Source: Opitutus sp. GAS368 (lineage in GTDB: Bacteria; Verrucomicrobiota; Verrucomicrobiia; Opitutales; UBA953). From it: 40,041 bases of DNA. The notes below the pieces were generated by a model. The model worked only from the letters and a program-made list of their open reading frames with translations. It did not search any database and was not told where the DNA came from. Shown one piece after another: positions 1 to 40,041 of this stretch (positions within the stretch are counted from its first letter, which is position 1; each line of letters begins with the position of its first letter). The DNA is taken from assembly GCA_943330755.2 (NCBI GenBank), contig CALQIY020000007.1, positions 1 to 40,041 of the forward strand. Direction: 5' to 3'. A program made the position numbers and the translations under genes.

Positions 1-900
1 CAGGATTTCGGTCATGCCCGAGTCCAGCTTGAGGAATTCCCGCGCGCCGGTGGAGACCACATCCTGCACGCGGCAGAGGACGGCGCCGGCGTTGGCGACG
101 AGGAACGTCCCGGGCTCGATTTCGAGGCGCAAGGGACGCCCATGCAGGGCGGCGAACTTTTCGAACGCCTGCTTCACCGGTGCGCCGACGATTTGCGGGT
201 CGGTGCCCTTCTCGGCCGCGACACGCGCGACCTTGTAGCCACCACCGAGGTTGAGCGTGACGACTTCGGGGAAGCGGGCGACCAACGCCAAGCTGGCGGC
301 GGAGACTTCCTGCCAGACGACGGGGTCGCTGCCCGAGCCGATGTGGGTGTGGATGCGGACGACTTTGAGCCGATACTTCGCAGCGATGGCCTGGGCTTGG
401 TCGGCCCATTCGTGCCAGATGCCGAACGAGGAATCGGGTCCACCGACGTTCGTCTTGCCCGTCCCGCCGGAACCCCGACCCGGGTTGAAACGGAGGCCCA
501 CCTGCTGGCCGGGGAGCTCCTTGCCGATCCGCTCCAACTGGAGGAGCGAACACGCGTTCACATGGATGCCCAGGCGCAGAAGTTCGGCGAAGTCGCCCGG
601 GAGCTCCTGGGAAGAGAGCGAAATCCGGTCGGCGGGCACCCCGGCCTTGAGGGCGCGGCGGACTTCATACCCGGAACTGGCGTCCAGGTGGAGCCCCTTG
701 GCGGCGAAGAGCCGGAGCACCGAAGCGTTCGGGCACGCCTTCATGGCGAACCGGACCGTCAGACCGTACGCATTGGGGAAGGCCAACATCGCATCGGCTT
801 GGGCCTCGAGGGTCGCTTGGTCGTAAACATAGCAAGGCGTGCCATGGGCGGCAGCGATGGCCGCGGCGGCGGCGGGAGAGAGGAAACGATGGAGTTCCAC
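1..900 (-). CDS. lysA: Diaminopimelate decarboxylase, C-terminus off the left edge
   Basis: PLP-dependent fold-III decarboxylase making L-lysine from meso-diaminopimelate in the cytoplasm, the last step of lysine synthesis. The minus frame stays open to base 1, giving 300 visible residues. It reads HGTPCYVYD near the N-terminus, then FAMKACPN (the PLP-binding Lys), [17 protein letters not shown] (phosphate-binding glycines), [13 protein letters not shown] and, at the edge, [10 protein letters not shown], all in family order. The only in-frame start is GTG at 900. No in-frame ATG or TTG lies upstream and the alignment begins right there, so this start is likely although no clear SD precedes it. 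The missing part is the last 100 or so residues with the catalytic Cys region. Divergent from mnmE across a 108-bp spacer. Related carboxynorspermidine decarboxylases are the main alternative, but the motifs fit LysA better. Confidence 0.88.
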
Positions 901-1008
901 GGGAGTGATGGGCGAACTTTGCCATTCCCCCCCTCCCCTTCCAGCCTTTTCAACGCTGATGACACCGCTTGCCTCCCCTGCCCCGCCCCCTTGGGATGAG
1001 CCGTCCGC

Positions 1009-2367
1009 ATGTCCACCTCCGAGACCATCGTCGCCGCCGCCACGCCCACCGGACGCTCCGCGCTCGCGGTGATCCGCATCGACGGCCCCTTGGCCGCGAC
1101 CATCGCCCGGGAGGCTTTCGGCCGCAGCACGCCCCCCGCCGCCCGGCGCGCGACGACCGCCGTCTGGCGCGACCGCGCCGGCGGCGCCATCGACCAAGTC
1201 GTCGCCGTGCTCGCGGTCGCGCCGCACTCCTTCACGGGCGGCGATTCACTCGAAGTCACGTGCCACGGCAATCCCCTGCTCGTCCGCCGGATCGTCGAAG
1301 ACTGCCTCGCGCGCGGGTGCCGCTCGGCCGAGCCCGGCGAGTTCACGCGCCGCGCGTTCCTCGCGGGCAAGCTCGACCTCACGCAAGCGGAAGCCATCGC
1401 CGACCTGATCCACGCCAGCTCCGAGCGCGCGCTCGCCGCGGCGCGCCGCCAACTCGCCGGCGAACTCGGCCGGCAGGTCGCGGCCTGGAGCGATCGCCTC
1501 CTCGCGGCGCTCGCGACGCTGGAAGCGCACATCGATTTCCCGGAGGAAGACCTGCCCGCCGAGGACCCGATGGGGCCCTTGCAAACATTGGCGAAAATTG
1601 AGTCAGAACTTTCTGGATACGCTCGGACCGCGCGCCACGAGTCCGCGCTGCGCGACGGCCTGCGCGTCGCCGTCGTCGGCGCCCCGAACGCCGGCAAGTC
1701 GAGCTTGCTCAACGCGCTCAGCGGCTCCGCGCGCGCGCTCGTGAGCGCCGAACCCGGCACGACGCGCGACTTCCTCGAGGCGCCGATCGCGGGCCTCCCG
1801 CTCGCGGTCACCGCCGTCGACACCGCGGGCCTGCGCGCGGGTGGTTCCGCCCTGGAGCATGCCGGCATGGAACGCTCGCTCGAACAGGCGCGCGCCGCGC
1901 ATTTCCTCCTCCTGGTCGTCGATCGCTCCGCCCCGCCGCCGACGTTGCCGCCGGCGCTCGCCGAACTCCTGGACGCGACGCGCACGCTCGTCATCGCGAA
2001 CAAGGCCGACCTTCCGGCGGATCCCGCGCAGGCGCAGTGGCGACCGGAACTGACGAAGATCCCCACCTGCCTGTTGGATGGACGGGATGCCGAAAGCTTA
2101 CGCGACCAACTCGGCCAAATCTTGGTCGCCCGCGAAGTCGCCCCCGGCGCTGAAGACCTCGTCGTCGGGGTCCGCCATGCGGACGCCCTCCTCCGGGCCG
2201 CCGCCGCCTTGCAGATCGCCCGGGAGCACTTGGCACCCCCCGCCCAGACCGAATTGGCGGCGGCCCGCTGCCGGGAGGCCTTGGATGCCCTGGGGGAGGT
2301 CGTCGGACGCATCGACAATGAGCGTATGCTGGACAAGCTCTTTGCTTCCTTCTGCATAGGGAAGTGA
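1009..2367 (+). CDS. mnmE: tRNA modification GTPase MnmE
   Basis: With MnmG this GTPase builds the 5-carboxymethylaminomethyl group on U34 of tRNAs reading NNA/NNG codons. The protein has 452 residues, the family's usual length. It has an N-terminal folate-binding domain with [17 protein letters not shown] around 108-124, then a G domain inserted in the helical domain: P-loop GAPNAGKS at about 224-231, EPGTTRD (switch), DTAGLR (G3) and NKAD (G4). The C-terminus is the diagnostic FCIGK with its essential Cys. It starts at the ATG of [10 protein letters not shown]. Codon use is extremely GC-rich, in contrast to mnmG just downstream (27-bp gap), with which it is almost certainly co-transcribed. 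Confidence 0.97.
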
Positions 2368-2394
2368 TTCCCTCCGCTAGGAGGGAAGCCTCCT
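2368..2394 (+). promoter_or_regulatory. mnmG translation-initiation hairpins sequestering the SD
   Basis: The 27-bp mnmE-mnmG spacer holds a perfect Shine-Dalgarno, AGGAGG at 2379-2384, 10 nt before the mnmG ATG. It can pair in two mutually exclusive ways. One is a perfect 8-bp stem, TTCCCTCC (2368-2375) with GGAGGGAA (2380-2387), loop GCTA. The other pairs AGGAGG (2379-2384) with CCTCCT (2389-2394), loop GAAG, ending at the ATG. Both would hide the SD. Ribosomes finishing mnmE at 2365-2367 could melt the upstream stem, so translational coupling is the simplest reading. The sequence is direct observation; regulation is inferred. Confidence 0.5.
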
Positions 2395-4284
2395 ATGCGA
2401 CCACCCAAAGAAATCCGCCTCGGCCCGAGCCGACCTTATGACGTCATCGTCTGCGGGGCCGGCCATGCCGGCGTTGAAGCCGCCCTCGCCGCGGCCCGCA
2501 TGGGCGTGGAGGTCCTGCTGCTGAGCGGTAATATCGATACCATCGCCCAAATGAGCTGCAACCCCGCCATCGGGGGTCAGGCCAAGGGGCACATCGTCCG
2601 GGAAATCGACGCCCTTGGTGGCGAGATGGGCCTAACCGCCGATACCACGGGCATCCAGTTTCGCCTCCTGAACTCGTCCAAGGGCCCCGCCGTCCAAGCC
2701 CCCCGCGCCCAGTGCGATAAGAAGGCCTACCAGTTCCGGATGAAGCACCTCTGCGAACTGCAACCTGGGCTGACCATTTTCCAGGCCATGGTCACGGGTC
2801 TTATCTTTGAGCAAGGCGCGGTCGTCGGGGTGAACACCAACCTCGATCTATCCTTCTATGGTAAAACCGTCGTGGTCACGACCGGCACTTTCCTGCGCGG
2901 CCTAATGCATATCGGGAACAATAAAACCGAGGGCGGACGCCTTGGAGATTTCAGTGCTAAGTCGTTGTCTAGCAGTTTCTTAGACGCTGGAATCGAACTG
3001 CAGCGCCTCAAGACCGGGACACCTCCCCGTATCCTCGGTTCCTCCATCGATTTCACCCAGTGCGAGGAGCAAGCCGGAGACCTCTCCCCCACCCTGTTTG
3101 CGTTCCATGATACCCGTCAGGAAGCGGACATGTTCCACGTGGAACAACGCGGCGAGCGCCTACCCGGATGGGCCCCTGGCAGTGATCAAGTCTCCTGCTG
3201 GATGACGGAGGCCTCAGGAGTGACCGGTAAAATCGTCCACGATAACCTTCACCGCTCCCCTCTCTATGGTGGCGAGATTAAGGGCGTTGGTCCGCGCTAT
3301 TGTCCCTCCATTGAAGACAAGTTCGTGAAGTTCTCCGAAAAGGAGTCGCACAAGCTATTCTTAGAGCCCGAGGGTCGGAATACCGACGAGTGGTATATTA
3401 ATGGCCTCTCCACCTCCCTGCCCTTTGATATTCAGCTCGAGATGCTCCATTCCATCCCTGGATTGGAGAAAGCGGTCATGCTACGCCCGGCCTATGCCGT
3501 GGAATACGACTTTGCCCCACCCACCCAGCTCTACCCGACCCTGGAATCCAAAAAAGTCGAAGGCCTCTTCTTTGCCGGCCAGATCAATGGCACCTCGGGC
3601 TATGAAGAAGCCGCGGCCCAGGGTCTGGTTGCCGGGGTTAACGCTGCCTGCCGGGTTCAAGGCCTAACGCCTATGGTCATTGGGCGCGACGAGGCCTATA
3701 TCGGGGTCTTGATCGATGATTTGGTCTCTAAAGGCACCCAGGAGCCGTATCGCATGTTCACCAGCCGGGCTGAATACCGGCTTTTATTCAACCACGGCAG
3801 CGCGGAACTACGCCTTAAGTCCAAAATCGCCGATTACGGCTTGGTCCCGGCCGCACGGTTGGCTCGGATTGAATCCAAGGCCGCCCAAGTGGCTCACTGG
3901 ACTGAATACCTGGAAAAGATCGCCATCAGCGGCGGCTTAGCCGGCGATGTCTTAAGAAGGAACATCGAAGGTGTCCCAGCGGACTTGCCGCCCAGTTTCT
4001 TAGCGGAAACGCCAGAAGTTCAGGCTGAAGTGATGTATCGGGTCAAATACCGTGGTTACCTAGACCGGGAGCGTCGATCGGCCCGCAAGCTCCATGACCT
4101 GGAGTCCTTTAAGGTTCCAGCGGGCTTTGACTTCCAGAAGGCTTATGGGCTGCGCAATGAAGCACGGCAGAAGCTGCATGCCATCCAGCCCCAAACCCTT
4201 GGACAGGCGAGCCGCATCAGCGGCGTGAACCCCGCGGACATCTCTTTATTGATGGTCTTGTTCCGGGCACAAAAGAGCGCCTAA
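2395..4284 (+). CDS. mnmG: tRNA uridine-5-carboxymethylaminomethyl enzyme MnmG (GidA)
   Basis: FAD- and NADH-dependent partner of MnmE in U34 modification. It has 629 residues, the normal length. The N-terminus has the FAD dinucleotide-binding [19 protein letters not shown]; further on are [33 protein letters not shown]-type sequence (here [14 protein letters not shown]), [33 protein letters not shown] and C-terminal [10 protein letters not shown], all in order. Between FAFHDT and the conserved CWMT segment lies a loop longer than in E. coli MnmG as I remember it; codons 246-251 (MFHVEQ) of this loop are a perfect parS sequence. Third codon positions are visibly less GC-rich than in mnmE. It follows mnmE in one operon and is preceded by an unusually strong SD. 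Confidence 0.97.
3131..3146. promoter_or_regulatory. parS site inside mnmG
   Basis: The 16-bp perfect palindrome TGTTCCACGTGGAACA is a standard parS form bound by ParB (SpoIIIC/Soj-Spo0J-type chromosome segregation). Read in the mnmG frame it encodes MFHVEQ. It is identical to the 16-bp core at 4304-4319, 1.17 kb away. A 16-bp palindrome occurring twice in 1.2 kb by chance is very unlikely. parA and parB are not in the window. Confidence 0.85.
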
Positions 4285-4297
4285 GGGTGGGGCAGGG

Positions 4298-4325
4298 CGG
4301 TCATGTTCCACGTGGAACATGACCG
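4298..4325. promoter_or_regulatory. parS site with extended 28-bp palindrome
   Basis: Core TGTTCCACGTGGAACA at 4304-4319, embedded in a perfect 28-bp palindrome (arms CGGTCATGTTCCAC and GTGGAACATGACCG). It lies 13 bp after the mnmG stop codon in the spacer before phoB. The core matches the parS consensus for ParB. The extra six base pairs on each side go beyond the usual site and could also form a cruciform or act as a transcript 3' hairpin for mnmG. No T-tract follows, so an intrinsic terminator is not supported. Confidence 0.88.
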
Positions 4326-4360
4326 TTGTAACACTTGCGGCTTAGGCGTGAAACAATCTT

Positions 4361-4400
4361 GTGACTATGTTCTGTAAGTCACTTAAAATCATCAACTTAC
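4361..4400. repeat. Nested inverted repeats upstream of phoB
   Basis: This AT-rich part of the 188-bp mnmG-phoB spacer has overlapping inverted repeats: GTGACT (4361-4366) with AGTCAC (4377-4382), TAAGT-C-ACTTA (4375-4385), and GTAAGT (4374-4379) with ACTTAC (4395-4400). They share the same central bases, so only one can form at a time. Position 70-110 bp before the response-regulator start suggests an operator or autoregulatory site. It does not match the E. coli Pho box well. No protein-coding gene is visible in this spacer. Confidence 0.35.
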
Positions 4401-4484
4401 AAACAAAAATTAGGGTCGTAACCTGTCCGTCTTAATTGACACCTAAATCTGGCGCTGGGGGGCGAAGCGGCTTTGTCTCTATCC

Positions 4485-5189
4485 ATGGCCACTCAAGACG
4501 CTGAACACCTCAAGCGCATCCTCGTCGTCGACGACGAGACGGACGTCACCGAGCTCTTGGACTATAAGTTCCGTCAGGCGGGCTATGCCGTACGCAGCCT
4601 GAACGATCCGCTCCGGGCGATTGGCTTGGCCCGCGACTTCCGGCCCGACCTCATCATCTTGGACGTCATGATGCCGGAGCTCACCGGCGTGCAGCTGCTG
4701 CGCATGGTGCGGGCCGATGCCTTGCTCCAAGATACGCCCGTGATTTTCCTGACGGCGAAAGGGGAGACCGCCGATAAAGTGCGCGGCTTGGAGTCGGGCG
4801 CCGACGATTACGTGACGAAGCCGTTTGATGTGCGCGAACTCATGCTCCGCGCGCAGGCCTTGCTTCGCCGCGCCAAGTCGGCCGCCGCCAAGCCTTCGAC
4901 GCGGCTCGCCGCCGGCGCGCTCATGCTCGACATCGAACGCCATGAAGTCACCGCCGCCGGCAAGCCCCTCGAACTGACCGCCACGGAATTCAAACTCCTG
5001 CGCCTCCTCTTGGAGCGCAAAGGCCGCGTGCAGTCGCGCGAAGAATTGCTGTCCGACGTCTGGAATTATTCCCCCGACCTGGAAACGCGCACCGTCGACA
5101 CGCACGTCCGGCGCCTCCGCGAGAAACTCGGGCCCGCCGGAGACGTCATCGAAACCGTCCGCGGCGTGGGCTATCGCGTCACCGGATGA
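4485..5189 (+). CDS. phoB: OmpR/PhoB-family response regulator
   Basis: DNA-binding response regulator, probably the phosphate-type partner of the adjacent kinase. A receiver domain begins with RILVVDDE (acidic pocket); the phospho-acceptor Asp is in LIILDVMMPE, the conserved Thr/Ser in FLTAKGE and the Lys in YVTKPF. A winged-helix DNA-binding domain follows with LTATEFKLLRLLLERKG, SREELLSDVW and TRTVDTHVRRLREKLG, ending RGVGYRVTG. The ATG at 4485 gives 234 residues, matching the family; a TTG at 4473 in the same frame would add four residues. The kinase gene starts 50 bp downstream. The assignment to phosphate rests on architecture and on the HisKA/PAS partner, so any other OmpR-class signal is possible. 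Confidence 0.85.
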   Translation: MATQDAEHLKRILVVDDETDVTELLDYKFRQAGYAVRSLNDPLRAIGLARDFRPDLIILDVMMPELTGVQLLRMVRADALLQDTPVIFLTAKGETADKVRGLESGADDYVTKPFDVRELMLRAQALLRRAKSAAAKPSTRLAAGALMLDIERHEVTAAGKPLELTATEFKLLRLLLERKGRVQSREELLSDVWNYSPDLETRTVDTHVRRLREKLGPAGDVIETVRGVGYRVTG

Positions 5190-5238
5190 TTGGTTTGCGC
5201 TCGCTCGCGACGATGACTGCGCGCACGCTCTTGGTTCG

Positions 5239-6483
5239 ATGAGCTGGCTTCCTTGGATGATCCTCGCCATCGGGCTCGGCCTGGTTGGCTGGTGTGTGGC
5301 CGAACTGGGCCACTGCCTCCGTTGGTGCCGACGTTCGCTGCTCGGCGGCGGTTCGTCCGTCCGACCGCACGGGTGGCTCATCCGCTGGCTCAAGCTGGAC
5401 GAACTCTTCACGGCCATCGAAGGGCGCACCTTGACCGAGGCGGAAATCCGCTCGGCCGCCGCCAAGCGCGTCGAAGCGCTGTTGGCTCCGCTGACGGATG
5501 CCGTGCTGGTCGTGGATGCGCAGGATCGCCTCCGCCTCGCGAATCCCGCGGCGCGCGCCTTGTTCAGCTTGTCCGACGCGGAACTCGGTGGCTCCATCGT
5601 CCCATTGGTGCGGAGCGCGGACTTCATCGAGTTGATCCGGCAAGTGCGCCGCGAGGGGAGGGCCGGGAACACCATCTTGCTCCACCGCGCTCCGCTCGCC
5701 GATGCGTGGATCCAAGCCGCCGGGGCTCGCACCGATCCCGAAGCGTTCGGGGAAGGCGCGGTTATCTTCGTCTTGGCCGAAGTGACCGCGCTCAAACGCC
5801 TGCAGGCGATGGAACGCGATTTCGTGACGAACGTCTCGCACGACCTCCGGACGCCGGTGACGATCCTCCGTGGCTACGCCGAGACGCTGGCCGACGACCA
5901 GGCGACGATGACGCCGGAAGATCGGGCGCGTTTCATCCAGAAGATCGTTTCCTCGGTCGGTCGCCTGCAGGGTCTCGTCGAAGGGTTGCTCGCCTTGGCC
6001 AGCTTGGAGAGTTCGCATGACCTCATGCGGCGCGAGGCCGGCGCGTTGCATCGGGCGTGCCGCGAAGTCGCCGAGGAGCTCGGCCCGCGCTGCCGCTCGG
6101 CGAAGGTCTCCGTCGAGCTCGACCTGCGCGCGGAGGAGAGCGCCGCCGTCGATCCCGTGCAAGCCCGTCGGCTCGTGCAGAACCTCATCGAGAACGCGCT
6201 GGCGCACGCCGCGGGCGCGACGCACATCCTGATCCGCACCTCGCACGTGCCGGGGGGCGTCGCCTTGGAAATCCAAGACGATGGCGCCGGGGTCGCCGCG
6301 GTGGATCTGCCGCGGCTGTTCGACCGTTTCTACCGGACCGACAAATCCCGCCGCGCGGGCGGCAGCGGCCTGGGGCTCAGCATCGTCCGACAGGTCGCCG
6401 AACTGCACGGTGGTTCGGTGACGGCGGACAACGTCCGCCCCAAGGGGCTGAAGGTCACGGTCACGCTGCCGGTCGCCGCCTAA
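5239..6483 (+). CDS. phoR: PhoR-like sensor histidine kinase
   Basis: Membrane-bound histidine kinase of 414 residues, likely controlling the regulator just upstream. One N-terminal hydrophobic segment (about residues 4-22) is followed by a basic linker, a PAS domain at roughly 75-190 (DAVLVVDAQDRLRLANPAA), the HisKA box VSHDLRTPVT with the phospho-accepting His at 201, and a HATPase_c domain with NLIENALAHA (N box), DDGAG (G1), FDRFYRTD (F box) and GGSGLGLSIV (G2). Only one membrane segment is evident and there is no large periplasmic domain, as in PhoR proteins that sense through the Pst complex and PhoU. Neither is in this window. It ends just before a hairpin that serves the tRNA on the other strand. 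Confidence 0.85.
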   Translation: MSWLPWMILAIGLGLVGWCVAELGHCLRWCRRSLLGGGSSVRPHGWLIRWLKLDELFTAIEGRTLTEAEIRSAAAKRVEALLAPLTDAVLVVDAQDRLRLANPAARALFSLSDAELGGSIVPLVRSADFIELIRQVRREGRAGNTILLHRAPLADAWIQAAGARTDPEAFGEGAVIFVLAEVTALKRLQAMERDFVTNVSHDLRTPVTILRGYAETLADDQATMTPEDRARFIQKIVSSVGRLQGLVEGLLALASLESSHDLMRREAGALHRACREVAEELGPRCRSAKVSVELDLRAEESAAVDPVQARRLVQNLIENALAHAAGATHILIRTSHVPGGVALEIQDDGAGVAAVDLPRLFDRFYRTDKSRRAGGSGLGLSIVRQVAELHGGSVTADNVRPKGLKVTVTLPVAA

Positions 6484-6512
6484 AACAAGAAACCCACCGG
6501 TTAAGGTGGGTT
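6483..6512 (-). terminator. Intrinsic terminator after tRNA-Gly
   Basis: A perfect 8-bp stem, AACCCACC (6491-6498) and GGTGGGTT (6505-6512), with a 6-nt loop. Read on the minus strand the stem is followed by TCTTGTTTTA, a U-rich tail, five nucleotides past the tRNA 3' end. On the plus strand the trailing bases are AAAGTGG, so it is a poor terminator for phoR, though the hairpin could still protect that mRNA end. Confidence 0.75.
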
Positions 6513-6516
6513 AAAG

Positions 6517-6591
6517 TGGAGCGCGCGACTGGACTTGAACCAGCAACAGCCACCTTGGCAAGGTGGTACTCTACCATTGAGCTACGCGCGC
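6517..6591 (-). tRNA. glyT-GCC: tRNA-Gly(GCC)
   Basis: A full cloverleaf on the minus strand: acceptor GCGCGCG paired with CGCGCGC, D arm starting TAGCTC with AATGGTAGA, anticodon arm CCACC-TTGCCAA-GGTGG with anticodon GCC, T arm with the loop TTCAAGT, discriminator T and an encoded CCA. Length is 75 nt including CCA. The 5' end lies only 27 bp beyond the stop codon of the PstS-like gene on the same strand, and an intrinsic terminator follows, so it may be processed from the end of that operon transcript as well as from its own promoter. Confidence 0.93.
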
Positions 6592-6618
6592 TTTCGGAAA
6601 GTGAGCAGACCAATCTGC

Positions 6619-7476
6619 CTAGCGGCTGTCAAGCCTTTGGGCTAAGCGCTCGCGGATGGCCTTGGGGGCAGGGTAGAGGCCCACGGAACGGATCTGCTCG
6701 GCGGCCGCCTCGGAAAACAGCCATTTCAGGGCTTCTTTATGCGCCTGCTGCTTATCGCTCCGCACATAAAGATACAGGGGGAGGCGTAAAGGGTAGTCCC
6801 CGTTGTAGATATTCATCTCGTCCGGGGAATAGGCCGTCGAGGACTTGCCGGGGCGGCCATCGGAGACTTGGAGCAGCCGACCTTCCGAGCCCGCGGGGAG
6901 GGCAGGGGCGAGGGCCAGGGTCGCCGGACGGGTCGCCAAACTCTGGCCGACCGGAGCCCAATCCATGACCAGGTTCACTTCCGGGCGGAAGGGCTGCTTA
7001 CTCAAAGGGACGCCTTGAATGAGCTCCCGGGCAAAAGCCCCATGGGGGGCGTAAAGGTAGGTGAGGATCGTCTCGGAAAGGTTCCCCCCGGCGAGGTCGT
7101 TCCAATTGACGTAATAAACCTTGGGGTCCTTGGCCAACAGGCTGTTGAGGTCGGCGAAGCTGACCTGGTTTTGGCGATTGGACTTATGAACCGCCACGAC
7201 GACCGCCGCATTCGCCAGCAGGTAACGCTGGAGGCTCTGCCCGGCGGGCGCCGCTGGCTCCGGCTCGCCTTCCCGCTGGAAGAGGAGGGCAACGGAGGTG
7301 CGGCCATCGGCCAAGCTGCGGCGACCGGGCAGGGTGCCCGCAAAGTCGACCGTGGAGGCGGGCGCGGCCTGCCGGAGCCCCTCCGTCAAGGCGCCCTTCA
7401 ACAAATCGGACCCCGCGATATCCGCTCCCCACAACGCGGGCGCGGCCAAGAGGCCGAGCAACCAAGGCTTAAGCAT
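6619..7476 (-). CDS. PstS-like phosphate-type substrate-binding protein
   Basis: A 285-residue secreted solute-binding protein. The N-terminus MLKPWLLGLLAAPALWGAD looks like a Sec signal peptide cleaved after about residue 17. The body resembles the PBP-like PstS family (PF12849 type): GSDLLKGAL near the start, FADLNSLL, and a second-lobe strand IYNGDYPLRLPLYLYVR followed by ALKWLFSEAAAEQIRSVGLYPAP. The ATG at 7476 overlaps the end of the sigma-54 regulator gene (ATGCTTAA, 8 bp), so translation is probably coupled. No permease or ATPase is adjacent, so it may sense rather than import. Ligand is inferred from family only. Confidence 0.75.
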   Translation of the reverse strand: MLKPWLLGLLAAPALWGADIAGSDLLKGALTEGLRQAAPASTVDFAGTLPGRRSLADGRTSVALLFQREGEPEPAAPAGQSLQRYLLANAAVVVAVHKSNRQNQVSFADLNSLLAKDPKVYYVNWNDLAGGNLSETILTYLYAPHGAFARELIQGVPLSKQPFRPEVNLVMDWAPVGQSLATRPATLALAPALPAGSEGRLLQVSDGRPGKSSTAYSPDEMNIYNGDYPLRLPLYLYVRSDKQQAHKEALKWLFSEAAAEQIRSVGLYPAPKAIRERLAQRLDSR

Positions 7477-8857
7477 GCGGAGCTTGGCCGACTTCGAGTT
7501 CGGGCCATTGCAGAAGTTTGCGGTGCAAGGTGCGACGGGAAATCCCCAACAGCTCCGCGGCCTTCGTCCGATTGCCGGCGGCCGAAGCCAACGCCTGCTT
7601 GAGGAGCTCCTTCTCGTTTTGCTCCTTGTCGAACATGCCTCCGGAAGCGGCGGGCAAGACCGGGCGGACCGCGCCACCGAGGTTCGTCGGCTGCGCATAA
7701 CGCGGATCCAACTCCGCCGCGGTGAGAACCTTGCCGGCACGCAGCACGGCCAAGTTCTCGCACGTGTTGCGGAGTTCGCGGATATTGCCAGGCCAAGGGT
7801 AGCGGGCCAGCACGCCCAAGGCATCGGGGGCCAAGCGCACCTCCGCCAGGTGATTCTCGGCGGCGAACCGTTTGAGGTAATGGGCCAACAACAAGGGGAT
7901 GTCGTCTTGCCGTTCGCGTAACGGCGGCATGCGCAGCGGCACGACGGAGAGGCGGTAGTAGAGGTCTTCGCGGAATTTACCTTCCTTCACCATCTGGAGC
8001 AGGTCGCGGTTCGTCGCGCACACCAAGCGGAGGTCGAGCGCGATGGGCTTATGGGAACCCAACCGTTCCACGCTGCGGGTCTCGAGGAAACGCAGGAGCT
8101 TGATCTGCGTGGTCGCATCGATCTCGCCGATCTCATCCAGGAAGAGCGTCCCGCCATCGGCGGATTCGAAACGGCCCACCCGGCGTTCGTTCGCGCCCGT
8201 GAAGGAACCCTTCTCGTGGCCGAAGAGCTCGCTCTCCAGCAAGTTCGCGGGGATGGCGGCGCAGTGCACGGCCATGAACGGACCCTTCGCGCGGTTGCTC
8301 GCCTGGTGGATCATCTGGGCGAAGAGTTCCTTGCCGGTGCCCGTCTCTCCGAGCAGGAGCACGGTCGCATTCGAAGTCGCCACGGAGCGCACCTGCTCGA
8401 TGGCATGCTGCAACGCGGCGGATGAACCCACCACCTCGCCCAACGAGAATTTACGGTCGAGGCGCGTCTTGAGCACGGCGACTTCCTTCTCCGTCGCGCG
8501 CGCCTTCAGACCGCGCTCCAAGAGCAACTCGACTTGGCGGAGGTCGACCGGCTTCTGCATGAACCAATAGGCGCCGCGGCTCATCGCTTGGACGGCGGTC
8601 TCCACGTCCCCGTACGCCGTCATCATCAGGCACACCGGTTGCGGCGACAACTTGAGCGCCCGATCGATCACGGCCAGGCCATCCTCGCCGGCCATGCGCA
8701 GGTCCGTCAGCACGGCGTCCGGCGGCACATCCTGCATGAGGCGCGCGGCCTCCGCGGCATCCTTGGCCACGAAGGTCTCGTACTTATCCTCGAGCGCGGC
8801 GCGCAAGCCATCGCGCGTGTGCTTCTCGTCATCGACAATCAGAACCGTGGGTTTCAT
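7469..8857 (-). CDS. NtrC-family sigma-54-dependent response regulator
   Basis: Transcription activator of 462 residues. A receiver domain (VLIVDDEKHTRDGL; likely phospho-acceptor Asp52 in AVLTDLRM; KPVDL) is followed by an AAA+ domain with Walker A GETGTGKE, the sigma-54 contact loop GSFTGA (a common variant of GAFTGA), Walker B GGTLFLDEIGEI, the arginine finger region FREDLYYRLSVVPLRMPPLRER, and a C-terminal Fis-type helix-turn-helix NRTKAAELLGISRRTLHRKL. No cognate histidine kinase is next to it. Its start overlaps the hemA stop codon as ATGA and its end overlaps the PstS-like gene, so it sits in the middle of a tight operon. Target promoters (GG-N10-GC) cannot be assigned here. Confidence 0.9.
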   Translation of the reverse strand: MKPTVLIVDDEKHTRDGLRAALEDKYETFVAKDAAEAARLMQDVPPDAVLTDLRMAGEDGLAVIDRALKLSPQPVCLMMTAYGDVETAVQAMSRGAYWFMQKPVDLRQVELLLERGLKARATEKEVAVLKTRLDRKFSLGEVVGSSAALQHAIEQVRSVATSNATVLLLGETGTGKELFAQMIHQASNRAKGPFMAVHCAAIPANLLESELFGHEKGSFTGANERRVGRFESADGGTLFLDEIGEIDATTQIKLLRFLETRSVERLGSHKPIALDLRLVCATNRDLLQMVKEGKFREDLYYRLSVVPLRMPPLRERQDDIPLLLAHYLKRFAAENHLAEVRLAPDALGVLARYPWPGNIRELRNTCENLAVLRAGKVLTAAELDPRYAQPTNLGGAVRPVLPAASGGMFDKEQNEKELLKQALASAAGNRTKAAELLGISRRTLHRKLLQWPELEVGQAPHA

Positions 8858-9894
8858 GGGGTGCCAGTTTCAGGTCGTTGGGCGGCGCCCCAGACGCGGG
8901 CCGCCTTCTCGGTCAGCGCCGAGCGGGCCCGGGCCACTTCGGCGAGGCGGGCTTGCAGGTTGGCGTTGGCGACGGCCGAGAGGTCGTCGAGGTCGCAAAG
9001 GTAAGCGCCCTCGACCGAGCGGGCGGCCGCTTCGAAATTGCGCGGGACGCCGAGGTCCACGAGCAGCAGCGGGCGACCTTGGCGGCGGCGCGTGAACGCG
9101 CGGATCGCCTCCGCGTCGAGCAAGGCGCGCTCCACGGCGGCGCAACCGATGACGACGTCATGGGTGTGCGCTTGCTGAAGGGCGTCGGCCAACGTCAACG
9201 AAGCTCCGGCGAACTCCTCCGCCAAGACGCGCGCGTTTTCGAAGGTGCGGGAAGCCACCGAGACCTGCGTCGCGCCGCGCGAGACCAACGCCTGCACCAC
9301 CTGGCGACCGACCTCGCCGGTGCCGAGCACGAGCACGCGGGCATCGGCCAGCTGACCGAACACGCGCCCCGCGAGTTCGACCGCGACGTTCCCGAGGCTG
9401 ACCTGGCCCTGCGAGATCCCCGTATGGGTCCGCGCCCACGCGCCGGCCTGGAACGCGCGCTGGAAGATGCGGTTGAGCATCGGGCCCGTCATGCCGCGCG
9501 CGAGCGCATCGGCGTAGGCGTCCTTGGTCTGACCCGCGATTTCGGCCTCGCCGATCATCTGGGAATCCAAGCCCGCGACGACCGCGAACAAATGCTCGAC
9601 GGCCTGCAGGCCGGGGATCGGGCGAAGGTGCCGATCGAGTTCGGCGGGCGCGACGCCGGTCGCTTGGATCAACGCCGCGCGCGCATGCAGGGCGACGGCT
9701 TCATCGCCGATCGCATAGGCTTCGAGCCGGTTGCACGTCGCGAGCAAGACCACCTCCGCGAGGCCGGCCGCGCGGGCCGCGCGATAGAAGGCCTCCACCC
9801 CCGCCGGCGAAACGCTGAACGCCGCGCGCGCATCGAGACCGGCCGTGTGGTGGGTGGCGCTCAACGCCACCAATGTGGTGGGGCGTTCGCTCAT
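8854..9894 (-). CDS. hemA: Glutamyl-tRNA reductase, short form lacking the dimerisation domain
   Basis: Reduces glutamyl-tRNA(Glu) to glutamate-1-semialdehyde, the first step of C5-pathway tetrapyrrole synthesis. The catalytic domain has SATHHTAGLDARAAFS and LLATCNRLEAY (nucleophile Cys54). GEAEIAGQTKDAY matches the GExQIxGQVKxAY signature, and the NADPH domain has VLVLGTGEVGRQVV and VDLGVPRNFE. At 346 residues it ends soon after the spinal helix (NLQARLAEVARARSALTEKA), so the C-terminal dimerisation domain of about 70 residues is absent. The next gene begins inside its stop codon, so no frameshifted remainder is hidden downstream. The ATG at 9894 overlaps the ccsA-like stop (ATGA). Confidence 0.9.
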   Translation of the reverse strand: MSERPTTLVALSATHHTAGLDARAAFSVSPAGVEAFYRAARAAGLAEVVLLATCNRLEAYAIGDEAVALHARAALIQATGVAPAELDRHLRPIPGLQAVEHLFAVVAGLDSQMIGEAEIAGQTKDAYADALARGMTGPMLNRIFQRAFQAGAWARTHTGISQGQVSLGNVAVELAGRVFGQLADARVLVLGTGEVGRQVVQALVSRGATQVSVASRTFENARVLAEEFAGASLTLADALQQAHTHDVVIGCAAVERALLDAEAIRAFTRRRQGRPLLLVDLGVPRNFEAAARSVEGAYLCDLDDLSAVANANLQARLAEVARARSALTEKAARVWGAAQRPETGTP

Positions 9895-10748
9895 CGGGCC
9901 GAAGGGAGGGAGAGCCACAACGCCGCCAGCGCCGGGAGGAGGAGCCATAGGGAACCGCGGGCGAAGGCGGCGCCGCTGACGGAGGCGCGACGGCGCAGGG
10001 CGAGGAGCACCACCGCCAGGAGCAACGTCACGCCCGCCATCACCAGCTTGGGGAAATTCGCGAAGCCCGTGACGCCGGTGAAGACATCGACGGCCCCGAT
10101 GACCACGGACAAGGCGAGCATCCACACGGCGGCGCCCATCAGGTTCGCTCCGATCTTATCCATGGGGACCAAGGCCGGCAGCAAACCGTAGATGCCGCCG
10201 AACTTCCGTTGGGCGAGCGCGCGATCCTGCAGGAGATAGGCGAGGGCGTTCAGCGCTTGGGCCGCCAACAGACAATAAGCCAGGATGGCGGCCCCGATGT
10301 GCAGGAGGATCAAGGGCTTGACCGAAGAGGCGAACGCGTGCGTCTCGCCCCCCAGTCGACTGGCGGCGAAAACACAGGCCGTGGTGGCCGACGAGATGAC
10401 CCAGATGGGGAGACGATGGTCAAAGGCCAGGTCCAGGAAGAGGGCCAAACCCGCCAAGCCCCAACCGATCGACAGCAACATTCCGGCGGACGAATCCACG
10501 GGGAAGGTATTGCGCGCGAGGCCGTCGGCCGCCAACGCCACCGTGAGCAAGAGCCAGCCGGCTCGAAGCAGCCAGAGCCCACCCCCGGGAGCACTCCGGG
10601 AGCCGGTGGCGGACTTGGTCTGCCAATCCCAGGCGGCGCTCACCAAGAAGATCAAGGCACACGCCATGGCCATGCCCCCATGAGGAAGGGGGAGGGGGGT
10701 ATCTCCTGCGAGAACGGCCATAGAAGGTATTAGAGTGGGGTGTGACAT
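9891..10748 (-). CDS. CcsA/HemX-like cytochrome c assembly membrane protein
   Basis: Polytopic membrane protein of 285 residues with about eight hydrophobic segments. The central part, KPLILLHIGAAILAYCLLAAQAL, and the later SVVIGAVDVF region match the cytochrome c assembly (CcsA/ResC/HemX) family, whose members handle or bind haem. It is the first gene of the run leading to hemA, the same order as hemX-hemA in Bacillus, where HemX affects HemA levels. That context favours a HemX-like role over a true CcsA, which is also usually longer and carries the WWD motif that I do not see here. An alternative ATG lies at 10721. Confidence 0.72.
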   Translation of the reverse strand: MSHPTLIPSMAVLAGDTPLPLPHGGMAMACALIFLVSAAWDWQTKSATGSRSAPGGGLWLLRAGWLLLTVALAADGLARNTFPVDSSAGMLLSIGWGLAGLALFLDLAFDHRLPIWVISSATTACVFAASRLGGETHAFASSVKPLILLHIGAAILAYCLLAAQALNALAYLLQDRALAQRKFGGIYGLLPALVPMDKIGANLMGAAVWMLALSVVIGAVDVFTGVTGFANFPKLVMAGVTLLLAVVLLALRRRASVSGAAFARGSLWLLLPALAALWLSLPSAR

Positions 10749-10825
10749 TTTGGCAACCCCCCAAAATTGGGTATTTTACCCTGTTTACTTGCGAATCGCC
10801 GTTTTTTACCTAGTTTTGATGAATT

Positions 10826-11281
10826 ATGGCCTATAACCCCTACGACTTGACCCAACACCCTCCCCGGAGCCCTCGTTGCCGCCTGGGTGGACTGGTCATC
10901 CTCCCGCGCATGCTGGATAAGGCCCGCGCCACGCTGGAGGGGAAGAACGGGGAATACACCTATAACTGCTCCCTCGACCAGAACGTCCTCAACTTCCTCG
11001 GGATCGACGCGGAAGCCCTCAAGACCCAGGTCGCCAAGGGCCTTGGGGATGGGGAGATCCTGACGTGGATGCTGGCGAACGCCAAACACCCTCGGGTCGG
11101 CTACGAAATCGCGGCCTTCAGCGCCTTCCACGAGCAACGCGCCCCGTCCGCCCCAGGCGGCCGTGAGCGCCTGACCCATTACCAGTCGTCGACCCCGGCC
11201 GGCGCCAAGCGCGAAGACATCACGTCCTGGTTCGATGTCCTCGACCTCGACGACCACCAAAGCTTCGGCGGCAAGGTCTAA
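10826..11281 (+). CDS. DUF5069 domain protein
   Basis: A 151-residue soluble protein that I recognise as the DUF5069 family, common in Verrucomicrobiota and Planctomycetota and of unknown function. Typical features are the opening DLTQHPPRSPRCRLGGLVILPRMLDKAR, the central CSLDQNVLNFLGID, and the late SWFDVLDLDDHQSF. Divergent from the ccsA-like gene across a 77-bp AT-rich spacer that contains the hairpin GGGTA-TTT-TACCC (10769-10781). The next gene starts 14 bp after it, so the two are probably co-transcribed. Confidence 0.85.
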   Translation: MAYNPYDLTQHPPRSPRCRLGGLVILPRMLDKARATLEGKNGEYTYNCSLDQNVLNFLGIDAEALKTQVAKGLGDGEILTWMLANAKHPRVGYEIAAFSAFHEQRAPSAPGGRERLTHYQSSTPAGAKREDITSWFDVLDLDDHQSFGGKV

Positions 11282-11295
11282 AGCCCGCGCCGCGC

Positions 11296-11766
11296 ATGCT
11301 TCGCCTGGTTGCCGCGCTCTGGCTCTGCCTGGGAGCCACGCTTTCGACCGCCGCTGACTTCGACTGGAAGACGCGGTTCCCGGAAGGCCTCGTCAACGCC
11401 GAAGGGAAGCCCATGGAATTGGACGGCCTCAAAGGCAAGGTCGTGGCCGTGTATTTCTCCGCCCATTGGTGTCCGCCGTGCCGAACCTTCACCCCGGAAT
11501 TGGTCAAATTCGCCCATGAAAACCAAGCCAAGCTCGCCGTGGTCTTCGTGGGTTGCGACCGCACTCCCGCGCAGATGTTCGCTTACATGAAGGAAGCCAA
11601 GATGCCGTGGGGCGCGGTGCCCTTCAAGCCGATGACCGACCAAGCGCTCATCAAGGAAAACGACGTGAAAGCCATCCCCACCATGGTCATCTTCGGCAAG
11701 GACGGGAAATGGCTGCGCAAAGACCACGGCGACTTGGTCGCGCTGGCGAAGCTGCTCGCCGAATAA
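11296..11766 (+). CDS. Secreted thioredoxin-like (nucleoredoxin/TlpA-type) protein
   Basis: Exported thiol-disulfide oxidoreductase candidate of 156 residues. A signal peptide MLRLVAALWLCLGATLSTAA precedes a thioredoxin fold: VVAVYFSAHWCPPCRTFTPEL has the WCPPC redox pair, and KAIPTMVIFGKDG carries the cis-Pro. The SAHWCPPCRTFTP and FVGCDRT wording is closest to nucleoredoxin/tryparedoxin-like domains (thioredoxin_8). Partner substrates are unknown. Its stop codon is directly followed by the GTG of the phosphatase gene. Confidence 0.85.
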   Translation: MLRLVAALWLCLGATLSTAADFDWKTRFPEGLVNAEGKPMELDGLKGKVVAVYFSAHWCPPCRTFTPELVKFAHENQAKLAVVFVGCDRTPAQMFAYMKEAKMPWGAVPFKPMTDQALIKENDVKAIPTMVIFGKDGKWLRKDHGDLVALAKLLAE

Positions 11767-12219
11767 GTGCGGACCGCTCCCCGCAAGGTGCTCATGGTCT
11801 GCATGGGCAACATCTGTCGAAGCCCCACGGCGGAGGTGGTCCTGCGCGCCAAAGCCCAGGCCCGGGGCATCGAGCTCGTGGTCGATTCCGCCGGTACCGA
11901 GAACTACCACATCGGCGACCCACCCGACGCCCGCTCGATCCATCACGCGCGCCTCCGCGGCTACGACCTGACGCCCCTCCGCGCCCGGCAGATCTCCGAC
12001 CGCGACTTCGCGGCCTTCGACGTCATCCTCGCCGCCGATGCCGCCAACCTGCGGGAGATCACGCGGCGATGCCCAGTGGAGCACCGCGCGAAGTTGGCGC
12101 TCTTCCTTGGCACCGAACCGTTACCCGATCCTTACTATGGAGAAGCGGCGGATTTCGAAAAAGTCCTCGATTTAGTCGAAAAACGCGTGGATTTGCTCCT
12201 CGCCAGTTGGTGGAGCTAA
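11767..12219 (+). CDS. Low-molecular-weight protein-tyrosine phosphatase
   Basis: Cytoplasmic phosphatase of 150 residues that uses a Cys-phosphate intermediate. The P-loop CMGNICRS (C-x5-R-S) follows VLMV at the N-terminus; SAGT, HHARLRGYDL and the C-terminal LPDPYYG, whose Asp is the general acid, are all present. It begins with GTG at 11767, immediately after the TAA of the thioredoxin-like gene. In many bacteria this family regulates exopolysaccharide tyrosine kinases or arsenate reduction; neither partner lies nearby, although a CapD-like sugar dehydratase is 8 kb away. Confidence 0.92.
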   Translation: MRTAPRKVLMVCMGNICRSPTAEVVLRAKAQARGIELVVDSAGTENYHIGDPPDARSIHHARLRGYDLTPLRARQISDRDFAAFDVILAADAANLREITRRCPVEHRAKLALFLGTEPLPDPYYGEAADFEKVLDLVEKRVDLLLASWWS

Positions 12220-12267
12220 AAGAGTAAGGTTGCGACCAAGCCCCAAGGACGGTTGCCTTCTCCAACG

Positions 12268-12621
12268 ATGTACCAAGTGAATTTCAGCGACCAAGCGATG
12301 CGCGAGTTGGCCAAGCTGCCGACCCTCGAGCAGATGGAAGTCGTCGAAGCGTTCTCGTCGTTGACCCCTGAAGCCTTGCTCCGGGGAAGTTCCGACCTCG
12401 GGACCGTGCGCCGCGGCGGACACGTCTACCACCGCCTCCGCGTCGGTGAATTCCGGATCTACTTCGAAGCCACCGACGGGTCGTTGCTCGCCAATTACGT
12501 CCTCCACCGCCACACCTACGCGGACTTCGCTTTCCGTTCCCATCTGCCGTTCCCCGAAGATGAAGCCCGCATCGAACAAGAAGGCGGCTTCTGGAAGTAC
12601 CTCGACGACAAAAAATCCTAA
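12268..12621 (+). CDS. Solitary RelE/ParE-fold protein
   Basis: A 117-residue protein of the RelE/ParE toxin fold: MYQVNFSDQAMRELAKLP at the start, VRRGGHVYHRLRVGEFRIYFE in the middle (the conserved yRlRvGdyRv strand pair) and NYVLHRHTYADF near the end, then a tail of about 25 residues not usual in RelE. The ATG at 12268 is preferred over an in-frame TTG at 12253. No antitoxin gene is next to it: upstream is the phosphatase and pssA starts 2 bp downstream. Placement in a core gene cluster argues for a domesticated role, for example ribosome- or mRNA-related, rather than an active toxin. Confidence 0.72.
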   Translation: MYQVNFSDQAMRELAKLPTLEQMEVVEAFSSLTPEALLRGSSDLGTVRRGGHVYHRLRVGEFRIYFEATDGSLLANYVLHRHTYADFAFRSHLPFPEDEARIEQEGGFWKYLDDKKS

Positions 12622-12623
12622 CC

Positions 12624-13514
12624 GTGAGCTCCCCTAATCCTCCGCGCTACAACTCCCCCGAAGAGGCCGCGCGCATCTACCTCCTCCCCAACCTGTTCAC
12701 GGCGGGGAACATGCTCTGCGGCTTCCTCGCCATCAAGGAGTGCATCGAGGCGCGCTTCACGACCGTCAACGTCGGCGAGCAAGCAACCCACTACGTGATG
12801 GCCGTCTGGTTCATCCTTTTCGCCTGCCTCTGCGACCTGTTCGATGGCCGCGTCGCCCGCGCCACGCACCGGGAATCCCTGTTCGGGGCCGAATTCGATT
12901 CGATTGCGGATACCGTGTCCTTCGGCGTCGCGCCCGCGTTGATGGCCTGTTTCCTCATCATCAACCCCGGGGTTAACGACGACATCAAGCTCGTGACCTG
13001 GCTCTTTGCGTTCATCTACCTGCTCTGCGTCGGCGTGCGTTTGGCGCGTTTCAACGTGCTGACCAACCCCTTGGTACCCGGGAACGAAAAACGGGCCGCG
13101 GGCGGGGATTTTGTCGGCCTGCCTTCGCCGGCGGCGGCAGGCATGATGGCCTCGTTGGTCCTGGTCCTCTCCAAGATCATCAAGATCTCGCCGGCCTCGC
13201 AACCGGACGTCCTGCCGCTGCAGTCCTGGTCTTGGACGCTCCTGCCGTTGATGTTGATCATCTCCTACCTGATGGTCAGCAACGTCCGCTTCCCGAGCTT
13301 CAAGAAGGTCGATTGGAACACCAAGACGCGTTCGCGTGGTTTCATCCTCATCATTTTGGTCGGCGTCGCCGCTTATCGTTACCGCGAGTATGCCTTGCCG
13401 GCCGTCTTTCTTGGGTACATCTGCTGGGGGGTCATCCGACACTTTTTCTTGCTCCGAAAAGAAGAGACGGACCCCGCTCCGGAGGATGAGGATGAAATCG
13501 AGCCTAAGGTGTGA
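12624..13514 (+). CDS. pssA: CDP-diacylglycerol-serine O-phosphatidyltransferase
   Basis: Integral membrane enzyme joining CDP-diacylglycerol and serine to give phosphatidylserine, the precursor of phosphatidylethanolamine. It has 296 residues with several membrane segments. The CDP-alcohol phosphotransferase signature D-G-x2-A-R-x8-G-x3-D-x3-D is seen in FDGRVARATHRESLFGAEFD followed by SIAD. It begins LLPNLFTAGNMLCGFLAI, typical of PssA, and ends in a strongly acidic tail (EDEDEIEP). The start is GTG at 12624, two bases after the RelE-like stop. Its stop codon overlaps the first DnaA-box-like sequence of the spacer before dnaN. Confidence 0.92.
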   Translation: MSSPNPPRYNSPEEAARIYLLPNLFTAGNMLCGFLAIKECIEARFTTVNVGEQATHYVMAVWFILFACLCDLFDGRVARATHRESLFGAEFDSIADTVSFGVAPALMACFLIINPGVNDDIKLVTWLFAFIYLLCVGVRLARFNVLTNPLVPGNEKRAAGGDFVGLPSPAAAGMMASLVLVLSKIIKISPASQPDVLPLQSWSWTLLPLMLIISYLMVSNVRFPSFKKVDWNTKTRSRGFILIILVGVAAYRYREYALPAVFLGYICWGVIRHFFLLRKEETDPAPEDEDEIEPKV

Positions 13515-13698
13515 ATAAGGGGTGAGTGAATCGGGCTTCTGGGGGCTTGTGAACAAGGGTGCCGTTATTCGCAAGCTGGGCACAGGGACCGCAAAACCAC
13601 ATCCCACCTGTTTTCAACGCCTTGGGAAACTATCCACGCCCTTCCGAGACTTACGGGTACTACTGTATTTAATTCAAAGGGTTATCTATTAATACAGT
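13510..13698. other. oriC?: Candidate replication origin (DnaA-box-like cluster, AT-rich inverted repeat)
   Basis: The 248-bp pssA-dnaN spacer has four sequences close to the DnaA box TTATNCACA: TTATTCACA (minus, 13510-13518, a perfect match), TTGTTCACA (minus, 13549-13557, one mismatch), TTATTCGCA (plus, 13565-13573, one mismatch) and CTATCCACG (plus, 13630-13638, two mismatches). They are followed by an AT-rich stretch bounded by the inverted repeat ACTGTATT (13662-13669) and AATACAGT (13691-13698), which could serve as an unwinding element. Position beside dnaN and about 9-10 kb from two parS sites supports an origin. dnaA is not present, and the AT-rich part may instead be the dnaN promoter. 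Confidence 0.38.
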
Positions 13699-13762
13699 CC
13701 CTCCGGAAGTGGGCATTGATTGGTTGCCACTGACCCCTCTCAGCCTCAAATCTGTCAGCATC

Positions 13763-14890
13763 ATGAAGTTCAAGGTAAACCGTAATCATTTCTTCAACGG
13801 CCTCTCCAGCGTCACCAACGTCGTCGGCAACCGCGCCACGATGCCGATCCTGCAGAACGTGCTCATCGAAGCCGAAGGCGATACGGTCACCCTCACCACG
13901 ACCAACCTCGACCTGGGCATCTGCTGTCGCATCAAGGCCACGGTGACTTCGCCCGGTCGCATCACTTTGCCCGTCAAAAAACTGGTCCCCATCGTGCGTT
14001 CGTTGTCGGGCGCCGAAACGGTCGTCGAACTCACCGGCAAGGATCGCGTCAAGGTCACGTCGGGCAGTTCCGTGTTCCAGATCGCCGGTCTGCCGGCGGA
14101 TCAATTCCCGCCGATCGCCAGCTTCTCGGGTCAACCCACGATCTCCATCGAACAGGAAGACCTCGGTTCGATGCTGCGCAAGGTCAGCTACGCCCAATCG
14201 ACGGATGAGAATCGGTACATCCTCAACGGCGTGTTCTTCGAATTCGCCAACGGCAAGCTCACCGTGGTCGCGACCGATGGTCGCCGTCTCGCCAAGTGCG
14301 AACGCGAACTCGAAGGCCCGGACAAGCCGCTGGCCCTGATTTTGCCGGCCCGCACGATCGCCGAATTGCAGCGCCTGCTCAAGGTCGGCGGCAAAGCCCA
14401 CGTCTCGCATAACGAGCGCCAGGTCGGCTTCACCATCGACATCCCCAAGAACGACGAAGGCCTCGTGGACCGCATCCAGCTCGTCTCCAAGGTCGTCGAA
14501 GGCAACTACCCGAACTACCGCCAGGTCATCCCGAAGGAAGCCGGCAGCAAGGTCCGCCTCGAACGCGAAAAGCTCCTGGACAGCGTCACGCGCGCCGCGC
14601 TCATGTGCGATGACCGGAACAACACGATCCGCCTGACGGTTTCCAAGAAGAACCAGAATCTGGAAATCAGCGCCAAGTCCGATTCCGGCGAAGCGCATGA
14701 ACCGATCGCCGTGAAGTACGATGGTCCGGAGGTGAATATCGCCTTCAACCCGCAGTACGTCGTCGAGCCCCTCAAGGCCGTCACCGAGGACGAGATCGAT
14801 TTCGAATTCAAGGACGACATGTCCCCCGGCGTCATCCGCGGCCTGAAGGAAGATTTCCTCTGCGTCGTCATGCCGCAGCGGATTTCGTAA
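13763..14890 (+). CDS. dnaN: DNA polymerase III beta subunit (sliding clamp)
   Basis: Ring-shaped processivity clamp of the replicase; 375 residues, the usual length, made of three similar domains. Landmarks are MKFKVNRNHFFNGLSSVTNVVG, RATMPILQNVLIEAEGD, DENRYILNGVFFEF, ATDGRRLAKCERELEG, EGNYPNYRQVIP and the C-terminal MSPGVIRG plus FLCVVMPQRIS, the clamp end that forms the interface for clamp-binding motifs. The frame is open from a GTG at 13709, but the family begins at MKFKV, so the ATG at 13763 is chosen. No clear SD is present. It converges on plsC with a 4-bp gap. Confidence 0.97.
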   Translation: MKFKVNRNHFFNGLSSVTNVVGNRATMPILQNVLIEAEGDTVTLTTTNLDLGICCRIKATVTSPGRITLPVKKLVPIVRSLSGAETVVELTGKDRVKVTSGSSVFQIAGLPADQFPPIASFSGQPTISIEQEDLGSMLRKVSYAQSTDENRYILNGVFFEFANGKLTVVATDGRRLAKCERELEGPDKPLALILPARTIAELQRLLKVGGKAHVSHNERQVGFTIDIPKNDEGLVDRIQLVSKVVEGNYPNYRQVIPKEAGSKVRLEREKLLDSVTRAALMCDDRNNTIRLTVSKKNQNLEISAKSDSGEAHEPIAVKYDGPEVNIAFNPQYVVEPLKAVTEDEIDFEFKDDMSPGVIRGLKEDFLCVVMPQRIS

Positions 14891-14894
14891 ATCC

Positions 14895-15539
14895 TCAGAG
14901 CCCGAGGTCCTGCGAATCCGGAAGCGCCTTGATGGCCTCCAGGATGCGCCGGGACGCTTCCATGGTGCGACCCGCGACGCCTTCGCCGGGATCGTAGTCA
15001 GCGGGGCCCAGGGCTCGACCAAACCGCACGCGCACACGCGCGCCCCCGACCGGGAAGAATGCGCCGCGCGGGAGGACATCACGGGCGCCGCGGATATGGA
15101 TGGGGACGACCGGGGCGCCCGACTTGCAGGCGAGCAACCCGGCCCCCGCCTTGGCTTCCCCGATGATGCCATCGGCGCTGCGCGTGCCCTCGGGGAAAAT
15201 CAACAGGCCGCGGCCTTGGGCGAGCGCGGCGAGCGCCACGCGAATCGCGCCGATGTCCGCTTCACCGCGGTCCACGGGAATGGAATGACAGGAACGGATG
15301 ACGGAACCAAAAACCGGGTTGTCGAAGAGCGAGCGGCGGGCGATGAACGAAATCTCGCGCGGCAGGCACGAGCCGATCAAGGGCGGGTCGAGCATGCTCT
15401 GGTGGTTCGAGGCGAAGATGCAGGCGCCGTTGGGGACGTTCTCCCAACCCTCGACTTCCAGGGTCGAGAAGACCTCCGCGAAGGCGCGGGCCCCGTGGTA
15501 CACGGCCTTATAGACGAGGTTGTTCGAAGTGAGGATCAT
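14895..15539 (-). CDS. plsC: 1-acyl-sn-glycerol-3-phosphate acyltransferase
   Basis: Membrane-associated acyltransferase making phosphatidic acid. It has 214 residues with the acyltransferase motif I NHQSMLD (H-x4-D), motif II around FIARRSLFDNPVFG, motif III LIFPEGTRS and motif IV VVPIHIRG. The ATG at 15539 overlaps the stop codon of the aroA-cmk fusion (ATGA), making it the third gene of the tyrA operon. In many bacteria cmk is followed by a plsC-like gene, so this neighbourhood is conserved even though cmk is fused here. Confidence 0.92.
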   Translation of the reverse strand: MILTSNNLVYKAVYHGARAFAEVFSTLEVEGWENVPNGACIFASNHQSMLDPPLIGSCLPREISFIARRSLFDNPVFGSVIRSCHSIPVDRGEADIGAIRVALAALAQGRGLLIFPEGTRSADGIIGEAKAGAGLLACKSGAPVVPIHIRGARDVLPRGAFFPVGGARVRVRFGRALGPADYDPGEGVAGRTMEASRRILEAIKALPDSQDLGL

Positions 15540-17557
15540 GCCCGACGAGCCGCATGCTGGACCAGAGCCTTCACTTGGGCAACCACCTCCACGAGCGAGA
15601 GGTGGGTATTGTCGATGCGCGTGGCGCCTTCGGGGCAAACCAGCGGGGCGGTGGCGCGGGTCGAATCCAGGAGATCGCGTTGGGCCACCGCATCGGCTTG
15701 GCCTTCCGCGGCGCGGCGCAGGGCCCGGGCCACCGGATCGGCCTGCAGGAAGACCCGGACTTCGGCGTGCGGGAGAACGACGGAACCGATGTCGCGCCCT
15801 TCCATGATCACGCCCGCGAAGCCCGCGGCTTGGCCGAGCTCCACCTGCGACCGTTGGTAGGCCAAGAGGAAATTACGCACCGCCGGCAGGGCGGCAAACT
15901 TCGAGACCGAGCCATTGACATCTTCGGTCCGGAGCGAGGCGTCCGCCGGCCGGCGTCCATCGAAGGTGAGGCCGGACGAGATGCCCGAAATTTCCGAACC
16001 GAGATGAAGCCGCGCCAAGGCCGCCTCGACGGACGCGGGATCCGCGGGCTGGGCGCCCGCATCGAGCAGGGCGCGGGTGACGGAGCGGTAGTGCGCGCCG
16101 GTGTCGACGTGCAGGAGGCCGAGGTCGCGGGCGACCCCCTTGGCGGTGCTGGATTTCCCCGAGGCCGCGCCCCCATCGACCGCCACGGCGACGAACCGCG
16201 TGCGCAGCGCTTCGAGCGCCTGGAAGAATTTCGGGAAGGTCTTGCTGGTGCAGGCCGGATCCTGGATGGCGATCCACGGGCGGCCATCGCCGAAGAGGTC
16301 GTACGAACCCAAGACCCCGAAGCTCATCGCCATGCGATGGTCTTCATAGGTGTGGATCTCGACGGGGCCCCGCGCGGCGGCTTGTTGCAACGCCGCCCGC
16401 GCCGGATGAATCGTGAGGGTGGCCAGCGTTTCGTCGGCGCGGAGTTCGGCGGCGGTCGGGACGACCTTGACGCCGAGGCGTTCCAATTCCGTGGCCATCG
16501 CCAAGACGCGGTCGGTCTCCTGCTTGCGCGTGTGACCGATGTTTCGGATCGTCGTGGGCGACGAAGCCAGCGGAGCGAGCGTGGCGAGCGTCAGGAACGT
16601 GTCGGAGAAGTCGTTGAAATCGAAATCGCCGCCTTGCAGGTCGGTCCACGTTTGGACGACCAAGGCGGAACCCTGCGGCGTGAGGGTCGCCCCGCAGCGC
16701 CGGGCGACGTCGGCGAACGCGGTGTCGCCCTGAAGCCCGCCGTTGACGTAGCCTTGCAGGCGCACGCCCGCCCCGGCGCCGGTCACGGCGGGCAGGGCGA
16801 TGAAGTAGCTCGCGGCCGTGGCATCGGGCTCGATCGCATAGGTGCCGGCCGCGTGGTAGGCGCCGGGCTGCGGGCAGCGCCACGTACCGGCGGCATCGCG
16901 GACCAAGGCCCGACCGAATTGGGCGCACATCTTTTCGGTCATCACCACGAAGGGCTCGGAGACCGTGGCGCCCTTCATGCGCACGGAGGCGCCCGGCGAC
17001 AACGGCAGCGCCATCAGCAACGCCGACAGGAGTTGAGACGAAGCCGAAGCGTCCACCACGAGTTCACCGAGGCGGCCGGCGGTATGGAGCGTGAACGGGA
17101 AGTGCGTGGCTGGTTGGCCATCGGCGCGCAGGGCGCGGCAACCAGCGCCCGTGAGGGCTTCCAGCAAGCCCGCCATCGGCCGGGCCCGCATCGCCTCGTC
17201 ACCATCCAGTTCATAGATCCCTTGCGGCGCCAGCGCGAGGAAGGCCGTCAGGAAGCGCGCCGCGGTGCCGGCATTGCCGACGTGCAGTTTGGCCTGGGCC
17301 TTCGGGATGCGCCCCCCGAGTCCGAGGATGCGGATGGTTTGCGCGGTTTCGTCGTCGGCGACTTCAAAGCCAAGGGTGCGAAGCGCGGCGATGAGGATGC
17401 GCGTGTCGCGGCTAAAGAGGGCGCCCGTGAAGAGCGTTTCGCCGTCGGCGAGGGCGGCGAGCAGGAGCGCGCGATTGGTGATGCTCTTGGACCCTGGCAC
17501 TTGCGCGACCCCGCGGGCGGGCGTGCGGAAGGGCGTGATCGGCAGGGTTGGACTCAT
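15536..17557 (-). CDS. aroA-cmk: EPSP synthase - cytidylate kinase fusion
   Basis: One 673-residue reading frame carrying two enzymes. Residues 1-450 are 3-phosphoshikimate 1-carboxyvinyltransferase: VPGSKSITNRALLLA, GNAGTAARFL, RARPMAGL, SASSQLLSALL, DFNDFSDTFLTLA (catalytic Asp), RKQETDRV (catalytic Glu), TYEDHRMAMSF and DPACTSKTFPKFF. From about 455 comes (d)CMP kinase: P-loop GGAASGKS (462-469), DTGAHYRSVTRAL (His where Met is usual), GRDIGSVVLPHAEVRVFL and RDLLDSTRATAPL. The junction ALEALRTRFVAVAVDG has almost no linker. It overlaps tyrA upstream and plsC downstream by 4 bp. Fusions of this pair are known in some proteobacteria; both halves look intact. Confidence 0.95.
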   Translation of the reverse strand: MSPTLPITPFRTPARGVAQVPGSKSITNRALLLAALADGETLFTGALFSRDTRILIAALRTLGFEVADDETAQTIRILGLGGRIPKAQAKLHVGNAGTAARFLTAFLALAPQGIYELDGDEAMRARPMAGLLEALTGAGCRALRADGQPATHFPFTLHTAGRLGELVVDASASSQLLSALLMALPLSPGASVRMKGATVSEPFVVMTEKMCAQFGRALVRDAAGTWRCPQPGAYHAAGTYAIEPDATAASYFIALPAVTGAGAGVRLQGYVNGGLQGDTAFADVARRCGATLTPQGSALVVQTWTDLQGGDFDFNDFSDTFLTLATLAPLASSPTTIRNIGHTRKQETDRVLAMATELERLGVKVVPTAAELRADETLATLTIHPARAALQQAAARGPVEIHTYEDHRMAMSFGVLGSYDLFGDGRPWIAIQDPACTSKTFPKFFQALEALRTRFVAVAVDGGAASGKSSTAKGVARDLGLLHVDTGAHYRSVTRALLDAGAQPADPASVEAALARLHLGSEISGISSGLTFDGRRPADASLRTEDVNGSVSKFAALPAVRNFLLAYQRSQVELGQAAGFAGVIMEGRDIGSVVLPHAEVRVFLQADPVARALRRAAEGQADAVAQRDLLDSTRATAPLVCPEGATRIDNTHLSLVEVVAQVKALVQHAARRA

Positions 17558-18408
17558 GCGGGTAGATCGAGGGATTGGCGGAGGACGCGGGCGTCGCCCA
17601 GCAGCTGGCGGATTGCTTCGGCGTCACCCGCCTCGAGGGCCTGACGAAGCTTCGCCGTTTGGGCTTCGGCGGCGCGGAGGCCGGCAATGACGTGCGGCGC
17701 GTTGGCCATCAGGATGCCCACCCACAGGTTTTCTTCGCCCGCGGCGATGCGGGTGGTGTCTTTAAGGCCGGCGCCGGTGGTGGCAGGATCAAAGCCCGGA
17801 AGGCTGCCGACGGCCAACATCAACGCGGACGCGCTGGCGTGAGGGACGTGGCTGATGGCGGCGACGATTTCGTCGTGGCGCTGCGCCGTGCATTCGACCG
17901 TGCGGCAGCCGAGGGCCTGCCAGAAGGCATGGGTGAGGCGCACCGATGCGCCGGGTTCGGACCCGGTGGGCGTCACGAAACAGGGACGGTTCGCGAACAA
18001 CTCGGCCGAGGCGTGCGCCGTGCCCGCCTTTTCGGAACCAGCCATGGGGTGCGCCCCGACGAAATGGACGCCCGCAGGGAGGACGCGGGCGGCGACCTGA
18101 ATGGCGGCTTTGACGCTCCCGGCGTCCGTCACGAGCGCACCCGGGGAAAGCCCCGGGCTGATGGCGCGGAAGGTTTCCTCCATCTTGTCCACCGGAGTGG
18201 CCACGATGACGATGTCCGCCCCACGGACGGCGTCGACGGGGTTGTCGAAGATCTCCGCCACCGCATAACCCTTGAGGAGCGCCCGGGCCTCCGGGGACCG
18301 CGACCATCCCGCGAGGGACCCTGCCAGTTGCCGGCGAGCCGCAGCGAGCAGGACCGAACCTCCGATGAGGCCCGCTCCGACGACGGCGATGCGTTTAAAT
18401 TGAGGCAT
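17554..18408 (-). CDS. tyrA: Prephenate dehydrogenase
   Basis: NAD-dependent oxidative decarboxylation of prephenate to 4-hydroxyphenylpyruvate for tyrosine synthesis. It has 284 residues: a Rossmann start RIAVVGAGLIGGSVLLAA, IVIVATPVDKMEE, TDAGSVK, then GAHPMAGSEKAG with the catalytic His, followed by the all-helical dimerisation domain with HDEIVAAISHVPHASASAL. No ACT domain or chorismate mutase domain is attached, so feedback control by tyrosine would need another mechanism. It is the first gene of the tyrA/aroA-cmk/plsC unit, divergent from the coiled-coil protein gene over 92 bp. Confidence 0.94.
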   Translation of the reverse strand: MPQFKRIAVVGAGLIGGSVLLAAARRQLAGSLAGWSRSPEARALLKGYAVAEIFDNPVDAVRGADIVIVATPVDKMEETFRAISPGLSPGALVTDAGSVKAAIQVAARVLPAGVHFVGAHPMAGSEKAGTAHASAELFANRPCFVTPTGSEPGASVRLTHAFWQALGCRTVECTAQRHDEIVAAISHVPHASASALMLAVGSLPGFDPATTGAGLKDTTRIAAGEENLWVGILMANAPHVIAGLRAAEAQTAKLRQALEAGDAEAIRQLLGDARVLRQSLDLPA

Positions 18409-18500
18409 TTAGAGGGTTGAAGGTCCTTCTTTCATGAACCAGCCTAGCAAACTATTAAAGCAAACAATCTGCCGGCGATGAAACTGGCTGATTTCGCTCC

Positions 18501-20291
18501 ATGTCCTCCGGCCCCCACGACCCCCAGTCTGATTTCCTTCCCGGCAAGAAGTCCCGTCCGCAAAAAGACGCGGCTTTTTGGGAGCGGATATGGGACAAGG
18601 CGGGCACCCCCCTCACGGTGGGGGCGGCCGTGGTCTTGGTGGTCGCCGCCGGTTGGTTGGTGACCGAGGGTCAACGCAACGCGGGGAGCAGCCTCGCCGC
18701 CCTGAGCCCGGTGCAGGCCGAGGAGCTACGCCAACTCTCCCTCAAGAAGGAGGCGGCGTTCGAGGCCCAGCGGCTCAATAAAGCCATCGTCGATGATGGC
18801 GACCTCGCCTTGCTCGGCGAAGCCGTTCAGGCGCAGGAAGATTACCTGGCCTCGCGGGGAGCGCTGGCTTCGGAGAACGCCCGCCTGGAGACCTTGCGCC
18901 GGCGTTACCACGTCATCCAGGCGGAACGCCTGCGGGCGCTTTCGACCGAAGCCGAGGACAAGTCCACGGCGTTGGCCAAGTCGGATTATGCCGGGGCCGT
19001 GCGCGAGCTCCGTCGCGCCGTGGAAGCAGAGCGGCTCATCGAGAGCCGGTGGTTTTTTTCGGGCTATGCCGATGTCGGCAAAATTGCCCGGCTCGACACG
19101 CGTTTGCGGCGACTCGAGGCCGAACCCTTAAAGGCCCAAACGCAGGCCTTGGAGGCCCAGGCCGAAGCCGCCTTCGCCGCTGGTCGCCTCGGGGAGGCGG
19201 ATAAGGCGATGGGCGAAGCCATCGAGACCGAACGGGCTTTTGTGGAAAAGTATCGGGATGTGCTGGATACCGAATTCGGCCGCGGGGAACGTTTGTCCAC
19301 CCGGCTGGAAACGATGCGTTCGGATCCGCTGCAGCAACAGATCGTCGCGGCGGAGCGGGCGGGGCTGGCGGCGGGCGCCGCCTATGCGCAGGCGACGGCG
19401 GGGGCGGCCCAAGAGGCCCAGTCAGCCCTCGCGACGCAAGCTTATGAGCGGGCCCTGACGATCCAGGCGCAGCTCATGCAGGAATTCCCGCGCAGCGCGT
19501 GGGCCGCCGCCACGCGGAAAGCCGATTTGGAGATGAAGCGGAATCGCTGGCGCGCCGCTGCCCGTTTGCAGGAGGTCGCCACCCGCGCGCAGGCCATGGC
19601 GAAACACCTGCGGGCCGGTCAATCCACGGAAGCGTTGGACTTGGCGCGCGCGCTCCGCGAGAAACTGACGCAGGTCGAAGCGGAAAACCCCGGCGTCGTT
19701 CCGCCCGAAGATGCCTTGCGTCGGCAATTGGAATACATCGCCACGCATGCGGCCACGATCCAGGCCATCTTGCCGAAGCTCGATCAGCTCGTCGCCCCCG
19801 TCGGCGGCACCGGTGTGCGCATGATGAAGCAGGAGGTCTCGCAGGGCTTCTATTCCACGGTGATGGGGGCCAACCCGAGCGCGAGCATGCGCGAGAACCT
19901 GCCCGTCGAATCCGTGGCCTATGCGGACGCCCAGGCCTTCTGCGAGGCGTTGGGCTGGATGAGCGGTCGAACCGTTCGGTTGCCGACCGTGGCGGAATAT
20001 AAGGCCGTGTTGGGCGACTTGGGTCAGCCCCCCGCCGCGCGGACGGCTTGGACCTTCGACAACACCGATGGCGTGTCCGCCCGTGCGGTCGGCACATCCC
20101 AACCCACCGGGGCCGGCTACTACGATTTGCTCGGCAATGTGGAGGAATGGGCGCAAGCCGAGGCGACGGACGATTTTGCTTCGGTCGTCGGCGGCAGTGT
20201 GAACTGGGTTCCTGTCTCAGGGCTTCCCCTCAGGAAAGCGTTGAAGCGTGAAAAAAGCCGCACCATCGGGTTCCGTATCGTGATTGAATGA
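18501..20291 (+). CDS. Membrane-anchored coiled-coil protein with non-catalytic FGE-like domain
   Basis: A 596-residue protein. A short basic cytoplasmic N-terminus leads to one membrane segment at about 36-54 (TPLTVGAAVVLVVAAGWLV). Then come some 380 residues rich in Ala, Glu, Arg and Gln, strongly helical and probably coiled coil. The last 156 residues (441-596) resemble the formylglycine-generating-enzyme/SUMF1 fold: MMKQEVSQGFYSTVMGANPS, LPVESVAYADAQAFCEALG, RTVRLPTVAEYKA, YYDLLGNVEEWAQ and terminal GFRIVIE. The catalytic Cys pair expected near the GFR end is not present, so it is likely a binding or structural domain. capD-like starts 31 bp later. Function unknown; a surface or cell-envelope scaffold is my guess. 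Confidence 0.7.
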   Translation: MSSGPHDPQSDFLPGKKSRPQKDAAFWERIWDKAGTPLTVGAAVVLVVAAGWLVTEGQRNAGSSLAALSPVQAEELRQLSLKKEAAFEAQRLNKAIVDDGDLALLGEAVQAQEDYLASRGALASENARLETLRRRYHVIQAERLRALSTEAEDKSTALAKSDYAGAVRELRRAVEAERLIESRWFFSGYADVGKIARLDTRLRRLEAEPLKAQTQALEAQAEAAFAAGRLGEADKAMGEAIETERAFVEKYRDVLDTEFGRGERLSTRLETMRSDPLQQQIVAAERAGLAAGAAYAQATAGAAQEAQSALATQAYERALTIQAQLMQEFPRSAWAAATRKADLEMKRNRWRAAARLQEVATRAQAMAKHLRAGQSTEALDLARALREKLTQVEAENPGVVPPEDALRRQLEYIATHAATIQAILPKLDQLVAPVGGTGVRMMKQEVSQGFYSTVMGANPSASMRENLPVESVAYADAQAFCEALGWMSGRTVRLPTVAEYKAVLGDLGQPPAARTAWTFDNTDGVSARAVGTSQPTGAGYYDLLGNVEEWAQAEATDDFASVVGGSVNWVPVSGLPLRKALKREKSRTIGFRIVIE

Positions 20292-20322
20292 AACCCGTGG
20301 CTGACCTACGAACCCTACGCCC

Positions 20323-22236
20323 ATGCCCCTGAGCACCCCTACGCCCAAGGTGAGCCCCGTCCAACGGGTGTTCTTCTTCTTTCTCGTCTACGGGTCCTTG
20401 GCGGCGCTGTCGCTTTGGTTGAGCTATGAGATGCGCTTCTCCGGCGGAGCGATCCTCACGGCGGCGGATAAGGACGTGGAGGGCTACCTCTACACCCAAC
20501 GTCCCCACGCGTTGCTCTGGATCGTGCCCTTGAAGTTCGTCCTGCTCGGCTTGTTCGGTCAGTTCCGCGGCGTCTTCTATTATTTCCGCCTGCACGATGC
20601 CTTGCGCATGGTCTTCGCGCTTTCCCTCGCGACCTTGGTCGTCCTCCTGCTCCCGTTCATCAGCGGCATGAACGGGCCCAGCGCCACCCTGGGCATTCCG
20701 CGGAGCATCGCGCTCGTCGACTTCAACCTCTCGTTGCTGCTCTTCGTCGGTTTCCGGGTTTCCATCCGCACCTTGCGCGAGCGTTTCACCGGTGAAGATA
20801 AGGTCGCCCAAACGTCCCTCGAGCGCATCGCCATCGTCGGCGCCGGCAATTCCGGCGAACAGCTGGCCTCCGACCTGCTGACCCGGCGTGGGCACGGCTT
20901 GCTGCCCGTCTGCTTCTTGGACGACAATGAGGCGAAGCACGGCCTCGAGATCCACGGCATCCCGGTCGTCGGCGCTCCGGATAAAATCCCTTCGTTGGCG
21001 GAGAAGTACGGCGTGACGGAACTGATCCTCGCGTTGCCGGCCCAGAGCGCGAAACGCATCCGGGAAATCAGCGCCCTCGCCGCGGCGAGCGGCTTGCGTG
21101 TCCTGGTCGTGCCGTCGATGACCGAACTCGCCGGTGGCCGCGTCCGCGCGACCGACCTGCGCCCGGTTTCGGTGGAGGATCTCCTGGGCCGCGCCCCGGC
21201 GCAGCTCGACGACGCCGCCATCGGCGCGATGATCCAAGGCCGCACGGTGTTGGTCACCGGCGCGGGTGGGAGCATTGGGCAGGAGATCTGCCGGCAGGTC
21301 GCCCTCCGCCAGCCCGCGCGGCTCGTCATGCTCGACCAGTGCGAAGCCTTGCTCTACCAGTCCGAGCAGGACCTCATCGCCGCGGGTGCGGCGGGCTTGA
21401 TTTGTCCCGTCGTCGCCGATGTCACCGATGAGCCGCGGATGCGGGAGGTCTTCGCCCGCCATCGTCCCGCGTTGGTGCTCCATGCCGCCGCGCACAAACA
21501 TGTGCCGATGATGGAGCCGCAACCGGGGGAAGCCCTGAAGAACAACACGCTCGGCACGGCGTTGGTCGCGGCGCTGGCGTCGGAGTTCCAGGTGGGGCGC
21601 TTCGTCCTGATTTCGACCGATAAGGCCATCAACCCGACCAACGTCATGGGCGCCTCCAAGCGCTTGGCGGAAATGGTGGTCCAATCGATGCAAGGTCGCC
21701 CCGGCAACAGCACGCAGTTCGTGGCGGTGCGCTTCGGCAATGTCCTCGGCTCTTCCGGGTCCGTCATCCCGATCTTCCGCAAGCAGATCGCCGCCGGCGG
21801 CCCGGTCACCGTGACGCACCCCGAGGTGAAGCGTTACTTCATGACCATCCCTGAGGCGGTCGGGTTGGTCCTGCAGAGCGCGACCCAAGGCGAGGGTGGG
21901 GACATCCTCGTGCTGGAGATGGGTCAGCCCATGAAGATCGTCGATGTCGCGCGCCAGCTCATCGAGCTCAGCGGGTTCCGGCCGGATATCGACATCGAGA
22001 TCAAGTTCGTGGGCCTGCGGCCGGGCGAAAAGTTGGTGGAAGAGCTGCAGCATCACGGCGAGCAGTACCGGACGACCAAGCACGAGCGTATTTTCCGTTT
22101 TGTCGCCACGGGTACCCCGTATGCGGCGCTGGACGCCCTTTTGCTGGAGGTCCGCACGTTGATTCCGCAGGAGAAGTCGGCCTGCAAGCAGGGTCTGCGG
22201 CGGTTGGTCCCCGAATACGTGCCCTACGTCGACTAG
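20323..22236 (+). CDS. CapD/PglF-family nucleotide-sugar 4,6-dehydratase
   Basis: Membrane-bound NDP-HexNAc dehydratase for surface polysaccharide or protein glycosylation. It has 637 residues: four N-terminal membrane segments (about 15-165), a CoA-binding-like Rossmann domain (IVGAGNSGEQLASDLL, about 168 on), then the catalytic short-chain dehydrogenase domain with VLVTGAGGSIGQEIC, HAAAHKHVPMME, STDKAINPTNVMGASKR (Met replaces the usual active-site Tyr, as in PglF/WbpM) and YFMTIPEA. Length and layout match FlaA1/CapD/PglF long forms. No glycosyltransferases sit next to it, so the pathway product is not predictable; UDP-GlcNAc is the likely substrate. Confidence 0.88.
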   Translation: MPLSTPTPKVSPVQRVFFFFLVYGSLAALSLWLSYEMRFSGGAILTAADKDVEGYLYTQRPHALLWIVPLKFVLLGLFGQFRGVFYYFRLHDALRMVFALSLATLVVLLLPFISGMNGPSATLGIPRSIALVDFNLSLLLFVGFRVSIRTLRERFTGEDKVAQTSLERIAIVGAGNSGEQLASDLLTRRGHGLLPVCFLDDNEAKHGLEIHGIPVVGAPDKIPSLAEKYGVTELILALPAQSAKRIREISALAAASGLRVLVVPSMTELAGGRVRATDLRPVSVEDLLGRAPAQLDDAAIGAMIQGRTVLVTGAGGSIGQEICRQVALRQPARLVMLDQCEALLYQSEQDLIAAGAAGLICPVVADVTDEPRMREVFARHRPALVLHAAAHKHVPMMEPQPGEALKNNTLGTALVAALASEFQVGRFVLISTDKAINPTNVMGASKRLAEMVVQSMQGRPGNSTQFVAVRFGNVLGSSGSVIPIFRKQIAAGGPVTVTHPEVKRYFMTIPEAVGLVLQSATQGEGGDILVLEMGQPMKIVDVARQLIELSGFRPDIDIEIKFVGLRPGEKLVEELQHHGEQYRTTKHERIFRFVATGTPYAALDALLLEVRTLIPQEKSACKQGLRRLVPEYVPYVD

Positions 22237-22256
22237 TTTTTACGCTTCGGGCTTCA

Positions 22257-22282
22257 CAGCGTTGGCGGATATCGCCACGCTG
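22257..22282 (+). promoter_or_regulatory. Hairpin ending just before the purE start
   Basis: The 51-bp spacer between the capD-like gene and purE folds into a stem with one bulged T: CAGCG (22257-22261), T, TGGCG (22263-22267), loop GATAT, then CGCCA (22273-22277) and CGCTG (22278-22282). It ends six bases before the purE ATG and occupies the place where an SD would be. It may restrain purE translation or separate purE from capD expression. No T-tract follows. It does not have the PurR operator or purine riboswitch sequence. Confidence 0.35.
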
Positions 22283-22287
22283 ACGGC

Positions 22288-22815
22288 ATGGCTCGCAAGT
22301 CTTCCTCACCCGCTCCGGTTGTCGGCATCATCATGGGTTCGCAATCCGATTGGGAGACGATGATCCATGCCGCCGACACCTTGAAAGGCTTGGGCATTCC
22401 GTTCGAGGCGGAGGTCGTGAGCGCGCATCGCACCCCCCTCAAGCTGAAGGACTACGCGCTGGCCGCCAAGAAGCGCGGCTTGAAGGTCATCATCGCCGGG
22501 GCCGGCGGCGCCGCCCACCTCCCGGGTATGGCCGCCGCGATGACCGTCCTCCCGGTCATGGGCGTCCCGGTCCAATCCAAGGCCCTCGACGGCATTGATT
22601 CGCTGCTCTCGATCGTCCAGATGCCGGCCGGCATCCCGGTGCATACCTTCGCCATTGGGCGTGCGGGTGCGATCAACGCGGCCCTCGGGGCGGCCGCCAT
22701 CCTCGCCTTGAACGACACCGCCCTGGCGGTGCGCCTGGATCAATTTCGCGCCAAGCAGACCAAGGCCGTCCTGGATAATCCCATCCCTGGCCAGAAGGGC
22801 CGGAAGCAGCGCTAA
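22288..22815 (+). CDS. purE: N5-carboxyaminoimidazole ribonucleotide mutase
   Basis: Converts N5-CAIR to CAIR in purine synthesis, acting directly after PurK. It has 175 residues, class [14 protein letters not shown] (the SxSD phosphate site), VVSAHRTP with the catalytic His, [16 protein letters not shown] and [27 protein letters not shown] basic 10-residue N-terminal stretch and a basic C-terminal tail (GQKGRKQR) extend beyond the core. purK starts 3 bp downstream, so the two are co-translated; pairing with PurK confirms class I activity. Confidence 0.95.
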
Positions 22816-22818
22816 GCC

Positions 22819-23958
22819 ATGGAGCGTCCGTTGATGCCGGGTGGGACGATCGGGATTCTGGGCGGTGGCCAACTGGGTCGCATGTCCGCGATCGCGGCGC
22901 GACGGATGGGCTACAAGGTGAAGACGTTCGACCCTTCCGCGCAGGCCTGCGCGGCTGCCATCGCCGATGAGCACACCGCGGCGGAGTGGAACGACACCGC
23001 GGCGTTGACGCGTTTCGCCCAGGGTTGCGGGCGCATCACGCTCGAATTCGAGAACATCCCGCCGGCGACGGTCGAATTCGTGGCGCAGTCCATCCCGAGC
23101 CATCCTTCGGCCAACGTCCTCGCCATCTGCCAGAACCGGCGGCGCGAAAAGGAATTCCTCCGCGCGTCCGGGATTCCCTGCGCGAACTTCGCCGTCGTCT
23201 CATCGCTGGCCGAACTGCAGGCCGCGGTGCAGACCATCGGTTTCCCGTGCGTCCTGAAGACCGCGGATTTCGGCTACGATGGCAAAGGGCAGGTCAAGCT
23301 GCCGACGGCGGCGGCCGACCTCGCCGCGGCTTGGAACAAGATCGGCGGCGCCGTCGGCGTCCTGGAGGCGTGGGTGCCATTCCAGCTCGAGATTTCCGTC
23401 TTGGTCGCGCGGACCGTCGATGGGCGCACCGCCGTCTACGACGCCGCGGAGAACCTGCATCGGAACCACATCCTCCACCTCTCGCTTTCGCCGGCCCGCA
23501 TTTCCGCCGCGACCGCGACGGAAGCCCGCACGCTCGCCGTGGGCATTGCGGAGCAGATCGGCCTCGTCGGCCTGCTGGCCGTCGAGATGTTCGTGCAGGA
23601 CGGACGCATCGTCGTCAACGAACTCGCCCCGCGTCCGCACAACAGCGGCCACCAGACCTTTGACGCCAACGAGACGTCGCAGTTCGAGCAGCACGTCCGC
23701 GCGGTGTGCGGCCTACCCTTGGGCGGCACGAAGCCATTGCAGCCGTCGGTCATGCTGAACCTCCTGGGCGATCTCTGGAAGCACGGCCAAGAGCCCGACT
23801 GGACCCAGGTCCTCGCGGATCCTTCGGCCAAGCTGCACCTCTACGATAAGGGCAAGGCCGCACCCGGCCGTAAGATGGGCCACGTCACCGTGACCGCCCC
23901 GACGCTGGAGGAAGCCCTGCGCCGCGCGGAAGGCCTCTTCGCCACGCTGTCGGCCTGA
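22819..23958 (+). CDS. purK: N5-carboxyaminoimidazole ribonucleotide synthase
   Basis: ATP-grasp enzyme adding bicarbonate to AIR. It has 379 residues: N-terminal GTIGILGGGQLGRMSAIAARRMGY, LEFENIPPATVEF, ATP-grasp part with FPCVLKTADFGYDGKGQ, LEAWVPFQLEISVLVAR, LLAVEMFVQDGRIVVNELAPRPHNSGH and a C-terminal domain with HLYDKGKAAPGRKMGHVTV. All catalytic stretches are intact. It follows purE by 3 bp and is followed by a small membrane protein gene after 3 bp. Confidence 0.95.
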   Translation: MERPLMPGGTIGILGGGQLGRMSAIAARRMGYKVKTFDPSAQACAAAIADEHTAAEWNDTAALTRFAQGCGRITLEFENIPPATVEFVAQSIPSHPSANVLAICQNRRREKEFLRASGIPCANFAVVSSLAELQAAVQTIGFPCVLKTADFGYDGKGQVKLPTAAADLAAAWNKIGGAVGVLEAWVPFQLEISVLVARTVDGRTAVYDAAENLHRNHILHLSLSPARISAATATEARTLAVGIAEQIGLVGLLAVEMFVQDGRIVVNELAPRPHNSGHQTFDANETSQFEQHVRAVCGLPLGGTKPLQPSVMLNLLGDLWKHGQEPDWTQVLADPSAKLHLYDKGKAAPGRKMGHVTVTAPTLEEALRRAEGLFATLSA

Positions 23959-23961
23959 TCT

Positions 23962-24336
23962 ATGTCGGCTCCGCAGTATCTCTTCTGGGCAAACATTCTA
24001 ATCTTAGTCCCGATTGGCCTAGGCACATTGCTACGGCCTTCGGTGACGGATCAAGGAGCGTTCGCGGAAAGTGCTGGCTGGCGCACGCTGGTCGGCTCCC
24101 TGTGGCTGGCAATTCTCGCGGGCTCGGCCCTCGGGGCCGTTTGGCCAAGTAGTTTCCTTTGGTTACTCGCGTTCCAGGTTATCTATAAGTCTATCTGGCT
24201 TTTGACCTATGCCTTCCCACGGCTCGTCTCTGGCCGACGGCAAGAAGTGCCGACCGGTATCGCGGGCAGTTTTCTCGTCATCGTCCTCGTCTGGCCCTGG
24301 TTTATCCCGTGGCGCCAACTGGTCGCCGCGCTCTGA
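23962..24336 (+). CDS. Small membrane protein, function unknown
   Basis: A 124-residue protein with four predicted membrane segments (about 7-24, 42-60, 62-80 and 100-120) and a short basic loop SGRRQEVPTG between the third and fourth. I do not recognise a family. The gene starts 3 bp after purK and is probably co-transcribed with purEK, but nothing links it to purines. Its codons are noticeably less GC-biased than those of purK. Its TGA abuts the stop codon of the opposing gene (TGATCA). Confidence 0.68.
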   Translation: MSAPQYLFWANILILVPIGLGTLLRPSVTDQGAFAESAGWRTLVGSLWLAILAGSALGAVWPSSFLWLLAFQVIYKSIWLLTYAFPRLVSGRRQEVPTGIAGSFLVIVLVWPWFIPWRQLVAAL

Positions 24337-24792
24337 TCAGTCGAGCAGCTCGGGCTTACGCGAGAACAGCGCGATCGGAATCTGGCCGAGCGACACGAAG
24401 AGCAAGATCGCTTGGAAGACCGGGATGCGCGCCTTCATCTTCTGGGCGTTGGCGATGTAGTTCTTGGCCATGACCTCGGAGATCATCGCGAAGGCGAAGA
24501 TGAACGCGGCGACGCAGAGGACCGTGAACCAAATCCGCCACGTGCGGTCGTTGGGCGTACGCTGCCAAGGGATCAGCAGCAGGGCCGCGAAGAAGAAGAA
24601 GAACCAGCACTCTACCTGGAGCGCGACCGGGAAGGTCACGTAGGCCGGGTTCCAGCGGGGGGCGATGTGCAGCGGACCCAGATGGAAGCCACCCATCAGC
24701 TCGAGCATCCCGAGTCCCACGCAGAGCGCGGCGAACGCGAGGCTCGCCCAGCGCGCGTAGCGGATCGACTGCAGCGTCTTGGTGTTCTCCAT
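24337..24792 (-). CDS. Small four-helix membrane protein, function unknown
   Basis: A 151-residue protein with four hydrophobic segments: YARWASLAFAALCVGLGMLE, YVTFPVALQVECWFFFFFAALLLI, WRIWFTVLCVAAFIFAFAMI and VFQAILLFVSLGQIPIALF. The start is taken as the ATG at 24792 (MENTKTLQSIRYARW); the frame is open further upstream to 24906, but that part overlaps prmA and does not look like protein. It lies 61 bp downstream of prmA on the same strand. The aromatic run WFFFFFAALLL is unusual. No family recognised. Confidence 0.68.
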   Translation of the reverse strand: MENTKTLQSIRYARWASLAFAALCVGLGMLELMGGFHLGPLHIAPRWNPAYVTFPVALQVECWFFFFFAALLLIPWQRTPNDRTWRIWFTVLCVAAFIFAFAMISEVMAKNYIANAQKMKARIPVFQAILLFVSLGQIPIALFSRKPELLD

Positions 24793-24853
24793 GGCGGTCA
24801 GCAAAGCGGGAAACCGAGCGGGCGCAATCCGGACGGTGTGTGGCCGCGAGGTA

Positions 24854-25738
24854 TTAGGCCGGACGGAACAGGGCGACGTCGCTCCATTCGCCCATGACGC
24901 GTCCATCGGCCTTCACCGAGCCCCAGGCGGCGGTGCACTTGGCTTCGAAGTGGGTCCGGACCGCGGCCTGCTCCTTGGCGAGGATTCCGCTGAGGGCGAG
25001 GACGCCGCCCGGGGTCACGGCCTTCACGAGGTCGTCGGCGTAGATGCAGAGCACGTCGCTGATGATGTTGGCCAGCACGACGTCGGCGGGACCGGTCAAT
25101 TTGAACCCTTCCTCAAGGCCGGCGTGGTGGAAGGCCACGCGGTCATCGGCGATGCCGTTGTCCTGGCGGTTGGCGATGCTCACGCGGACGGATTCGGGGT
25201 CGCGGTCGAAGCCGGCGATGCGGCCGCAACCGAGTTGCGCGGCGGACAGCGCAAGGATGCCCGAGCCACAACCGGCATCCGTCACGGACACTTGGGCGGC
25301 GGGCTTGGTCTCCAGGTAGTCGAGCAGGCGGATCGCACAAAGGCGGGTCGTCGGGTGGTCCCCCGTGCCGAAGGCCAGACCGGCATCGAACCAGATCACG
25401 GCCGCGTCGGCGGGGACGGCATGTTTCCCGCGCATCCAAGCCGGGACCCAATGGAGCCGGCCGTGGTCCCAAGGCTTCAGGTGTTCCTTGTAGGCTTCCT
25501 TCCAATCCTTGTCGGCGAGCACGGTCTCGTCGTATTTCTCGGGCAGCTTCTTGAACGCCTTGCGCAAGCCGGCCCACGCGGCGTCGGCTTCATCCTTCGT
25601 CTCAAAATACCCCATCACGAAATGCGGTTTCCCGGGGCCTTCATGGAAGAGCATCCAGGAAGAACGCGTCAGTTCGCAGAAATGGTCCTCCAAGGGCTGG
25701 ACCATGTCTTCGTGGATGGGGCAGCGGAGTTCGATCAT
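24854..25738 (-). CDS. prmA: Ribosomal protein L11 methyltransferase
   Basis: SAM-dependent enzyme that methylates ribosomal protein L11. It has 294 residues: an N-terminal substrate domain, then WFDAGLAFGTGDHPTTRLC (the PrmA signature), the SAM motif VTDAGCGSGILALSAAQLG, the acidic FDRDPESVRVS and NIISDVL, where NI is the acceptor-side motif. The ATG at 25738 overlaps the purN stop codon (ATGA). The frame extends upstream but only this start matches the family's beginning. A generic PrmA-like methyltransferase acting on another protein is the alternative. Confidence 0.9.
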   Translation of the reverse strand: MIELRCPIHEDMVQPLEDHFCELTRSSWMLFHEGPGKPHFVMGYFETKDEADAAWAGLRKAFKKLPEKYDETVLADKDWKEAYKEHLKPWDHGRLHWVPAWMRGKHAVPADAAVIWFDAGLAFGTGDHPTTRLCAIRLLDYLETKPAAQVSVTDAGCGSGILALSAAQLGCGRIAGFDRDPESVRVSIANRQDNGIADDRVAFHHAGLEEGFKLTGPADVVLANIISDVLCIYADDLVKAVTPGGVLALSGILAKEQAAVRTHFEAKCTAAWGSVKADGRVMGEWSDVALFRPA

Positions 25739-26319
25739 CGGGTGTGGAAACGGGCGGCGAGTTCGGCGATCACGCGGGGGAGCAAGGCGTGCTCGGCGGC
25801 ATGGACCTTGTGGGCGAAGGTCTCGAGGGTGTCGTCCGCCGTGCGGGGGACCTTGGTCTGACCGAGGTGGGCCCCGCCATCGACCTCCGCCGTGACCCAA
25901 TGGACCGTGCAGCCACCTTCGGGGACGCCGGCGCGCCAAGTCTGGCCGATGCCGTCCAGGCCGGGGAAGGCCGGGAGCAGGGTGGGGTGGAGGTTGATGA
26001 TCCGCCCAGCAAAAGGCTCGAGCAACGGGGCCTTCACCACGCGCATGAAGCCCGCCAGGACGATCAGGTCGACGCCCTCTTCGGCCAAGGTCCGGGCCCA
26101 GAAGGCTTCCTGCTCGGGTGAGAATTTCGTTTTGAACGGACCGGGGTCCAGGAAGGTGGCCGGGACGCCGTACTTCGGACCGAGCGCGAGCATCGGGGCC
26201 GTGGGGAGGTCGCAATAGATGCCGATGACTTGGGCGGTCCCGAGGCGGCCTTCGGCTTGGGCACGGAGGACGGCGTCGGCATTGGAGCCGCGACCGGAGC
26301 CAAGGAGGGCGACGCGCAT
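25735..26319 (-). CDS. purN: Phosphoribosylglycinamide formyltransferase
   Basis: Transfers the formyl group from 10-formyl-THF to GAR, the third step of purine synthesis. It has 194 residues: VALLGSGRGSNADAVL (phosphate loop), LAGFMRVVKAPLL, INLHPTLLPAFPGLDG with the catalytic Asn and His, and the late HWVTAEVDGGAHLGQ with the catalytic Asp. The ATG at 26319 is chosen because the family starts with this beta strand; longer in-frame starts would overlap the namZ-like gene. Co-transcribed with prmA through a 4-bp overlap. Confidence 0.94.
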   Translation of the reverse strand: MRVALLGSGRGSNADAVLRAQAEGRLGTAQVIGIYCDLPTAPMLALGPKYGVPATFLDPGPFKTKFSPEQEAFWARTLAEEGVDLIVLAGFMRVVKAPLLEPFAGRIINLHPTLLPAFPGLDGIGQTWRAGVPEGGCTVHWVTAEVDGGAHLGQTKVPRTADDTLETFAHKVHAAEHALLPRVIAELAARFHTR

Positions 26320-26402
26320 GGCGGGGAAGGTGTCGCCAGTCGGGTGCGCCTGCAAACGGATTTTCAAAATCAACCTTTGAACCCCCTCGGATTCGGCCGA
26401 AG

Positions 26403-27698
26403 ATGCCCTCGCCCTCATCCATGGATCGCCGCGCGTTCTTTCGTCTCACCGCCCTGGGTTCGCTCGGGGCATCCTTGCTCCCGTCCGTCGTCCAAGCCGC
26501 CCCGACGCCCGCGACCACCGTCGCCCAGACGCAGCTGGGGATCGATGTCCTCACGTCGGCGGGCTTCGCCACCTTGCGTGGCGTGCGTTGTGGACTCGTC
26601 ACGCACCGCGCCGGCATGAACGCCGCGGGCAAGCGTACGGCGGACGTCTTGGCGAACGCCCCCGGCGTGCGACTCACGAAGCTCTTCGGACCCGAGCACG
26701 GCATCGATGGCGCCGCCGCCGCGGAAATCGCGGTCAAGAACGCGAAGGACGCGCGCACGGGCCTGCCGGTCTATTCGCTCTATGGCGCGACGCGCCGTCC
26801 GACCCCGGAGATGCTCGAGGGCCTCGATGCCATCGTCATCGACTTCCAGGACGTCGGTTCGCGCTCCTACACGTACATCAGCTGCATGCGGTACGTCATC
26901 GAAGCATGCTTCGCGCTCCCGCGTCCGATCCGCGTGATCGTCCTCGATCGCCCGAACCCCTTGGGCGGCGAAAAAGTCGATGGCCCCTTCCTGGACCGCA
27001 AGTGGCGCAGCTACGTCGGCGCGTATGAGATGCCCTATGTCCACGGCCTGACCATCGGCGAAATCGCGCGTTGGGCGGTGGCGACCCCCGGCATCCTCGA
27101 GCTCACCGAAGAACAGCGCCGCCGTGGCTACCTCGAAGTCGTCCCGCTGCGCGGGTGGAGCCGAGCGCTCACGTGGAACCGGACCGGCTTGAATTGGATC
27201 CCGACCTCACCGCGCATTCCCACCGCGCAAGCGGCGTTGGGGTACGCCATGGTCGGCCTCGGTTGTCAGCTCGGCGACTTCAGCCACACCTTCGGCGAGG
27301 AGATGCATTTCCGTTTCATCAAGTATAGCCGCCGCAAGTCCGCGGATATCATCGCGGCCTTGGGCAACGCCGTCCCGGGCCTGCTGCTGGAGCCGAAGCT
27401 CATGCCGGACGGCACGCAGGGGGTCTACACCGCCATCAACGATTGGGCGAAGTTCCGGCCCACGGCGCTCTCGTTGCACATGATGCGGCAGGCCTGCATC
27501 TGGGACCCGACGAACCCCTTCGCGCGCGCCACGAAGAACGAACGCGAACTCTTCATCAAGCACACCGGCAGCGAAGCCTTCTACGAAGAACTCCGCGTGC
27601 GCGGGGCGGCCGTCGATTTGCCGCGGTGGCAGGCGCAATGGAACGCCGAAGCGGAAGCCTTCCGCGCGCGGACGGCCCCCTTCCGGATCTACGCCTGA
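26403..27698 (+). CDS. namZ: NamZ-like exo-beta-N-acetylmuramidase (DUF1343)
   Basis: Exported hydrolase of 431 residues, the family that removes terminal MurNAc from peptidoglycan fragments. The N-terminus MDRRAFFRLTALGSLGASLL (from the second ATG at 26421) has a twin-arginine-like RRAFFRL followed by a hydrophobic stretch ending near VVQAA. Family landmarks are GIDVL, GLVTHRAGMNAAGKRT, LFGPEHGIDG, DFQDVGSRSYTYIS, VLDRPNPLGG and PYVHGLTIGE. GRAVLs of the recycling pathway are not nearby. It is divergent from purN across 83 bp and ends against purF (TGATCA). Family assignment is firm; substrate is inferred from characterised members. Confidence 0.88.
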   Translation: MPSPSSMDRRAFFRLTALGSLGASLLPSVVQAAPTPATTVAQTQLGIDVLTSAGFATLRGVRCGLVTHRAGMNAAGKRTADVLANAPGVRLTKLFGPEHGIDGAAAAEIAVKNAKDARTGLPVYSLYGATRRPTPEMLEGLDAIVIDFQDVGSRSYTYISCMRYVIEACFALPRPIRVIVLDRPNPLGGEKVDGPFLDRKWRSYVGAYEMPYVHGLTIGEIARWAVATPGILELTEEQRRRGYLEVVPLRGWSRALTWNRTGLNWIPTSPRIPTAQAALGYAMVGLGCQLGDFSHTFGEEMHFRFIKYSRRKSADIIAALGNAVPGLLLEPKLMPDGTQGVYTAINDWAKFRPTALSLHMMRQACIWDPTNPFARATKNERELFIKHTGSEAFYEELRVRGAAVDLPRWQAQWNAEAEAFRARTAPFRIYA

Positions 27699-29612
27699 TC
27701 AATAAGCGCGACCTTCGCGCTTTTCCCAGAAGTTGATGAAGGCTTGGTTGAGCACGCCGTAACCACCCGGGGTCGGGTAGTCGCCCGTGAAGTACCAATC
27801 GCCTTGGCTCGTCGGACAGGCCTTATGCAGGTCCTTGATCTGCTGGAATACGAGGACGAGTTCGCCCTTCCAGCCGGACTTCGTCGGGTAGACGAGCTCG
27901 GCCGCTTTCGCCGCGATCTCCTTGTCGGTGAAGGCATCGTAGATGCGCTTCACGTGGTTCTTGAGTTCGGCCGCCGGCTTGGTCGATTGCGCGACGCAAT
28001 CTTCGTAGACTTCGCGGAGCAGGTCCGTCATGCCGCGATCCTTGCACAGCGCGACCGCGGCCTGGAAGGCGAGGAACTTGCCCATCTCGGACATGTCGAT
28101 GCCGTAGCAATCCGGGTACCGGATCTGCGGGGCCGTCGACGCGATCACGATGCGCTTCGGGTTGGGGCGGGCGAGGATGCGGAGGATCGATTGGCGGAGG
28201 GTCGTGCCGCGGACGATGGAGTCGTCGACGCAGACGAGCGTGTCGCCTTCGCGGACGGCCCCATACGAGATGTCGTAGACGTGCGAAGCCATCTGCATGC
28301 GGTTCTTCTCCTGCGTGATGAAGGTGCGTAGCTTGACGTCCTTATGGGCGACCTTTTCGCCGCGCGGCCAGCCACCGAGCACGAGGCGGTCGATGGCGGC
28401 CGCGTCGAGCTGGCCTTTCGCCAAGGCGTCGCGGAGCTGGTCGCGGACCTGCGTGCGGCGCCGCATGCGGAGTTCTTCCATGAGCCCGTACCACGCGATT
28501 TCCGCCGTATTCGGGATGTAGGAGAAGACCGCTTTGTCGTGGTCGTCGCTGATCAGGCGGATGACCTCGTCGGCGAGGGCCGCGCCGAGGGCTTTACGTT
28601 CGGCGTAGATTTCCGGGTCGTTGCCGCGCGAGAAGTAGATGCGTTCGAAGGAACAATGCCGGCGTTCGCCCGGGGTGTGGATGCACTCCACCGTATGCCG
28701 GCCATCGGCCTTGATGATGAGCGCGGAGCCCGGGGGGAGTTCTTGGACCTCGGCCTGGGTGGCGCCGACGATGGTCATGAGCGCCACGCGCTCGGAGGCG
28801 ACGGCGATCAGGTCGTCCGTGCGCACGTACCAGCATGGGCGGATGCCGTTCGGGTCGCGGACGACGAAGGAGTCGCCGTTGCCGATGAGCCCGGCGATGG
28901 CGTAGCCGCCATCCCAATTCTTCGCCGCCTTGCGGAGGACGTTGCCGACATCGAGGTGCTTGGAGATCTCGTGCTGGACGGCCATGCCTTCAAGCCCCTG
29001 GTCCTTGAACGCCTTGAAGAGGCGGTCGTGTTCTTCGTCGAGCCAGAAGCCGATTTCCTCGAGGATGGACTGCGTGTCGGTCGAGTAGATGACGTGGGCG
29101 CCGCGTTCCGTGAGGGAAGCGTTCAGCTCGGGCGTGTTCGTCAGGTTGAAGTTGCCGGCGACCAGCAGGTTGCGGGTCGGCCAGATGGACTTGCGCGCGT
29201 AGGGGTGGCAGGAGACCGAATCGAAGTTGCCGGACGTCCCGTAGCGGAGGTGGCCGAGGAGGAGTTCGCCGCCGAAGTCGAAGTGGCGCTTCACTGTTTC
29301 GGGGAACTCCGGGACGATGACCGCTTCCCGGACCTTGTCCGCGTAGGTCTTGATCTGGCGGGTGAAGATCTGGGTCAGGCCCTGGGCGCCGATTTCGCGG
29401 TCGCGGAAGAGGAAGGCCTCGCCGTTTTCGGCGCCGATCTTGACGCTACCGATGCCCGCGCCGTCCTGGCCGCGGTTGTGCTGCTTCTCCATGAGGAGGA
29501 AGAGCTGGTTGAAGCCGTGGAGCGGGGTGCCGTACTTCTCCTGATACCATTTCAGGTCCTTGGTCAGCCGGACAAGGGCAATGCCGCATTCGTGCCTTAA
29601 GGAGTCGCTCAT
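27699..29612 (-). CDS. purF: Amidophosphoribosyltransferase, long form
   Basis: First committed enzyme of purine synthesis: PRPP plus glutamine to phosphoribosylamine. It has 637 residues, about 130 more than E. coli PurF. Only an eight-residue propeptide precedes the probable N-terminal nucleophile Cys9 (HECGIALV). The glutaminase part has NRGQDGAGIG, LLGHLRYGTSG and NFNLTNT; the phosphoribosyl part has RDPNGIRPCW, the PRPP loop LVCVDDSIVRGTT, and IRYPDCYGIDMSE. Extra sequence after residue 500 includes a C-terminal portion ending GGYGVLNQAFINFWEK. This length class is like that of Bacteroidetes. No Fe-S cysteines of the B. subtilis type are obvious. The kinase-like gene lies 63 bp upstream on the same strand. 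Confidence 0.93.
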   Translation of the reverse strand: MSDSLRHECGIALVRLTKDLKWYQEKYGTPLHGFNQLFLLMEKQHNRGQDGAGIGSVKIGAENGEAFLFRDREIGAQGLTQIFTRQIKTYADKVREAVIVPEFPETVKRHFDFGGELLLGHLRYGTSGNFDSVSCHPYARKSIWPTRNLLVAGNFNLTNTPELNASLTERGAHVIYSTDTQSILEEIGFWLDEEHDRLFKAFKDQGLEGMAVQHEISKHLDVGNVLRKAAKNWDGGYAIAGLIGNGDSFVVRDPNGIRPCWYVRTDDLIAVASERVALMTIVGATQAEVQELPPGSALIIKADGRHTVECIHTPGERRHCSFERIYFSRGNDPEIYAERKALGAALADEVIRLISDDHDKAVFSYIPNTAEIAWYGLMEELRMRRRTQVRDQLRDALAKGQLDAAAIDRLVLGGWPRGEKVAHKDVKLRTFITQEKNRMQMASHVYDISYGAVREGDTLVCVDDSIVRGTTLRQSILRILARPNPKRIVIASTAPQIRYPDCYGIDMSEMGKFLAFQAAVALCKDRGMTDLLREVYEDCVAQSTKPAAELKNHVKRIYDAFTDKEIAAKAAELVYPTKSGWKGELVLVFQQIKDLHKACPTSQGDWYFTGDYPTPGGYGVLNQAFINFWEKREGRAY

Positions 29613-29675
29613 CGCAGGCTTCCGACTTTGTCGGGTCGGCGCCTATCCTGTCCAGCGCTTACTCTTCGCAGACGC

Positions 29676-30731
29676 TTAAGAGCGCAGGATTCGGTCCAAA
29701 CGGGCCAAGCTTTCGCCGATGAGGCTCGCCATGGTCGAATGCTGGCGGAAGGCGGGGTCCCGGTGGTAATCGGCCAGACCATCGGCCAATTCCTTGGCCT
29801 TCTCGGGGGCGGACAGGGCGTTGGCCTCCATGGCGGCGAGGAGGTCGCGGACGCGGTCGGGCGCCGCCAACAGCCGGCGGTGGATCAGCGACTGCTCTTC
29901 CCGGCGGTACTGGGTCGCCGAGGCGGCGATGATAAGCCGGGCGCAGAGTTGGGTGTAGGGTCCGTTTTCCTTGAAGGACCCCGGGAGGTAGAAGCGGAGC
30001 CGCCCATCGTAGGACTGCTGGTCGAAATCCATCGCCCGGACACGGATGGCCGTGGCGTCGAAGTCCGGCGTGACGGCGATGACGAAGTTATAGGCCCGCA
30101 TGTCGCCGAGGAGGCGGACGAGGCAGCGCTCCTCGAACTTGATGAGCTCCTTGGCGAGGCGGACCGGGTGGTGTTGGCCCGCTTCGAGCCATTGCTCGGC
30201 GAAGATATCCCCCGGGATCCCGGTGACATGCTCCTCGACCAAGGTATCCCCTTGGGTGAGGTAGAGCATGCGGTTGGGCGACAGCAGGTGCTCGAGTTCG
30301 AGTCCGCAGACGCGGGAGGCGTCGCCGACCTTCACGTAGAAGTAGTCGTGGTTCTCGTTGTACGCGTTGACGATGCGGACGCGGAAGGGCTGCGAATTGC
30401 CGAAGGAGCAGAAATCGACGCGGTCGACGTAGACGTGGCTGAAGACCTTCATGCCGCCTTCGCCCCGGAGTAGTGCGTAGGTTTCGAGCAGCCCTTGGGA
30501 GAGGCGTTCCATTTCATCTTGCGGGTAGGCGACGGTTTCCCAGAGGGAATCTTTGCCGTCGCGGTTCAGCAGGGGCATGGCCGCGTTGAAGCCCCGCAGC
30601 TGGGCGTAGGTGACGGGGAGGGCGACCTCGCGGCCTTCGCGGGCCAGGTATTCGCGGAGCGCCGCGCCGATGGGATAGGCCGGCTTGCGGTTGGTCCGCT
30701 TGAATTCCGCGGCTGAGCCTCCGGCGTCCAT
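29676..30731 (-). CDS. Unrecognised protein with protein-kinase-like motifs
   Basis: A 351-residue soluble protein that I cannot assign to a named family. Several motifs fall in kinase order: FYVKV with Lys134 (ATP-binding Lys), GLELEHLL with Glu145/147 (helix C), LVEEHVTGIPGD at 164-175 (hinge, like aminoglycoside kinases), GDMRAYNFVI where Asp210 and Asn215 have the canonical D-x4-N spacing, and AMDFDQ with Asp235/237 (metal-binding DFG/DFD position). This suggests a HipA/APH-type atypical kinase, which is inference only. It starts 2 bp after the Nudix gene and precedes purF by 63 bp, so it belongs to that operon. Substrate unknown. The next best guess is a wholly new fold. Confidence 0.6.
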   Translation of the reverse strand: MDAGGSAAEFKRTNRKPAYPIGAALREYLAREGREVALPVTYAQLRGFNAAMPLLNRDGKDSLWETVAYPQDEMERLSQGLLETYALLRGEGGMKVFSHVYVDRVDFCSFGNSQPFRVRIVNAYNENHDYFYVKVGDASRVCGLELEHLLSPNRMLYLTQGDTLVEEHVTGIPGDIFAEQWLEAGQHHPVRLAKELIKFEERCLVRLLGDMRAYNFVIAVTPDFDATAIRVRAMDFDQQSYDGRLRFYLPGSFKENGPYTQLCARLIIAASATQYRREEQSLIHRRLLAAPDRVRDLLAAMEANALSAPEKAKELADGLADYHRDPAFRQHSTMASLIGESLARLDRILRS

Positions 30732-30733
30732 CG

Positions 30734-31255
30734 TCAGTCCAGGTTAGGCTGCGTATCCGTCTCTTCGATGGTCATGCGGAGCGGCTGGCCGGGATCGCAT
30801 TCCGCGCGATAGGCGATGAAGCCACGGCGGTGTTGGTCGAAGATCGGCCAGAGCAGGGTGCGGTCCGTGTCCGGAATCGCCGTCGTCTCGACTTCGGCCC
30901 GGGAGAAGAAGCCGAACTTTCCTTCGTCGATGGTCGCGGGGAGTCCGGCGAGCGGTTTGCGGCAATCGAAGAGGAACATCAGCCAGTGGGATTGGCCCTC
31001 GTAGCCCTTTTCGGAGATCATCCCAAAGAGGTGCAGGTCGGTGGTGGCGACGGTCGCGCCGGTTTCTTCGCCGATTTCGCGGACCGCGCATTCGAACGGC
31101 GATTCACCGGTGGCCATCTCGAGCTTGCCGCCGATGGGGCTCCAGCAGCCCTTGTTCGGCGCCTTGGTGCGTTGGATCAGCAGCTGACGGCCCTGCGCAT
31201 CGCGCATGAACACGAGGACGCTGATCTTGAAAGGGAGGGCGGGACCGGCGGACAT
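30734..31255 (-). CDS. Nudix hydrolase
   Basis: Nucleoside-diphosphate-linked-moiety hydrolase of 173 residues. The Nudix helix ends in the canonical ESPFECAVREIGEETG, but two extra residues separate the GGKLE glycine from the first Glu (GKLEMATGE, x7 instead of x5), lengthening the loop. Upstream is LLIQRTKAPNKGCWSPIGG, typical of MutT-like proteins. The ATG at 31255 is preferred over an in-frame GTG at 31288. It lies 49 bp after the aldo/keto reductase stop and 2 bp before the kinase-like gene. Substrate unknown. Confidence 0.88.
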   Translation of the reverse strand: MSAGPALPFKISVLVFMRDAQGRQLLIQRTKAPNKGCWSPIGGKLEMATGESPFECAVREIGEETGATVATTDLHLFGMISEKGYEGQSHWLMFLFDCRKPLAGLPATIDEGKFGFFSRAEVETTAIPDTDRTLLWPIFDQHRRGFIAYRAECDPGQPLRMTIEETDTQPNLD

Positions 31256-31304
31256 GCGGATACCCTTGGAGGGCAGGGCGGGAGGCACAATCCCGGAGTA
31301 GGGC

Positions 31305-32297
31305 TTAGGCGGCCAAAATGGCGTCGATGCGCTTGAGTTCTTCGGAGCTCAGCGGGGCGGAAGAAGCCGCGGCCACGCACTGTTCCAGCTGCGAGACCTT
31401 GCTGGCGCCGATGATGGCGGAGGTCACGCGCCGATCGCGCAGCACCCACGCCAGGGCCAACGATGCCAACGGCTGGCCGCGTTCAGCGGCGAGGGCGCCC
31501 AAGGCGCGGACCTTGGCGAGGCGGGCTTCGTCGATTTGTTCGGGGCGGAGGAAGCCATGGGCCTTGCCCGCGCGGGCGTCGCTCGGAATGCCTTGGAGGT
31601 AGCGATCCGTGAGGAGGCCCTGGGCGAGCGGCGAGAAGACCGCGCAACCGATGCCCTCCTTTGCGACCACATCGAGCAGGCCGGCTTCCGGGGTGCGTTC
31701 GAACAGGCTGTATTTCGGTTGATGGACGACGCACGGCGTGCCGAGGTCGCGGAGGATGGCGCAGGCGCGCGCGGTGTCTTCGGCGTTATAGTTGGAGATC
31801 GCCGCGTAGAGGGCTTTCCCCGAACGGACGGCGTGGGCGAGGGCGCCCATGGTTTCCTCCATCGGGGTGTTGGGGTCGCGGCGGTGGCTATAGAAGATGT
31901 CCACGTAGGGCAGCCCCAGGCGCTTGAGCGATTGGTCCAGCGAGGCCAGCAGGTATTTGCGCGAGCCGAAGTCCCCGTGCGGGCCGGGCCACATCGTGTA
32001 GCCCGCCTTCGTCGAGATGATCAGCTCGTCGCGGTGGCTCGCGAGGTCTTCGCGCAGGATGCGGCCGAAGGTTTCTTCGGCCGAGCCGGGCACCGGGCCG
32101 TAATTGTTCGCGAGGTCGAAGTGCGTGACGCCGAGGTCGAAGGCGCGCAGCGCGATCGCGCGCGCGGTGGCGGGATCGTCTACGCTCCCGAAGTTATGCC
32201 AGAGCCCGAGGGAGATCTTCGGGAGATGCAGGCCGGATTTACCGCACCGGGCCTGGAAGGCGGCGTGGGCGTAGCGGGAAGCGCTGGGGGTGTGCAT
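31305..32297 (-). CDS. Aldo/keto reductase (YghZ/L-glyceraldehyde-3-phosphate reductase type)
   Basis: NADPH-dependent (beta/alpha)8 oxidoreductase of 330 residues. The catalytic tetrad is visible: Asp in HFDLANNYGPVPGSAE, Tyr in NNYG, Lys in IISTKAGYTMWPG and His in YSHRRDPNTPMEET. The GYTMWPGPHGDFGSRKYL segment and VHQPKYSLFER are characteristic of the YghZ/Kvbeta-related AKR14-type subgroup, which detoxifies L-glyceraldehyde 3-phosphate and methylglyoxal. The C-terminus has the cofactor loop SAIIGASKVSQLEQ. Head of the unit that continues with Nudix, the kinase-like protein and perhaps purF. Confidence 0.88.
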   Translation of the reverse strand: MHTPSASRYAHAAFQARCGKSGLHLPKISLGLWHNFGSVDDPATARAIALRAFDLGVTHFDLANNYGPVPGSAEETFGRILREDLASHRDELIISTKAGYTMWPGPHGDFGSRKYLLASLDQSLKRLGLPYVDIFYSHRRDPNTPMEETMGALAHAVRSGKALYAAISNYNAEDTARACAILRDLGTPCVVHQPKYSLFERTPEAGLLDVVAKEGIGCAVFSPLAQGLLTDRYLQGIPSDARAGKAHGFLRPEQIDEARLAKVRALGALAAERGQPLASLALAWVLRDRRVTSAIIGASKVSQLEQCVAAASSAPLSSEELKRIDAILAA

Positions 32298-32366
32298 GCT
32301 GTCGAGAAAACCGCACCCGTGCCGTTAAGCCAGCGGGAAAAGCACCGGCCATCGCCCGCCGCGGGC

Positions 32367-34622
32367 TTACTTGAAACTGATTTCTTTCGCCGGGCAGATC
32401 AGCAACGTGCGGTCCGAGAACGTCACCGTGACGGGCTTGGCGGCCAGGTTCCACGCGACGTAGCTACGCTTGCCGTTCTTGGTGAACACCGCCGCAAAGG
32501 GCGTATCGGCGGTCACGGACGCATCGAGCGTGCCGAAGGCCTCGAAGACCTGGAGCCAGAGTTCGGTTTGCGTGAAGCTGTTGCCGGCCTCGGGCTTGAA
32601 GTTGGGTGGGCGCTTCGCCCAGTTGGCCTTGGCCCCCGTCGCGTCGAAGGTCGCCTGCTGCATCCACAGGATATCGGCCCAATGGTCGAGCGGGGCGTTG
32701 GGGGGCACGGCGCCCTTCTTGCGTTCGAGTCGGAAGTCGGCGAGTTCGCCGAGCAGGGCGGTATGGTTCTTCCGCGCGTAGGCCGGATGGCGACCGAGGT
32801 AGAGCGAGCCGCCGGTGATCGGCAGGAAATTGATGCCGTGGATCGATTGCGGGTTGGCGTCGAACCACGTCGCGTTCGCCCCCTTGCCGCCCCAGACCAT
32901 CGTCACGACGGCAGCGGGATAGCTGCGCGGGAAAAGGTCCCCGTGCACGTCGAACCAATAATCTTCGATGGCCGAGACCTCCGTCGCGAGCAGCCACGCC
33001 GCTTGAGCGCGGAGTTCCTGGTCGCCGATGACTTCCGCCAGCATCAGCAGGCTGTACCAAGCGTTGATGGATTCGCTGGAAGATTCCTGGTTGTTGCCGT
33101 CGCCGAAGCGGCCGTGACCGCTCGCCCACGAGTGCCCGGCATAGATGTCGAAACAACGCAGATAGGGGAAGAGCGGGTCGCGCCGGTCGGCGCTCGCGAT
33201 GTCACGGACGAGCAAGCGAACCATCGGCAGCCACCGCTGGGCCCAAGCGGGATCGCGGCGGGCAAGTTCGGCGGCGGCGTGCAGGAAATAGCCGTAGTGG
33301 AAATGGTGGTCGTTCAGTTCTTGGTCGCTCCCGAAGCTGGCCGGGTAGCCGATGAGCGTGCCCCAGTTGGGTTCGTAGGCGAAGAGGGCGGATTTCTTTT
33401 CGCGGCCATCGGGCGCGCGCACGGTCAGGAAATTCTCCAAGGCGGTCTTGAGGCGCCGTTCGCACTCGGCGGCCGCGTCCTTCTCCCCGAGTTGTTCCGC
33501 GATCGGCAGCAACGTCGCCCATTTGCCGAGTTGCTTGCCGAGCCAATACGTGTCGCCGGTCAGTTGCGGGGTGCCGGCCAGATCGGTGGCGAGGCGTTGC
33601 TTGAGACCGGCGCGATCCACGTTCGCCGTCACCGGTAAGGCGGGGAGCACCGCCGGCAAAATGGCGGTAGCCTCAAAAGAGGAACCCTTGGCGAGTTTCA
33701 TCGGGCCGCGGACGCTGCCGTAGCGGTGGCCGGTGAAATCGGCATGGGCGTCGCGCCATTGGTGCGGGTAGAGCGCGAAGAGGGTCCCGGTATCCGGCCC
33801 TTGCTTGGCGAGCGTGCGGAAAGCGTAGCGCGTCACGACCTTCGCGGACTTCGGGTCATAGGACCAGGTGGCTTGCGAGCCGGTGACGTGGTTATGGGCG
33901 CACGCTTGGAAGAGCTCGAGGGTGCTCGGTTTGTCGTCCGGCAGCACGGCCACGGAGAAGTAGGTCTGCCCGCGCGTCTGGGCCGATAGTCGGGCGGAGC
34001 CGAGACCCGACCACGTCGAGCCGCTCGGCGCATAGAGACCGTAGATGCGATCGGCGACCTTCACCACGAGCGTGGGAGATCGGCCGTCACCCGCGATGAC
34101 CGTCGGCGGAGATTTGAACAGCACGACGGGTTCGCCGCCGGCGTAATCGGCGTAGACGAAAGGCGAGCCGTGGCCAAAGGTGGCCGTCAGGCCGCAGCCG
34201 GCCTCCCCCATGCGGGTGGTCACGAAGAAGTCGCTCCAGCCGGCGACGCGGGCTTCGCCGAAAGTGGCCACGTTGGAGTGGCCAAGCACGAGGTCGTACC
34301 CACCCATCCCGACGATGGCGTGCTTGTTCGCGCCCAAGTGGGCGCCGGGATAGTTGAGCTCCAAGCCGGCCTTCGTCGCTTTGACCGAAAACGGGTGCGG
34401 GAACATCGTCTCCGACAGCGGCAGCCAGGCCAGCGAACTCCACCAGGTATTGGTGGGGACGGGACCGGTCACGCCTTCGACGACGAACGGTTTCACGGGC
34501 GGACCTTTGGCGCCATCGGGCAGCCCGCGGAGGTAGGAGCCAGCCCCGGTCGGGACCACTTCGCCCGCGTAGGTCAGCGCACAGGTGCACACCAGGGCGA
34601 GGAACGGACGGAGGGCGGTCAT
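32367..34622 (-). CDS. Secreted GH81 endo-beta-1,3-glucanase
   Basis: Extracellular or periplasmic hydrolase of beta-1,3-glucans such as laminarin, callose or curdlan. It has 751 residues with signal peptide MTALRPFLALVCTCALTYAG. Family landmarks: VPTNTWWSSLAW near the start, then the catalytic stretch ELNDHHFHYGYFLHAAAEL (Asp438, proposed acid) and GDGNNQESSSESINAWYS (Glu513 and Glu517, base region), with HSWASGHGRFG between. The C-terminus is a small beta domain (SYVAWNLAAKPVTVTFSD). No carbohydrate-binding module or other polysaccharide-use genes are next to it. Divergent from the glycosylase gene across 47 bp. Such enzymes in this type of organism suggest use of algal or fungal glucan. 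Confidence 0.9.
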   Translation of the reverse strand: MTALRPFLALVCTCALTYAGEVVPTGAGSYLRGLPDGAKGPPVKPFVVEGVTGPVPTNTWWSSLAWLPLSETMFPHPFSVKATKAGLELNYPGAHLGANKHAIVGMGGYDLVLGHSNVATFGEARVAGWSDFFVTTRMGEAGCGLTATFGHGSPFVYADYAGGEPVVLFKSPPTVIAGDGRSPTLVVKVADRIYGLYAPSGSTWSGLGSARLSAQTRGQTYFSVAVLPDDKPSTLELFQACAHNHVTGSQATWSYDPKSAKVVTRYAFRTLAKQGPDTGTLFALYPHQWRDAHADFTGHRYGSVRGPMKLAKGSSFEATAILPAVLPALPVTANVDRAGLKQRLATDLAGTPQLTGDTYWLGKQLGKWATLLPIAEQLGEKDAAAECERRLKTALENFLTVRAPDGREKKSALFAYEPNWGTLIGYPASFGSDQELNDHHFHYGYFLHAAAELARRDPAWAQRWLPMVRLLVRDIASADRRDPLFPYLRCFDIYAGHSWASGHGRFGDGNNQESSSESINAWYSLLMLAEVIGDQELRAQAAWLLATEVSAIEDYWFDVHGDLFPRSYPAAVVTMVWGGKGANATWFDANPQSIHGINFLPITGGSLYLGRHPAYARKNHTALLGELADFRLERKKGAVPPNAPLDHWADILWMQQATFDATGAKANWAKRPPNFKPEAGNSFTQTELWLQVFEAFGTLDASVTADTPFAAVFTKNGKRSYVAWNLAAKPVTVTFSDRTLLICPAKEISFK

Positions 34623-34669
34623 CGTCTTGCGAATCTAGAATATTCCGTTTCGGTTGGGAACAGCAAACG

Positions 34670-35485
34670 ATGCCCGAACTCGCCGAAGTCGACTATTTCC
34701 GCCGCCGCTGGGATCCTGGCCTCGGCCGCAAGGTCGCGCAGGTCAGCCTGAATCCGAAGGCGCGCGTGGGCCGCGGGGTCGAGCGGCCGGCGCTGGCCCG
34801 GGCTTTGGTGGGCGCGAAACTGGTGGAATCGTTCGCGGCCGCCAAGCAGATGGCGTTCCGCTTCACGGGCGATGCGTGGGTCGGCGTGCACCTCGGGATG
34901 TCGGGCCGGTTGGAATGCGGCGACGCGACGCGTGCGCCGACGAAGTATGACCACTTTGTGCTCACCATGAGCGGCGGGAAGCAACTCGTCTTCGTCGACC
35001 CGCGGCAGTTTGGGCGGATCCTCTTTTGGCAAGGTCCGGGCGTGCCGCCGTGGTGGGAGAAGATTCCGCCTCCGATCCTCTCGGACGATTTTACGGTCGG
35101 AGTCGTGGGCGCCTTCCTGCGTCGCCGCGCGCGCACATCCATCAAGGCCGTGCTGCTGATGCAGGAGCGCTTTCCCGGCATCGGCAATTGGATGGCCGAC
35201 GAGGTCCTGTGGCGCGCGGGCTTCCATCCGGAAGCGAAGGCGGGTGCCTTTGGGCCGGCGGCGGTCCGTAAACTTCACCGGACCTTGCGCGAGGTCTGTG
35301 CGGACGCGATGCGGGTCATCGGTAAGGACTGGGGCGACCCACCCGCGAGCTGGCTCTTCAATCACCGGTGGACCGATGGCGGGCGTTGTCCGCGCTCACG
35401 CCAACCTTTGCATCGCGCGGAAGTCGGCGGTCGGACCACCTGTTGGTCGCCCGCCCGGCAACGCTTGGGCGCGGAACGCCGTTGA
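34670..35485 (+). CDS. Fpg/Nei-family DNA glycosylase with degenerate zinc finger
   Basis: Base-excision repair bifunctional glycosylase/lyase, 271 residues. The N-terminus MPELAEVDYF supplies the catalytic Pro2 and Glu3, Lys59 is in AAAKQMAFRF, then VHLGMSGRLE, KYDHFVL, DPRQFGRILF, and the H2TH region ERFPGIGNWMADEVLWRAGFHPEA. The C-terminal beta-hairpin keeps the damage-site Arg255 (GGRTT), yet three of the four zinc Cys are replaced: Cys240 remains, with Ser243, Ser260 and Arg263 at the other positions. It may be a zinc-less finger like NEIL1. Substrate (8-oxoG or pyrimidine) is not predictable. rsmD follows after 31 bp. Confidence 0.88.
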   Translation: MPELAEVDYFRRRWDPGLGRKVAQVSLNPKARVGRGVERPALARALVGAKLVESFAAAKQMAFRFTGDAWVGVHLGMSGRLECGDATRAPTKYDHFVLTMSGGKQLVFVDPRQFGRILFWQGPGVPPWWEKIPPPILSDDFTVGVVGAFLRRRARTSIKAVLLMQERFPGIGNWMADEVLWRAGFHPEAKAGAFGPAAVRKLHRTLREVCADAMRVIGKDWGDPPASWLFNHRWTDGGRCPRSRQPLHRAEVGGRTTCWSPARQRLGAERR

Positions 35486-35516
35486 CCTTCCATCCGCGGC
35501 GGGAAACCTTGCCCGC

Positions 35517-36083
35517 ATGCGTGTCACCGGAGGATTAGCCCGCGGCATTCCGCTTCGCGTCCCCGCGAAAGGCGGCGTGCGCCCGGCCACCGATTACATC
35601 CGCGAGGCGGTCTTCAATTCCTTGGCCGCTTTCGTGCCGGGAACCCATGTGCTCGACCTTTTTGCGGGTACGGGCGCATATGGCTTGGAATCCTTGAGCC
35701 GCGGCGCTGCTTCCGCGACCTGCGTCGACCTGCATGCGGGCGCTGATCTGCATGCGAATGCGGCGGCGGTGGCGAAATCGATGGGCGTCGCCGCGTTGCC
35801 CTTCACGGCCATCACCGGCGATGCGACGAAGCCCGTCGCGAACGCGGGGACGTTCGACTTGGTCTTCGCCGATCCTCCCTGGGAACTCTGGGAGACCCGC
35901 GCGGAGGAAATCGTGGCGAACGCCGTTGGGTCCGCCGCGACCGGGGCGCACGTCCGCGTCATCCTCGAAGCCCCCGGCGGGTTCGTCGTGCCGGTGCCCG
36001 CGGGATGGAAGCTCCGCAAGGTGATCGGCAAGGGCAAGGGGCAGCCGGCCGCCTCGATCTTCGTCCGCCAGGCAGGCGAGTGA
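35517..36083 (+). CDS. rsmD: 16S rRNA (guanine966-N2)-methyltransferase
   Basis: Methylates G966 of 16S rRNA. It has 188 residues: RVTGGLARGIPLRVP at the start, RPATDYIREAVFNSLA, SAM-binding VLDLFAGTGAYGLESLSRGA, and the catalytic FADPPWELW (DPPW, commonly DPPY). The ATG at 35517 is chosen because it begins MRVTGG, the family start. The frame reads on upstream over the glycosylase gene, which is not coding there. It converges with rsmE, stop codons abutting as TGATCA. Confidence 0.93.
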   Translation: MRVTGGLARGIPLRVPAKGGVRPATDYIREAVFNSLAAFVPGTHVLDLFAGTGAYGLESLSRGAASATCVDLHAGADLHANAAAVAKSMGVAALPFTAITGDATKPVANAGTFDLVFADPPWELWETRAEEIVANAVGSAATGAHVRVILEAPGGFVVPVPAGWKLRKVIGKGKGQPAASIFVRQAGE

Positions 36084-36821
36084 TCAGCCCAGCGCGCGGT
36101 GGGCTTGCCACGCGCGCAGGTGTGCGAGCAGGAGCGCGCCGCCCACGAGGCAAGCGGCTTCGACGCGCAAGATGCGGTCGCCGAGGTGCTGCATGCTGAA
36201 CCCTTGGGCGCGGAGCAGCGCGCGTTCTTTGTCCGACCAACCGCGCTCTGGCCCGACGGCGAGGAGGCCCGCGGGCGCCGACGCGGGAGCGGACGCGCCC
36301 AGCGCGCCGGTCGCCTCATAGGGATCCAGCGCGACCTTCCAGCAGTCTCCGGAGACGAGCGCGAGGGCTTCGGCGAGCGAAGCAACGCGGTCGACGGCGG
36401 GCACGAGCGTGGAGCAGGCTTGCTCCGTGCCTTTCCGCAGGTGCTCCCGGTATTCGCCGTCTTTCCACAGCGAGCTCGCGACATAACCTGGATCGCCTTT
36501 GTCCGCCTCGAAGAAAATCAGGCGCGCGGCGCCGAGGCTGGCGAGGTCATGCAGGACTTTCTTCGCCGTCTGCGGGCGCGGCAGCCCGATGAGCACCGTC
36601 AGGGGGAGGCGAGTTTGTACGGATTTTTCCCAGACAACGTTGAAGCGGAGGGTGGGCGCGATCGCCGTCACCGTGGCGAGCCCGCGGAGGCCACCGGCGA
36701 GACCGACGTGAAAGGTTTGGCCTACGCGGAGTCCGACGGTCCCGAGCAGGTGGGTGGTGCGTGCGTCGGCCAAGGGAAGGCCCGCGCTGACTTCAGGCTC
36801 CGTAATCAGGACGAGGTTCAC
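36084..36821 (-). CDS. rsmE: 16S rRNA (uracil1498-N3)-methyltransferase
   Basis: SPOUT-class enzyme that methylates U1498 of 16S rRNA. It has 245 residues: HLLGTVGLRVGQTF (PUA-like N-domain), LPLTVLIGLPRPQTAKKVLHDLASLGAARLIFFEADKG, and the knotted SAM site with LAVGPERGWSDKERALLRAQGF and LGDRILRVEAA. The start is GTG at 36821 (VNLVLITEPE); longer starts would add a proline-rich stretch unlike the family. Directly opposite rsmD. Confidence 0.93.
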   Translation of the reverse strand: MNLVLITEPEVSAGLPLADARTTHLLGTVGLRVGQTFHVGLAGGLRGLATVTAIAPTLRFNVVWEKSVQTRLPLTVLIGLPRPQTAKKVLHDLASLGAARLIFFEADKGDPGYVASSLWKDGEYREHLRKGTEQACSTLVPAVDRVASLAEALALVSGDCWKVALDPYEATGALGASAPASAPAGLLAVGPERGWSDKERALLRAQGFSMQHLGDRILRVEAACLVGGALLLAHLRAWQAHRALG

Positions 36822-36909
36822 GGCTTCTAACCTGAACGCCGGGAGGGGTCTGGCGAGAGGGAAGGGAGGCAACGCTTGCGGATGAGGCCGGTCCACTTAG
36901 GATGCGTTC

Positions 36910-37545
36910 ATGGACCTTTCGGAGCTACGTAAGGAATACGCCACCCACGGCTTGGACCGGCACGAGTTGCTGGATTGCCCCCTCGCCCAGTTCAAGGCCT
37001 GGTTCCAACAGGCGAAAGAGGCTGGGCTGAACGAGCCCAATGCCATGGTCCTTTCGACCGTCGACGACTCAGGTGCCCCGACCTCCCGGACCGTCCTGCT
37101 CAAGGCCGCCGACGAGCGCGGCTTCTCCTTCTTTACTAACTACCATAGCCGCAAGGGTGGGCATATGGAGCGCGAGCCTCGGATTGCCCTGGTTTTCCCT
37201 TGGTTTTCCTTGGAGCGACAAGTTCACATAACTGGCTCAGTGGTAAAGACTTCCGAAGAGGAGTCCTTGGCTTATTTTGCCCGTAGGCCTTACGGCAGCC
37301 AGCTCGGCGCCTTGGCCTCGGACCAGAGCCAGTTTATCCCGGATCGCCAGCATTTGGAGACCCGCTTGGCTGAATTAAAGGCCCAATACCCTGAAGGAAA
37401 GGTGCCAAAGCCCGCGAACTGGGGCGGTTACCGCGTGATTCCTGACCATTTTGAGTTCTGGCAAGGTCGGCTTAACCGCCTCCACGACCGCTTCCTCTAT
37501 AATAAGAAGGATGGGAATTGGCAGATCAGCCGCCTGGCCCCCTAG
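36910..37545 (+). CDS. pdxH: Pyridoxamine 5'-phosphate oxidase
   Basis: FMN-dependent enzyme producing PLP from PNP or PMP, oxidised by O2. It has 211 residues: LRKEYATHGLDRHELLDCPLAQF, AMVLSTVDDSGAPTSRTVLLK, GFSFFTNYHSRKGGHMEREP, FPWFSLERQVHITGSV, and the C-terminal GGYRVIPDHFEFWQGRLNRLHDRFLY and WQISRLAP. An AGGA at 36899-36902 is a plausible SD 7-8 nt from the ATG. Divergent from rsmE over 88 bp. It lies ahead of the ATP synthase operon with two hairpins in between. The codons are more varied than in the neighbouring GC-rich genes. Confidence 0.96.
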   Translation: MDLSELRKEYATHGLDRHELLDCPLAQFKAWFQQAKEAGLNEPNAMVLSTVDDSGAPTSRTVLLKAADERGFSFFTNYHSRKGGHMEREPRIALVFPWFSLERQVHITGSVVKTSEEESLAYFARRPYGSQLGALASDQSQFIPDRQHLETRLAELKAQYPEGKVPKPANWGGYRVIPDHFEFWQGRLNRLHDRFLYNKKDGNWQISRLAP

Positions 37546-37556
37546 TCCCAGCCTAG

Positions 37557-37628
37557 ATTAGTGTTGCTAATGAAGCCCCCTCTGGCGGCTTACTCTGGGC
37601 GTACTTCTATGCGGGTGGTTGACCACCC
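37557..37628 (+). other. Structured spacer before the ATP synthase operon
   Basis: The 119-bp pdxH-atpB spacer has two small hairpins in series, ATTAG (37557-37561)/CTAAT (37567-37571) and AAGCC (37573-37577)/GGCTT (37587-37591), followed by GGGTGG (37613-37618)/CCACCC (37623-37628) inside a short leader frame. None is followed by a T-tract, so classic termination is not supported. The region probably holds the atp promoter, but I cannot pick a convincing -35/-10 pair. Confidence 0.35.
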
Positions 37629-37665
37629 TGCTGGGAATCATTCACAAACCCTTTCCTGCGTCTAA
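37609..37665 (+). CDS. Possible 18-residue leader peptide upstream of atpB
   Basis: An 18-codon frame, MRVVDHPAGNHSQTLSCV, runs from the ATG at 37609 and its TAA overlaps the ATG of atpB (TAATG, 37663-37667). The atpB start itself has no SD, so translation could be coupled from this frame. It contains the GGGTGG-TTGA-CCACCC hairpin. It has no recognisable similarity to AtpI, which often occupies this place in other atp operons. Short frames arise by chance, so the call is tentative. Confidence 0.3.
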   Translation: MRVVDHPAGNHSQTLSCV

Positions 37666-38531
37666 TGCGCTCTCTTTCCCTCATTGGTCTCTTTGCCCCG
37701 GCGTTCGTTTTCGCTAGCTCCGAAGGTGTGAGCCCGAAGGCCACCGACCTCTTCACCATCGCGGGCTTCCCGATCTCGAACTCGATCCTCACGACCTGGA
37801 TCATCGCCGCCTTCATCATCATCGGCGTCCGTCTCGCCGTGGGCACCCCGAAGCTCATCCCTGGTAAGGGTCAAGCCGTCGTCGAAGGCATGGCGCAGGG
37901 CCTGCGCGACGCCCTCGAACCCATCGTCGGCAAGCAGATGATCGGGAAGACCTTCCCCCTCCTTTGCGGCTTCTTCGTCTTCATCTTGCTGATGAATTGG
38001 AGCGGCCTGCTGCCCGGCGTCGGCACGATCAAGTATGGCGCGCATGGCGAATGGCTTGAAGCCATCCGTCCGGCCAACTCCGACCTTAACACCACGCTCG
38101 CGCTTTCAATTGTCTCCTTCCTCGCGTGGACTTACTTCGTGCTCCGTTACGCGGGCGTGAAGGCCCTCATCTTTGACCTCTTCGGCAATAAGGCCAATCG
38201 GAAGGAAATCGGCTGGGGCATGTGGATTATGCTGAGCTTCATTTTTATAGGCGTCGGCGGCATTGAAGTGGTCTCCATCGCCTTCCGAATTGTTTCTCTT
38301 TCCTTCCGACTTTACGGAAACGTTTTCGGCGGCGAGAACCTTATTCATGCCTTTGCTGACCCGAAAACACTTGGTGTCTTCGCGACGTATATCGTCCCCG
38401 CACTCGCTGGTATGCTGGAAGTGCTAGTGGGCCTAATCCAAGCCTTCGTCTTCACGCTCCTCTCCGCCGTGTACATCGGCCTCATCTGCAACCATGAAGG
38501 TGGCCACGATGAGGAAGAGCACGCGCACTGA
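37665..38531 (+). CDS. atpB: F1Fo ATP synthase subunit a
   Basis: Membrane stator that forms the proton half-channels of the Fo motor. It has 288 residues with about six membrane segments. An N-terminal hydrophobic stretch, MRSLSLIGLFAPAFVFAS, looks like a signal peptide, as in many a-subunits. The essential Arg lies in VSLSFRLYGNVFGGENL; NWSGLLPG and VGLIQAFVFTLLSAVYIGL are typical. The C-terminus ends in an acidic, His-containing tail. Third positions become AT-richer from about 38,050 to 38,420 than in the start of the gene. It is the first gene of the operon in the order B-E-F-H-A. Confidence 0.96.
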   Translation: MRSLSLIGLFAPAFVFASSEGVSPKATDLFTIAGFPISNSILTTWIIAAFIIIGVRLAVGTPKLIPGKGQAVVEGMAQGLRDALEPIVGKQMIGKTFPLLCGFFVFILLMNWSGLLPGVGTIKYGAHGEWLEAIRPANSDLNTTLALSIVSFLAWTYFVLRYAGVKALIFDLFGNKANRKEIGWGMWIMLSFIFIGVGGIEVVSIAFRIVSLSFRLYGNVFGGENLIHAFADPKTLGVFATYIVPALAGMLEVLVGLIQAFVFTLLSAVYIGLICNHEGGHDEEEHAH

Positions 38532-38613
38532 CCCTTTCGCTTTCGAGGCGGGTGATTTGCTGGGAGTCCCCCAAGCGGCCCGCCGAGAAAAAACCAAAAC
38601 ACAACACACACAC
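38532..38613 (+). promoter_or_regulatory. atpE leader: GC hairpin plus A/C-only initiation region
   Basis: Between atpB and atpE, GGCGGG (38547-38552) can pair with CCCGCC (38579-38584), with an inner stem TTG..GGG/CCC..CAA. The following 26 bases to the ATG (38588-38613) contain only A and C, so they cannot form stable structure and have no SD. In E. coli the atpE initiation region is known as an exceptionally efficient enhancer, needed because about ten c subunits are made per complex; an equivalent role here is inferred. Confidence 0.45.
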
Positions 38614-38832
38614 ATGATCATCGCTGAAATCACCATCCTCTCTAACGGTATTCCTGCTGCCGTTGGTTGCCTCGCTGCCGCTATTGGCGTAGGCATGGTT
38701 GGCGCCAAGGCCGTCGAGTCCGTGGGTCGCAACCCTGAGGCTTCCGGTAAGATCCTCGTCCAGTCCATCCTGGGCATGGCTCTTGCTGAAGCTATCGCGT
38801 TCTACGCGATCTTCCTCACGAAGACCCTGTAA
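38614..38832 (+). CDS. atpE: F1Fo ATP synthase subunit c
   Basis: Proteolipid forming the rotor ring. It has 72 residues in two membrane helices joined by the polar loop RNPEA, the binding site for subunits gamma and epsilon. The ion-carrying Glu59 lies in GMALAEAIAFYAIFL. The Na+ signature (Gln in helix 1, ES in helix 2) is absent: the equivalent positions are Val26 and Glu59-Ala60, which supports proton coupling. Helix 1 is AAIGVGMVGAKAV, with a glycine series for tight ring packing. The ATG at 38614 is taken because it starts the N-terminal helix; an in-frame upstream ATG at 38494 overlaps atpB and lacks sense. Confidence 0.95.
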   Translation: MIIAEITILSNGIPAAVGCLAAAIGVGMVGAKAVESVGRNPEASGKILVQSILGMALAEAIAFYAIFLTKTL

Positions 38833-38840
38833 TTGGCCAA

Positions 38841-38870
38841 ATGGCCGGGCCCCGAAAGGAGCCCGGCCAT
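38841..38870 (+). promoter_or_regulatory. Strong hairpin between atpE and atpF
   Basis: A perfect 10-bp stem, ATGGCCGGGC (38841-38850) and GCCCGGCCAT (38861-38870), with a 10-nt loop CCCGAAAGGA, eight bases after the atpE stop. No T-tract follows (CCCCTTTCCC), so it is unlikely to be a full terminator. It could stabilise the 3' end of a processed or partly terminated atpBE message and so help supply the extra c subunits relative to the genes downstream. Confidence 0.6.
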
Positions 38871-38916
38871 CCCCTTTCCCAGTGATGATCAAACAATTTA
38901 ACTTTAAGTTACTACC

Positions 38917-39480
38917 ATGACCTTCCTCTCACTAGTCCTTGCCGCAGAAACCGTGCACGCAGAAAAAGCCCACGAATCGGTTTGGCCGATTGTTGGTAGC
39001 TTCGGCGTCGATGGACCGCACCTCTTAGTGCAGCTCGTTAACTTTGCTATTCTCGCCTTCATTTTGCATCGCTTCGCCATCAAGCCGGCCCTCGGCCAGA
39101 TGGAAGAGCGCAATCGCCTCATCGAAAAGGGCCTCGCCGATGCCCAAGCCGCCACGCAGCGCCTCGCGGAAGCCCAGAAGGCTTCCGACGCCAAGCTGAA
39201 CGCCGCTTCCGACGAAGCCGCCAAGATTCTCGCGGACGCCCGCAACGCCGCCAAGGCCGCCGTCGAAGCCGCCAAGGCCGAAGCCACCGCCGCGCAGACC
39301 GAAGTCATCGCCAAGGCCAAGGCCGCGATCGAAGCCGACCGCGTCAAGATGATGAACGAAGTCCGCGGGGAAGTTTCCCGCCTCGTCGTCGAAACCGCCG
39401 CCAAGGTCCTCGAGCAGAACCTCGACGACGCCACGCGCGGCCGCCTCAACGAGGCCGCCGTCAAGCAGCTCGCCCGCTAA
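38917..39480 (+). CDS. atpF: F1Fo ATP synthase subunit b
   Basis: Peripheral stalk protein anchored in the membrane. It has 187 residues: an N-terminal hydrophobic segment and a second one, LLVQLVNFAILAFILHRF (about 37-54), then a long Ala/Glu/Lys/Gln coiled coil from about residue 65 to 165 that connects to F1. The exceptionally Ala-rich stretch ARNAAKAAVEAAKAEATAA gives a repetitive DNA sequence. It ends VKQLAR. The ATG at 38917 has an AT-rich upstream with no clear SD. Confidence 0.94.
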   Translation: MTFLSLVLAAETVHAEKAHESVWPIVGSFGVDGPHLLVQLVNFAILAFILHRFAIKPALGQMEERNRLIEKGLADAQAATQRLAEAQKASDAKLNAASDEAAKILADARNAAKAAVEAAKAEATAAQTEVIAKAKAAIEADRVKMMNEVRGEVSRLVVETAAKVLEQNLDDATRGRLNEAAVKQLAR

Positions 39481-39495
39481 GCCGTCCTTTTCCCG

Positions 39496-39891
39496 ATGTC
39501 CGCCGCCTCCGTCCGAGCTGAAGCCAAGCGCCTCCTCGCCCTTTCTCTGGAAGGCGGCGTGGTCTCGTCTGAATTGGTGGGCGCCGTGCTCGCCGCGCTG
39601 ACGAAGTCCCGTTCCGCGCACCAGCTCCGTCCGTTGCTCCGCGCTTACCTCACGAACGTCCGCCGCGAGCTCGCCCGGGGCGAAGCCCGCATCGAGCATG
39701 CCGGTCCGCTGTCGCCGGCCGACGCCGACGCCATCGCCGCGCACTTCTCCAAGGCCCTCGGTCGTCCGGTGCGTCCGGTGGCCCGTCGCAACGACGCGCT
39801 CCTCGCCGGTTTCCGCGTCCGCGTCGCCGACGACGTGACCGACCTCTCGGCCTCGCTCCGCCTGGCCAACCTCGCCAAGTCCCTTTCCTAA
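39496..39891 (+). CDS. atpH: F1Fo ATP synthase subunit delta, short form
   Basis: Links the b stalk to the top of F1. It has 131 residues against about 177 in E. coli, with a compressed N-terminal six-helix domain. The C-terminal part is clearly delta: NDALLAGFRVRVADDVTDLSASLRLANLAKSL, matching the conserved AGFxVRxGDxVxDxSLxxRL pattern. It sits between atpF (15-bp gap) and atpA (38-bp gap), which secures the assignment in spite of the short length. Confidence 0.88.
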   Translation: MSAASVRAEAKRLLALSLEGGVVSSELVGAVLAALTKSRSAHQLRPLLRAYLTNVRRELARGEARIEHAGPLSPADADAIAAHFSKALGRPVRPVARRNDALLAGFRVRVADDVTDLSASLRLANLAKSLS

Positions 39892-39929
39892 ATCCTCTCC
39901 TCAATCCTTAACCCGCTTTACCAAATACA

Positions 39930-40041
39930 ATGAGCAACGCGATCGACCAGATCCAGAAAGCCATCGCCGGCCTTGATACCCGCGCCGGCAAGTCCAACGT
40001 CGGCACCATCGTTTCCCTCGCGGACGGTGTCGCCTCCATCG
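39930..40041 (+). CDS. atpA: F1Fo ATP synthase subunit alpha, N-terminal fragment at the right edge
   Basis: Only 37 codons are present: MSNAIDQIQKAIAGLD, then VGTIVSLADGVASI, which matches the opening of alpha subunits (VGTV..V.DGIA.I). The reading frame continues beyond the window. The upstream 38-bp spacer has no SD but is AC/T-rich. Position after atpH agrees with the standard operon order. Confidence 0.9.
   Translation, partial: MSNAIDQIQKAIAGLDTRAGKSNVGTIVSLADGVASI

Follow-up and report, generated by a model that had tools for sequence, protein, structure and literature searches.

The window, a 40,041-nucleotide stretch of DNA from Opitutus sp. GAS368, raises the question of what is encoded between its Nudix hydrolase gene and its purF-like gene. 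A preliminary description made from the sequence alone had noticed kinase-like motifs there in a protein of no recognised family, and had proposed either a new atypical kinase or a nucleotidyl- or AMPylating pseudo-kinase related to nucleotide metabolism. The open reading frame list and translation show an uninterrupted minus-strand frame with an ATG start (Table 1). Its GC content at the three codon positions (0.68/0.42/0.86) fits coding sequence, and the plus strand of the same interval is interrupted by stops. Two long plus-strand frames, 28344-29600 (418 aa) and 29628-30473 (281 aa), run antisense to the PurF and kinase genes; they seem to be a side effect of high GC at third codon positions rather than genes. 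Pfam and NCBIfam searches bore out both of the neighbours that had been named, a Nudix hydrolase and a PurF-like protein.

Table 1. Features of the locus, with positions in the window and residue numbers of the encoded protein
Feature	Residues	Position	Strand	Basis and remarks
Gene for protein with predicted kinase fold		29676..30731	-	351 aa; stop codon included in the coordinates; open reading frame, relatives, AF2 model
Strand, and putative ATP-lysine strand with K134 at its end, followed by D137 and R140	116-140	30312..30386	-	120/120 invariance of K134, D137 and R140; model strands
Predicted alpha-C equivalent helix with E145 and E147	138-150	30282..30320	-	Model helix and invariance
Last N-lobe strand and hinge-like LVEEHVTGIPGD	163-175	30207..30245	-	Model strand 163-167 and conservation
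Putative catalytic loop LLGDMRAYN, with D210 (candidate base) and N215 (candidate metal ligand)	207-215	30087..30113	-	Invariance of G209, D210, M211 and N215
MDFDQQ, DFG-like putative metal-binding motif	234-239	30015..30032	-	Invariance of D235, F236, D237 and Q238
Nudix hydrolase gene		30734..31288	-	Pfam NUDIX, 2.7e-17; upstream of the kinase gene, gap 2 nt
Long-form PurF-like amidophosphoribosyltransferase gene		27699..29612	-	TIGR01134, 132 bits, below the model's 350-bit cut-off; downstream of the kinase gene, gap 63 nt

The suggestion that the protein belongs to no named family was borne out in every library searched. The window protein matched nothing in Pfam, NCBIfam, PADLOC or the PDB sequences, and a profile of 14 family members likewise found no PDB sequence. 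Scans of 14 members against Pfam and of all 66 members against NCBIfam yielded no meaningful match. At least 592 relatives were nevertheless confirmed by tblastn of genome contigs, and the best 80 of these at least 592 belong to Verrucomicrobiota, for the most part Opitutae, and to Bacteroidota, the latter comprising Chitinophagales, Pedobacter, Mucilaginibacter, Hymenobacter, Pontibacter and some Flavobacteriales. When the spread of the family was surveyed in these two phyla, the gene was present in 82 of 387 genomes drawn at random from Verrucomicrobiota and in 80 of 296 drawn from Bacteroidota, nearly always as a single copy, and the mean column identity of the family is 57%. With members in hundreds of genomes from two phyla and no Pfam or NCBIfam model, the family is presumably annotated only as hypothetical.

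A phage or plasmid origin was rejected, as a search of viral contigs, phages and plasmids returned no relatives. The PHROG profile phrog_36767 gave weak matches to 14 of the 66 members (best 4.5e-4). A search with this PHROG family itself mostly returned short unrelated open reading frames of 70-110 aa at profile positions 8-75, and kinship was rejected as chance because the kinase is confined to profile positions 2-40. A literature search found the motifs of the family printed in no paper. The family is unnamed by the libraries searched and belongs to the known PKL superfamily; it may already figure among the 32 newly assigned PKL families that the KINtaro paper (PMC10870513) reports.

Conservation was measured in alignments of 66 and then 120 homologues, the most distant of which are approximately 37% identical to the window protein. 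The residues and motifs highlighted in the preliminary description (K134, E145, E147, VEEHVTGIPGD at 165-175, D210-x4-N215 in GDMRAYN, and D235 in MDFD) all lie at the positions it gave, and Lys134, Asp210, Asn215 and Asp235, on whose conservation its kinase reading depended, are each present in 120 of the 120 homologues. The residues invariant in both alignments include K134, D137, R140, E145, E147, E166, H168, D210, M211, N215, D235, F236 and D237. Conservation of 98% or more is reached at only 56 of the 351 positions among the 120 homologues, so the 100% invariance of each named motif residue goes beyond chance. In the same alignment, E166 and H168 of the hinge region are accompanied by G171, P173 and G174 at 98% or above, G209 of the catalytic loop is also invariant while R212 is replaced by His in 8 of 120 sequences, and the MDFDQQ motif is completed by an invariant Q238 and by Q239 in 119 of 120. 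The segment that follows the metal motif, DFDQQSYxGRxxxYLPQFFKEN, is near-fixed across the two phyla.

Whether the predicted structure is a kinase fold, the other point on which the earlier kinase reading turned, was answered affirmatively by two AF2 models, Foldseek and VIA-align 2, and the window protein almost certainly adopts such a fold. The model of the window protein, built from the 66-sequence alignment, has a mean pLDDT of 92.1 and a pTM of 0.89. The other model, that of a Pedobacter member (pLDDT 85.8, pTM 0.84), shows the same order of elements and was built from its own set of 36 rows, which partly overlaps that of the first. With either model, Foldseek ranked Vps34 first in the PDB (E 4.9e-5 and 1.4e-4; prob 1.00), and nearly all remaining top matches were protein kinases, with low TM-scores of 0.3-0.4 and large rmsd; matches to the model in BFVD were also kinases. 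In VIA-align 2, whose ranking covers only chains pre-selected by Foldseek, the top 50 matches for both models were all PI3K/PI4K/PIKK. The best alignments were again to Vps34, with 275 residues superposed at 4.4 Å for the window protein (Z 13.7, span 22-351) and 268-270 residues at 4.6 Å for the Pedobacter member (Z 12.2, span 18-347). Among the candidates chosen by Foldseek, structural comparison therefore places the predicted fold nearest to PI3K/PI4K/PIKK. HipA, APH, Fam20 and SelO are not among the structure matches listed, which excludes none of them.

The model has strands at 116-122 and 128-135, K134 lies on the third consecutive strand, and this position in the predicted fold suggests that K134 is the ATP lysine. 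K134 and E145/E147 match PKL K72 and E91 in order, and D210, N215 and D235 match PKL D166, N171 and D184 with D-x4-N spacing, in each case in 120 of 120 sequences. The overall order in the family, K..E..hinge..D-x4-N..DF(D), agrees with the PKL core residues described previously (PMC1821047). The HxD histidine (H164 equivalent) is absent, with L208 in its place in 119 of 120 sequences. The PI3K loops examined likewise have no HxD histidine, and individual members of the triad to which this histidine belongs have been lost in several families (PMC1821047).

Taken with the predicted fold, these features make the window protein most probably a soluble single-domain ATP-dependent PKL phosphotransferase of an unnamed family, with its predicted fold nearest to PI3K/PI4K/PIKK; the model contains no membrane segment. 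The protein is likely to be an active phosphotransferase, since all motif residues are invariant in the 120 sequences even where identity falls to about 37%, which argues against a pseudokinase. By analogy with kinase biochemistry, we infer that ATP and Mg2+ would bind between the lobes, where K134, itself anchored by E145 or E147 in the next helix, would grip the alpha and beta phosphates, while E166 and the following hinge would hold the adenine. D210 would act as the catalytic base, N215 and D235, and perhaps D237 too, would bind the metal, and a hydroxyl group on a single dedicated substrate in the cytosol would receive the gamma phosphate. A single substrate is proposed because the segment after DFDQQ is near-fixed between phyla, as would seldom be expected of a promiscuous kinase. 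The invariance of the active site points to a specific biochemical activity, and Pedobacter, Chitinophaga, Hymenobacter and relatives of Opitutus offer culturable hosts.

The structural matches raise the possibility of a true kinship with PI3K/PIKK. The two-lobe fold predicted here is common to PI3K/PI4K/PIKK (Vps34, PI4K III beta, p110 gamma, Tel1 and SMG1), with 250-280 residues aligned. At the level of motifs, K-x2-D-x2-R after the lysine strand resembles K-x-G-D-D-L-R of Vps34, the loop G-D-x-[RH]-x-x-N resembles the GDRHxxN of the PI3K group and I/M-D-F resembles its IDFG. However, identity to that group is approximately 10%, the LRQD after the lysine is absent (DASR instead of DDLRQD), Met-Arg (Met-His in 8/120) stands where DRH has Arg-His, and DFD replaces DFG. 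Unlike the PI3K group, the family has no helical or FAT domains, is bacterial and is unlinked to inositol synthesis in Bacteroidota.

Sequence comparisons did not bear out this kinship. HHalign against PI3K/PIKK profiles returned probabilities of 0.1-0.4%, not above the reversed control; with the 120-row alignment the catalytic loop came into register with both PI3K and HipA, at non-significant levels. The PI3K, Vps34, mTOR, DNA-PK and HipA segments used for HHalign were verified against PDB sequences. In a shuffle test, the catalytic loop gave a weak signal for DNA-PK, mTOR, p110 gamma and HipA (3 to 13 of 150) and none for Vps34, the PI3K signals being no better than that for HipA, and the N-lobe gave no convincing signal. 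Hand-made parallels between N-lobe motifs of the family and PIKK seemed convincing on inspection, but they did not pass the shuffle test and were dropped as evidence. PF00454 matched neither the window protein nor 14 members, and a PF00454 scan of the window's own genome was empty. PI3K itself resembles other kinases in sequence only at key motifs, and it was structure that revealed their relationship (PMC1821047), so the failed sequence tests leave the link unproven rather than refuted. We put forward only tentatively, as a reading with rather less than even chances, that the family is a PI3K/PIKK-like lineage native to bacteria and present, in most cases as one core gene, in parts of Verrucomicrobiota and Bacteroidota. 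PI3K was listed in 2007 as eukaryote-specific (PMC1821047). If the placement is correct, a mainly eukaryotic type of kinase would serve in bacterial housekeeping, in a new phosphorylation pathway, and the family would bear on the origin of the PI3K/PIKK type.

The genomic neighbourhood offers a different route to function, namely that the protein is a purine/PRPP or nucleotide-metabolism kinase acting with the Nudix hydrolase and the long PurF, for example by phosphorylating PurF or a nucleotide-related metabolite. In the window, an aldo/keto reductase (AKR) gene lies further upstream and the order AKR-Nudix-kinase-PurF runs on one strand with gaps of 16, 2 and 63 nt. This arrangement is constant within the window's own group, where Nudix adjoins the kinase in 33 of 33 loci with room for it and PurF in 30 of 31. 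The linkage to purF and Nudix that the preliminary description had wanted surveyed thus holds within this group, but the Nudix-kinase-PurF order is absent in all other loci checked. No other neighbour of the kinase recurs beyond close relatives, and a conserved operon was rejected because none was found outside the group. The PurF-like protein is long (637 aa) and divergent. The window's own genome (81% complete) contains no canonical purF, so purine synthesis there may depend on the long form for its first step. A gene for a NamZ-like exo-beta-N-acetylmuramidase (26403-27698) converges on the PurF gene and keeps this place in loci of the group.

Co-occurrence in Bacteroidota also favours a purine role at first sight. 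The long PurF, at 45-50% identity, occurs in 66 of 296 Bacteroidota genomes; it is found together with the kinase in 53 of the 296, against 17.8 expected, and the pairwise identities of the two proteins correlate (rho 0.66, 51 genomes). Such a correlation, however, is expected of any two vertically inherited genes, and the co-occurrence is structured by lineage. PurF state changes only three times on the kinase tree (counted without rows G606 and G578) against approximately 22 changes in shuffles, so shared ancestry can explain it, while kinase state changes at least nine times on the PurF tree. Moreover, 22 of the 27 kinase-only Bacteroidota genomes form one clade that keeps an intact kinase without a long PurF. 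The association is real in counts and carried by lineages, a lead rather than proof. With the neighbourhood missing outside one group, we consider a kinase of purine or nucleotide metabolism doubtful. Of the original interpretation, the kinase part is upheld by the predicted fold and the invariant residues, and the purine or nucleotide part is weak.

A further reading, that the protein belongs to a named bacterial PKL family (HipA, APH/CAK or others) but has diverged too far for profile searches to detect, appears unlikely. HipA shares a bacterial kinase fold, a D-x4-N loop and a later metal Asp with the family; HHalign brought its catalytic loop into register as well, and it scored 6/150 in the shuffle test. 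Against this, the HHalign probability for the HipA profile was 0.02-0.03%, which is not significant and no better than reversed controls. The family has no DxHxxN and no HipB partner beside the gene, the C-terminal motifs of HipA (TDxHxKN and FYD) are not its own, and HipA_C (PF07804) matched neither the window protein nor 14 members and had no match in the window's own genome. APH/CAK has a similar G-D-x4-N loop followed by an Asp-containing motif, and the APH Pfam profile matched neither the window protein nor 14 members. APH is not known to have the extra N-terminal strand-strand-helix and the conserved DFDQQSY...YLPQFFKEN segment of this family. The absence of Pfam (window protein and 14 members), NCBIfam (66 members) and PADLOC (window protein) matches also speaks against a named family.

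The remaining part of the original proposal, an AMPylating enzyme or pseudo-kinase, is disfavoured by the active site. Kinase-fold families with AMPylating or glutamylating activity are described in earlier work (PMC10870513, PMC3281104), and SelO resembles the present family as a widespread bacterial kinase-fold family without the HRD histidine, in keeping with the missing HxD histidine noted above. SelO, however, has no catalytic Asp (PMC3281104), whereas D210 is kept in 120 of 120 sequences along with N215 and D235. An AMPylating or glutamylating enzyme, or an inactive SelO-like or SidJ-like pseudokinase scaffold, is therefore quite improbable. Least of all do we expect a bacterial lipid or inositol-lipid kinase acting like PI3K/PI4K: the nearest predicted fold and the many invariant basic residues, which could hold an anionic substrate, would suit one, but within that structural group the PIKKs act on protein substrates, the model is free of membrane segments, and an inositol-lipid link was rejected because myo-inositol-phosphate synthase, which served also as a control for co-occurrence, and the kinase share 13 of 296 Bacteroidota genomes with 13.0 expected (odds ratio 1.0), 67 of the 80 kinase-bearing genomes having no synthase.

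Two genomes appear to depart from the usual single intact copy of the kinase gene. In Pedobacter terrae (G436, L114), two equal-scoring kinase matches lie on different contigs, perhaps through a recent duplication or an assembly artefact. Another Bacteroidota genome (G689:C1:3158148-3158407) retains the kinase gene only as a broken remnant of two short pieces with stops, and carries an intact long PurF at a different location.
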